From Syntrophaceae bacterium (GTDB lineage: Bacteria; Desulfobacterota; Syntrophia; Syntrophales; Smithellaceae): a stretch of 40,700 bases of DNA. The notes under the pieces are model-generated. The model was not told the DNA's origin. It worked only from the letters and a program-made list of their open reading frames with translations, and made no database searches. The position numbers and the translations under genes are program-made. The stretch spans positions 1-40,700 of the forward strand of contig PLNU01000138.1 in the NCBI GenBank assembly GCA_003142835.1. Direction: 5' to 3'. Below, in pieces: positions 1-40,700 of the stretch (positions within the stretch are counted from its first letter, which is position 1; each line of letters starts with the position of its first letter).

Positions 1-84
1 TTAAAAAGGCTGAATTTAGTTGGTGACACTTTAAGAAAACCTCCGCATTGGGTAGATGAAGGGCTTTTATCGCGTCATGAATAA
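1..84 (+). CDS. 3' end of an unidentified CDS (partial)
   Basis: Frame 1 is open from the first base to a TAA at 82-84 and gives 27 residues ending in DEGLLSRHE. The gene starts outside the window. The tail is too short to assign to a family. The call rests on the open frame reaching the window edge, its plausible charged composition, and a GC-rich palindrome about 40 bases after the stop. It could be a chance frame. Confidence 0.4.
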   Translation, partial: LKRLNLVGDTLRKPPHWVDEGLLSRHE

Positions 85-121
85 ATCAAAAAAACATTCA
101 TATTATACATTAGCAAAGAAT

Positions 122-141
122 ATGCCCCTTGCAAGGGGCAT
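122..141. repeat. Perfect 20-base palindrome, possible terminator stem
   Basis: ATGCCCCTTGCAAGGGGCAT is fully self-complementary. It lies 38 bases after the stop of the partial gene at the window edge. No T-run follows, so an intrinsic terminator is possible but not well supported. Confidence 0.35.
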
Positions 142-381
142 TCCAGGAAGTGCAAAATATATTTGATTATTGACTGCGTTTTTCCCAAAAAAGAACAAAT
201 CTGTATTTTCTCTATTTTAAGAAATCAAAGAGATCATTGCTGGCCGGTGTTTTTCAGAGAAGGGATGGAAAGCGACCGTTAATATTGTATCCGGCGGCTG
301 AATTATTGCGGCGATTATGGCTGGAAAAAATAGTCCAGCTTACCTGATAATAATTGGCGAAATCCGGCACGATATCGGACA

Positions 382-419
382 GGGGTAATATTTCCCCGAA
401 GTCGGGGTAACTTACCCCG
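382..419. promoter_or_regulatory. Two tandem GGGG/CCCC palindromes, candidate activator (UAS) sites
   Basis: The first site, 382-397, reads GGGGTAATATTTCCCC. The second, 403-419, is the perfect CGGGGTAACTTACCCCG, with core GGGGTA-N3-TACCCC at 404-418. Their centres are about 21.5 bases apart, two helical turns, as expected for two activator dimers on one DNA face. The second site's centre (411) is 85 bases upstream of the C of the -12 element of the sigma-54 promoter at 482-497, a normal distance for an enhancer-binding protein. The same core recurs at 8513-8527 before another sigma-54 promoter. The bound protein is inferred to be the NtrC-type regulator encoded at 7155-8507. Confidence 0.65.
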
Positions 420-481
420 TTACTTTTTGCGCCACCATGCAGTATTCCAAATATCGCCATTATATCAAATATATAATCATT

Positions 482-497
482 TGGTATTAAAATTGCT
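482..497 (+). promoter_or_regulatory. Sigma-54 (RpoN) promoter of the formate dehydrogenase operon
   Basis: TGGTATTAAAATTGCT fits the -24/-12 consensus TGGCAC-N5-TTGCW: GG at 483-484 and GC at 495-496, exactly 12 bases apart, with TTGC at the -12 element. Transcription would start near 508, leaving a leader of about 40 bases before the start codon at 547. Palindromic activator sites lie upstream at 382-419. Confidence 0.72.
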
Positions 498-546
498 GTT
501 ACCTGATAAACATCTAAAGAATCCTCAGGATGAAGGAGGTACCGCT

Positions 547-1389
547 ATGGGAGGTGATTGCGGCAATATATATGAGCTGCGACCTGTTTCCATTATCAGA
601 ACTTTGCCACAAATCAAAGATCACAGACTATTCCAGTTGAAGTTGGAAGATGGAACGACATGGGAAAATTTCGGTCATCAACCCGGGCAGTTTATCGAAG
701 TTTCCATTTTCGGCAAGGGAGAGGCGCCCATCAGCATATCCTCACCGCCAACTAGGCCTGATACTCTGGAAATATGTGTAAGACGCGCGGGCAAGGTTAC
801 AGAAGCCCTTTTTGAAATGGGAAAAGGTTCTACCTTCCACATTCGCGGTCCATATGGAAGAGGATTTCCCGTGGAGCATCTCAAGGGGCACAAACTGCTT
901 TTTGTTGCCGGCGGTCTCGGGCTTGCCCCGCTACGCTCACTTTTGCTCTATGCCCTGGACAAGAGGAAAGAGTTTGACGATATCATCCTGATGTATGGCA
1001 CAAATAATCCCGAAAACGTCCTATTCAAGTATGAACTGCTGAGCTTTTTTGACCGCAATGACATCAATTATCACTACAGCGTGGACAGGGACGACGAAGG
1101 CATCTGGAAACAATATGTGGGAGTGGTGACGGGTTTGTTCGACCACGCCGTTCTTTTCCCGGAAGAAACCCATGCTGTGCTGTGCGGTCCTCCGATCATG
1201 TATCGTTTTGTTTTGCAGAAGCTCCTGAGTTTGGGTTTTCCTAAAGAACATATCTTCATGTCGTTGGAGAGAATGATGAAATGCGGTGTCGGAAAATGTG
1301 GTCACTGCGCTTTTGGAGATAAGTATTGCTGTATTGATGGACCCGTTTTCCCCTATACAGAGATCGAAAAGATTAAGGAGGCAATCTGA
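547..1389 (+). CDS. FAD/NAD(P)- and [2Fe-2S]-binding oxidoreductase subunit (sulfhydrogenase gamma / AsrB-like)
   Basis: This 280-residue protein is a ferredoxin-NADP reductase-fold electron-transfer subunit of the type found as hydrogenase/sulfhydrogenase gamma subunit or anaerobic sulfite reductase B. An N-terminal beta-barrel carries a flavin-binding segment (PISISSPPT), followed by the nucleotide-binding GGLGLAPLRS. A C-terminal cysteine cluster around residue 246, CGVGKCGHCAFGDKYC, binds the [2Fe-2S] centre. The start at 547 is chosen because GAAGGAGGT ends 6 bases upstream; the open frame extends to 427 without a ribosome site. It is the first gene of an operon with the formate dehydrogenase catalytic subunit 2 bases downstream. 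Inferred role: pass electrons between the formate dehydrogenase and NAD(P) in the cytoplasm. Whether NAD or NADP is used cannot be read. Confidence 0.88.
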   Translation: MGGDCGNIYELRPVSIIRTLPQIKDHRLFQLKLEDGTTWENFGHQPGQFIEVSIFGKGEAPISISSPPTRPDTLEICVRRAGKVTEALFEMGKGSTFHIRGPYGRGFPVEHLKGHKLLFVAGGLGLAPLRSLLLYALDKRKEFDDIILMYGTNNPENVLFKYELLSFFDRNDINYHYSVDRDDEGIWKQYVGVVTGLFDHAVLFPEETHAVLCGPPIMYRFVLQKLLSLGFPKEHIFMSLERMMKCGVGKCGHCAFGDKYCCIDGPVFPYTEIEKIKEAI

Positions 1390-1391
1390 TC

Positions 1392-3428
1392 ATGAGAAGG
1401 ACGCGAACCGTATGCCCATTTTGCGGGTGTGGATGCAGCTTCTATCTTTTATCTGAGGGAGACAGGGTGACAGGCATAGAGCCCAGCCCCTTAAACCCGG
1501 TAAATAAAGGCATGCTATGTGTAAAGGGTTGGAACGCCCACGAATTTATTCATTCCCCCGAAAGGCTGACCACGCCGCTAATAAGGAAGCATGGATCGCT
1601 TGTAGAAAGCACATGGGATGAGGCATTAAAGGTTGTTGCGGACAGGTTCTTGGATATAAAGAAGCAATTTGGCTCCCGCGCTCTGGCCTTTCTCAGTTCC
1701 GCCAAAGTAACAAATGAAGAAAACTATCTCTTTATGAAAATGGCACGAGCGGCATTTGGAACAAATAATGTCGATCACTGTGCGAGGCTTTGACACAGCT
1801 CCACCGTGGTCGGTCTGGCCGCGACATTCGGTTCCGGAGCTATGACAAACTCGATTAACGATTTCGACGGTGCTGATCTGTTCCTCGTGATTGGTTCAAA
1901 CACAACGTCACAACATCCCTTGATCGGATCGCGCATCATCAATGCTGTAAAAAGAGGAGCAAAGCTGCTGCTTATTGACCCCAGAGAGATACAACTGGCC
2001 GAGTTTGCCGATTTACATCTGAGGCATGATATCGGTACGGATGTGGCTGTGTTAAACGGCATCATGAACGTCATTATTGAAGAAGGTCTCGACGACAAGG
2101 AATTCGTCGAAACAAGAACGGAAGGCTTCGATCAATTAAAGGATGTTGTAAGCAAATATCCGCCGCGGGTTGTGGAAAAAATATCCGGCATTAACAGCCA
2201 TGATCTCAAGAAGGCGGCGCTCATGTACGCCAAAGCGGATAAGGCAATGCTTGTCTATGCCATGGGCATCACCCAGCATACTACGGGCGTAGATAATGTA
2301 AAAACCTGCGCAAACCTGGCCATGCTGACCGGTCATCTGGGCAGGCCTTCGACGGGTGTAAATCCCCTGAGGGGTCAAAATAATGTCCAGGGCGCCTGCG
2401 ACATGGGCGCATTGCCGAACGTATACAGTGGTTATCAACCGGTGACGGATTTGGCTGTAAAAAAGAAATTTGAGGACGCTTGGGGTGTTGCGGCGCTGAA
2501 CGACAAGGTTGGTCTGACCATCATCGATATGATGATAGCGGCGCAAAAAGGGGGGCTGAAAGCTCTCTATGTCATGGGAGAAAATCCCTTGATGAGCGAT
2601 CCGGACACGTCTCACATCGAGCATGCCCTATCCAATCTTGATTTTCTCGTCGTGCAGGATATCTTTCTTTCCGAAACGGCGGCGAAAGCCGATGTCGTCC
2701 TTCCCGCCGCGTCTTTTGCCGAAAAGGAGGGCACGTACACCAACACCGAAAGAAGGGTTCAAATATCAGGAAAGGCTATATCTTCTCCGGGGCTCGCCCG
2801 GCCTGACTGGCAGATCATTTGTGAACTGAGCACCCTTGCCGGATACCCGATGAATTATAAATCGCCGGTCGATATAATGAAGGATATTAATGCCGTGACA
2901 CCTTCCTACGCAGGCATCACTTATGAGAGGTTGGAGCGTGGCTATGGACTCCAGTGGCCCTGTATCAACGAAGACCATCCGGGAACACCGTACCTGCATA
3001 AAGACAAATTCAGCAAGGGCAAGGGGACATTTATACCGTGTGAATTCAAGCCCGTTGTCGAAATGCCCGATGAAGAGTACGACTTTATGCTCACCACAGG
3101 CCGTATCTATTATCAGTACCACACGGGCACCATGACCCGTCGCACCAGCATCCTGGATAGAGAAGCGCCGGCGGCGCTGGTTGAAATCAATCCTGAGGAT
3201 GCAAAAAAGCTGGGCATAAAGAACAATGAAATAGTTGAGCTTACCTCACGCAGGGGTTCTATAAAGCTAAAAGCGGAGATTACGAAAAGAGTTCCGCAAA
3301 ATGTTGTATTTTCCACATTCCATTTTCACGAATCACCCGTGAACATATTGACGAGTCCTGCGTATGATCCCATTGCAAAAATTCCAGAATATAAAGGGTG
3401 TGCCGTAAAAGTCAGGAGATGCGCATGA
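1392..3428 (+). CDS. fdhA: Formate dehydrogenase catalytic subunit, selenoprotein (in-frame TGA = Sec134)
   Basis: This is a molybdopterin (bis-MGD) formate dehydrogenase of 678 residues, close in size to E. coli FdhF (about 715). The N-terminal [4Fe-4S] motif is CPFCGCGC with the later cysteine in GMLCVKGW, which also carries the conserved electron-transfer lysine. The frame contains one TGA at 1791-1793, in the context DHCARL-U-HSS, exactly where the family has its metal-ligating selenocysteine followed by the catalytic histidine; homology continues without a break (GLAATFGSGAMTNSI). A SECIS-like hairpin follows immediately. Conserved later segments include GVNPLRGQNNVQGACDMG, MGENPLMSDPD and a C-terminal molybdopterin-dinucleotide domain. 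There is no Tat signal, so it is cytoplasmic. The stop overlaps the next start (ATGA at 3425-3428), indicating translational coupling. A standard gene caller would split it into two frames. Confidence 0.95.
1791..1822 (+). promoter_or_regulatory. Selenocysteine codon and SECIS hairpin in fdhA
   Basis: The TGA at 1791-1793 is followed by a hairpin with six paired bases: GTGGTC (1806-1811) and GGCCGC (1817-1822), two of the pairs being G-T wobbles, with apical loop GGTCT (1812-1816). The loop begins 18 bases after the TGA, and its GGTC is what SelB recognises; as I recall E. coli fdhF, the same 18-base spacing and GGUC loop are found there. This supports recoding rather than a nonsense mutation. 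Confidence 0.85.
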
Positions 3429-4438
3429 AAACACTGGCAAAAAAAGACCTCATCAAGGCAATGAATATCTGGGCTCAAAAACACGATGTCTTGTCCCCCA
3501 CCAAAACGGCCCCGGGCGATTGTATATTCGATACGTTCCGGGAAAAAACATTTACACTCGACTATAAGAAGCCTCCGCTTTCACCAAAAGCTGTGTTTTT
3601 CCCCCACTCCGAGGTGACCTTCAAGGTTGAAAAAAATGAATACCGGGAAATCGTATCGGCAAAAAAGATGCTTATATTTGGATTACGCGCATGCGACATG
3701 ATGGGAATTCTTCAGGCCTCAAGCTTTATGTCTCGTGATCGGAAGGATGTTTATTATAATGCAAAACGGAATGCGGCCACGACGATCGTCATGGCTTGTC
3801 CCGGCCCGCAGAATGAAACCTGTTTCTGTACCACGACGCGCAGCGGTCCGGTCGCACAAAAGGGTTTTGATTTGCAGTTCTACGATGTAGGGGACGCCTT
3901 TCTGATTGAAATAGGCACTTCCAGGGGCGAAGAATTGTTATCGGCCATACCGCTTGCCGATGTAGATGAAAGCCAGGCTAGACGGCAAATAGAGGAATTC
4001 AAGCAAAAGGCGATTCGTAGCATACCTGAGGTGAAATCGTTTATTAAAGCCATGAACAAACTAAAGGATGGCAAAGCCGATGAAAAAATCTGGGACAGTT
4101 TTGGTCAAAAGTGCATTACCTGCGGTGGGTGTGCCTTTGTGTGTCCCACATGCACCTGCTTCAATGTTTATGATCATCAATCGTCTCCGGGAAATGGCCT
4201 TCGCGCACGGACATGGGATGCTTGTCTTTACGGCGGTTTTACCCGCGAGGCATCAGGCCATAATCCCAGAGCCAGCCAGGCTTTGAGACTCAAGAGACGT
4301 CATGAGCACAAACTGCTTCACTTCAACGAGATTGATATTCAGGGAAGCTTATGCGGCTGTGTAGGCTGCGGGCGCTGTTCCGATTACTGCCCCGTGCATA
4401 TAGGAACTTTGGAGGTCGTGAAGGCAATCGCTGAATAA
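3425..4438 (+). CDS. 4Fe-4S dicluster subunit (sulfhydrogenase beta / AsrA-like)
   Basis: This 337-residue protein resembles the beta subunit of sulfhydrogenases and AsrA, with an N-terminal domain containing FGLRACDMMGI and a C-terminal ferredoxin-like part. Two cysteine clusters are visible: CITCGGCAFVCPTCTC near residue 229 and CGCVGCGRCSDYCPVHIG near residue 309, together enough for two [4Fe-4S] clusters. Additional cysteines (CPGPQNETCFC, about residues 129-139) lie between. The start at 3425 overlaps the fdhA stop and has AGGAG upstream at about 3416; the open frame extends to 3398 inside fdhA. In this family the subunit passes electrons between the flavin subunit and the catalytic subunit, here inferred to be formate dehydrogenase rather than a NiFe hydrogenase. 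It is the last gene of the three-gene operon. Confidence 0.87.
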   Translation: MKTLAKKDLIKAMNIWAQKHDVLSPTKTAPGDCIFDTFREKTFTLDYKKPPLSPKAVFFPHSEVTFKVEKNEYREIVSAKKMLIFGLRACDMMGILQASSFMSRDRKDVYYNAKRNAATTIVMACPGPQNETCFCTTTRSGPVAQKGFDLQFYDVGDAFLIEIGTSRGEELLSAIPLADVDESQARRQIEEFKQKAIRSIPEVKSFIKAMNKLKDGKADEKIWDSFGQKCITCGGCAFVCPTCTCFNVYDHQSSPGNGLRARTWDACLYGGFTREASGHNPRASQALRLKRRHEHKLLHFNEIDIQGSLCGCVGCGRCSDYCPVHIGTLEVVKAIAE

Positions 4439-4478
4439 TATAATTGCTTGGTAATTAATCCCAATATCGGAGGTCCTA

Positions 4479-4868
4479 ATGTCTGAGAAAAAAAAGATAC
4501 TGATAATTGATGACGATAAAGACTATGGAGAGGCGCTCAAGATCGTTCTGGAAAGTAACGGCTTTAAGGTTCTAAATGTTCTGAACGTTCAGGACGGTCG
4601 TAAAGCCATTGAAAAAGACAGACCGGCATTGATCATTCTTGATGTTATGATGGACAAACACACGGATGGATTCGATTTGTGCTACAGTCTGAAACACGAT
4701 GAAAAATACAAAAATATACCCATTTTGATGGTAACCGCCGTTACCAACAAGACGGGGTTTAAATTCTCCCCGGAAACAGACGGTGAATACCTGCAGGCAG
4801 ACGATTATGTGGCAAAGCCCATTCCGTCTGCCGAACTTCTCTTGCGGGTAAAAAAGCTTATCGGCTAA
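4479..4868 (+). CDS. Stand-alone response regulator receiver protein
   Basis: This 129-residue CheY-like single receiver domain has no output domain. It shows the acidic pocket DDD at residues 11-13, phospho-acceptor Asp55 in LIILDVMM, the conserved Thr in MVTAVT, and Lys in YVAKPI. An insert of about 15 residues (GFKFSPETDGEYLQ) precedes the Lys strand, a feature it shares in position with the second stand-alone receiver at 8643. GGAGG lies 5 bases before the ATG. It starts 40 bases after the formate dehydrogenase operon with no visible terminator between, so read-through from the sigma-54 promoter is plausible. It probably acts as a phosphotransfer intermediate or by protein contact. Confidence 0.88.
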   Translation: MSEKKKILIIDDDKDYGEALKIVLESNGFKVLNVLNVQDGRKAIEKDRPALIILDVMMDKHTDGFDLCYSLKHDEKYKNIPILMVTAVTNKTGFKFSPETDGEYLQADDYVAKPIPSAELLLRVKKLIG

Positions 4869-4968
4869 GCTTATGTATCCTACCGCCCGGCGTCTCTAAA
4901 GAATGTTTGATAATGCTATGTTATCTATGATAGTATTCAAACCACATTCCTAATATCGGGCTGAAATA

Positions 4969-6978
4969 ATGAAAATCAATAATAAACGAACACAGCAGCT
5001 TTTTAAGTTAGACTTACAAAGCCGTCTTGCGTTTGGATTTCTAATTGCCACATGCCTCACGGGTCTTTTTGCCACCATTATCAGTATATGGACGATTAAC
5101 AAAAGTACCATTGCAGAAGTACAGAACAGGGTACGTATGGATATCAATACGGCCAAGTTGATCTATAACAATTCGCTCGAGAAAATTACGTCCCTGATTC
5201 AGTTCACCGCCGAGGGGTCCGACCTGCGTGAGCTTATCAACAGGCATGATATCTCCAGCATGGCCTATATGAAAGCACTCATTCGAAGCGGGACAGCAAC
5301 GCAGTTTGGGAATGACCATATAACTCTCGATATGCTCACGCTTGTGGATGCCGGAGGGAAGGTATTGTACAGAGCGTCTAATCCGGCAATCAGCGGAGAC
5401 AACCTCCTGAAGGATCCCATCGTCAGAGACTGCATAGAAAAAAAGATCCCCCTCTCCTCAACCGAACTCATGTCCATTAAAGACATTTTAAGGGAAAATC
5501 CCGCGCTTTCAGACCGGGCGAAAATAAATATTGTGAAAACGCTTTTGTCCGCCGAAATCAGGGAAGATAAACTCTCGGAAGGTATGGTCATGAGAGCCGC
5601 CTATCCGATAATAGATAGAAACTCGAACCTGTTGGTGGGCATTCTGGTCGGAGGCGTTCTGATTAACAAGGACAATGCTATAGTGGATAAGATAAAAGAG
5701 ACCGTGTATCACGGCGAAAAATACAAAGGACAGGAGATGGGGGTGGCCACTATATTTCAGGGAGGTGTGCGCATATCCACCAATGTTATGACGCAGGATA
5801 ACAAAAGAGCCATTGGTACTATCCTTTCCAAAGAAGTTTATGAGCGGGTCATCAAAGAAGGGAAGGATTGGGTGGGCAGGGCTTTCGTTGTGCATGACTG
5901 GTATATCACCACCTATACCCCGATTTTCAACATGGATGAAAAGCTCATCGGCGTGCTCTACACGGGGATTCTTGAAGCCAAATACCGGGACATAAAATGG
6001 GAGTTAATCTGGATGAGCATAGGAATAACAATCTATGGCATGCTCATTGCGTTTATTATTTCCCTCCGTCTGGGCAACACCATTATCAAGAGAATACGCA
6101 TACTGAAGAAGGCTACGGAAGCAATTGCCTCCGGCAACCTGGACTACAAACTATCGCCCGATAAAATATCGGGCTTCAACATACTGGATGAAGCCTTCAA
6201 TGACATGGTCAGATCCCTCAAAGACCATAATGATCAATTACAAAAGATGCATCAGCAACTGGCAAAAACTGAAAAATTGACCGCGCTCGGTGAGATGGCG
6301 GCTGGTGTTGCCCACGAAATCAATAATCCTCTGGGTGGAATCCTTCTATACAGCAACATCGTTCTGGAAGATATCCCGAAGGATAGCCCCGCACGGGAAA
6401 ACGTGCAGAAGATCATCTATCAGACGAACCGCTGTAAAGAAATCGTACAGAGTCTGCTGGATTTTGCGAGAACGCCGACAGGCGAAATGCTTCCCCTTCA
6501 GATAAACCAGATCGTCAATACCTCTCTCAACCTGGTAAGAGACCAGTCCATGTTTCATGGAATAGGAATAGAAACCCGACTGGCGGATAATCTTCCCGAA
6601 GTAAGGGTTGATAGATCAAGACTGGAAGAGGTTTTTCTGAATCTGTTCATCAATGCGGCAGACGCCATGAAAGGCGGCGGAAAACTGACGATCGTAACTG
6701 AATTGAGTACAAACAACTCCATCAGAATTTCCATATCAGACACAGGCAAAGGAATAGATAAAGAACTCATTTCCCACATTTTTGAACCGTTCTTCACAAC
6801 AAAGGAACCGGGTCAGGGTACTGGTCTTGGCCTTTCCATTGCCTACGGAATTATTCGAAAACACAACGGCACTATAGATGCGGAATGTAAACCGGGAAAG
6901 GGCACTACTTTCATTATATGCTTGCCCTCGTACAAGGGGAAAAACAATTCAACAGGTAACGATGCCGTCAGCAATTGA
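4969..6978 (+). CDS. Membrane sensor histidine kinase (Cache - HAMP - HisKA - HATPase)
   Basis: This 669-residue transmembrane kinase has a first membrane helix at about residues 22-43 and a second at about 346-366. They enclose an extracytoplasmic domain of about 300 residues that looks like a Cache sensor (end segment TTYTPIFNMDEKLIGVLYTG). A HAMP linker follows (about 368-420). The dimerisation/phospho-acceptor helix has AAGVAHEINNPLGG with His449. The ATPase domain shows the N box NLFINAADAM (about 557), DTGKGI, FEPFFTTK and GTGLGLSIAYGI (about 617). Cache domains usually sense small organic acids or similar ligands; the ligand here is unknown. Its likely partners are the receivers on either side and the NtrC-type regulator downstream. 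Confidence 0.92.
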   Translation: MKINNKRTQQLFKLDLQSRLAFGFLIATCLTGLFATIISIWTINKSTIAEVQNRVRMDINTAKLIYNNSLEKITSLIQFTAEGSDLRELINRHDISSMAYMKALIRSGTATQFGNDHITLDMLTLVDAGGKVLYRASNPAISGDNLLKDPIVRDCIEKKIPLSSTELMSIKDILRENPALSDRAKINIVKTLLSAEIREDKLSEGMVMRAAYPIIDRNSNLLVGILVGGVLINKDNAIVDKIKETVYHGEKYKGQEMGVATIFQGGVRISTNVMTQDNKRAIGTILSKEVYERVIKEGKDWVGRAFVVHDWYITTYTPIFNMDEKLIGVLYTGILEAKYRDIKWELIWMSIGITIYGMLIAFIISLRLGNTIIKRIRILKKATEAIASGNLDYKLSPDKISGFNILDEAFNDMVRSLKDHNDQLQKMHQQLAKTEKLTALGEMAAGVAHEINNPLGGILLYSNIVLEDIPKDSPARENVQKIIYQTNRCKEIVQSLLDFARTPTGEMLPLQINQIVNTSLNLVRDQSMFHGIGIETRLADNLPEVRVDRSRLEEVFLNLFINAADAMKGGGKLTIVTELSTNNSIRISISDTGKGIDKELISHIFEPFFTTKEPGQGTGLGLSIAYGIIRKHNGTIDAECKPGKGTTFIICLPSYKGKNNSTGNDAVSN

Positions 6979-7154
6979 ACCTCAGGAAACGGCCATCCGA
7001 AAATTCATGCCGTGTCCTGAAGCTTTCTCTTGCACAATCCTCTGAAATATCATAGCATTTTTCTCCGAATATCCGTCTGCGATGACATAAGCTAAATGGC
7101 AAAAAACGCCGGAACAAAGTTTAGAGTTCCGAATCATTGTGTTTAAGAGGTCAA

Positions 7155-8507
7155 GTGAAAGAAGCGGCAAACAAAAGCAGGAAAATTCTAATTATTGATG
7201 ATGAAGAAGCCATCCGGGACGGATGTTATCAAATTCTTACGCGGAAAGGATATCATGTCGATAGTACGGGGGATGCTGTAAATGGTCTTCAGATGGCGCT
7301 GAAGGACTCCCATGACTTGATTCTGCTGGATGTCAGAATGCCCGAAGTGAACGGGATGGATATCCTGAAAAAACTGAAAGAAGAAAACAACATTTCCGCT
7401 AAGGTTATCATCATCACCGGATACGGGACAATACCGCTGGCTGTCGAGGCCATGCGTCAGGGTGCTTTCAATTTTCTCACGAAGCCATACTCCGCGGGTG
7501 AACTCAAGGACGCGGTCAACAATGCTCTCCAGACGGATGAACTGTCTAACGGCGAAAAAAATCTTTCCGTGCTGATCGGGTCCAGCGACTACATGAAAGA
7601 GCTTAAAGATTCGATCAAAAGGATCGCGCAGACCGACAGCACCGTTCTCATCACAGGGGTCAGCGGCACAGGAAAAGAACTTGTCGCACTTACTATTCAT
7701 CAATTAAGTAAACGGGCTGACAGGCCCTTCATCCCGGTTGATTGTTCTTCGCTCGCTGAAAGCCTCATGGAAAGCGAACTGTTCGGTCATGTCAAAGGAG
7801 CCTTCAGCGGCGCCACGGAATCACGTGACGGCCGTTTCCAGATGGCGGACAAAGGAACCTTGTTCCTTGACGAAATTTCCAACATCAGCCTCAATATTCA
7901 AGCAAAATTATTGCGGGTCATTCAGGAGCAGGAAGTGCCGCGGGTCGGCAAATCATCGCCGGAGAAGGTGGATGTCAGACTAATCGCGGCGACGAACAGG
8001 GATATTCGAGCCGAAATCGAAGCGGGAAAATTCAGGGAAGACCTGTTTTACCGGCTTTCCGTCGTGCCTTTTAATATAAAACCCTTGAGAGAACACAAGG
8101 CCGATATTCTTCCCATTGCCCAGCATTATCTCGACTTGTACACAAAGAAATATAAAAGCAAAGTGCGGTGCCTTTCTGAAGAAGCAAAAAAATCACTGAT
8201 GTCATACAAATGGCCTGGGAATGTCAGGGAACTGAAAAACACAATCGAACGGCTGTGTGTTCTTAGCGACCATGAAACAGTAAATTTATCCGATATCTTT
8301 TACTATGGCCAAGGCGAAGGAGCAAAGGCGCCGGTAGTTGATTCTTCATCAGGAAGAGTGACCCTGGTCGATGTCGAAAAAGAACACATCGAAAAAGCGC
8401 TCAGCCATTTCCACTTTCAGATCAACAAAACGGCAAAATTCCTAGGTATCGACAGAAAGACACTGAGGATCAAAATGCGTAACTACGGTATAAAGACAGA
8501 GCAGTGA
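7155..8507 (+). CDS. Sigma-54-dependent response regulator (NtrC/AtoC type), GAFSGA variant
   Basis: This 450-residue enhancer-binding protein has a receiver domain (DDEE near residue 15, phospho-acceptor Asp59 in LILLDVRMPE), an AAA+ domain with Walker A GVSGTGKE (about 168-175) and Walker B GTLFLDE (about 234-240), and a C-terminal Fis-type helix-turn-helix (NKTAKFLGIDRKTLRIKM). The sigma-54 contact loop, residues 215-220, reads GAFSGA instead of the usual GAFTGA. A GTG start at 7155 is preferred because AAGAGG precedes it by 4 bases; a TTG at 7137 is an alternative. The gene lies between two sigma-54 promoters carrying the same palindrome, making it the best local candidate for their activator. 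Phosphorylation is probably by the kinase at 4969. Confidence 0.92.
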   Translation: MKEAANKSRKILIIDDEEAIRDGCYQILTRKGYHVDSTGDAVNGLQMALKDSHDLILLDVRMPEVNGMDILKKLKEENNISAKVIIITGYGTIPLAVEAMRQGAFNFLTKPYSAGELKDAVNNALQTDELSNGEKNLSVLIGSSDYMKELKDSIKRIAQTDSTVLITGVSGTGKELVALTIHQLSKRADRPFIPVDCSSLAESLMESELFGHVKGAFSGATESRDGRFQMADKGTLFLDEISNISLNIQAKLLRVIQEQEVPRVGKSSPEKVDVRLIAATNRDIRAEIEAGKFREDLFYRLSVVPFNIKPLREHKADILPIAQHYLDLYTKKYKSKVRCLSEEAKKSLMSYKWPGNVRELKNTIERLCVLSDHETVNLSDIFYYGQGEGAKAPVVDSSSGRVTLVDVEKEHIEKALSHFHFQINKTAKFLGIDRKTLRIKMRNYGIKTEQ

Positions 8508-8509
8508 CA

Positions 8510-8530
8510 TAAGGGGTATTTTACCCCTTA
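8510..8530. promoter_or_regulatory. Perfect palindrome GGGGTA-N3-TACCCC, candidate activator site (or terminator stem)
   Basis: TAAGGGGTATTTTACCCCTTA has 9-base perfect arms around TTT. Its core (8513-8527) equals that of the site at 404-418. The centre, 8520, is 84 bases upstream of the C of the -12 element of the sigma-54 promoter at 8590-8605, against 85 bases at the other locus. It begins 3 bases after the stop of the NtrC-type gene, so it could also be a terminator stem, but no T-run follows. Confidence 0.6.
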
Positions 8531-8589
8531 AAATGATTTTCCCTGCCCGTCTTTTATATTATTCATAAATAAATCAATATGTTACAATC

Positions 8590-8605
8590 TGGCATCATCC
8601 TTGCT
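8590..8605 (+). promoter_or_regulatory. Sigma-54 (RpoN) promoter of the second signalling operon
   Basis: TGGCATCATCCTTGCT matches the -24/-12 consensus almost perfectly: TGGC at 8590-8593 and TTGC at 8601-8604, with correct spacing. Start of transcription is expected near 8616, giving a leader of about 27 bases that contains GGAGGT before the ATG at 8643. Confidence 0.8.
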
Positions 8606-8642
8606 CATATATAGCACAAAAGTATTATGGAGGTGATTGATC

Positions 8643-9035
8643 ATGACGATTAAAAAGAAAATACTCCTAATAGATGATGACAAAGACTTCTTATTCGCCA
8701 CCAAGCTTATTCTGGAAAAGGGCGGATACGAGGTATTTATGGCGGAAGATGGAAAAACTGGAGTGGAGATGTGGAAATCCATATCTCCGGACCTGGCCAT
8801 CATCGACATGATGATGGAAACCTGGGGCGAGGGTTTCTCCGTATTGAACAAAATCCGCGCCACCGATATGGGGAAGGAAACGCCTCTTTTCATGCTGAGC
8901 GCTGTTGATCTTCAAGGTCCTTACAATTCCTTCGAACCCCCTCCGGAATTTCCCAAAATCAATAAGGTATTGCATAAGCCAATAAAGGCGGATGATCTTC
9001 TCAGATACATTGCTCAGGAATTGGGCGGCAAATAG
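8643..9035 (+). CDS. Stand-alone response regulator receiver protein
   Basis: This 130-residue single receiver domain has DDD at residues 11-13, phospho-acceptor Asp55 in LAIIDMMM, Ser in MLSAVD, and Lys in VLHKPIKADDL. It has an insert (YNSFEPPPEFPKIN) before the Lys, placed like the insert in the receiver at 4479, so the two are probably paralogues. GGAGGT at 8629-8634 sits 8 bases before the ATG. It is the first gene after a sigma-54 promoter and is followed 2 bases later by a receiver-kinase hybrid, its likely partner. Confidence 0.88.
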   Translation: MTIKKKILLIDDDKDFLFATKLILEKGGYEVFMAEDGKTGVEMWKSISPDLAIIDMMMETWGEGFSVLNKIRATDMGKETPLFMLSAVDLQGPYNSFEPPPEFPKINKVLHKPIKADDLLRYIAQELGGK

Positions 9036-9037
9036 TC

Positions 9038-10174
9038 ATGACGAACAAATCTGAAAAGCCCCTGATTCTGATTATCGATGATGAAGAGGCTCTGCGGGAT
9101 GGGTGCAGGCAGGTGCTGGAAAAGTGCGGTTACGCCGTGCTTACGGCCGAGCAGGGAATCGAGGGTATCAATCTCGCGCGGGAACACGTGCCTGATATGG
9201 CCTTTGTTGATCTTAAAATGCCTAATATATCGGGGATGGAAATCATTGAAATCCTCTCCCGGGACATACCTGATATTGTTCTTGTCATGATCACAGGATT
9301 CGCAACCATTGTTTCGGCAGTGGAGGCCATGCAAAAAGGAGCTTACGACTATCTGCCCAAACCATTCAATCCCGATCAATTAAGAGCGCTAACAAAGCGT
9401 GGATTAGACCACCGCAACCTTAAAATCGAAACAAGGAAGCTCAGAGAAGAAAAAGACCAGATGGAAAAGAACTTCATCACTTTCGTAAGCCACGAAATGC
9501 GTTCTCCGCTTGTCGTTATCCGGCAATACATTGAGGCGCTAAACGAAATAGCGGGAGACCGCTTCGACAAAGACGTCAGGGAAATCATTGAACGATGCAG
9601 AAAGCGCATCCAGAGTCTCGAGGAAATGGTTGAACATTGGCTGGACATCAGCCGCATAGAGAATGGAACCCTGGCACAGCAGAAAGTCTCTTTAAGCTTA
9701 GCTTCCATCATTTCCCGGAGCGTGGAGGAAATGACCCCTATCTGCCGGAAGAGGGGAATTTCTCTGGAAACAAATATTCCCAAAAAATTACCCCAGATAA
9801 CAGGAGACGCGGAAAGTCTGGTACGGGTATTCACCAATATTATCGGCAACGCGACAAAATACACTCCGGGGGAAGGCAAAATAACTGTTTCTGCCCAACA
9901 CGACGAATATTACACCACCGCCAGCATAGCGGATACGGGGATGGGCATTTCCCCAGACAAGCTTTCGTTGATTTTCGAGCCTTTTTTCAGATGCGGCGGA
10001 AAAAATGAAAAACACAGCGGTTCCGGCCTGGGATTGACTTTCTGCAAAAAAATAATGGAATCCCACAAAGGCTGTATCGCAGTTTCGTCAAAGGAAGGCG
10101 AGGGAACGACGTTTGTGCTAACATTTCCTGCCCAAATTAATCCGGCACGAAAAGCGTCCGGGGCAATTTCTTAA
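9038..10174 (+). CDS. Soluble hybrid: receiver domain - histidine kinase
   Basis: This 378-residue protein has an N-terminal receiver (DDEE at 14-17, phospho-acceptor Asp58 in MAFVDLKMP, Lys in YLPKPF). A short coiled linker (about 125-145) leads to HisKA with FVSHEMRSPLVV (His152) and an ATPase domain with NIIGNATKYTPGEG, DTGMGI, IFEPFF and GSGLGLTFCKKIM. No membrane helix or separate sensor domain is present, so its kinase is probably controlled by phosphorylation of its own receiver. That makes it an intermediate in a phosphorelay rather than a primary sensor. The start is 2 bases after the stop of the preceding receiver gene. Confidence 0.9.
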   Translation: MTNKSEKPLILIIDDEEALRDGCRQVLEKCGYAVLTAEQGIEGINLAREHVPDMAFVDLKMPNISGMEIIEILSRDIPDIVLVMITGFATIVSAVEAMQKGAYDYLPKPFNPDQLRALTKRGLDHRNLKIETRKLREEKDQMEKNFITFVSHEMRSPLVVIRQYIEALNEIAGDRFDKDVREIIERCRKRIQSLEEMVEHWLDISRIENGTLAQQKVSLSLASIISRSVEEMTPICRKRGISLETNIPKKLPQITGDAESLVRVFTNIIGNATKYTPGEGKITVSAQHDEYYTTASIADTGMGISPDKLSLIFEPFFRCGGKNEKHSGSGLGLTFCKKIMESHKGCIAVSSKEGEGTTFVLTFPAQINPARKASGAIS

Positions 10175-10235
10175 ATTTATTTGAAGAGTAATACCATTTC
10201 AGGTAAGCTAATTAAAAACATTAAAGACAATTTAT

Positions 10236-10451
10236 ATGAAATACTACGATGAAGAAAGCTATCGTTTTCATAAAAATGATGTTTCGGACAGATGCTTTTG
10301 CTGCAATCAAAATGCGCCGAGATTGCTGATTGTCCGGCATATTGAAAGTAACATGCTGGTTCACCTCTGTCCGGAATGCATGGTAAATAATAGTTCGGAT
10401 TATCTTTTGGACAACACAAGGCCATGGCTTGGCGCGAAAAAGAAGACATAA
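10236..10451 (+). CDS. Small cysteine-rich hypothetical protein, possible zinc binder
   Basis: This 71-residue frame has two cysteine pairs, CFCC near residues 20-23 and CPEC near residues 45-48, the spacing of a small treble-clef or zinc-ribbon fold. No family was recognised. It follows the receiver-kinase gene by 61 bases on the same strand and could be the last gene of that transcript. No good ribosome site precedes the ATG, which lowers confidence. It ends 27 bases before the terminator stem at 10478-10512. Confidence 0.45.
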   Translation: MKYYDEESYRFHKNDVSDRCFCCNQNAPRLLIVRHIESNMLVHLCPECMVNNSSDYLLDNTRPWLGAKKKT

Positions 10452-10472
10452 TATATCAATTTCAACTAAACA

Positions 10473-10512
10473 AAAAAAGGAGGCTTGGAGTGTTTCGCTC
10501 CAAGCCTCCTTG
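10473..10512 (-). terminator. Strong intrinsic terminator of the fdnGHI-like operon
   Basis: A 14-base-pair perfect stem, AAGGAGGCTTGGAG (10478-10491) with its complement at 10499-10512, closes a 7-base loop. On the plus strand the stem is preceded by a run of A (10473-10479), which on the minus strand becomes the T run after the stem. It therefore terminates the minus-strand operon whose last gene stops at 10549. It may also slow plus-strand transcripts arriving from the signalling genes. Confidence 0.85.
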
Positions 10513-10548
10513 AAAGTTTTAAATAGTTACTTCCAGCCTATCGTCGTC

Positions 10549-11202
10549 TTACTTCTCCCCGTCGGAAACGATCAGCGTTCCTTGATGCTCCATTTCTTTG
10601 AGCCATTTGGGGTGTTGCTTTTTCAGCCAGGCTCTGGTTACCCAGCCGCTAATCATGGCTGAAACCGACCCGGGTGAGCCAATCGTCCCTAAATATAAAT
10701 GGACGAAGAAAAAGGCGAAGATAATTAAAAATCCCAATACATGCAATGGATACGTCCAGCGCAAGAGCTCTATCCCTAAAGGAAAGTATGCGGTAAACCA
10801 CATAAAAAAACCGGTGATAAGCATGATCACGCCGAAAAAGGCGACGGTAAGGAAAAACATCTTCTGTCCGGGATTATATTTCCCGACTTCCGGCACTTTG
10901 TCCACATGCCACAAATAACCGCCTGCCGTCATTATCCAGTCAATATCTTCCGGAAAGACAAAAATTCCGGCTTCTTTCCACCACATCAGCACTGCCAGAA
11001 CAAGCGAAATGCCAAAAACCAAACCGGTATAATTATGCACCAGTTTAAGCCCTTTCAATCCTCCCATAATTGCCCCGAAGAAATTGAGCGATTGATACAT
11101 CATCCCTAATCCCGTGAGGCACAGCAGTAAGCAGGAAATAGCCATTAGCCAGTGGACAAATCTTTCATATCCTGAAGTCGCTTTAATTAGTCCTTTTTTC
11201 AT
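10549..11202 (-). CDS. fdnI: Formate dehydrogenase-N gamma subunit, cytochrome b556 type
   Basis: This 217-residue integral membrane protein has four hydrophobic helices, as expected for FdnI/FdoI. Histidines likely to ligate the two b hemes are seen in ERFVHWLM (first helix), KLVHNYTG (second) and the last helices (YPLHVLGF, FFVHLYLG). In this family it anchors the periplasmic alpha-beta dimer and passes electrons to the quinone pool. Start ATG is at 11202, directly after the beta-subunit stop. It is the last gene of the minus-strand operon before the terminator at 10473-10512. Confidence 0.9.
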   Translation of the reverse strand: MKKGLIKATSGYERFVHWLMAISCLLLCLTGLGMMYQSLNFFGAIMGGLKGLKLVHNYTGLVFGISLVLAVLMWWKEAGIFVFPEDIDWIMTAGGYLWHVDKVPEVGKYNPGQKMFFLTVAFFGVIMLITGFFMWFTAYFPLGIELLRWTYPLHVLGFLIIFAFFFVHLYLGTIGSPGSVSAMISGWVTRAWLKKQHPKWLKEMEHQGTLIVSDGEK

Positions 11203-11203
11203 A

Positions 11204-12010
11204 CTATTTCCCTCCCTGCGTCTTTTCGTCTTGTATTACTTCTTCGGGGTCGGGTCTTTTGGGCCCGTGCAGAACATAATGGAGAAAAGAACCTCCGATT
11301 ACGCCACCCGCAGCCAGCAGACTGAGTGGCTTTAACCAACTCTTCCAAAGAGTAACAGAAAGCGGCACTTTGGGATTTTTCTTAATGCCATCGTAAACAT
11401 CCGGCTGCTCTTTCAAAATATACATAAAATGAGTTCCCCCGACAAACTTATCGCCATAGGTAGATGCGACAACTCCCAAATCCTGTTTACGTTTGGCGGC
11501 AGCGCTCATTATAGCTTCTTTATCACCCCATTTGAGGGCTCCGGTGGGACAAGCCTTGACGCAAGCCGGATCCAAACCATTGGTAATTCTGCTTTCGCAC
11601 ATATCGCATTTGTAAACTTTCTCCGTTTTTGAATCATAACGGGGAATCTCAAACGGACAGGCTGCAACGCATTCTTTGCAGCCGATGCACTTTTCCCGGT
11701 CCATGCCCACGGTTTTAAAATCCTTATTGTAATAAAGAGCGCCACTGGGGCAAACCGTCACGCAGGCAGCATTGGTGCAATGCATGCACGCTTCTTTGCG
11801 GAATAGCCATTTTACGTCGCCATTAGGATCAACATAATCCTGATAGTGAATAATCATATAAGTGTTTGGCTGCAAAGAAGGTGGATTCTGGTAAGTGCCT
11901 GTCGGTACAGTCTGGCCGGCCTTCAGCCCATTCCACTGCTTACAAGCAAGTTGGCAGCCGCGACAGGCGGTACATTTGGAAGCATCGTATAATTTAATTT
12001 TCTCGGCCAT
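11204..12010 (-). CDS. fdnH: Formate dehydrogenase-N beta subunit, four [4Fe-4S] clusters
   Basis: This 268-residue iron-sulfur protein has four cysteine groups: CTACRGCQLACKQW near the N terminus, CMHCTNAACVTVCP, CIGCKECVAACP, and CDMCESR with DPACVKACP. A single C-terminal membrane helix (LSLLAAGGVIGGSFLHYVL) matches the FdnH/FdoH design, with the body carried to the periplasm together with the Tat-exported alpha subunit. It conducts electrons from the alpha subunit to the cytochrome b subunit. It starts 2 bases after the alpha-subunit stop. Confidence 0.92.
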   Translation of the reverse strand: MAEKIKLYDASKCTACRGCQLACKQWNGLKAGQTVPTGTYQNPPSLQPNTYMIIHYQDYVDPNGDVKWLFRKEACMHCTNAACVTVCPSGALYYNKDFKTVGMDREKCIGCKECVAACPFEIPRYDSKTEKVYKCDMCESRITNGLDPACVKACPTGALKWGDKEAIMSAAAKRKQDLGVVASTYGDKFVGGTHFMYILKEQPDVYDGIKKNPKVPLSVTLWKSWLKPLSLLAAGGVIGGSFLHYVLHGPKRPDPEEVIQDEKTQGGK

Positions 12011-12011
12011 A

Positions 12012-15000
12012 TTACTTCACCCCCTTCTTCACAACATTAACCATGAAAGCTTTCGTCTCAGGTATCATGGTGTTGGCGTCGCCGATGGTCGAAGTCAAGA
12101 GATTCGCCGCATCACCGAAGGTATTGACTTCCGGCTTCTTATCATTAGGTTGATACTTCCTGTCGGCTGTCGTGATCCAGCCGTAATGCCAAGGTATACC
12201 GACCTCATGAATCGTATTTCCATCAATGTTAAATGGTTTAAAACGGGGAGTAACAATTGCCGTTGCTTCCACTTCACCACGCGCGGACTTGACTATACAT
12301 TTGTCACCGCCCGCGATACCTCTTTCTTTGGCCAATTCCTGGCTTAACTCCACAAACATACCCGGCTGCATTTCCGCAAGCCAGGGACACCAGCGGGTAA
12401 GAACGCCCGTCTGCCAATGTTCACTAACTCGATAGGTACTGCAGATGAAGGGGAACCGGGGATCGCAACTGGCTACACCGGAATAAACATCCAGATCGGA
12501 GCCTACTCCACTCGCGTCAAAACGTTTGATGACGGGGTTGTTCTTCTGAGGCGACATGATGTTCTTCTCCACGGGGCACTCCAGAGGTTCGTAGTGCTCG
12601 GGAAATGGTCCATCTACCAAACCCGGGCCATAGAGGCTGGCCACACCGTCTGGTTTCATAATAAATGGCGGTCTTCCTGAACCTGGATTGCCGACGCCAT
12701 CGGGAACATCACCGGTCCATTTTTCACCGTCCCATTTAATAACAGCACGGCTTGGATCCCAAGGTTTCCCGTTCAAATCCACGGAAGCACCATTGTAAAT
12801 TATACGGCGGTTGACAGGCCATGACCAGGCCCATTCGGAATAAAGGCCGATACCGGAGGTATCTTTCGTTCCTCTGCGCATAGCCAGATTACCCTTTTCG
12901 CCTACCGAACCACAATAAACCCAACAGCCTGACGAAGTGGAACCATCAGCCTGGAGCCAGGCAAAAGTCGGAACAAGATCACCCTTTTTAAATTCCTTGA
13001 ACTCACCTTTCTTTGTCGGGTTTTCCAGCCTCTTATTTTCCAAGAAGTAGCCATTAATCTCCTTGGCTACAGTCCGCGGATCATAGTGGAATTCATGACC
13101 CACTTTTTTGCCGTAGGGCCAGGTAAGTTTCGTTATCGCTTCTTTTCCCGGGCCGCCTTGCTTAGCATAGAGTTCCCGAACCTTGAAGTAAAGCTCACTC
13201 ATAATATCCCCATCGGGTTTGGATAAACCAACGGGACTTACAGCCTTGTAGCGCCATTGCATCAAACGGCTGCTATTAGCTATGCTGCCTTCCTTCTCAA
13301 TAGAGGAAGCACAGGGAAGCATGAATACCTCTGTTTTAATCTTGGCGGGATCCATTCCCGGGCCTCGCCAGAAGGAGCCGGTTTCGTTGTCGAACAGGTT
13401 GACGTTGACCATCCAATCGAGCTTGGTCATTGCCTGACGGGTTTTATTGGAATGGGCGCCGCTACATGCCGGGTTCATGCCCCAGGCAAAGAAGCCGGTG
13501 AACTTGTTTTTATACATCTGGTCGAAAATCATAAGCCAGGAGTAATTGGCACCGTCATCGAGTTTAGGCATGATTTGATAGGCATCTTCAATGGTCAGAT
13601 TTTCCCCATACATGGAACGCAGGAAACTTGCGGAATATTTGGGAGTATTTTTCCACCAGTTGAGGCTGTCCTTCTCCTTTGTTGTCGGTGTTCGTTTTTC
13701 ATTAAAATCTTTGAGTGTCTTGAGCGATGCCGTAGGAGCGCCTAGATAGCCGGGCCAGATATGGAAAAGAAGCCCGTGATCAGTAGAGCCTTGAACGTTG
13801 GATTCTCCTCTCATGGCCGCGACTCCGCCGCCGGCAATACCCATGTTGCCGAGAAGGAGTTGAATAATACACATCGTCCGAATATTTTGAACGCCCACGG
13901 TATGCTGGGTCCAACCCATTGCGTACAGCTCAACACCGGCCTTATCAGGCCTCCCTGTAGAGCCATAAATTTTGTAAACTTCCAGCAATTTTTCTTTGGG
14001 CGTTCCGGTAATCCGGGAAACAAGTTCCGGAGTATAACGGGAATAGTGCTTCTTCAGCAGTTGGAAAACGCAGTTTGGATCTGTAAGTGTCTTATCTTTT
14101 TTAATAACACCGTCCGCACCTGTCTGGTATGCCCAGGTGTCTTTTTCATACTTACCGTCCGTCAATCCGGAAAAGACTCCCTTGTTTTGTCCCGGCATTT
14201 TCAACGCCGGATTCACCAGGAAAGAGGCATTGGTGTAAGTGAGCACGTATTCATGCTGGATGAGGTTTTTCTCTAAAATATATTTGATCATACCGCCTAA
14301 GAAAGCGATATCGGTACCTGACCGCAGTGGGGCATAAAGATGAGCTTTAGCGGCCGATTGAGTAAACCGCGGGTCTACGCAGATCAGTTTTGCACCTCTC
14401 TTATCTATAGCCTCCTGAATCCATTTAAAAGAAATAGGATGGTTGGAAGCCGGATTGCTTCCCATAATCAGAATTACATCACTGTTTTTAAAATCATTCC
14501 AGGGATTGGTCATTGCGCCGCGTCCGAACGACTCTGCCAGAGCCGGTACAGTTGGGCTGTGTCAGATACGGGCCTGATGTTCAATATAGACCAGACCCAA
14601 CCCCCTTAAGAATTTTTGGTACGTAAAGCACTCTTCAAGATCCAGCGCGGCGCTGCCTACCGAGGCAATTCCTTCGGTGCGGTTGACAACTTCGCCCTTA
14701 TCGTTTGTCTTTTTAAAGCTGGCATCCCTGCTTTTCTTGACGTTTTTGGCAATTTTGTCTAACGCCCATTCCCATTCAACTTCCTTCCATTGGCTAGCAA
14801 AAGGCGCCCGGTAAAGCGGTTTGTCCAAGCGGTTCTCGTTGACAGCCATCTGATAGATAGAGCCGCCCTTGCTGCATAAAGAACCCTTGTTAATGGGACT
14901 ATCGGGGTCCCCCTCTGTATTGATGACCTTGCCATCGCGTACGGATACAATAATACTGCATCCCACAGAACAGTAAGGACAAACGGTGGTGGTTTCTTTA

Positions 15001-15119
15001 GCGTATTTGATCTTCAACGGCTGGGCATGCGCGGCTATCGGCTTCAGGCTTATGCCTAAACCGCTTACCGCCATTACGGCGCCGGATATCTTTAAGAAAC
15101 CTCTTCTGCTGACATTCAT
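12012..15119 (-). CDS. fdnG: Formate dehydrogenase-N alpha subunit, selenoprotein with Tat signal (in-frame TGA = Sec186)
   Basis: This 1035-residue molybdopterin formate dehydrogenase has the length of E. coli FdnG (about 1015). The N terminus is a twin-arginine signal, SRRGFLKISG followed by a hydrophobic stretch and AHAQ, so it works outside the cytoplasmic membrane. The [4Fe-4S] motif is CPYCSVGCS with the last cysteine in GSLCSKGG. The TGA at 14562-14564 (minus-strand sense) lies in EHQARI-U-HSPTVPALAESFGRGAMTN, the family's selenocysteine position followed by the catalytic histidine. A gene caller would split it into 185- and about 833-residue pieces. It lies 26 bases after the TetR gene and 1 base before fdnH. 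With fdnHI it would oxidise formate, or run in reverse during syntrophic growth; direction cannot be read from sequence. Confidence 0.94.
14534..14564 (-). promoter_or_regulatory. Selenocysteine codon and SECIS-like hairpin in fdnG
   Basis: After the TGA (14564-14562, minus strand) a hairpin can form with CTG-TA-CC (14551-14545) against GG-CAG (14538-14534) and loop GGCTCT. The TA bulge on the 5' side recalls the bulged U of bacterial SECIS elements, and the loop starts 17 bases after the TGA. The hairpin is weaker than that in fdhA and the loop is GCTC rather than GGTC. Confidence 0.6.
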
Positions 15120-15145
15120 CGCTTATTCTCTCCTTTCTTCAGGAT

Positions 15146-15778
15146 TTACTTTTTTAGTCCTTTAATTATAATATTTAAACTATTCTTAACCGTTGAATGG
15201 ATTGTTTCTGCGCGTTTTGCTGGGTTTCCCACAAATAGATAAAGGGAAATAACTCCGTTGAGTAACCCCCAAATTGCATTTTGCGCCTGTCGTATATTGA
15301 TTGTTGGCAAGAACTCACCGGAATCAACGCCTTTTTGCAGTATTTCAGAAACGAAATGAATGTTGTCATTTGTAGTCTGAAAGAGTTGAGAATTTTGTTC
15401 ATCTGTAAGAATCATGTCGTCCGCATGCAGCATGAATGTCATAAGTATTCTGAAGAGTTCATTATCATTCAGAAAATAATTAATATAATTGTCCGCATAT
15501 TCCAACAGAAGTTCCGCAGCCGGCGCTTCCTTCGCCGAAAACTTATTCTTCAAGTCTTCAAAAGCGGCAATATTATCGTTAATCAATATTTGGGTGTATA
15601 TTTCCTCTTTGCTTTTAAAATAAAGATAGACTGAACCCTTGCTGACTTCAGCTTTGGCAGCAATGTTATCAACGGTCACAGATTTGAAACCTCGATCGAA
15701 AAAAAGTTTACGCGCAGCTTTTAAAATCGCGCTTCTCCGATTTTCTCTTTCTTTTTCTCTTCTTTCCTGTGAGCTCAT
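15146..15778 (-). CDS. TetR family transcriptional regulator, upstream of fdnGHI
   Basis: This 210-residue protein has an N-terminal TetR helix-turn-helix (about residues 15-58: ILKAARKLFFDRGFKSVTV, then DNIAAKAEVSKGSVYLYFKSKEEI) and a divergent ligand-binding C-terminal half. The start at 15778 (MSSQERREK) is preferred over 15796 because AGGGG lies 8 bases before it and inside the longer reading. It runs into fdnG with only 26 bases between, so it is probably co-transcribed with the formate dehydrogenase. A TetR-type palindrome at 15852-15876 lies upstream, suggesting autoregulation and joint control of the operon and possibly of the divergent gene at 16165. The ligand is unknown. Confidence 0.87.
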   Translation of the reverse strand: MSSQERREKERENRRSAILKAARKLFFDRGFKSVTVDNIAAKAEVSKGSVYLYFKSKEEIYTQILINDNIAAFEDLKNKFSAKEAPAAELLLEYADNYINYFLNDNELFRILMTFMLHADDMILTDEQNSQLFQTTNDNIHFVSEILQKGVDSGEFLPTINIRQAQNAIWGLLNGVISLYLFVGNPAKRAETIHSTVKNSLNIIIKGLKK

Positions 15779-15851
15779 CAAATATATACCCCTCATTATA
15801 TAAATTTTAACAAAACTAAGGCAAATTTATAAAAGTATTGCCAACATTCAC

Positions 15852-15876
15852 TTTGCCTGACCTTCAGTCAGGTAAA
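15852..15876. promoter_or_regulatory. Candidate TetR operator palindrome
   Basis: TTTgCCTGAC-cttca-GTCAGGtAAA is an interrupted palindrome centred at 15864. The arms CCTGAC/GTCAGG (15857-15862, 15867-15872) are perfect apart from the central bases, and the flanking TTT/AAA also pair. The site is 74 bases upstream of the TetR start and in the shared region with the divergent gene. Size and symmetry fit a TetR dimer site; binding is inferred. Confidence 0.55.
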
Positions 15877-16021
15877 CGAGTATATTATTATTTAAGCCAT
15901 GTCAAGAAAAAATAATACTGAAAAAATAACCAATAAAACTAGAAAAATTAAACTGTTATTTCATGTTAAACTGTTTTTTGAAAATAAGATTTTTATATTT
16001 GCCGGCACCCGAAATTTAAGC

Positions 16022-16085
16022 GCTGATTACAGATATAAAAGACTGTGTAACTGAAATTTCAGGATATGGATATACAGTAATCAGC
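16022..16085. repeat. Inverted repeat enclosing a 12-base palindrome
   Basis: GCTGATTAC at 16022-16030 is the exact reverse complement of GTAATCAGC at 16077-16085. Between them lies the perfect palindrome CTGAAATTTCAG (16051-16062). The structure lies 80-140 bases before the start of the gene at 16165, so it may be a leader structure or a protein-binding site. Function unknown. Confidence 0.4.
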
Positions 16086-16164
16086 CTATTGCCTCCCGTT
16101 ATTTTCTTGACTAAAGCTACTGATTTATGCAATAAACCATCAAAAATATTTAGGAGAAAAACAT

Positions 16165-18249
16165 ATGCAAGAAATAGTCACTTTTTCCAAAGAAGGCAAC
16201 ATAGGTCTCATCGTCGTTAACAATCCTCCGGTCAATGCGCTTTCCCAGGCAGTTCGCCAAGGCATTAAAACCGGTGTGGAAAAAGGAATCGCCGACAAGG
16301 ATATCCTGGCGATGATCATTATCTGTGAAGGACGCACATTTATCGCCGGCGCTGATATCCGCGAATTCGGCAAACCAATGATAGAACCCTTCCTTCCCGC
16401 CATTGTGCAGTATATTGAAGATTCACCCAAGCCCATGATAGCGGCTATCCATGGTACAGCTCTTGGCGGCGGGTTGGAAATCGCGCTGGGCTGCCATTTC
16501 CGCATCGCAGCGCCCACTGCCAAAGTTGGGTTGCCGGAAGTTAAACTGGGTATTCTTCCCGGCGCCGGCGGCACGCAGCGTCTTCCTCGTCTGGTTGGCC
16601 CGCAGGCCGCGCTGGATATGATCGTCTCCGGCAATCCCATTGCCGCCCAGAAAGCTCAGACAATTGGTATAATAGATGAAATCGCTGATGGTGATCTGAA
16701 AGCCGCGGCTCTGACGTTTGCTAAAAAAGTGATCAGTGAAAAGCGGCCAATTAAAAAAATAAGCAGTCTTGCCGCTAAAGTTGATAATCCCGCGATGTTT
16801 GAAGAATATGCCAAGAGCATAGCCAGGAAGCAGCGCGGCTTCCTCGCCCCGTTCCAGTGTATTAAAGCGGTTCAGGCCGCCGTAGAATTGCCCTTTGCCG
16901 AAGGTATGAAGCGCGAACGTGAAATATTCGTGGAATTGCAGGCTTCACCGCAATCTAAGGCGCAGCGGCATGTTTTCTTCGCCGAACGCGAAGTTGCGCG
17001 CATTCCCGGATTGCCGGCTGATCAGCAGACCAGGGAGATTAAGTCCGTAGGCGTATTGGGAGCAGGAACCATGGGCGGAGGCATCGCCATGTGCTTTGTC
17101 AACGCCGGTATCCCTGTAGTACTTCTGGAAGTCAAACAGGAATTCCTGGACAAGGGTCTTGGTATCATTCGCAAAAATTATGCAAACACTGTCGCCAAAG
17201 GTTCTCTCCAACAGGATGTTATGGACAAACGCATGTCGCTGATCAAACCGACTCTTTCTTATGATGATTTGAAAAATGTTGATCTGGTCATCGAAGCGGT
17301 ATTCGAAGACATGGCCGTTAAAAAAGAGGTTTTCGCCAAGCTCGACGCTGTGTGTAAGCCCGGCACCATCTTCGCCTCCAATACGTCATACCTCAACATC
17401 GACGACATCGCTGCCATGACAAAACGGCCAGAAGACGTCATGGGCATGCATTTCTTCAGTCCGGCCAACGTCATGAGGCTTTTGGAAAACGTCCGTGGTG
17501 CAAAAACTTCTCCCGAAGTATATGCCACAGCCATGAAGGTCGGCAAAAAGATCAACAAGGTTCCCGTTCTGGTAGGCGTATGTGACGGTTTTGTCGGCAA
17601 CCGAATGCTGGCTAAACGCAGCTGCGAATGCGGCTTTATGCTGGAAGAAGGCGCGCTTCCCCAGCAAATCGATAAAGTCATTTACAATTTTGGTTTCCCG
17701 ATGGGTCCCTATGCAATGAGCGACATGGCCGGTCTGGATATCGGCTGGCGCAATCGTAAAGCCAAATTTGACAAACTTTCTCCCAGAGAAAAGGCTAACA
17801 ATATCCTTGATAAAATCTGTGAGCTGGGGCGTTACGGTCAGAAAACCGGCGCGGGCTTTTACAAATATGACGACAAACGCAATGCCACACCGGATCCCGT
17901 GATTGAGGAACTGATCATCAAACACTCCCGGGAAGTCGGCAAAACCAGACGTGTTATCACCGACCAGGAAATTATCGAGCGGGCAATTTATTCTATGATC
18001 AATGAAGGAGCTAAGATTCTGGAGGAAGGAATCGCCGCACGGCCACTGGATATCGATATTGTCTGGATCTATGGTTATGGATTCCCTGTATATCTGGGAG
18101 GTCCCATGTTCTATGCTGATCAGGTCGGATTAAAGAAGATTTACGAAGCGATTCTGAAATATAAAGACATAGTCGGAGCCCAATATTGGGAACCTTCGCC
18201 ACTACTGGCAAAGCTGGCTAAAGCAGGGAAAGGGTTTTACTCCAAATAG
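16165..18249 (+). CDS. Enoyl-CoA hydratase / 3-hydroxyacyl-CoA dehydrogenase fusion (FadB/FadJ type)
   Basis: This 694-residue bifunctional beta-oxidation enzyme has an N-terminal crotonase domain (about residues 8-190) with [10 protein letters not shown], the oxyanion segment [14 protein letters not shown] and the second catalytic glutamate region [20 protein letters not shown]. The NAD-binding dehydrogenase domain begins near residue 295 with [13 protein letters not shown]; the catalytic histidine region is [14 protein letters not shown]-terminal dehydrogenase repeats follow (about 475-690), including GFVGNRM. It converts 2-enoyl-CoA to 3-ketoacyl-CoA with NAD, in the cytoplasm. It is transcribed alone and ends at a strong bidirectional terminator. 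TAGGAG lies 8 bases upstream of the ATG. Chain-length preference cannot be read. Confidence 0.93.
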
Positions 18250-18259
18250 TTCTTAACGA

Positions 18260-18307
18260 AAAACCCCGCCTACGGTTATTCTACCGCAGGGCGGGGTTTT
18301 CTTTTTT
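18260..18307. terminator. Bidirectional intrinsic terminator between convergent genes
   Basis: AAAACCCCGCC (18260-18270) and GGCGGGGTTTT (18290-18300) form an 11-base-pair stem, with an inner CGGT/ACCG pairing. It is followed by CTTTTTTC and preceded by an A-rich stretch on the plus strand. It lies between the plus-strand gene ending at 18249 and the minus-strand gene ending at 18344, and should serve both. Confidence 0.88.
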
Positions 18308-18343
18308 CTATAAACCGGAAACGACTAAGCTTATTGGCTCAAA

Positions 18344-18904
18344 TTATTTCTTCAAAATCAAATCATCCATTATTTTAAGAACATTGTCGATTTCCGCTTT
18401 GTTCCAGGTGCTATTTTTGTCTGCATACTTTATATATTTGATCTTTTTGTCTTTGCCGATCAAGATAAACACCGACTTCCCCTTGCAACTGCCCAGGTTC
18501 CAGGTTTTGGCAAGCGTCAGATCAGGATCCGTCAGGATTGTACTTTTATATTTTTCCATCTTGGACTTGACTATTCTTCGAATAACAAAGTTGGGCGCAG
18601 TGGAGTCCTTCATATTGGCAACTCCTAGTCCTCTGTAAATAGCTTTGTCATATTTTCTTGCCTTCGTCGCGTCGCTAATGGGATCAGCTAAATCCGATAC
18701 GCTTGAGTCGGCATAGGTTACAGTAATCACATGAGTACCAAAATCCGGAATGGTTGCAGGATTATCATCAGCATCCCTGATTTGAGGATTAGATAGCTCC
18801 TGGCCCACCGATGCGGCGTTTACAGATCCCACACCGGCAGCAAAAGCAATAATTGCACATCCAAAGACAACAACCAGACTTTTCCGTAAAAATGATCGAC
18901 TCAT
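18344..18904 (-). CDS. Exported thioredoxin-fold protein, YtfJ-like
   Basis: This 186-residue protein has a signal peptide: SRSFLRKS, a hydrophobic run of about 20 residues, then VNAAS near residue 30. The rest resembles the periplasmic YtfJ family, which has a thioredoxin-like fold without the redox CXXC: the FVIRR segment, STILTDPDLTLAKTW, then GKSVFILIGKDKKIKYIK. The start at 18904 is chosen because a purine-rich AGGGGGAA and the signal peptide fit it; the open frame extends to 19015 into the next gene's end. Biochemical role is not established for the family. Its nearest upstream neighbour on the same strand is the PFK-2-like gene, 104 bases away. Confidence 0.7.
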   Translation of the reverse strand: MSRSFLRKSLVVVFGCAIIAFAAGVGSVNAASVGQELSNPQIRDADDNPATIPDFGTHVITVTYADSSVSDLADPISDATKARKYDKAIYRGLGVANMKDSTAPNFVIRRIVKSKMEKYKSTILTDPDLTLAKTWNLGSCKGKSVFILIGKDKKIKYIKYADKNSTWNKAEIDNVLKIMDDLILKK

Positions 18905-19007
18905 AGTAGATTCCCCCTTTTTATTTAAAAAATATTTTCTTTCGATACGTAAAAGTATAGGGGGTCTGTTTTTGCTTGTCAAGGGATAGTTTGCGTCCGA
19001 ATTGTCG

Positions 19008-20225
19008 CTAATCATAGCTTTTCATTTCAAATAACTTTTTGTTGTGAATGGATACGATGTGGTAAAATCTGTCTTGCGGAATGTATATGTAGGGAACATC
19101 TTCTTCACGCCGGTAAAGAAAATGAGAAAGAATCATCCTGTTTACGGCTTGATGTCCGATGATCATAATGTTGCCGGAATGCCGGTTCAAATGAAAGGCC
19201 TTCTTAATCCCCACCTCGATTCGCGGTTTCATTATTTCATAACTTTCACCATTGGGATATGCATAGTGGTATTTATCCGCTTCTCTGCCCTGGGATATTT
19301 GAGGCATTTTCTTTTCAATGCTCTTATATGTCATCCCTTCGCAAATACCGGCATTGATTTCATCAAATTCCTTGATGGGAATAATTGTGCAATCTTTTTG
19401 CTCTTCAGCGATTAATTGAGCCGTTTGCATCGTCCTTTTTTTACTGCTTGTAAAAATATAGGGCACTCTGAGCTTCTGGAAAAAACGTCCCAAAGACTGC
19501 GCCTGCGCGATTCCCTTCGAAGTGAGTGACGGATTACCTCCGATACGGTTGGCAATGTTATATCCTGTTTCTGTATGGCGGATAAGAAAAAGGTTCTTGA
19601 CCACATCAGTGACCAGATAATCCCTGATTCGGGGATAGAGACCTATCGTGTCGCCGTGCTTTTCCTCGAGTATCTTATTGTGCAGAGAATCCAGCCGCAC
19701 ATAGTTTCTCTCCACCTTCAGCGGCACATATACCAGGCGATAGTAATCAATCCGTTTTATAAATTCCGCTTTCGCAGTCTGGCGGTCGAGATGAGAAAAA
19801 TCAGGCAGTTTAGTCTTTTCCAATATGTTCAGGCTGAGTATTTCTTCGTCATCATTTATGCATTCAATAAAAAGAATAGGATAATCATCCAGGAACTCCT
19901 CGATCATTTTCCGCCGCTCCCGGCTGGCGTTGGTTGCATCAAGGATAGCAACCTGGCCTGAGTTGCGCAGATATGCCCTGGCCATCTTCATGTTGATTTT
20001 GGCAAATCCTTTTCTGGCCTCTACAGCTGAAGCGTTTTCGGGATGATAAAATCCCGACAGGGAAGTCTCCTGTAACGGTCTGTACATTCTCCGAAGGTTG
20101 CCATTATTAAATATTCTTGTGGGGATGCCATCTCTTCTGAAGGCTTCCCGCAAACGTACAGCCAGAGTTGATTTACCTCTTGCCGGCAAACCCATCATAA
20201 CAATATAAAGTTTTTCATCATTCAT
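19008..20225 (-). CDS. Bifunctional 6-phosphofructo-2-kinase / fructose-2,6-bisphosphatase-like protein
   Basis: This 405-residue protein has the two-domain order of the eukaryotic PFKFB enzymes. The N-terminal kinase has Walker A GLPARGKST (residues 12-20) followed by PTRIFNNGNLRR, very like the eukaryotic GLPARGKT and FNVGEYRR, then AILDATNASRERRK (about 93-106). The C-terminal phosphatase has LIRHTETGYN (His217), RIGGNPSLTSKG, DEINAGICEGMTYKSIE, YPNGESYEIM and IIGHQAVNRMIL, in the same order as in PFKFB. One difference is RHTE where PFKFB has RHGE. It would make and remove fructose 2,6-bisphosphate, but a different substrate is possible in bacteria. It lies divergent from the methylmalonyl-CoA mutase operon. 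Confidence 0.82.
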   Translation of the reverse strand: MNDEKLYIVMMGLPARGKSTLAVRLREAFRRDGIPTRIFNNGNLRRMYRPLQETSLSGFYHPENASAVEARKGFAKINMKMARAYLRNSGQVAILDATNASRERRKMIEEFLDDYPILFIECINDDEEILSLNILEKTKLPDFSHLDRQTAKAEFIKRIDYYRLVYVPLKVERNYVRLDSLHNKILEEKHGDTIGLYPRIRDYLVTDVVKNLFLIRHTETGYNIANRIGGNPSLTSKGIAQAQSLGRFFQKLRVPYIFTSSKKRTMQTAQLIAEEQKDCTIIPIKEFDEINAGICEGMTYKSIEKKMPQISQGREADKYHYAYPNGESYEIMKPRIEVGIKKAFHLNRHSGNIMIIGHQAVNRMILSHFLYRREEDVPYIYIPQDRFYHIVSIHNKKLFEMKSYD

Positions 20226-20545
20226 AGATAACCATTTAATTATTTATTATTTATTTTAACCGCCGCTCATCATATTATGTGCATAAGAAAAAGCAAGTGA
20301 TTTATCCTGATAAATGCATAAAAGAGCTTTTGCTTTCGCTCAAAAGCAGCATTCTCTATTGACATAAACTTTTCGGATTGGACAACACAAATTCCTCTGT
20401 AAATACTTCCGTCTTGAATTGAGCATCTTTTTGATAGAGGTCTTTTCCCTTTTTTCGGCTTGATTTTATCAACCCCAAGGTATAAGGATAATTTAAGTAT
20501 GTTCATGACTTGTTGACAGAAGATCACGGTATTAAGGAGTCCATG
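20226..20545. other. 320-base divergent intergenic region
   Basis: This spacer separates the PFK-2-like gene (minus) and methylmalonyl-CoA mutase (plus). It contains a short inverted repeat GCTTTTG...CAAAAGC near 20327-20350 and scattered TTGACA/TTGATT-like hexamers, but no pair with a convincing -10 element. No gene is seen; a minus-strand frame crossing it is a shadow extending into the mutase gene. Confidence 0.5.
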
Positions 20546-22687
20546 ATGTCCCAACATTCCCAAAAGAAAAAATGGCAGGAACTTGCTGCAAAAGAATTGA
20601 AAGGAAAGCACACCGATTCCCTTAATTGGGAAACGCCAGAAGGAATCCTTGTAAAACCGATCTATACAGCCGAAGACCTGGAGGGGCTCGATTCCGTAAA
20701 TACTCTCTCCGGTATTGCCCCCTACATGCGAGGCCCTACGGCGACAATGTATGCCAACCGGCCCTGGACTATCCGCCAATACGCGGGATTTGCCACCGCC
20801 AAGGAGTCGAATGACTTTTACCGGAAAAATCTGGCTGCCGGGCAGACGGGCCTTTCTGTAGCCTTTGACCTGGCAACCCATCGGGGATATGATTCCGACC
20901 ATCCCCGCGTAGCCGGTGATGTGGGGAAGGCGGGTGTGGCTATCGATTCCGTTGAGGATATGAAAATCCTTTTCAATCAGATTCCGCTGGATAAAGTCTC
21001 CGTATCCATGACGATGAACGGCGCGGTACTTCCCGTTCTAGCAGGTTATATCGTTGCCGCCGAGGAACAGGGCGTGCAACAAAATCAGTTAGCCGGAACC
21101 ATCCAGAACGATATCCTCAAAGAATATCTCACACGTAATACGTATATTTACCCACCCCGTTCCTCGATGCGGATCGTCTCTGATATTATCTCCTACTGCT
21201 CTCAAAACATGCCGCGTTATAATACAGTTTCCATCAGCGGCTATCATATCATGGAAGCAGGAGCCGACTCCGTATTGCAGACAGCCTTCACTTTAGCTGA
21301 TGGCAAGGAGTATATCCGGGCTGCCATTGACGGAGGCCTGAAGATTGACGATTTTGCGCCGCGGCTTTCCTTTTTCTTTGGCGTGGGCATGAACTTCTTC
21401 ATGGAAATTGCCATGCTGCGGGCAGCCCGTTTTCTCTGGCACAAAATTGTCAGCGAGTTTAATCCAACCAATCTCCGTTCCGCTGTTTTGCGCACCCATG
21501 TTCAGACATCAGGCTGGAGCCTCACCCAGCAGGACCCATACAACAATATTATTCGCACGACACTAGAAGCGCTGGCGGCGGTCCTTGGCGGCACGCAGTC
21601 GCTGCACACCAATTCTTTTGATGAGGCGGTCAGCCTGCCAACGCCTCTTTCCGCCCGCACTGCCCGCAATACCCAGATCATTATCCAGGAGGAATCGCAA
21701 ATCTGTCATGTGGTCGATCCTCTCGGCGGTTCTTATTATATCGAGTCGTTGACGGCGTCGATTATCCGGGAAGCTCAGAAGATCATGGACGAGATCGAAC
21801 AGCTGGGTGGTATGGCGCGCGCCATTGAAACTGGCATGCCCAAGATGCGGATCGAAGAATCAGCCGCCCGCAGACAAGCGCGGATCGATCAGGGCAAAGA
21901 CACCATCGTCGGCGTAAATAAATACCGGGTTAAGGATGAAGTGCCAATGGACGTTCTGGAGGTTCCCAGCTCTGTCCGCGACGAGCAGATTAACCGCATT
22001 AAGCAAATTAAAGCCAGGCGTGATAACCCGGCTGTGCAAAAGGCTTTGGAGAAGATTACAAACGTGGCCCAAAAGGGAGGCAACTTACTGGCGGCATCAA
22101 TCGATGCGGTAAGGTTGCGGGCGACCGTCGGCGAAGTATCCGACGCTGTGGAAAAAGTTTTCGGCCGCTATGTGGCCACTACCCGCGTTATCTCCGGCGC
22201 GTATGCCTCTGAATATGGTGACAGCGAAATCATTGCGGCCCTGCGCAAACGTGTGAAACTGTTCTTTGAAAAAACAGGCCGCCGTCCCCGAATGCTTGTT
22301 ACCAAAATGGGGCAGGATGGACATGACCGGGGCATCAAGGTGGTTGCCACCGCGTATGCCGATCTAGGCTTTGATGTGGATATCAGCCCGATGTTTCAAA
22401 CGCCCGAAGAAGCAGCCAAAATGGCCATCGAGAACGATGTTCATCTGGTTGGTGTATCCAGTCTTGCCGCAGGCCACAAGACCCTTGTCCCGCAGCTAAT
22501 TGAGAATCTGAAAAAAATGGGCGGTGAAGAGATTATTGTGGTTGTCGGCGGCGTTATTCCGCCTGTGGATTATGACTTCCTTTATTCCAAAGGCGTGCAG
22601 GGAATCTTCGGCCCGGGAACAGCCATCACGGAATCAGCGGATAAAGTTTTGCAGCTTCTGGAGGAAAAATTTCTGAAAGTTAAATAG
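20546..22687 (+). CDS. Methylmalonyl-CoA mutase, catalytic and cobalamin domains in one chain
   Basis: This 713-residue B12 enzyme interconverts (R)-methylmalonyl-CoA and succinyl-CoA. The TIM-barrel catalytic part contains [11 protein letters not shown], with the tyrosine typical of true methylmalonyl-CoA mutases, [21 protein letters not shown] with the active-site Tyr-His, and [18 protein letters not shown]. The C-terminal cobalamin domain (from about residue 580) has [13 protein letters not shown], the base-off B12 motif DxHxxG, and [12 protein letters not shown]. Length equals the usual large subunit, and no separate small subunit gene is nearby. The start at 20546 is preferred (AAGGAG 6 bases before); 20543 and 20510 are upstream alternatives. 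It is first in a mutase-MeaB-epimerase operon, part of propionate or succinate interconversion. Confidence 0.95.
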
Positions 22688-22690
22688 CCT

Positions 22691-23677
22691 ATGGAAAAGC
22701 CTGATGCTCAAAGCTACATTCAGGGAGTTCTGAACCGTGACCGGCGGATGCTGGCCAAGACGATTACTCTGATTGAAAGCACGCTGCCTGCCGATCAGAA
22801 AGTCGCACAGCAGATTCTGGATGCGCTTCTGCCCCAAACGGGAAAAGCGCTGCGACTGGGAATCACGGGTCTGCCGGGCGCCGGAAAAAGCACATTCATT
22901 GAGAGTTTCGGGATGATGTTGATCCGGAAAGGTTATTCTGTTGCGGTTCTGGCAGTTGACCCCAGCAGTCCCAAAACAGGCGGCTCAATCCTGGCCGATA
23001 AAACACGAATGGAAAAACTGGCCGTCAATGAGCGGGCGTTTATTCGCCCTTCTCCTTCCGGGAAAACATTGGGCGGTGTTGCCCGCAAGACTCGGGAAAC
23101 ATTGCTTGTGTGCGAAGCCGCCGGGTTTGATGTGGTAATGGTGGAGACGGTCGGTGTCGGCCAGTCGGAGGTTTCGGTTGCCTCTATGGTTGATTTCTTT
23201 CTGGTGCTGATGATTGCCGGAGGCGGTGACGAACTTCAGGGAATAAAAAAAGGGGTTCTGGAATTGGCCGATGCCATTGCGGTGAACAAGGCAGACGGCG
23301 ACAACATCGAGCGGGCCAAGCTGGCACAGCACCAGTATGAAATAGCTTTTCATCTGCTTTCCCCGCCGTATCGCAACTGGACGCCGCCGGTAGTCACATG
23401 CAGCTCTATCACAATGGCCGGTCTCGAAAATATTCATAAAATTATTCTCGATCATCGGGATAAACTGACCGAGAGTGGGGAGTTGCAAGTCAAGCGTCAG
23501 GAGCAGGATAGAGATTGGTTATTATTCATGGTGCGCGAAGGGGTGCAGGAATGGTTTTACGAAAGCCCGGCTGCCCAGCTGCTGGCGGAATTGCTGCAGG
23601 AAGTTGAAAAAGGAACCATAACGCCGACCACGGCTGCCGCCAGAATATTAGGTTGCCTGAAAGGGCTGAGGTTTTAA
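22691..23677 (+). CDS. meaB: Methylmalonyl-CoA mutase-associated GTPase MeaB
   Basis: This 328-residue G3E-family P-loop GTPase (MeaB/ArgK) has Walker A GLPGAGKST (about residues 57-65), AVDPSSPKTGGSILADKTRM, the conserved RPSPSGKTLGGVARKT and ETVGVGQSE, and the NKAD guanine-specificity motif. It protects and reloads the mutase with adenosylcobalamin. It starts 3 bases after the mutase stop, so the two are almost certainly co-transcribed. Confidence 0.94.
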   Translation: MEKPDAQSYIQGVLNRDRRMLAKTITLIESTLPADQKVAQQILDALLPQTGKALRLGITGLPGAGKSTFIESFGMMLIRKGYSVAVLAVDPSSPKTGGSILADKTRMEKLAVNERAFIRPSPSGKTLGGVARKTRETLLVCEAAGFDVVMVETVGVGQSEVSVASMVDFFLVLMIAGGGDELQGIKKGVLELADAIAVNKADGDNIERAKLAQHQYEIAFHLLSPPYRNWTPPVVTCSSITMAGLENIHKIILDHRDKLTESGELQVKRQEQDRDWLLFMVREGVQEWFYESPAAQLLAELLQEVEKGTITPTTAAARILGCLKGLRF

Positions 23678-23795
23678 GAAAGTTGAAGGTTGAAGACCGA
23701 AGGCTGAAGGTGTAAAAACAAATGTAGGGGCGATTGATTAATCGCCCCTTGGTCCACAGTTATAGATTTAACATAAATCATGAGGAGAATTTGCA
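23678..23795. repeat. Spacer with a GTAGGGGCGA-type interspersed hairpin
   Basis: AGGGGCGATT-gatt-AATCGCCCCT (23726-23749) is a perfect 10-base-pair hairpin. The words GAAGGTTGAAG/GAAGGCTGAAGG precede it as imperfect tandem copies at about 23685-23711. The hairpin's GTAGGG...CCCTAC style is shared with palindromes inside the dispersed repeats at 24266 and 38632. The spacer lies inside the methylmalonyl-CoA operon. Confidence 0.5.
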
Positions 23796-24197
23796 GTGAA
23801 AATATTAAACCTTGATCATATCGGGATTGCGGTTAAGAGTTTATCTGAGAGCTCTAAGCTCTATGAGCTTCTGGGAATAAAGTCGACAGGGACGGAGGAA
23901 GTGGCCGGACAAAAAGTAAAAGTTGCCTTCTTCCCCGTGGGAGATTCGGAAGTAGAACTGTTGGAATCAACTGCCCCGGATGGACCTATCGCGCGCTATA
24001 TCGAAAAAAATGGTGAAGGAATTCAGCATATCGCCTTGCGCGTAGATGACCTTGAGAAAGCGCTTGCTGAACTGAAAGCAAAAGGTGTTCGTCTGATCGA
24101 TGAAAAACCTCGCTACGGCGCAGGAGGTGCAAGAATTGCCTTTGTCCATCCCAAATCTACCGGCGGAATTCTTCTGGAACTCAGCGAAAAAAAGTAA
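23796..24197 (+). CDS. mce: Methylmalonyl-CoA epimerase
   Basis: This 133-residue glyoxalase-fold (VOC) protein has the usual length for the epimerase. Two beta-alpha-beta-beta-beta units are seen: [11 protein letters not shown] with a metal-binding His at residue 6, VELLES, then [12 protein letters not shown] with the second metal His, and [11 protein letters not shown] with a terminal Glu ligand. It interconverts the (S) and (R) forms of methylmalonyl-CoA for the mutase two genes upstream. GAGGAG lies 8 bases before the ATG. Confidence 0.92.
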
Positions 24198-24594
24198 TGT
24201 CTGGTCGCCCTCTTTTTGACCTGCCCGGCGCTTTTTCGATGGACAAATTTTGATGAGAACTTCTGCCATTTCTAAATCAAAGATGATATCGAGGCGGCAA
24301 GGAGGGGTAGGGAACGGTTTCAAACCGTTCCCTACAAATACGTTGAGGAAGCCGACGACGCCCCAGGCATGTGAGGCTGTGCCGCAATCCTCGTTTGTCA
24401 TTGCGGTGAACCGGAGCCCCGAGCAAAGCGTGTGGGGGACGACAGTGCGTGTGGCAATCTTTATATTATCAAAGACTTATGGGATTGCTTCGGTCGTTTC
24501 ACTCCCTCGCAAAGGCATTACGACACAGTCTCATTCGCCGGGTAAATTCCAGTCAGTGCCCAGATAGCCTCTGGTCATTTCTCTCCATCAAATC
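24198..24594. other. 397-base repeat-rich intergenic region
   Basis: No gene is supported. The first half carries a copy of the dispersed repeat (24266-24362). The second half (about 24397-24533) is a long imperfect inverted repeat that starts GTCATTGCGG and ends GCATTACGAC, enclosing GGCAATC and GGGATTGCTTCGGTCG. It resembles the interspersed GTCATTGCG...CGCAATGAC hairpins common in many bacterial intergenic regions. Confidence 0.6.
24266..24362 (+). repeat. Dispersed repeat copy 1 (with embedded palindrome)
   Basis: The left 40 bases (24266-24305), CCATTTCTAAATC...GCAAGGAGG, are identical to those of the copy at 29676. The right end TTGAGGAAGCCGACGACGC (24343-24361) is also identical. Between them lies a 29-base perfect palindrome at 24307-24335, GTAGGGAACGG...CCGTTCCCTAC, absent from copy 2 but with a counterpart in copy 3. 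Confidence 0.8.
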
Positions 24595-26028
24595 TCACGC
24601 GGAAACAGGCGGGCGGCGATGTTTCCAGGGACGAGCTTCTTCGAGCTGCGCGGCTAGGCGGAAGAGAGTGGCTTCAGCGCCGAACCGTCCCATAAAATGA
24701 GTGCCTATGGGCAGCCCTTCATCACTCCAATAAAGAGGAACGGACATGGCTGGTTGTCCCGTGGCATTGCAGATAGGTGTGAAAGGAGCAAACCGGCCGG
24801 TGCGCCGCCATCCCTTGAGGGGATCTTCGGCGGGGGAATCGAAAGTTCCAAGCACAACAGGTGCTTCACCCAGAGTCGGCGTCAGGTAAATATCATAGTC
24901 GCTAAAGAAGCGGGCAATCTGCCGGGAAATCTTCTGCATAGACTGGATAGCCAAAAGATAATCCGCACCGGTATTCTTCATCGCCATTTCATAAAGTGCC
25001 CAGGTGATTGGTTCATACTGACCGGCAGCCGGTTTTATGCCTGTTACAGAAGCTATTTCAGCGATTGTCGCGGCACATCCAGCGGCCCAGATAACATTGA
25101 AAGCCTTAACCAGGCTCCTTGCGTCATATTCAGGACTCTCCTCGATAAGATCATGCCCGAGATCACCGCAGAGCGCCACGGCATCCGCGAGAGCTTTTGC
25201 GCAATCAGCGGGAAGGGCTTCCCCTGTTGGCGATAGGCTCATATAAGCAATGCGGAGCCGCCCGGTTTTTTTGCCGACTTCTTTTTTGTAAGGCCCCATA
25301 GGTTGGGGAGCGTAATAGGGATCGCCTGGAGCGTAACCCATAGTGGCATCAAGAATGGCCGCGGAATCCCGTACCGAGCGAGTGAGCACATGTTCGGCCA
25401 CAAGCCCGCTCATCACGTCACCAAAATCCGGCCCCAGCGAGTTTCTCCCCCTTGTAGGTTTCAGACCGAATACTCCACAGCATGAGGCGGGGATGCGGAT
25501 AGAACCACCACCGTCGTTTCCGTGCGCAACGGGGACCATGCCTGAGGCAACAGCCGCCGCAGATCCGCCGCTGGAGCCTCCCGTTGTGCGGCTTGGATTC
25601 CAGGGGTTACGGCAGGGTCCAAATAGATGAGGTTCAGTGGTGGGCAATAGTCCCAGTTCCGGTGTGTTCGTTTTGCCCACCGCGATAAGTCCCGCCTTTT
25701 TATAACGGCTGACGAGTTCACTGTCATGATCGGCGATAACGTGCTGCAAATTCTTTGTCCCAAAAGTTATGCGTACACCCTTGTATGAAGCTAAGAGGTC
25801 TTTGATCAAAAACGGCACACCGGCAAAAGGCCCATCGGAAAGTGGTCCTCGGCTTGCTTTTCGTGCCTCATCGTACATAGTAGTGACAACAGCGTTGAGC
25901 TGTGGATTAATTTTTTCTATCCGCTCAATGGTGATTTCTATGAGTTCGCTTGCTTGAATATCTTTTTTCTTAATTAGTTTTGCCAGATCAGTGGCATCCA
26001 AAAAAGACAACTCTTCGTATCCTTTCAT
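24595..26028 (-). CDS. Amidase (amidase-signature family)
   Basis: This 477-residue amidase-signature hydrolase is GatA-like but more similar to catabolic amidases. The Ser-cisSer-Lys triad is visible: catalytic Lys in FLIKDL (about residue 73), then the glycine/serine-rich signature [23 protein letters not shown] with both serines (about 146-170). [19 protein letters not shown] follows. It hydrolyses an amide bond; the substrate cannot be read. GatA as part of the tRNA amidotransferase is less likely because gatB/gatC are not adjacent. It stands alone; AGGAG lies 8 bases before the ATG. Confidence 0.88.
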
Positions 26029-26352
26029 TTATCCGCTCCTTTCTTTATCCCGTCCTAACCTTTTTCACGGTGGGAGTATATGAAGAGGGATTTTGTGTGT
26101 CAAGATGATTTTGACCACAAAATGTGAGATGCATTGCCGATCATTGTGTAAGGGATTGGGAACGGTTCTAATCAACCAGGTAATCTTGGAAAATAGAACG
26201 TCCCAAATATTCTTGGATTGGTCAACACGAAAAAAGTTTCGGACGACTTTATCATTAAATTAAATCCGAAAACCGGATCCATTATAAAATCAATAATACG
26301 CATCGGCTCAGCAGAAGAAATGGACGCTGCTGCGGGATGACGAGATTATCCA
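26029..26352. other. 324-base intergenic region with inverted repeat and gene remnant
   Basis: The region contains an imperfect inverted repeat, TTGGGAACGGTTCTA against TAGAACGTCCCAA (about 26156-26211). It is followed by a short open stretch at 26198-26340 that looks like a decayed coding fragment. Otherwise nothing is seen. Confidence 0.45.
26198..26340 (+). pseudogene. Possible C-terminal remnant of a lost gene
   Basis: After an in-frame TAG, the plus strand reads about 46 codons ending at TGA 26338-26340, with segments VSDDFIIKLNPKTG and IIRIGSAEEMDAAAG. Composition is protein-like, with a beta-strand repeat flavour (IIKLNPKTGSIIK). There is no start codon, ribosome site or upstream partner. 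No family is claimed, and it may be chance. Confidence 0.25.
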
Positions 26353-27327
26353 TTAGTTTGCAGCGGCCTGAAATGTGACAATCTTCCCCTGGGCGTCTCT
26401 TTTGATTCTTCCTTCACTCTCCAGATAACGCAGGTGAGCAATGGCTTCGCCGGTGGCAAACCACTTCTGTGCTATAGGAAATTCCTCCCATGTTTCGCAA
26501 TCAATATCCCAGGTCATACCGGCGGCAATTTCATAGGCATTCTTTATTTCTGATCCCACGACATCTATAACTTCATCGGCACGTTGCTGATGATGCGCCT
26601 TGAGCTCGTCGATCCTGCCTTTTAGATCTTTGAAAAAATTCCTGTGGCCAGGCAGTACTATATCAACTGGCAAATTATAGACCATGTCCAGGCTCTTTAA
26701 GTAGTCGCCCAGGGCGTTGACCAGATAAGACCATGATTCTATGTGCGGTGTTATGTTATAGAGAATATGATCGCCGGAAAACAGAATCCGTTTCTTTTCC
26801 TCAAATAGACAGATATGTCCCTGAGTATGCCCGGGAGTCAGCAGGCACTGCAAGCGGTAACCGCCGATTTCGATAATACTGCCGTTATCGATTAGATTGA
26901 ATTCAGGTATTTTCGCCGGGCTATATTTAAAGCCGGGATGGCTGTGCAGAGCATTCATGAGTTCATCGGCAGGAAAACCATTGATCAGGGCATAATCAAT
27001 CATGGGCTGCCAGCTATTGTCCTTGTCAAAGACCCTGGAGTCGATTCTGCTGAAATATACCGTGCTGGTCTTGGTAGCCAGCCGCTCAAGCAGGCCGGTG
27101 TGATCGGCATGCATGTGGGTAATCATAAAATCTGTTTTCGATAAATCTACATTAAGATCAGCAAGTCCTTTGTGCATAGCATCATAGCAGACACTGCGAT
27201 TAAATCCGGTATCGATAATCAAATTCCGGTCATTTCCCTTGATGATGTAGGAATTTAGTTCTTTGAGCGGACTATTGGGCAGCGGCACTTCGATACGGTA
27301 AAGATTCTCCATCACTTCATCAATCAT
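26353..27327 (-). CDS. Metallo-beta-lactamase-fold hydrolase, LACTB2-like
   Basis: This 324-residue MBL-fold enzyme has the di-zinc motif THMHADHTG (His71, His73, Asp75, His76), then GHTQGH, the bridging Asp in FSGDHIL, and LPGHR. The C-terminal part (about 235-324) is helical, with a winged-helix look like the LACTB2/MBL C-terminal domain. Substrate unknown; related proteins cleave thioesters, lactones or RNA. It is transcribed alone, in the direction of the amidase, with 324 bases between. Confidence 0.85.
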   Translation of the reverse strand: MIDEVMENLYRIEVPLPNSPLKELNSYIIKGNDRNLIIDTGFNRSVCYDAMHKGLADLNVDLSKTDFMITHMHADHTGLLERLATKTSTVYFSRIDSRVFDKDNSWQPMIDYALINGFPADELMNALHSHPGFKYSPAKIPEFNLIDNGSIIEIGGYRLQCLLTPGHTQGHICLFEEKKRILFSGDHILYNITPHIESWSYLVNALGDYLKSLDMVYNLPVDIVLPGHRNFFKDLKGRIDELKAHHQQRADEVIDVVGSEIKNAYEIAAGMTWDIDCETWEEFPIAQKWFATGEAIAHLRYLESEGRIKRDAQGKIVTFQAAAN

Positions 27328-27638
27328 TGATATATATCCTTTTTACTGTTAATTTATGGCCGTGATGTTAGCATTATTACCCTGAGGAAACAAGTTATTA
27401 CGCAAATGTTCCAACACGCTTAGAATTTAAAAAAATCAACAATATAGCAGACCAGATGAGTTTCCCTTTTATTTTGGCATTGACATTTTATATAGTTCAC
27501 TGCATAAATACAAAAATACTGATAATAAAAAGTTTCTTAAGTTTTTATACGAAGAACAAAAATACTGATCACAAAAAATAAGGCGGCAGCCGTAATCATT
27601 CTTTACAAATATTCAAGAAATGAGGATGAAATTCAACT
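27328..27638. other. 311-base AT-rich divergent region with a short direct repeat
   Basis: ACAAAAATACTGAT occurs at 27510-27523 and again at 27556-27569, 46 bases apart. The flanks are AT-rich. The region separates two divergent MBL-fold hydrolase genes. The repeats could be regulator sites for the gene at 27639, but this is not established. Confidence 0.45.
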
Positions 27639-28295
27639 ATGAAGATAACCTACTACGGACACTCGGCATTTAATATAACAACCGAAAAAGGGACCAGAAT
27701 TATTATCGATCCCTACGAATCCGGTGCTTTTAACGGAGCATTATCGTATGGCAAAATAAGCGACGAAGCCGATATTGTGATAACAAGCCACAATCATGCT
27801 GATCACAACCATACAAGCGACATTAAGGGTGAATTCAGCCTTATATCCAAGCAAGGCGCCCTGGAGATAGAGGATGTGAAAATAAAGACCATCAACACGT
27901 ATCATGACAATTCCGGGGGAAAAGAACGGGGAAATAATTTAATTTCGGTGATTAACACTGATAATTTAGTTTTAGCGCATATGGGAGACTTGGGACACAG
28001 TCTTGATTACGGGGCGCTGCAAGAAATGGGCAAAGTGGATATATTGCTTTTACCGGTTGGCGGATTCTTCACAATCGATGCCGCTTTGGCCGTAAAGGTT
28101 ATGAACGATATTAAGCCCGGCATTACAATACCTATGCACTATAAAACAGCCAAGTGCGTTTTTCCTATTACGCCGGTGGAGGATTTTACGAAAGGTCAAA
28201 ATAATGTCCATGTGCTCAAAGAATCGGAAATCATGATTAAAAAAGAAACTCTGCCCCGTAAACGGGAAATTATCGTCTTGCAGCATGCCTTATAA
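27639..28295 (+). CDS. UPF0173-type metal-dependent hydrolase (MBL fold)
   Basis: This 218-residue protein has the compact MBL fold of the UPF0173/YtkL family. It begins ITYYGHSAFNI, followed by IIIDPY, SHNHADHNH for zinc binding, NTYHDNSGGKERGNN, and HMGDLGH, then a C-terminal IPMHYKT with another metal ligand. Length matches the family (about 220-230). Function in the family is not well defined. It is probably a single-gene transcript. Confidence 0.88.
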   Translation: MKITYYGHSAFNITTEKGTRIIIDPYESGAFNGALSYGKISDEADIVITSHNHADHNHTSDIKGEFSLISKQGALEIEDVKIKTINTYHDNSGGKERGNNLISVINTDNLVLAHMGDLGHSLDYGALQEMGKVDILLLPVGGFFTIDAALAVKVMNDIKPGITIPMHYKTAKCVFPITPVEDFTKGQNNVHVLKESEIMIKKETLPRKREIIVLQHAL

Positions 28296-28370
28296 CCGAT
28301 ATATTTTCCGCATGCCACTTTTGAAAAAATTATATATTTTGAATATAAAATTGCTTTGGAGGAACCATCA

Positions 28371-29162
28371 ATGGAAGTAAGAGAAAAGGTAGTTATCGTG
28401 ACCGGCGGCGCCCTGGGAATAGGCCGCGCCTTATGCCAGCGCTTTGCCCGTGAAGGCGCGCGGGCAATTATTGTGGCCGATGTTAATGAAGCGGGAGCAA
28501 AGGCGGTAGCCGAAGAGGTTAAAGGCAGAGCCGTGATCTGCGATGTACGCAAAGAAGACGATATTATCCGTCTGATCCGCTTTACAGAAGAGACGTTCGG
28601 AGTGGTCGATATTCTCTGCTCTAACGCCGGGATAATAGTATTGGGAGGAGTGGAGGTTGCCAATAATGATTGGCAACGGATCTGGGAAATCAATGTCCTG
28701 GCACATGTCTATGCGGCGCGGGCAGTTATTCCCGGCATGATCAAGCGCGGTGGCGGCGTCTTCATGATTACCGCTTCAGCGGCAGGTCTGCTCAGCCAGA
28801 TCGGTTCCGCTCCCTATTCCGTCACCAAGCACGCGGCGGTCGGAATGGCCGAAAATCTTTCCATTACTTATGGCGAGCAAGGAATAAAAGTATTTGCTTT
28901 ATGTCCTCAGGCGGTGGAAACGGAAATGACAAAGCAGGGCGGGGGCGTCGCTGCAGTTGATGGCATGATGAAACCGGAACAACTCGCCGAAGCCGTGATT
29001 GAAGGCTTCAAGCGGGAACAATTCCTGATCTTGCCGCATCCTGAAGTAAAAACCTACATGCAGCGTAAAACTGCCGATTACGACCGGTGGCTGCAGGGTA
29101 TGCGCAGACTGCAGACACGCTTTTTTCAGGGGGTACCCCTCAAAAAAAGTAGCGGCAGATAA
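28371..29162 (+). CDS. Short-chain dehydrogenase/reductase
   Basis: This 263-residue classical SDR has the nucleotide motif VTGGALGIGRA (about residues 10-20), CSNAGI, the catalytic Ser in ITASAAG, and YSVTKHA with Tyr and Lys. The acidic residue in VADVNEA at the end of the second strand suggests NAD(H) rather than NADP(H). It would oxidise or reduce a hydroxyacyl or alcohol substrate that is not identifiable. The start at 28371 is chosen because GGAGG lies 8 bases before it. Confidence 0.88.
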   Translation: MEVREKVVIVTGGALGIGRALCQRFAREGARAIIVADVNEAGAKAVAEEVKGRAVICDVRKEDDIIRLIRFTEETFGVVDILCSNAGIIVLGGVEVANNDWQRIWEINVLAHVYAARAVIPGMIKRGGGVFMITASAAGLLSQIGSAPYSVTKHAAVGMAENLSITYGEQGIKVFALCPQAVETEMTKQGGGVAAVDGMMKPEQLAEAVIEGFKREQFLILPHPEVKTYMQRKTADYDRWLQGMRRLQTRFFQGVPLKKSSGR

Positions 29163-29325
29163 AGTCCCCCTTAATAAAGGGGGATATAGGGGGATTTTAT
29201 GGCATTCCTTAACCTCTCCCCCAACCCCTCTTTACTCTGAAGGGCACGCGTAGAAAAGAGGGGAGTGCTTAAGTCAATGACATTGAATATTAACCATTGT
29301 AGTTTCTGATAAAGGAGGAATTTTT
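29163..29325. repeat. Spacer with a TCCCCCTT/AAGGGGGA hairpin
   Basis: TCCCCCTT-aata-AAGGGGGA (29166-29185) is a perfect 8-base-pair hairpin followed by ATAGGGGGATTTTATGG. A pyrimidine-rich CCTCTCCCCCAACCCCTC and its purine-rich counterpart AGAGGGGAG follow at about 29213-29268. This looks like an interspersed intergenic repeat that might also serve as a terminator for the SDR gene. Confidence 0.45.
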
Positions 29326-29673
29326 ATGAGTGCAGATGATAAATGTGCTTTAGTCAGCAATACAACTGATCTGGATAAAGCATTAAAGGAAAAGGATAAA
29401 GTCATCGCTTTTGTTTATGCCTCCTGGTGCCCTTTTTGCAGAAAAATTTTACCCGTATTTCAGGAACAAGCCCGGGACGGGCGGCGGAATTTTCTTCTTG
29501 TCGCGGATGACGAGGAAAATATCGCGGAAAGATATACAATAGATGTCTTCCCGACGCTGTTGTTTTTTAATAAAGGAGCTGTTTCCCTGAGGCTCGATGG
29601 AAAGCCGGGTGTGGGCTTAAATGAAAAACAAGTAAAACACTTCATTAAGTCCTGCCCTCTGCCGGAAGCTTAA
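29326..29673 (+). CDS. Thioredoxin-like protein
   Basis: This 115-residue thioredoxin-fold protein has ASWCPFCRKILPVF with redox motif CPFC at about residues 35-38, VADDEENIAERY, and the cis-proline strand VFPTLLFF. There is no signal peptide, so it is cytoplasmic. The CPFC motif differs from canonical CGPC and is more like glutaredoxin/DsbA-type centres. AAAGGAGG lies just upstream of the ATG. Confidence 0.85.
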   Translation: MSADDKCALVSNTTDLDKALKEKDKVIAFVYASWCPFCRKILPVFQEQARDGRRNFLLVADDEENIAERYTIDVFPTLLFFNKGAVSLRLDGKPGVGLNEKQVKHFIKSCPLPEA

Positions 29674-29675
29674 TA

Positions 29676-29776
29676 CCATTTCTAAATCAAAGATGATATC
29701 GAGGCGGCAAGGAGGAGGCGACGGCAGGTCCGCCGCGGCGGATTGAGGAAGCCGACGACGCTGCTAACGAAGAAAT
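29676..29776 (+). repeat. Dispersed repeat copy 2
   Basis: The first 40 bases (29676-29715) and the right-hand TTGAGGAAGCCGACGACGC (29743-29761) are identical to copy 1. The middle differs and carries CCGCCGCGGCGG (29730-29741), a perfect palindrome. ATTTCT at the left end and AGAAAT at 29771-29776 form short terminal inverted repeats. It begins 3 bases after the stop of the thioredoxin-like gene. Confidence 0.8.
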
Positions 29777-29832
29777 AGCAATGTATTTAAAGAGAATGGC
29801 CGGTCGATCTGGCGCCGGTCTTTCTTTTTTTA

Positions 29833-29916
29833 TTAGACTATGATTATTTACTAAAAAATATAGTCACCCTATGGAATAAAATATTACTTGACAGTTAGAC
29901 TATGATGGTGTAGATT
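29833..29916 (+). promoter_or_regulatory. Sigma-70 promoter with repeated TTAGACTATGAT operator of the TetR gene
   Basis: TTGACA (29888-29893), a 17-base spacer and TAGATT (29911-29916) form a good promoter 27 bases before the ATG at 29943. TTAGACTATGAT fills most of the spacer (29895-29906) and is repeated exactly at 29833-29844. An inverted half, ATAGTC, lies at 29860-29865. An imperfect palindrome, GGTGTA-GAT-TATACC (29908-29922), covers the -10. The arrangement suggests autorepression by the regulator encoded downstream. Confidence 0.65.
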
Positions 29917-29942
29917 ATACCAAACTTGTAAAAGGGTGTGTT

Positions 29943-30686
29943 ATGGCAGATCATGTCAAAACAAAAAGCAGAAAAGACCGTATTATGGACGCGGCTCTGC
30001 ACATCTTTGCCGAAAAGACTTTCCAGGAAGCGACAATCTCCGAAATCAGTAAGGAGTCAGGGGTTTCGGAGGCTACCATTTACGAGTATTTCGGCACTAA
30101 AGAAGACCTTCTCTTCGCTATTCCCGAAAAAATATCCAACGATACTTTTGAAGAATCAAAGCTGGTTTTGCCTTTCATCAAGGATGTGGAAGGACGGATG
30201 CGGGCAATATTGTTGAGCTATATCCAGTTATATCAGAACAACCCTCATTATTCGGCGCTGGTTTTGCTGCAACTTATGTCCAACAAGCGTTTCCGGCAGA
30301 CAGCCGCTCATGCGGCTATTCGCCGTTCCGCCCACGGTCTATTGGATTGTATTCGTGATGGTATCGCCGACGGCACTTTCCGTAAAGATGCCGATGCTTA
30401 TCTGATTCGTTCTCTGCTGATGGGCACCATTGAACACTTATTTATTCACTGGCACATGCAGGGGATGCCCAAAAGAGAAAAAAGCATTATGGATATGCTG
30501 GACCCATTTCTGGAGATTGTTTTGAGCGGCATTCGAGCCAGGAGGGAAGAGACCGGTCTTACTCTTCATCTGCAACTGGAAGACGCGCGGGCGCTCGGAA
30601 AACTTCTCCAGGCAAAGGGGAGATTGAAAAAGGACAGGCCTGAAGGCGCCAGGAAGGCTCCTCAGGCGAAAAAACACAATAAATAA
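29943..30686 (+). CDS. TetR family transcriptional regulator (FadR-like)
   Basis: This 247-residue regulator has the helix-turn-helix at about residues 12-58 (IMDAALHIFAEKTFQEATIS, then EISKESGVSEATIYEYFGTKEDLL). The C-terminal domain is longer than in the TetR protein at 15146 and ends in a basic tail. TetR proteins next to acyl-CoA genes usually respond to acyl-CoA thioesters. It lies 30 bases upstream of the 4-hydroxybutyryl-CoA dehydratase family gene and is probably co-transcribed with it. Confidence 0.9.
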   Translation: MADHVKTKSRKDRIMDAALHIFAEKTFQEATISEISKESGVSEATIYEYFGTKEDLLFAIPEKISNDTFEESKLVLPFIKDVEGRMRAILLSYIQLYQNNPHYSALVLLQLMSNKRFRQTAAHAAIRRSAHGLLDCIRDGIADGTFRKDADAYLIRSLLMGTIEHLFIHWHMQGMPKREKSIMDMLDPFLEIVLSGIRARREETGLTLHLQLEDARALGKLLQAKGRLKKDRPEGARKAPQAKKHNK

Positions 30687-30716
30687 AAAAACCATATAAA
30701 AGAAAGGAGTATCATC

Positions 30717-32225
30717 ATGAGAACCAAGAAAGATTACATCAAAGGTCTGTCCAAAATGAAACGAAACCTTTATTACGACGGCCATTTGATCGACAGGACG
30801 GACGAACTGCAGATGGATTGCCTCAATACCATCGGTACAACGTACGACGAAGCGGCCAAGCCGGAAAACCAGGATCTGTGTACGGCTATTTCTCATCTAA
30901 CGGGAGAACGGATCAACCGTTTTACTCACATTCATCAAAACAAGGAAGACCTGCACAGGAAACAGGATATGACGCGCATGCTCTGCCAGAAGGTCGGCGG
31001 CTGCATCCAGCGCTGCATGGGAATTGACGGCAGCAACGCCATCTATAACGTTTCCTTTGAAGCAGATAAAGTGAAAAAGGGAGCCACGCAGTATCATGAG
31101 AATTTCAAGAAGTGGCTGACCCGTTTCCAGAAGGAAGACCTTATCGGCTGCTGCGCCCAGACGGACGTGAAGGGCGACCGGATGCTGCGGCCCGCCGACC
31201 AGCCGAATCCCGATGCTTATGTGCGCATCAAGGAGAGAACCAAGGACGGTATTGTTGTTGAAGGCTGCAAAGTCCATATTTCCGAGGCCTCCGTGGCCGA
31301 CGAGGTGCTGGTGCTCCCCACCCGCGCATTGCGTCCGGAAGACAAGGACTATGCCGTAGCCTTCGCCGTTCCGGGTGACTGGGAGGGGCTCAAGCAGGTA
31401 GTGACCATCCATAATCTTAGACCGAGAGAACACTTTAAGCGCGGATTTATGCCGGGCGCCACCGATTCCTATATGATTTTTGAAAATTGTTTTGTGCCCT
31501 GGGAAAGGGTTTTCCTGGCCGGCGAGTATCAGCACGGCGGCGTATGTGCTCTCCTTTTTGCCCTGTTCCATCGCCATTCCTATTCCGGCTGCAAACCGGC
31601 CATCGGCGATGTCATCATGGGAATGGCCGCCCTGGCGGCCGAAGTGAACAACATTCATAAGCAGTCCCATGTCCGGGAAAAGCTGGCGGAACTGATTATG
31701 ACCACCGAACTTGGTTATGCCGCCGGATACACCGCATCCGATCTGGGCAAGCCTGAAGTCTACATTCCCGGTGTCGGTTTCATGCCCTACGGTCCCGGCT
31801 CCTTCATTCCGAATTCGATTTACTGCAATGTCGGCCGCTGCCTGTCGGGTGAGGCGGTCTGGCGCGAGGCGGAGATTCTGTGCGACCTCTCCGGCGGCGT
31901 CACGGCGACCTTCCCCCACGAGAAGGATTTCGTCAATCCGGCAACAGGCAAAGCACTTTTGAAATATACCAAGCGCAATCCGAACATGTCGCCGGAGGAT
32001 CAGGCCCAGTTCTGGAGATTACTAGGTGACGCGCTGTGCTCGGCCACCGCTGGCATCCACAACATCGGCAGCTACCACGGCGGCGGTTCGCCGATTATGG
32101 AGCAGATCGCCATCACAACCCAGTACGATATCGAGCCCCGCAAGAAACTGGTGAAATATATCGCCGGCATGAGTGGCGGCGACCGGGATGCCTTGAGCCC
32201 CGTGGCGAAAAAAGCGAAGAAATAA
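30717..32225 (+). CDS. 4-hydroxybutyryl-CoA dehydratase / vinylacetyl-CoA isomerase family protein (AbfD-like)
   Basis: This 502-residue protein belongs to the flavin and [4Fe-4S] dehydratase group. The cluster ligands of AbfD (Cys99, Cys103, His292, Cys299 in the Clostridium enzyme, from memory) have counterparts here: GGCIQRCMG with Cys96 and Cys100, and HRHSYSGCKP with His and Cys seven residues apart, plus the following Lys and the Tyr between. FVPWERVF and SYHGGGSP, typical of this fold, are present. So it is the iron-sulfur dehydratase type rather than the flavin-only 4-hydroxyphenylacetate 3-hydroxylase relatives. It would dehydrate a 4-hydroxyacyl-CoA to a 2-enoyl-CoA or isomerise a 3-enoyl-CoA. 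Exact substrate uncertain. It is followed by an SDR and a dienoyl-CoA reductase-type gene in one operon. AAAGGAG lies upstream of the ATG. Confidence 0.85.
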   Translation: MRTKKDYIKGLSKMKRNLYYDGHLIDRTDELQMDCLNTIGTTYDEAAKPENQDLCTAISHLTGERINRFTHIHQNKEDLHRKQDMTRMLCQKVGGCIQRCMGIDGSNAIYNVSFEADKVKKGATQYHENFKKWLTRFQKEDLIGCCAQTDVKGDRMLRPADQPNPDAYVRIKERTKDGIVVEGCKVHISEASVADEVLVLPTRALRPEDKDYAVAFAVPGDWEGLKQVVTIHNLRPREHFKRGFMPGATDSYMIFENCFVPWERVFLAGEYQHGGVCALLFALFHRHSYSGCKPAIGDVIMGMAALAAEVNNIHKQSHVREKLAELIMTTELGYAAGYTASDLGKPEVYIPGVGFMPYGPGSFIPNSIYCNVGRCLSGEAVWREAEILCDLSGGVTATFPHEKDFVNPATGKALLKYTKRNPNMSPEDQAQFWRLLGDALCSATAGIHNIGSYHGGGSPIMEQIAITTQYDIEPRKKLVKYIAGMSGGDRDALSPVAKKAKK

Positions 32226-32252
32226 AGCAAAACCCCACAGTCTCACCAACAA

Positions 32253-32300
32253 AACCTTTCCCTCCCTGTGATCCTCCCGGAAAACAGGGAGGGAAAGGTT
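32253..32300. repeat. 17-base-pair perfect inverted repeat between the dehydratase and SDR genes
   Basis: AACCTTTCCCTCCCTGT (32253-32269) pairs exactly with ACAGGGAGGGAAAGGTT (32284-32300) around a 14-base loop. No T-run follows on either strand, so it may be an attenuating or mRNA-stabilising structure rather than a full terminator. It lies 27 bases after the dehydratase stop and 28 before the SDR start. Confidence 0.7.
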
Positions 32301-32328
32301 GTATCCTCACAATGAAAGGAGAAATTTT

Positions 32329-33141
32329 ATGTTCGATCTGTCCAAATTTTCCTTAAAAGATAAAGTAGCCATTGTCACCGGAGGCAGCCGCGGCATTGGC
32401 CAGGCGATCGCCTACGGTTTTGCCAAAGCCGGGGCCAAGGTGATTATTACGAGCCGTAAGGCGCAGGACCTGGAAGCGACGGCAGCCGAGATCAGGGCCT
32501 TTGGCGGCGAGGTTCTTGTTCTTCCCGCCCATCTGGGCAAGATGGAAGAGATCCAGAAAATGGTCAACGCCGTCATGGATAAGTACGGCAGAATAGACAT
32601 CCTCGTCAATAATGCCGGAGCCAGCCCCGCTATGGGGTCGGTCCTGGACTCCGATGAGCGCCTTTGGGACACCATCATGAACCTGAACTTAAAGGGAGTA
32701 TATTTTGTCAGCCAGGCTGTAGCGAAGATTATGAAGAAACAGGGTGGCGGCAAGATTATTAATACAGCCTCTATCGACGGTTTCAAGCCGGAGCCGGGCG
32801 TCAGCGTCTATTCCATTTCCAAGGCGGGCGTGCGCATGATCACGAAAGCCTTTGCCGGGGAGTTGGCCCCCTATAACATCCAGGTGAACACCATCGCTCC
32901 CGGTCCCATCAACACGAAAATGATGAATTCCCATTGGTGGAATCTAACTCCTGAGGAAGCCAAGAAGGCTAAAGAAGAGCTGGATAAGGTCCTGCCCATG
33001 CACCGCATCGGACAACCCGATGACATTGCCGGCGCGGCCATTTATCTGGCCTCCGCAGCCTCCAACTATACGACGGGCACAGAGATAATTATTGATGGCG
33101 GCGTGTTGCTGTCCAATATGAATATCGTGGAAGGACACTAA
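32329..33141 (+). CDS. Short-chain dehydrogenase/reductase (3-oxoacyl reductase-like)
   Basis: This 270-residue classical SDR has VTGGSRGIGQA (about residues 17-27), VNNAGASP, the catalytic Ser in INTASIDG, YSISKAG with Tyr and Lys, and PGPINTKM. Arg following the second strand (ITSRKAQ) suggests NADP(H). It likely acts on a 3-hydroxyacyl or 3-ketoacyl thioester. The start at 32329 follows AAAGGAG; the frame's longer upstream extension has no ribosome site. The gene downstream starts 5 bases after its stop. Confidence 0.9.
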   Translation: MFDLSKFSLKDKVAIVTGGSRGIGQAIAYGFAKAGAKVIITSRKAQDLEATAAEIRAFGGEVLVLPAHLGKMEEIQKMVNAVMDKYGRIDILVNNAGASPAMGSVLDSDERLWDTIMNLNLKGVYFVSQAVAKIMKKQGGGKIINTASIDGFKPEPGVSVYSISKAGVRMITKAFAGELAPYNIQVNTIAPGPINTKMMNSHWWNLTPEEAKKAKEELDKVLPMHRIGQPDDIAGAAIYLASAASNYTTGTEIIIDGGVLLSNMNIVEGH

Positions 33142-33146
33142 TCGCA

Positions 33147-35105
33147 ATGAAGACATTAGAACATTTATTGGCGCCCATCCGGGTGAGATCCTTAGAAATA
33201 CCGAATCGGGTAGTCATGCCGCCTATGGGAACAGCCCTTGGCAATGATGACAGCACCGTCAGCGAAGCGAACCTGGCCTATATAAAACGCCGGGCTCAGA
33301 GTGGCGCCGGACTCATCATCACCGAGATCACGGAAGTGCATCCCCTTGGTTCCGCCTCACCCCGGTGCCTTGGCGTCTGGGATGATAAATTCATTTCGGG
33401 ACTGGCCAAGCTTGTCGATGTGGTGCATGCCCAGGGGAGCAAGATTGCCATGCAGCTGCACCATACAGGCCGTGAAAACTATCTGCTTCAGCGGAAAAAG
33501 AAGGCTATTGGGCCTTCAGCAATACCTAGCTATATCTTCGGTTTTCTGGGAGCGCCGCGCGAGATGACGCTGGAAGATATCGAGGAGACCATTGCGGCTT
33601 TTGGCAGCGCGGCCATTCGGGCTAAAAAGGCAGGGTTTGATGCCGTGGAGCTTCACGCGGCACATGGCTATCTCCTCATGCAGTTTCTCTCGGCCAATTG
33701 CAATCAGCGTACGGATAAATACGGAGGAGATTTCCGCGGACGATCCCGCTTCATGATCGAGTGCCTCCGGGAAGTGCGCAAACAAGTAGGCAATGATTTC
33801 CCTATGTCCATTCGGATTTCCGGCGAGGAGTGCATCAAGAACGGCTATACCATCTCCGACATGCAGACCATTATTCCTGATCTGGTGAGTGCCGGTGCGG
33901 ACATGATCAATGTGTCCTTTGGCACTCATGGCAACCCGGAAGTGAACATTGATACACCGAACCCGAGCGCTCCTGTTGAATACGCCCCGGGCTTCAAGGC
34001 ATATCTGGCCCGGAAAATCAAAGACGTGACGAAGGTCCCCGTCATTTCCGTAGGTCGTTATGTCGATCCCTATGCCATGGATGAAGTCATTGCCAGGGGA
34101 GACGCGGACCTTGTTGCCGTGGCAAGGCAACACCTGGCCGACCCCGATTTCCTGAAAAATGCCAGGGAAGGACATCCGGAAGACACTCTGGAATGCCTTG
34201 CCTGCAATCAGGGATGCATTGAGCGCCTTTCATTAGAGCAGCTCCCGATTCGTTGCGCCATTAATCCACAAACTGGTCAGGAACTGCTTTACCCGGTGGG
34301 CCCGGCGGCAGTCAGCCGCAACGTTTGGGTTGTTGGTGGTGGACCGGGCGGGCTTACAGCTGCTTTTGAGGCTGCACGCCTCGGGCATCATGTAACCCTC
34401 TTCGAGCAAGAAAAGGAGACCGGCGGAAATGTACGTTATGCCGCGAAGGCGCCCTACAAAGCAGTGTACGGTAAATATATTCAGACCCTCACGGCAAATT
34501 GCAAAAAGAAAGGTGTGGCTATCAAAACGAACACCGAAGTCACCGAGGCCATGATCGAAGCGGGCAAACCCGATGCAGTCATCCTGGCCATCGGCGCCGA
34601 CAAATCCACTTGCCCGGCCGAGGGCATTAACTCATCAGTGGTTTGTGACGCCTGGCAGATCCTGGATGGCGAAGTCAAGCCCAAGGATCACGTTGTCGTC
34701 ATCGGCGGCGGCCTTGTGGGTATGGAAACGGCTGATTTCCTGCGCGAGAAGGGCGTCAAGGACATTACCCTGGTTGAGATGCTGAGCAAGTCACCGGTTT
34801 TGCCGCAGGCGGCACATGGCTACATGCTGCATAAACGTCTTCGGGCAGGTGGGATCAAACTGATGTTCGGTACAACTGTAAAACTTATTACAGAAGGATC
34901 GGTTGTTGTTACCAAAAACGGCGAAGATAGTAAGCTCGAACCTGTCAACCAGGTTATTGTCGCCATAGGTGTTACTCCGAGAAACACACTCAAAGACATG
35001 CTTCAGAAAAAAGGTATTCGTCATTTCATCGTCGGTGATGCTGTTGCACCCCGCCGGATTATTGAAGCGACGACGGAAGGGGCGAAAGCGGCCTGGGATA
35101 TATGA
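33147..35105 (+). CDS. 2,4-dienoyl-CoA reductase / enoate reductase-type FMN-FAD-[4Fe-4S] enzyme
   Basis: This 652-residue protein has the layout of E. coli FadH (about 672). An Old Yellow Enzyme FMN barrel (about 1-340) has MPPMGTALG, QLHHTGREN, ELHAAHGYLLMQFLS and NQRTDKYGG. The [4Fe-4S] motif is CLACNQGCIERL with a further cysteine in RCAINP (about 350-373). The FAD/NAD part has VVGGGPGGLTAA (about 393) and VVIGGGLVGMETADFL (about 515). Enzymes of this type reduce dienoyl-CoA, enoates or bile-acid enones using NAD(P)H. Next to the dehydratase family gene, a dienoyl- or enoyl-CoA substrate is the best guess. It is the last gene before a strong terminator. Confidence 0.88.
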   Translation: MKTLEHLLAPIRVRSLEIPNRVVMPPMGTALGNDDSTVSEANLAYIKRRAQSGAGLIITEITEVHPLGSASPRCLGVWDDKFISGLAKLVDVVHAQGSKIAMQLHHTGRENYLLQRKKKAIGPSAIPSYIFGFLGAPREMTLEDIEETIAAFGSAAIRAKKAGFDAVELHAAHGYLLMQFLSANCNQRTDKYGGDFRGRSRFMIECLREVRKQVGNDFPMSIRISGEECIKNGYTISDMQTIIPDLVSAGADMINVSFGTHGNPEVNIDTPNPSAPVEYAPGFKAYLARKIKDVTKVPVISVGRYVDPYAMDEVIARGDADLVAVARQHLADPDFLKNAREGHPEDTLECLACNQGCIERLSLEQLPIRCAINPQTGQELLYPVGPAAVSRNVWVVGGGPGGLTAAFEAARLGHHVTLFEQEKETGGNVRYAAKAPYKAVYGKYIQTLTANCKKKGVAIKTNTEVTEAMIEAGKPDAVILAIGADKSTCPAEGINSSVVCDAWQILDGEVKPKDHVVVIGGGLVGMETADFLREKGVKDITLVEMLSKSPVLPQAAHGYMLHKRLRAGGIKLMFGTTVKLITEGSVVVTKNGEDSKLEPVNQVIVAIGVTPRNTLKDMLQKKGIRHFIVGDAVAPRRIIEATTEGAKAAWDI

Positions 35106-35111
35106 TCCCAG

Positions 35112-35170
35112 TTCGCATTGAAGATTTCCGCCGCAAGCAACGGGAAATCTTCAATGCGGAATCTTTTTTT
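35112..35170 (+). terminator. Intrinsic terminator of the dehydratase operon
   Basis: CGCATTGAAGATTTCC (35114-35129) pairs perfectly with its complement at 35143-35158, a 16-base-pair stem with a 13-base loop. It is followed by GAATCTTTTTTTATTT. It begins 9 bases after the flavoenzyme stop. Confidence 0.88.
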
Positions 35171-35402
35171 ATTTATTATTCGCCTACTTACTCCATTTTT
35201 AAAAACTGCCGCCAAAGAGATCAAAACAGCCTCATTGCAATAAAATAATTACTTTTGACAAGAGGCTTGACGGGATGTTTCAGGTATGATAACGCCACAA
35301 ACAAATGTTGGAGAAACCTGCTTTGCGGTGTTAAACCTCGAAGAAAAAAATCTAATTATAACGATTCAATCATAAAACTAAAAAAATATCACAGGAGGAG
35401 TT

Positions 35403-36611
35403 ATGAGTAAAAGAGATGTAGTATTTGTTGATGGTGTAAGGACAGCTTTCGGAACCTTGGGACGCACACTGCGTAACTTTACGATGGAACAGCTGGGCGG
35501 CATTGCCATCAAAGGCCTGCTTGCGAAAACTAAAATTATTGAAAAAGGCGCCCATGTGGATTCCGTTTTTGCCGGGTCAGCCATCGGCGGGACCTCCGCC
35601 TTGAACCCGGCCCGTTGGGCCTCCCGGGCCGGCGGTCTTCCCATGAGCACGGCGGCATCCTATGTGGAAATGCAGTGCGGTTCGGCCATCGATTCCATCA
35701 ACCACGCTGCCTGGAGAATCATTGCCGGTCAGGCCGACATCATGATCGCCGGCGGTATGGAATCCTACAGCCAGGCATGCGCCAAATTTCCCATGTCGAC
35801 CGAACCTTTCCGGATGATCCCTCCCCTGCCTATTGCCCCGTCCCTTTCCCCCTTTCCCGAGGAGTGTATAGGAATGGGATTGACCGCGGAGAATTTGCAA
35901 AAGCAGTATAATATATCGCGTCAGGCGCAGGATGAGTTCGGTCTGCGCAGCCAGATATTGGCCAAGAAGGCTATGGACGCCGGTTATTTCGTGGATGAGA
36001 TTATTCCCGTTATGGTTCCCCAGGGGAAGAAGAAACCGCCCCTGGAGTTCAAAGTGGATGAGCATCCCCGTACGACCTCCATAGAAGCCCTGTCGGCTCT
36101 GTCGCCGGCGTTCATTAAAGACGGAACGGTCACCGCTGGAAACGCCTCCGGTCGTAACGACGGCGCCTGCTTCGTTCTGATGATGACCCGCGAGAAGGCC
36201 GAGCAGCTGGGATACAAACCGATGGCCAAATGGATCAGTGGCGGCGATTTCGGTGTCGATCCCAAGATCATGGGCATCGGGCCGGCTTATGCCATTCCTC
36301 AGGCCCTGAAGCGCGCCAACCTGAAGATTGCCAATATGGACGTCATGGAATGTAATGAGGCCTTTGCAGTTCAAAATCTGGCGGTCATTGCGGAACTCGA
36401 GAAGCAGATGGGCGAAAAGATTAATATGGACAAATGGAACCCCAACGGCGGCGCGATTGCCTTCGGTCATCCCAACGGCGCTTCGGGCTCCCGTCTTTGT
36501 ATCTTTACGATGAAAGAGTTGATCCGCAAGGGCGGCAAGTACGGCTTCTTCAGTTCCTGCTGCGGTGGCGGTTTGGGTGTAGCCACAGTCATTGAGAATC
36601 TGCAGCGCTAG
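35403..36611 (+). CDS. Acetyl-CoA acyltransferase (thiolase)
   Basis: This 402-residue thiolase of the degradative/biosynthetic family has the nucleophilic cysteine in EMQCGSAIDS (about residue 90), the CNEAFAVQ segment, GGAIAFGHPNGASGSR with the catalytic His, and a C-terminal CCGGGLG with the second catalytic Cys. It condenses or cleaves acyl-CoA and acetyl-CoA. Tetrameric acetoacetyl-CoA thiolases are close relatives, but chain-length preference is unknown. AGGAGG lies 4-5 bases upstream of the ATG. It sits in its own transcript between two terminators. Confidence 0.93.
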   Translation: MSKRDVVFVDGVRTAFGTLGRTLRNFTMEQLGGIAIKGLLAKTKIIEKGAHVDSVFAGSAIGGTSALNPARWASRAGGLPMSTAASYVEMQCGSAIDSINHAAWRIIAGQADIMIAGGMESYSQACAKFPMSTEPFRMIPPLPIAPSLSPFPEECIGMGLTAENLQKQYNISRQAQDEFGLRSQILAKKAMDAGYFVDEIIPVMVPQGKKKPPLEFKVDEHPRTTSIEALSALSPAFIKDGTVTAGNASGRNDGACFVLMMTREKAEQLGYKPMAKWISGGDFGVDPKIMGIGPAYAIPQALKRANLKIANMDVMECNEAFAVQNLAVIAELEKQMGEKINMDKWNPNGGAIAFGHPNGASGSRLCIFTMKELIRKGGKYGFFSSCCGGGLGVATVIENLQR

Positions 36612-36670
36612 CATTTTACACGAACTGCCTTGAGCGGGAAAGTGTAAAAAATCGTAGTATTTAATTTTTT

Positions 36671-36706
36671 TGTGCCGCCAGGTTCACCATATCCTGGCGG
36701 CATTTT
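36671..36706 (+). terminator. Intrinsic terminator after the thiolase gene
   Basis: TGCCGCCAGG (36673-36682) and CCTGGCGGCA (36693-36702) form a 10-base-pair GC-rich stem with a 10-base loop, followed by TTTTAC. A T-run precedes it as well, so it may work on both strands. Confidence 0.78.
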
Positions 36707-36779
36707 ACTTGTGACCTTCAGGTTACTGATTACCAAATATTAATTGCGGTAATCCGCAATTTTAGAAACGAGAGGAATT

Positions 36780-38585
36780 GTGGCCGAAAAATTTATTAGC
36801 GATAGAAATTTAAAGTTTTTGCTCTACGAAATGTTTGATGCAGAGTCCCTTCTTAAGTATCCCCGTTATGCCGATCACAGCCGTGAGATCTTTGACATGG
36901 TTCTGGAAACGGCAATGAAGATGGGGAAAGACCTTTTCAAACCGATTTTTTCAGAAATGGATAAACAGGCGCCGGAATATGTGAAAGGCGAAGTCAAGGT
37001 TCATCCTCAGGTCAGGACGATCATGCGGGAGTGTGGCGCCGGGGGGTGGATTGGCGCTACCTTCAACTGTGAGCACGGCGGGCAGCAATTACCGGAAATG
37101 GTGGGCATGATGGTACCGACGGCGATCTTTGCGGCTGCCAATTATTCCGCCGCCGTCTTTCATGGCCTTACAGGGGGGGCAGCGGGGCTGATCGCTTCCT
37201 ACTGCTCGCAAGAGATGAAAGACTTGTACCTTCCCAAGATGATGGCAGGCGAGTGGCAGGGAACAATGGCGCTCACGGAACCCCAAGCGGGCAGTTCTTT
37301 GACTGATATCACCCTGACGGGAGAACCGACGGATCAGGGTTATTACAAATTCAAAGGGCAGAAGATTTTTATCTCCGCCGGCGAACACGATGGCGCGGAT
37401 AATGTCATCCACCTGGCCATCGGCAGAATTAAGGGCGCTCCTGCCGGCATTAAGGGCATCTCCCTCTTTGTCATTCCTAAAAAACGAATCGAAAACGGTA
37501 AACTGGTTTTCAATGATGTTAATTGTGCCGGTATCTACCACAAACTGGGCTATCGCGGCGCACCCATCACTCAACTGGCTTTCGGTGAAAACGATGATTG
37601 CCGCGGCTGGTTGGTTGGCGAACCCAACAAGGGCCTTTCTTACATGTTCCAAATGATGAACGGAGCAAGGATTGATGTGGGCTTGGGTGCAGCCTGCATT
37701 TCGTCGGCTGCTTATTACGCCTCCCTGGAATATGCCAAGGAACGTCCTCAGGGTCGCAGACTTTCTTCCAAAGATCCGCTCTCAGCGCAGGTGCCCATTA
37801 TCGAGCATGCGGACATCAAAAGAATGCTTTTGTTCCAGAAGGCCATCGTTGAGGGATCGCTCTCATTACTCATGCAGTGCAGTCTTTATCATGACATGGA
37901 AAAAGTCACCGAGGGCGAGGAGCATGAGAATTACAATCTTTTGCTGGAACTTCTTACTCCTGTGGCGAAGACTTATCCTTCGGAGATGGGAATTCTCTCC
38001 TGCAGTCAGGGTCTCCAGATTCTGGGCGGCTACGGGTATTGTGATGAGTTCCCTCTGGAGCAGTTCTATCGCGACGTCCGGATTCATCCGATTCACGAGG
38101 GCACGACCGGCATTCAGGGTATGGATCTTTTAGGTCGCAAAATGATGATGAAAAAAGGCAAGGCCGGTCAGCTCTACCTGGCCAACGTTCGCAAGGCCAT
38201 CAAGGCGGCGGAAGATGATGCCGAAATGAAACCTTTTGCAGCTGCCCTCGAAACGGCATTAGGAAAGTTGGAAAAAGTTACTGCCCATCTCTTTGGCGTT
38301 GCCGCCAAGGAAGGCCCGGAAATGTTTCTGGCCGATGCCACGCTTTACCTGGAATTCTTCGGTATTATTGCCATTGCCTGGCAGTGGCTACTGCAGGCAA
38401 CCGTGGCAAAAAAAGCGCTTAAGGGGAATGTTGGCCCCGGCGATGTCAATTTCTACAATGGCAAAGTATGCACCTGCCGTTATTTCTTCGGCTATGAACT
38501 GCCCAAGATTGAAGGTTTGGCCACACGCCTGCTAAACGGCGATGGCCTGACGGTAACCATGAAAAACGATTATTTTGAAGAATAA
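36780..38585 (+). CDS. Acyl-CoA dehydrogenase, long (DmdC/AidB-like) type
   Basis: This 601-residue flavoprotein is about 200 residues longer than ordinary acyl-CoA dehydrogenases. It has the N-terminal extension and C-terminal helical domain of the 3-methylmercaptopropionyl-CoA dehydrogenase-like group. Core motifs are MALTEPQAGSSLTDI for FAD/substrate binding, GISLFVIPK, and QILGGYGYCDEFPLEQFYRDVRI with IHEGTTGIQGMDLLGRK, whose Glu aligns with the catalytic base of medium-chain enzymes. The start is GTG at 36780 with GAGAGG upstream. The substrate is an acyl-CoA, likely short to medium, judged only from neighbours. No electron-transfer flavoprotein gene is in the window. Confidence 0.9.
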   Translation: MAEKFISDRNLKFLLYEMFDAESLLKYPRYADHSREIFDMVLETAMKMGKDLFKPIFSEMDKQAPEYVKGEVKVHPQVRTIMRECGAGGWIGATFNCEHGGQQLPEMVGMMVPTAIFAAANYSAAVFHGLTGGAAGLIASYCSQEMKDLYLPKMMAGEWQGTMALTEPQAGSSLTDITLTGEPTDQGYYKFKGQKIFISAGEHDGADNVIHLAIGRIKGAPAGIKGISLFVIPKKRIENGKLVFNDVNCAGIYHKLGYRGAPITQLAFGENDDCRGWLVGEPNKGLSYMFQMMNGARIDVGLGAACISSAAYYASLEYAKERPQGRRLSSKDPLSAQVPIIEHADIKRMLLFQKAIVEGSLSLLMQCSLYHDMEKVTEGEEHENYNLLLELLTPVAKTYPSEMGILSCSQGLQILGGYGYCDEFPLEQFYRDVRIHPIHEGTTGIQGMDLLGRKMMMKKGKAGQLYLANVRKAIKAAEDDAEMKPFAAALETALGKLEKVTAHLFGVAAKEGPEMFLADATLYLEFFGIIAIAWQWLLQATVAKKALKGNVGPGDVNFYNGKVCTCRYFFGYELPKIEGLATRLLNGDGLTVTMKNDYFEE

Positions 38586-38631
38586 TTGATAAACTTTTTT
38601 TGTTGGGTCGAGCCTTTGCGGCTCGTCTCAT

Positions 38632-38760
38632 ACATTTCGCTTTCAAAGGATAACGAGGCGGCGAGAAGGAGGCGTGTAAGGAACGGTCGCGACCGTTCCT
38701 TACAAATACGTTGAAGAAGCCGACGACGCTGCCAATAAAGTTAGCCAAAGAAAGCGAATT
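38632..38760 (+). repeat. Dispersed repeat copy 3 (with embedded palindrome)
   Basis: It shares GAGGCGGC...AAGGAGG on the left and GAAGCCGACGACGCTGC on the right with copies 1 and 2. It contains a perfect 28-base palindrome at 38676-38703, GTAAGGAACGG...CCGTTCCTTAC, at the same place as in copy 1. TTCGCTTTC (38636-38644) and GAAAGCGAA (38750-38758) form terminal inverted repeats, so this copy may show the full element. It occupies most of the 199-base spacer between the dehydrogenase and hydratase genes. Confidence 0.75.
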
Positions 38761-38784
38761 GGTATCAACAGATCAGGAGATGAT

Positions 38785-39555
38785 ATGGATATTTTGACAA
38801 GCAAGCAAAACGGTATTCTCGTAATTGAATTCAACCGGCCGGAAAAGAAAAACTCCATCACTGCTGCGATGTATCAGATGATAGCGGACGCGCTGAAAGA
38901 CGCGCAAAGCGACGTGGCGGTACGCGTCATATTATTTAGCGGCAAGCCGGAAATTTTTACCGCAGGAAATGATCTGGAAGACTTCATGAATAGTTCTTCA
39001 CATGTCGAGCTTGCCGATCGTCCGGTAGCACAGTTCATGTTGCAACTCAGTCAGGCAACAAAGCCTGTTATCGCTGCGGTAGCCGGCGCGGCAATCGGTA
39101 TCGGTACGACAATGCTGCTGCACTGCGATCTGGTCTATGCCGCCGATAACGCGAAGTTCTCGATGCCGTTTGCCAAGCTTGGTCTGTGTCCGGAATTTGC
39201 ATCCAGCATGCTCTTGCCGCAGATAGTTGGCTATCAGCGCGCGGCGGAAAGACTTTTTTTTGGTGAATCGTTTTCAGCACATGAAGCTTTCGAAATGGGA
39301 CTGGTCAACAAAGTTTTGCCGCCTGATGAACTCCTGACGTTTGCCAAGGCGCAGGCAACAAAGCTGGTGTCATTACCGGCATCATCGCTACGCACAATAA
39401 AGAGTTTAATGAAATCCGGCCAGACCGATATAATCATGGCGAAGATATGGGAAGAAGGCAAACATTTCGGCGCGATGCTGCTGGCGCCGGAAGCGAAAGA
39501 AGCGTTCAACGCGTTCTTCCAAAAACGCAAACCGGATTTTACTAAATTTTCATAA
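38785..39555 (+). CDS. Enoyl-CoA hydratase/isomerase
   Basis: This 256-residue crotonase-family protein has FTAGNDLEDF and the oxyanion segment AAVAGAAIGIGTTMLLHCDLVYA. The catalytic region FAKLGLCPEFASSMLLP carries an acidic pattern typical of the isomerase branch (Glu at the second position only). A delta3-delta2-enoyl-CoA isomerase role is therefore as likely as hydration. CAGGAG lies upstream of the ATG. It is separated from the dehydrogenase gene by a repeat copy but runs in the same direction. Confidence 0.88.
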   Translation: MDILTSKQNGILVIEFNRPEKKNSITAAMYQMIADALKDAQSDVAVRVILFSGKPEIFTAGNDLEDFMNSSSHVELADRPVAQFMLQLSQATKPVIAAVAGAAIGIGTTMLLHCDLVYAADNAKFSMPFAKLGLCPEFASSMLLPQIVGYQRAAERLFFGESFSAHEAFEMGLVNKVLPPDELLTFAKAQATKLVSLPASSLRTIKSLMKSGQTDIIMAKIWEEGKHFGAMLLAPEAKEAFNAFFQKRKPDFTKFS

Positions 39556-39655
39556 GTCCACTTTTTTGTGGGTTGCTTGATTATCCATATCAAAAACTAT
39601 ATTATTTGCAAATAAACAAATTATTCCAAGCATTTTTGTGTCTTTCATTATTTTC

Positions 39656-39703
39656 TTGACAGTCATCCGGCATTCGCTTATAACATTAAAGTTGAACTTT
39701 AAT
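39656..39703 (+). promoter_or_regulatory. Sigma-70 promoter and palindromic operator of the MerR gene
   Basis: TTGACA (39656-39661), a 17-base spacer and TATAAC (39679-39684) form a strong promoter. It is followed directly by a perfect 19-base palindrome, ATTAAAGTTgAACTTTAAT (39685-39703), covering the expected start of transcription. Position over the start site suggests repression, probably by the downstream MerR-type protein itself. Confidence 0.72.
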
Positions 39704-39717
39704 GTTTGGGCTTGCCT

Positions 39718-40434
39718 ATGAAACTGAAAATTGGTGAAATAGCAAAAAGAAGCGGCGTTCGTACCTCCACGATCCGCTATTATGTGCAGGAGGGGCTACT
39801 GCCCAAACCCGAAAAGGCCAACGAAAAAATGGCCTACTACAATGAGGGCTGCATTGAGAGACTGCAAATCATTCAAGAGCTTCAGGAAAAACGCTACTTC
39901 CCGCTCTATCTCATTAAAAATATTTTGCGCCGCATGGATGAAGGCCTGAGTCTGCCGGAGGCGGAAACAGTGGAAAATGCCGTATTCGGTTCGGATGATC
40001 GCATTGGTCGAGAACTTATCGATCGCCCTGCCTTTCTTGCCGCGACAGGCCTTACGGAAAAAGAGTTAAAGCAGGCCGAAAATTTAGGCATTCTTATTCC
40101 CTTTACCACCGGCGCAGATAAAACGCTTTATAACGAAGATGATATACGCATTGGCCGGGATGGCCTCAAAAAAATGATCAAACTGGGGCTGGCGCTCGAC
40201 GAGTTATCGTTTTTCGTCGAACTGGGCAAAAAAATAGTGGCAAAAGAAATGGTGCTTCGCCGCAAAATTGTTACCGGTAAATCTACCAGAGAAAATATTC
40301 TCATCACCGCCGAGCTCACGCGAATTGGCGATTTCTACCGCGACTATATTATGCGGCGTCTATTCCAGAAACAGGTTGAACAAAATATTCAAAAGAGCCT
40401 TGTCAAAAAAAGAAAATCTGCCGCAAAGATTTAA
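39718..40434 (+). CDS. MerR family transcriptional regulator
   Basis: This 238-residue protein has an N-terminal MerR winged helix: KLKIGEIAKRSGVRTSTIRYYVQEGLLPKP (in two parts of the first 32 residues), then YYNEGCIERLQII. A second half (about 85-150) looks like a second, degenerate MerR-like unit (FLAATGLTEKELKQAENLGILIP with YNEDDIRIGR). The basic C-terminal tail carries no cysteine cluster, so metal sensing is unlikely. The ATG at 39718 is only about 25 bases after the expected transcription start. It precedes the nitronate monooxygenase-type gene by 27 bases and probably regulates that gene as well as itself. Confidence 0.88.
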   Translation: MKLKIGEIAKRSGVRTSTIRYYVQEGLLPKPEKANEKMAYYNEGCIERLQIIQELQEKRYFPLYLIKNILRRMDEGLSLPEAETVENAVFGSDDRIGRELIDRPAFLAATGLTEKELKQAENLGILIPFTTGADKTLYNEDDIRIGRDGLKKMIKLGLALDELSFFVELGKKIVAKEMVLRRKIVTGKSTRENILITAELTRIGDFYRDYIMRRLFQKQVEQNIQKSLVKKRKSAAKI

Positions 40435-40461
40435 CGGCAACAAAATATAAGGAGGTGTGTC

Positions 40462-40700
40462 ATGTACAATACTGCGATTACAAAAATGTTCGGGATCAAG
40501 TATCCCATTATCTGCGGGGCGATGATGTGGCTATGTAAACCAAATCTCTGCGCGGCCGTCTCCAACGCCGGTGGCATGGGCAACCTTACGGCGGGCAATT
40601 ATGAAACGGCCGATGACTTCCGTGCGGCAATTCGGCAAACACGCAAACTCACCGATAAGCCTTTTATGGTGGCAATTACCCTTTTGCCTTCCGTGCGGAT
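40462..40700 (+). CDS. Nitronate monooxygenase / enoyl-ACP reductase II-family flavoprotein (5' part)
   Basis: The first 79 codons are in the window. ITKMFGIKYPIICGAMMW, then AVSNAGGMGNLTAGN and DKPFMVAITLLPS, are typical of the FMN TIM barrel shared by nitronate monooxygenases (2-nitropropane dioxygenase) and FabK. GGAGGTG lies 4-5 bases upstream of the ATG at 40462. The gene runs off the window, so which branch it belongs to cannot be decided; in acyl-CoA gene clusters this family is often found without known function. Confidence 0.82.
   Translation, partial: MYNTAITKMFGIKYPIICGAMMWLCKPNLCAAVSNAGGMGNLTAGNYETADDFRAAIRQTRKLTDKPFMVAITLLPSVR

Follow-up and report, generated by a model that had tools for sequence, protein, structure and literature searches.

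The 40,700-nucleotide stretch of Syntrophaceae DNA analysed here, which we call the window, encodes a protein that belongs to a lineage-wide bacterial clade of PFK-2/FBPase-2 proteins (PFKFB) and that is most likely a bifunctional enzyme, predicted to interconvert fructose 6-phosphate (F6P) and fructose 2,6-bisphosphate (F2,6BP). This assignment is based on the order of its domains, on homology over its full length, and on intact catalytic and substrate-contact residues in both halves. The N-terminal P-loop kinase would form F2,6BP from F6P and ATP, and the C-terminal histidine phosphatase would return it to F6P via a phosphorylated His217. F2,6BP would have a regulatory role; more tentatively, it might act on the F6P/F1,6BP step through class I FBPase and/or PPi-dependent PFK, and might in this way decide whether flux runs in the gluconeogenic or the glycolytic direction. 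The human enzymes carry an N-terminal extension that this protein lacks, so that control would be exerted by the concentrations of metabolites at its two active sites and not by phosphorylation of such an extension.

Animals, plants and fungi form and degrade F2,6BP, a signal of sugar metabolism, with a bifunctional enzyme of this kind. A 2026 preprint describes PFK regulation by F2,6BP as apparently eukaryote-specific (PMC12873801), and a 2022 paper gives Desulfovibrio desulfuricans, citing the review by Rider et al. 2004, as the one bacterial exception (PMC9721465); bacterial occurrence is therefore not wholly new. The window probably comes from the same phylum as D. desulfuricans. Our searches of open-licence papers turned up no experiments on a PFK-2/FBPase-2 from bacteria, nor any description of a lineage-wide bacterial distribution with both active sites intact. 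An intact and widespread bacterial enzyme, a simple protein without an N-terminal regulatory extension, makes the eukaryote-specificity of F2,6BP control directly testable; if F2,6BP is a working signal in these bacteria, the circuit would not be specific to eukaryotes. The carriers also provide a bacterial group in which to trace the origin of the eukaryotic enzyme.

Domain layout and active-site residues

The first-pass annotation had described a bacterial protein with the domain order and motifs of PFKFB, and this description was borne out by the open reading frame, the order of Pfam domains, full-length homology and intact residues. A single minus-strand frame encodes 405 amino acids and a stop codon and contains the quoted motifs, with an N-terminal 6PF2K domain fused to a C-terminal histidine phosphatase (Table 1). 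Residues 5–390 align with human PFKFB2 at an E-value of 1.6e-64 (phmmer, PDB 5htk), a full-length similarity that is thus not due to chance. Among all solved structures, the top 14 matches are PFKFB or FBPase-2 chains (full-length E 1e-57 to 1e-64), and CobC-type phosphatases trail them, from 2.7e-11 on; the phosphatase half, too, is closer to PFKFB (E 8e-31) than to CobC (8e-12).

Table 1 Features of the PFKFB-like gene in the window (positions are those of the window; aa, amino acids of the encoded protein).
Feature	Position	Strand	Basis
Bifunctional PFK-2/FBPase-2 (PFKFB-like) gene, predicted	19008..20225	-	ORF, Pfam and PDB full-length matches; stop codon 19008-19010
6-phosphofructo-2-kinase domain, aa 2-216	19578..20222	-	PF01591 (6PF2K), 141.4 bits, cut-off 27
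Fructose-2,6-bisphosphatase domain, aa 212-384, histidine phosphatase branch 1	19074..19592	-	PF00300 (His_Phos_1), 119 bits, cut-off 21.7 bits
Walker A / P-loop GLPARGKS, aa 12-19	20169..20192	-	Alignment; same length as in human PFKFB
FNNGNLRR, aa 39-46 (FN-G--RR of PFKFB)	20088..20111	-	Alignment
RHTE catalytic motif, aa 216-219, His nucleophile H217	19569..19580	-	R216 and H217 in 66/66 bacterial sequences
R314...K318...Y329 segment, FBPase-2-specific substrate contacts	19239..19286	-	Kept in 66/66 bacterial PFKFBs and human PFKFB2/3
HQAVNR, aa 358-363, catalytic H358 and R363	19137..19154	-	Residue alignment

The protein shares with mammalian PFKFB1–4 not only the domain order but also, in the kinase half, the P-loop, FN-G--RR, DATN-x-x-RERR and KRI-x-x-Y, and, in the phosphatase half, RH-E, E289, R314/K318/Y329 and H358/R363. 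It is about 35% identical to the human enzymes and differs from the mammalian ones in starting without the N-terminal extension (its L6 aligns with position 39 of the PFKFB2 chain), in having N41 for L/V and N362 for M/L, and in a short insert before E289. The phosphatase half has its fold and RH...E...H chemistry in common with CobC and histidine phosphatase branch 1; all six CobC-like phosphatases compared keep the general catalytic positions but do not have G229, C295, R314, K318 and Y329. R363 is no clean separator, as the same six outgroups show D, S, Q, N, R and R at this position. As to membership of the CobC or phosphoserine phosphatase families, all NCBIfam matches fell well below their cut-offs, the best reaching 93.5 against 162.9 bits.

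We aligned the window protein and 39 of the other 57 carriers in its phylum, 40 bacterial sequences in all, with human PFKFB2 and PFKFB3. At 75 columns no more than one of the 40 bacterial rows deviates; most of these columns have the identical letter in both human proteins, and N40, G42, R45 and R46 are present in every bacterial row as well as in PFKFB2/3. The substrate-contact roles given here, including the contact of FN-G--RR with F6P, are those of the mammalian enzymes. We defined a kinase set of 13 positions (G12, G17, K18, R45, R46, R71, D96, N99, R104, R105, K137, R158 and Y162) and a phosphatase set of 13 (R216, H217, N223, G229, G230, R264, E289, C295, R314, K318, Y329, H358 and R363), and checked both in 66 of the 83 carriers found by our phylum and order searches. 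The kinase set, made up of residues of the P-loop, the catalytic site and the F6P contact, is complete in every one of the 66 bacterial sequences but that of locus L053, which has N99H (65 of 66); the phosphatase set, with FBPase-2 catalytic residues and contacts absent from other histidine phosphatases, is intact in all 66. Because the 26 positions had been picked after viewing the conserved columns of the first 40 sequences, the 26 sequences added later are the fairer test, and none of these departs from either set. Loss of the F6P-binding residues, which the first-pass annotation had named as grounds for rejecting the assignment, was not found, with FN-G--RR, R71, K137, R158 and Y162 all retained. 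PFKFB2 has the identical letter at all 26 positions, and PFKFB3 differs only at 264, where it has S.

These residues also bear on whether the protein uses the same fold and chemistry on another ketose or sugar phosphate, as a PFKFB relative with a new specificity. Such a shift would be compatible with the modest identity to the human enzymes, position 359 is split evenly between Q and R (33 each of the 66 bacterial sequences; Q in human PFKFB2/3), and any bacterial target of F2,6BP is putative; nevertheless, every other PFKFB substrate-contact position examined is kept in both domains, and we consider this alternative unlikely. Similarly improbable, in our estimate, is that the protein acts in vivo as a kinase only or a phosphatase only, like several fungal isoforms: monofunctional PFKFB proteins that retain both domains do occur in fungi (PMC9721465), but apart from the single N99H neither catalytic set has decayed in the 66 sequences, and R264 is kept. 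Both halves are conserved across homologues with 34–71% identity to the window protein, which points to selection on both functions, in line with a bifunctional PFK-2/FBPase-2.

Two sequence features had been put forward as possible signs of a changed balance of activities or a changed substrate, a suggestion that our comparison does not support. The P-loop, described as slightly longer, does not differ in length from that of human PFKFB, GLPARGKS (residues 12–19) aligning without gaps on GLPARGKT (45–52 of the PFKFB2 chain). The replacement of RHGE by RHTE is present, yet position 218 varies ordinarily within the family: 27 G, 11 T and 2 A among the 40 bacterial homologues, and 31 G, 27 T and 8 A among the 66. 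With a normal P-loop and T common at 218, neither feature suggests altered function.

Distribution and descent of the bacterial gene

A protein query (E ≤ 1e-20) of 395 genomes from the phylum found close homologues in 58, spread over ten families (f1, f20, f26, f37, f38, f44, f45, f54, f63 and f69), so that the view of F2,6BP signalling as mainly eukaryotic, from which the first-pass annotation had started, needs softening as far as the gene is concerned. The presence of the enzyme in these carriers suggests that they may use the F2,6BP signal too. A broader proposal, to which we give an even chance, is that F2,6BP is a working signal across a large anaerobic bacterial group, in which a patchily lost or exchanged enzyme would set the F6P/F1,6BP flux via FBPase, and via PPi-PFK where that is present.

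At the level of the order, 32 of 149 genomes carry the gene (29 in f1, the family with which the window groups, two in f121 and one in f117; two of the genes are fragments). Within f1 it is missing from 16 of 45 genomes, and its occurrence on an rpoB tree that covers 41 of them requires no fewer than seven changes, which indicates a patchy distribution through loss or exchange, with some absences possibly being gaps in draft genomes. We found no full-length match in 72,556 plasmid or 50,697 phage records, nor in viral contigs. In the phylum to which the genome of locus L003 belongs, 101 genomes likewise gave no full-length match, but one that covered the phosphatase only, and the search of the genome-contig collection gave a phosphatase match only. 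The only PFKFB found in family f117, 73% identical, lies on a 7.7-kb contig (G558:C38:160-1371; loci L119 and L225) of a genome with 6% contamination, and is a case of either transfer or contamination. The window's own genome has a second, weak 6PF2K match in a 528-aa frame (locus L002, G000:C70:4007-4375; 21.7 bits, below the cut-off), whose product is probably another P-loop kinase.

In a phylogenetic tree whose only eukaryotic rows were two animal sequences, 39 of the 40 bacterial sequences formed one clade with support of 100/100. Contamination or a recently acquired eukaryotic gene might be considered, given that PFKFB is best known from eukaryotes; however, the window gene lies on a 68.6-kb contig amid bacterial genes, and its relatives form a deep bacterial clade on contigs as large as whole chromosomes (G331:C1, 4.8 Mb; G014:C1, 2.8 Mb). 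This refutes recent transfer for the window and makes the explanation hardly credible. The divergent PFKFB of genome G359 (family f63; locus L073, 8067-9203) comes from the same phylum and has the bifunctional layout and intact residue sets of the window protein, but it is more animal-like, with 33.5% identity to the window protein against 38–39% to human PFKFB2/3, and occupies a separate long branch. G359 alone carries PFKFB among the seven f63 genomes in our FBPase list, and its gene suggests a second introduction.

The f1 group of the window falls together with f37 in the PFKFB tree (13 rows, 100/100) and nests within the f37 rows (97/91 at the node). The rpoB tree places f1 in its own order, apart from f37, and eight genomes of families f2–f6 in the phylum search are without the gene. 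Taken together, these observations make exchange of the PFKFB gene between the f1 and f37 lineages likely; loss in the order-mates of f1 is the alternative. A direction of transfer from f37 to f1 was considered and not retained, since monophyly of f37 is not rejected by an AU test (p 0.186). PPi-PFKs from f37 likewise cluster with those from the window's order (15 rows, 100/99), so that two sugar-phosphate genes link these lineages.

Candidate targets and genomic neighbourhood

A match to PF00316, the class I FBPase family, was present in all 58 carriers and in 171 of 337 non-carriers in the phylum; the naive p of 1e-15 ignores kinship and overstates the case, because the carriers are related to one another. 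All nine non-carriers checked in the window's own family or order have an FBPase too, so FBPase accompanies the PFKFB gene without predicting it. The FBPases of this order score about 111–130 bits (124 in the window's own genome) against about 205–245 in carriers outside f1. Given its co-occurrence, FBPase is the candidate target common to all carriers.

Besides this FBPase, the window's genome encodes two PFKs, with signatures GGED...PKTID and GGDG...PKTMD, the former being that of a PPi-type enzyme. Within the order, PPi-PFK orthologues (E ≤ 1e-90) accompany 27 of the 32 carriers, against 30 of the 117 genomes without the PFKFB gene; within f1, the counts are 24 of 29 and 5 of 16 respectively (p = 0.001, without tree control). 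For PPi-PFK as a partner, however, the rpoB tree (41 of the 45 f1 genomes) gave no significant signal, with about 1.6 pairs in favour and 0.4 opposite. The FBPase and PPi-PFK associations are thus both confounded by ancestry. Five f1 carriers (G250, G604, G605, G619 and G621) have no PPi-PFK orthologue, and G250 is without any PF00365 match. PFKs of carriers elsewhere can likewise lack the PPi signature (GGDGS in G014 and G301, GGEAS in G184). Bacterial PFKs would not be expected to have the known F2,6BP site of eukaryotic PFK-1.

In the window, the neighbours of the PFKFB gene are a YtfJ-like gene, methylmalonyl-CoA mutase with MeaB, a TetR regulator and a fused enoyl-CoA hydratase/3-hydroxyacyl-CoA dehydrogenase, surroundings that suggest fatty-acid or propionate metabolism; no neighbour in the window ties the gene to sugar metabolism. 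Comparison of 40 loci gave no conserved operon, as no family besides PFKFB was common to more than seven of them and no window neighbour recurred in four or more. A promoter-like site at 18982-18954 (11 of 12 matches), between the PFKFB stop codon and the YtfJ-like gene, suggests that the two may be separate transcripts, although a consensus match alone is no proof. In 10 of the 14 carriers of families f38 and f54, the PFKFB gene is preceded at a distance of 2.7–4.8 kb by a class I FBPase gene on the same strand (among the loci, L047–L049, L051, L053 and L054); in the other four, the FBPase gene is far off on the PFKFB contig (G033 and G132) or on another contig (G103 and G387). This proximity is weak evidence, since the families in between run in the opposite direction in the loci inspected.

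The window contains no Rfam or tRNA match. On its minus strand, at 12012-15119, lies a putative formate dehydrogenase-like gene, consisting of two in-frame open reading frames with one TGA between ...EHQARI and HSPTVPALAESFGRGAMTN, which is probably a selenocysteine codon.
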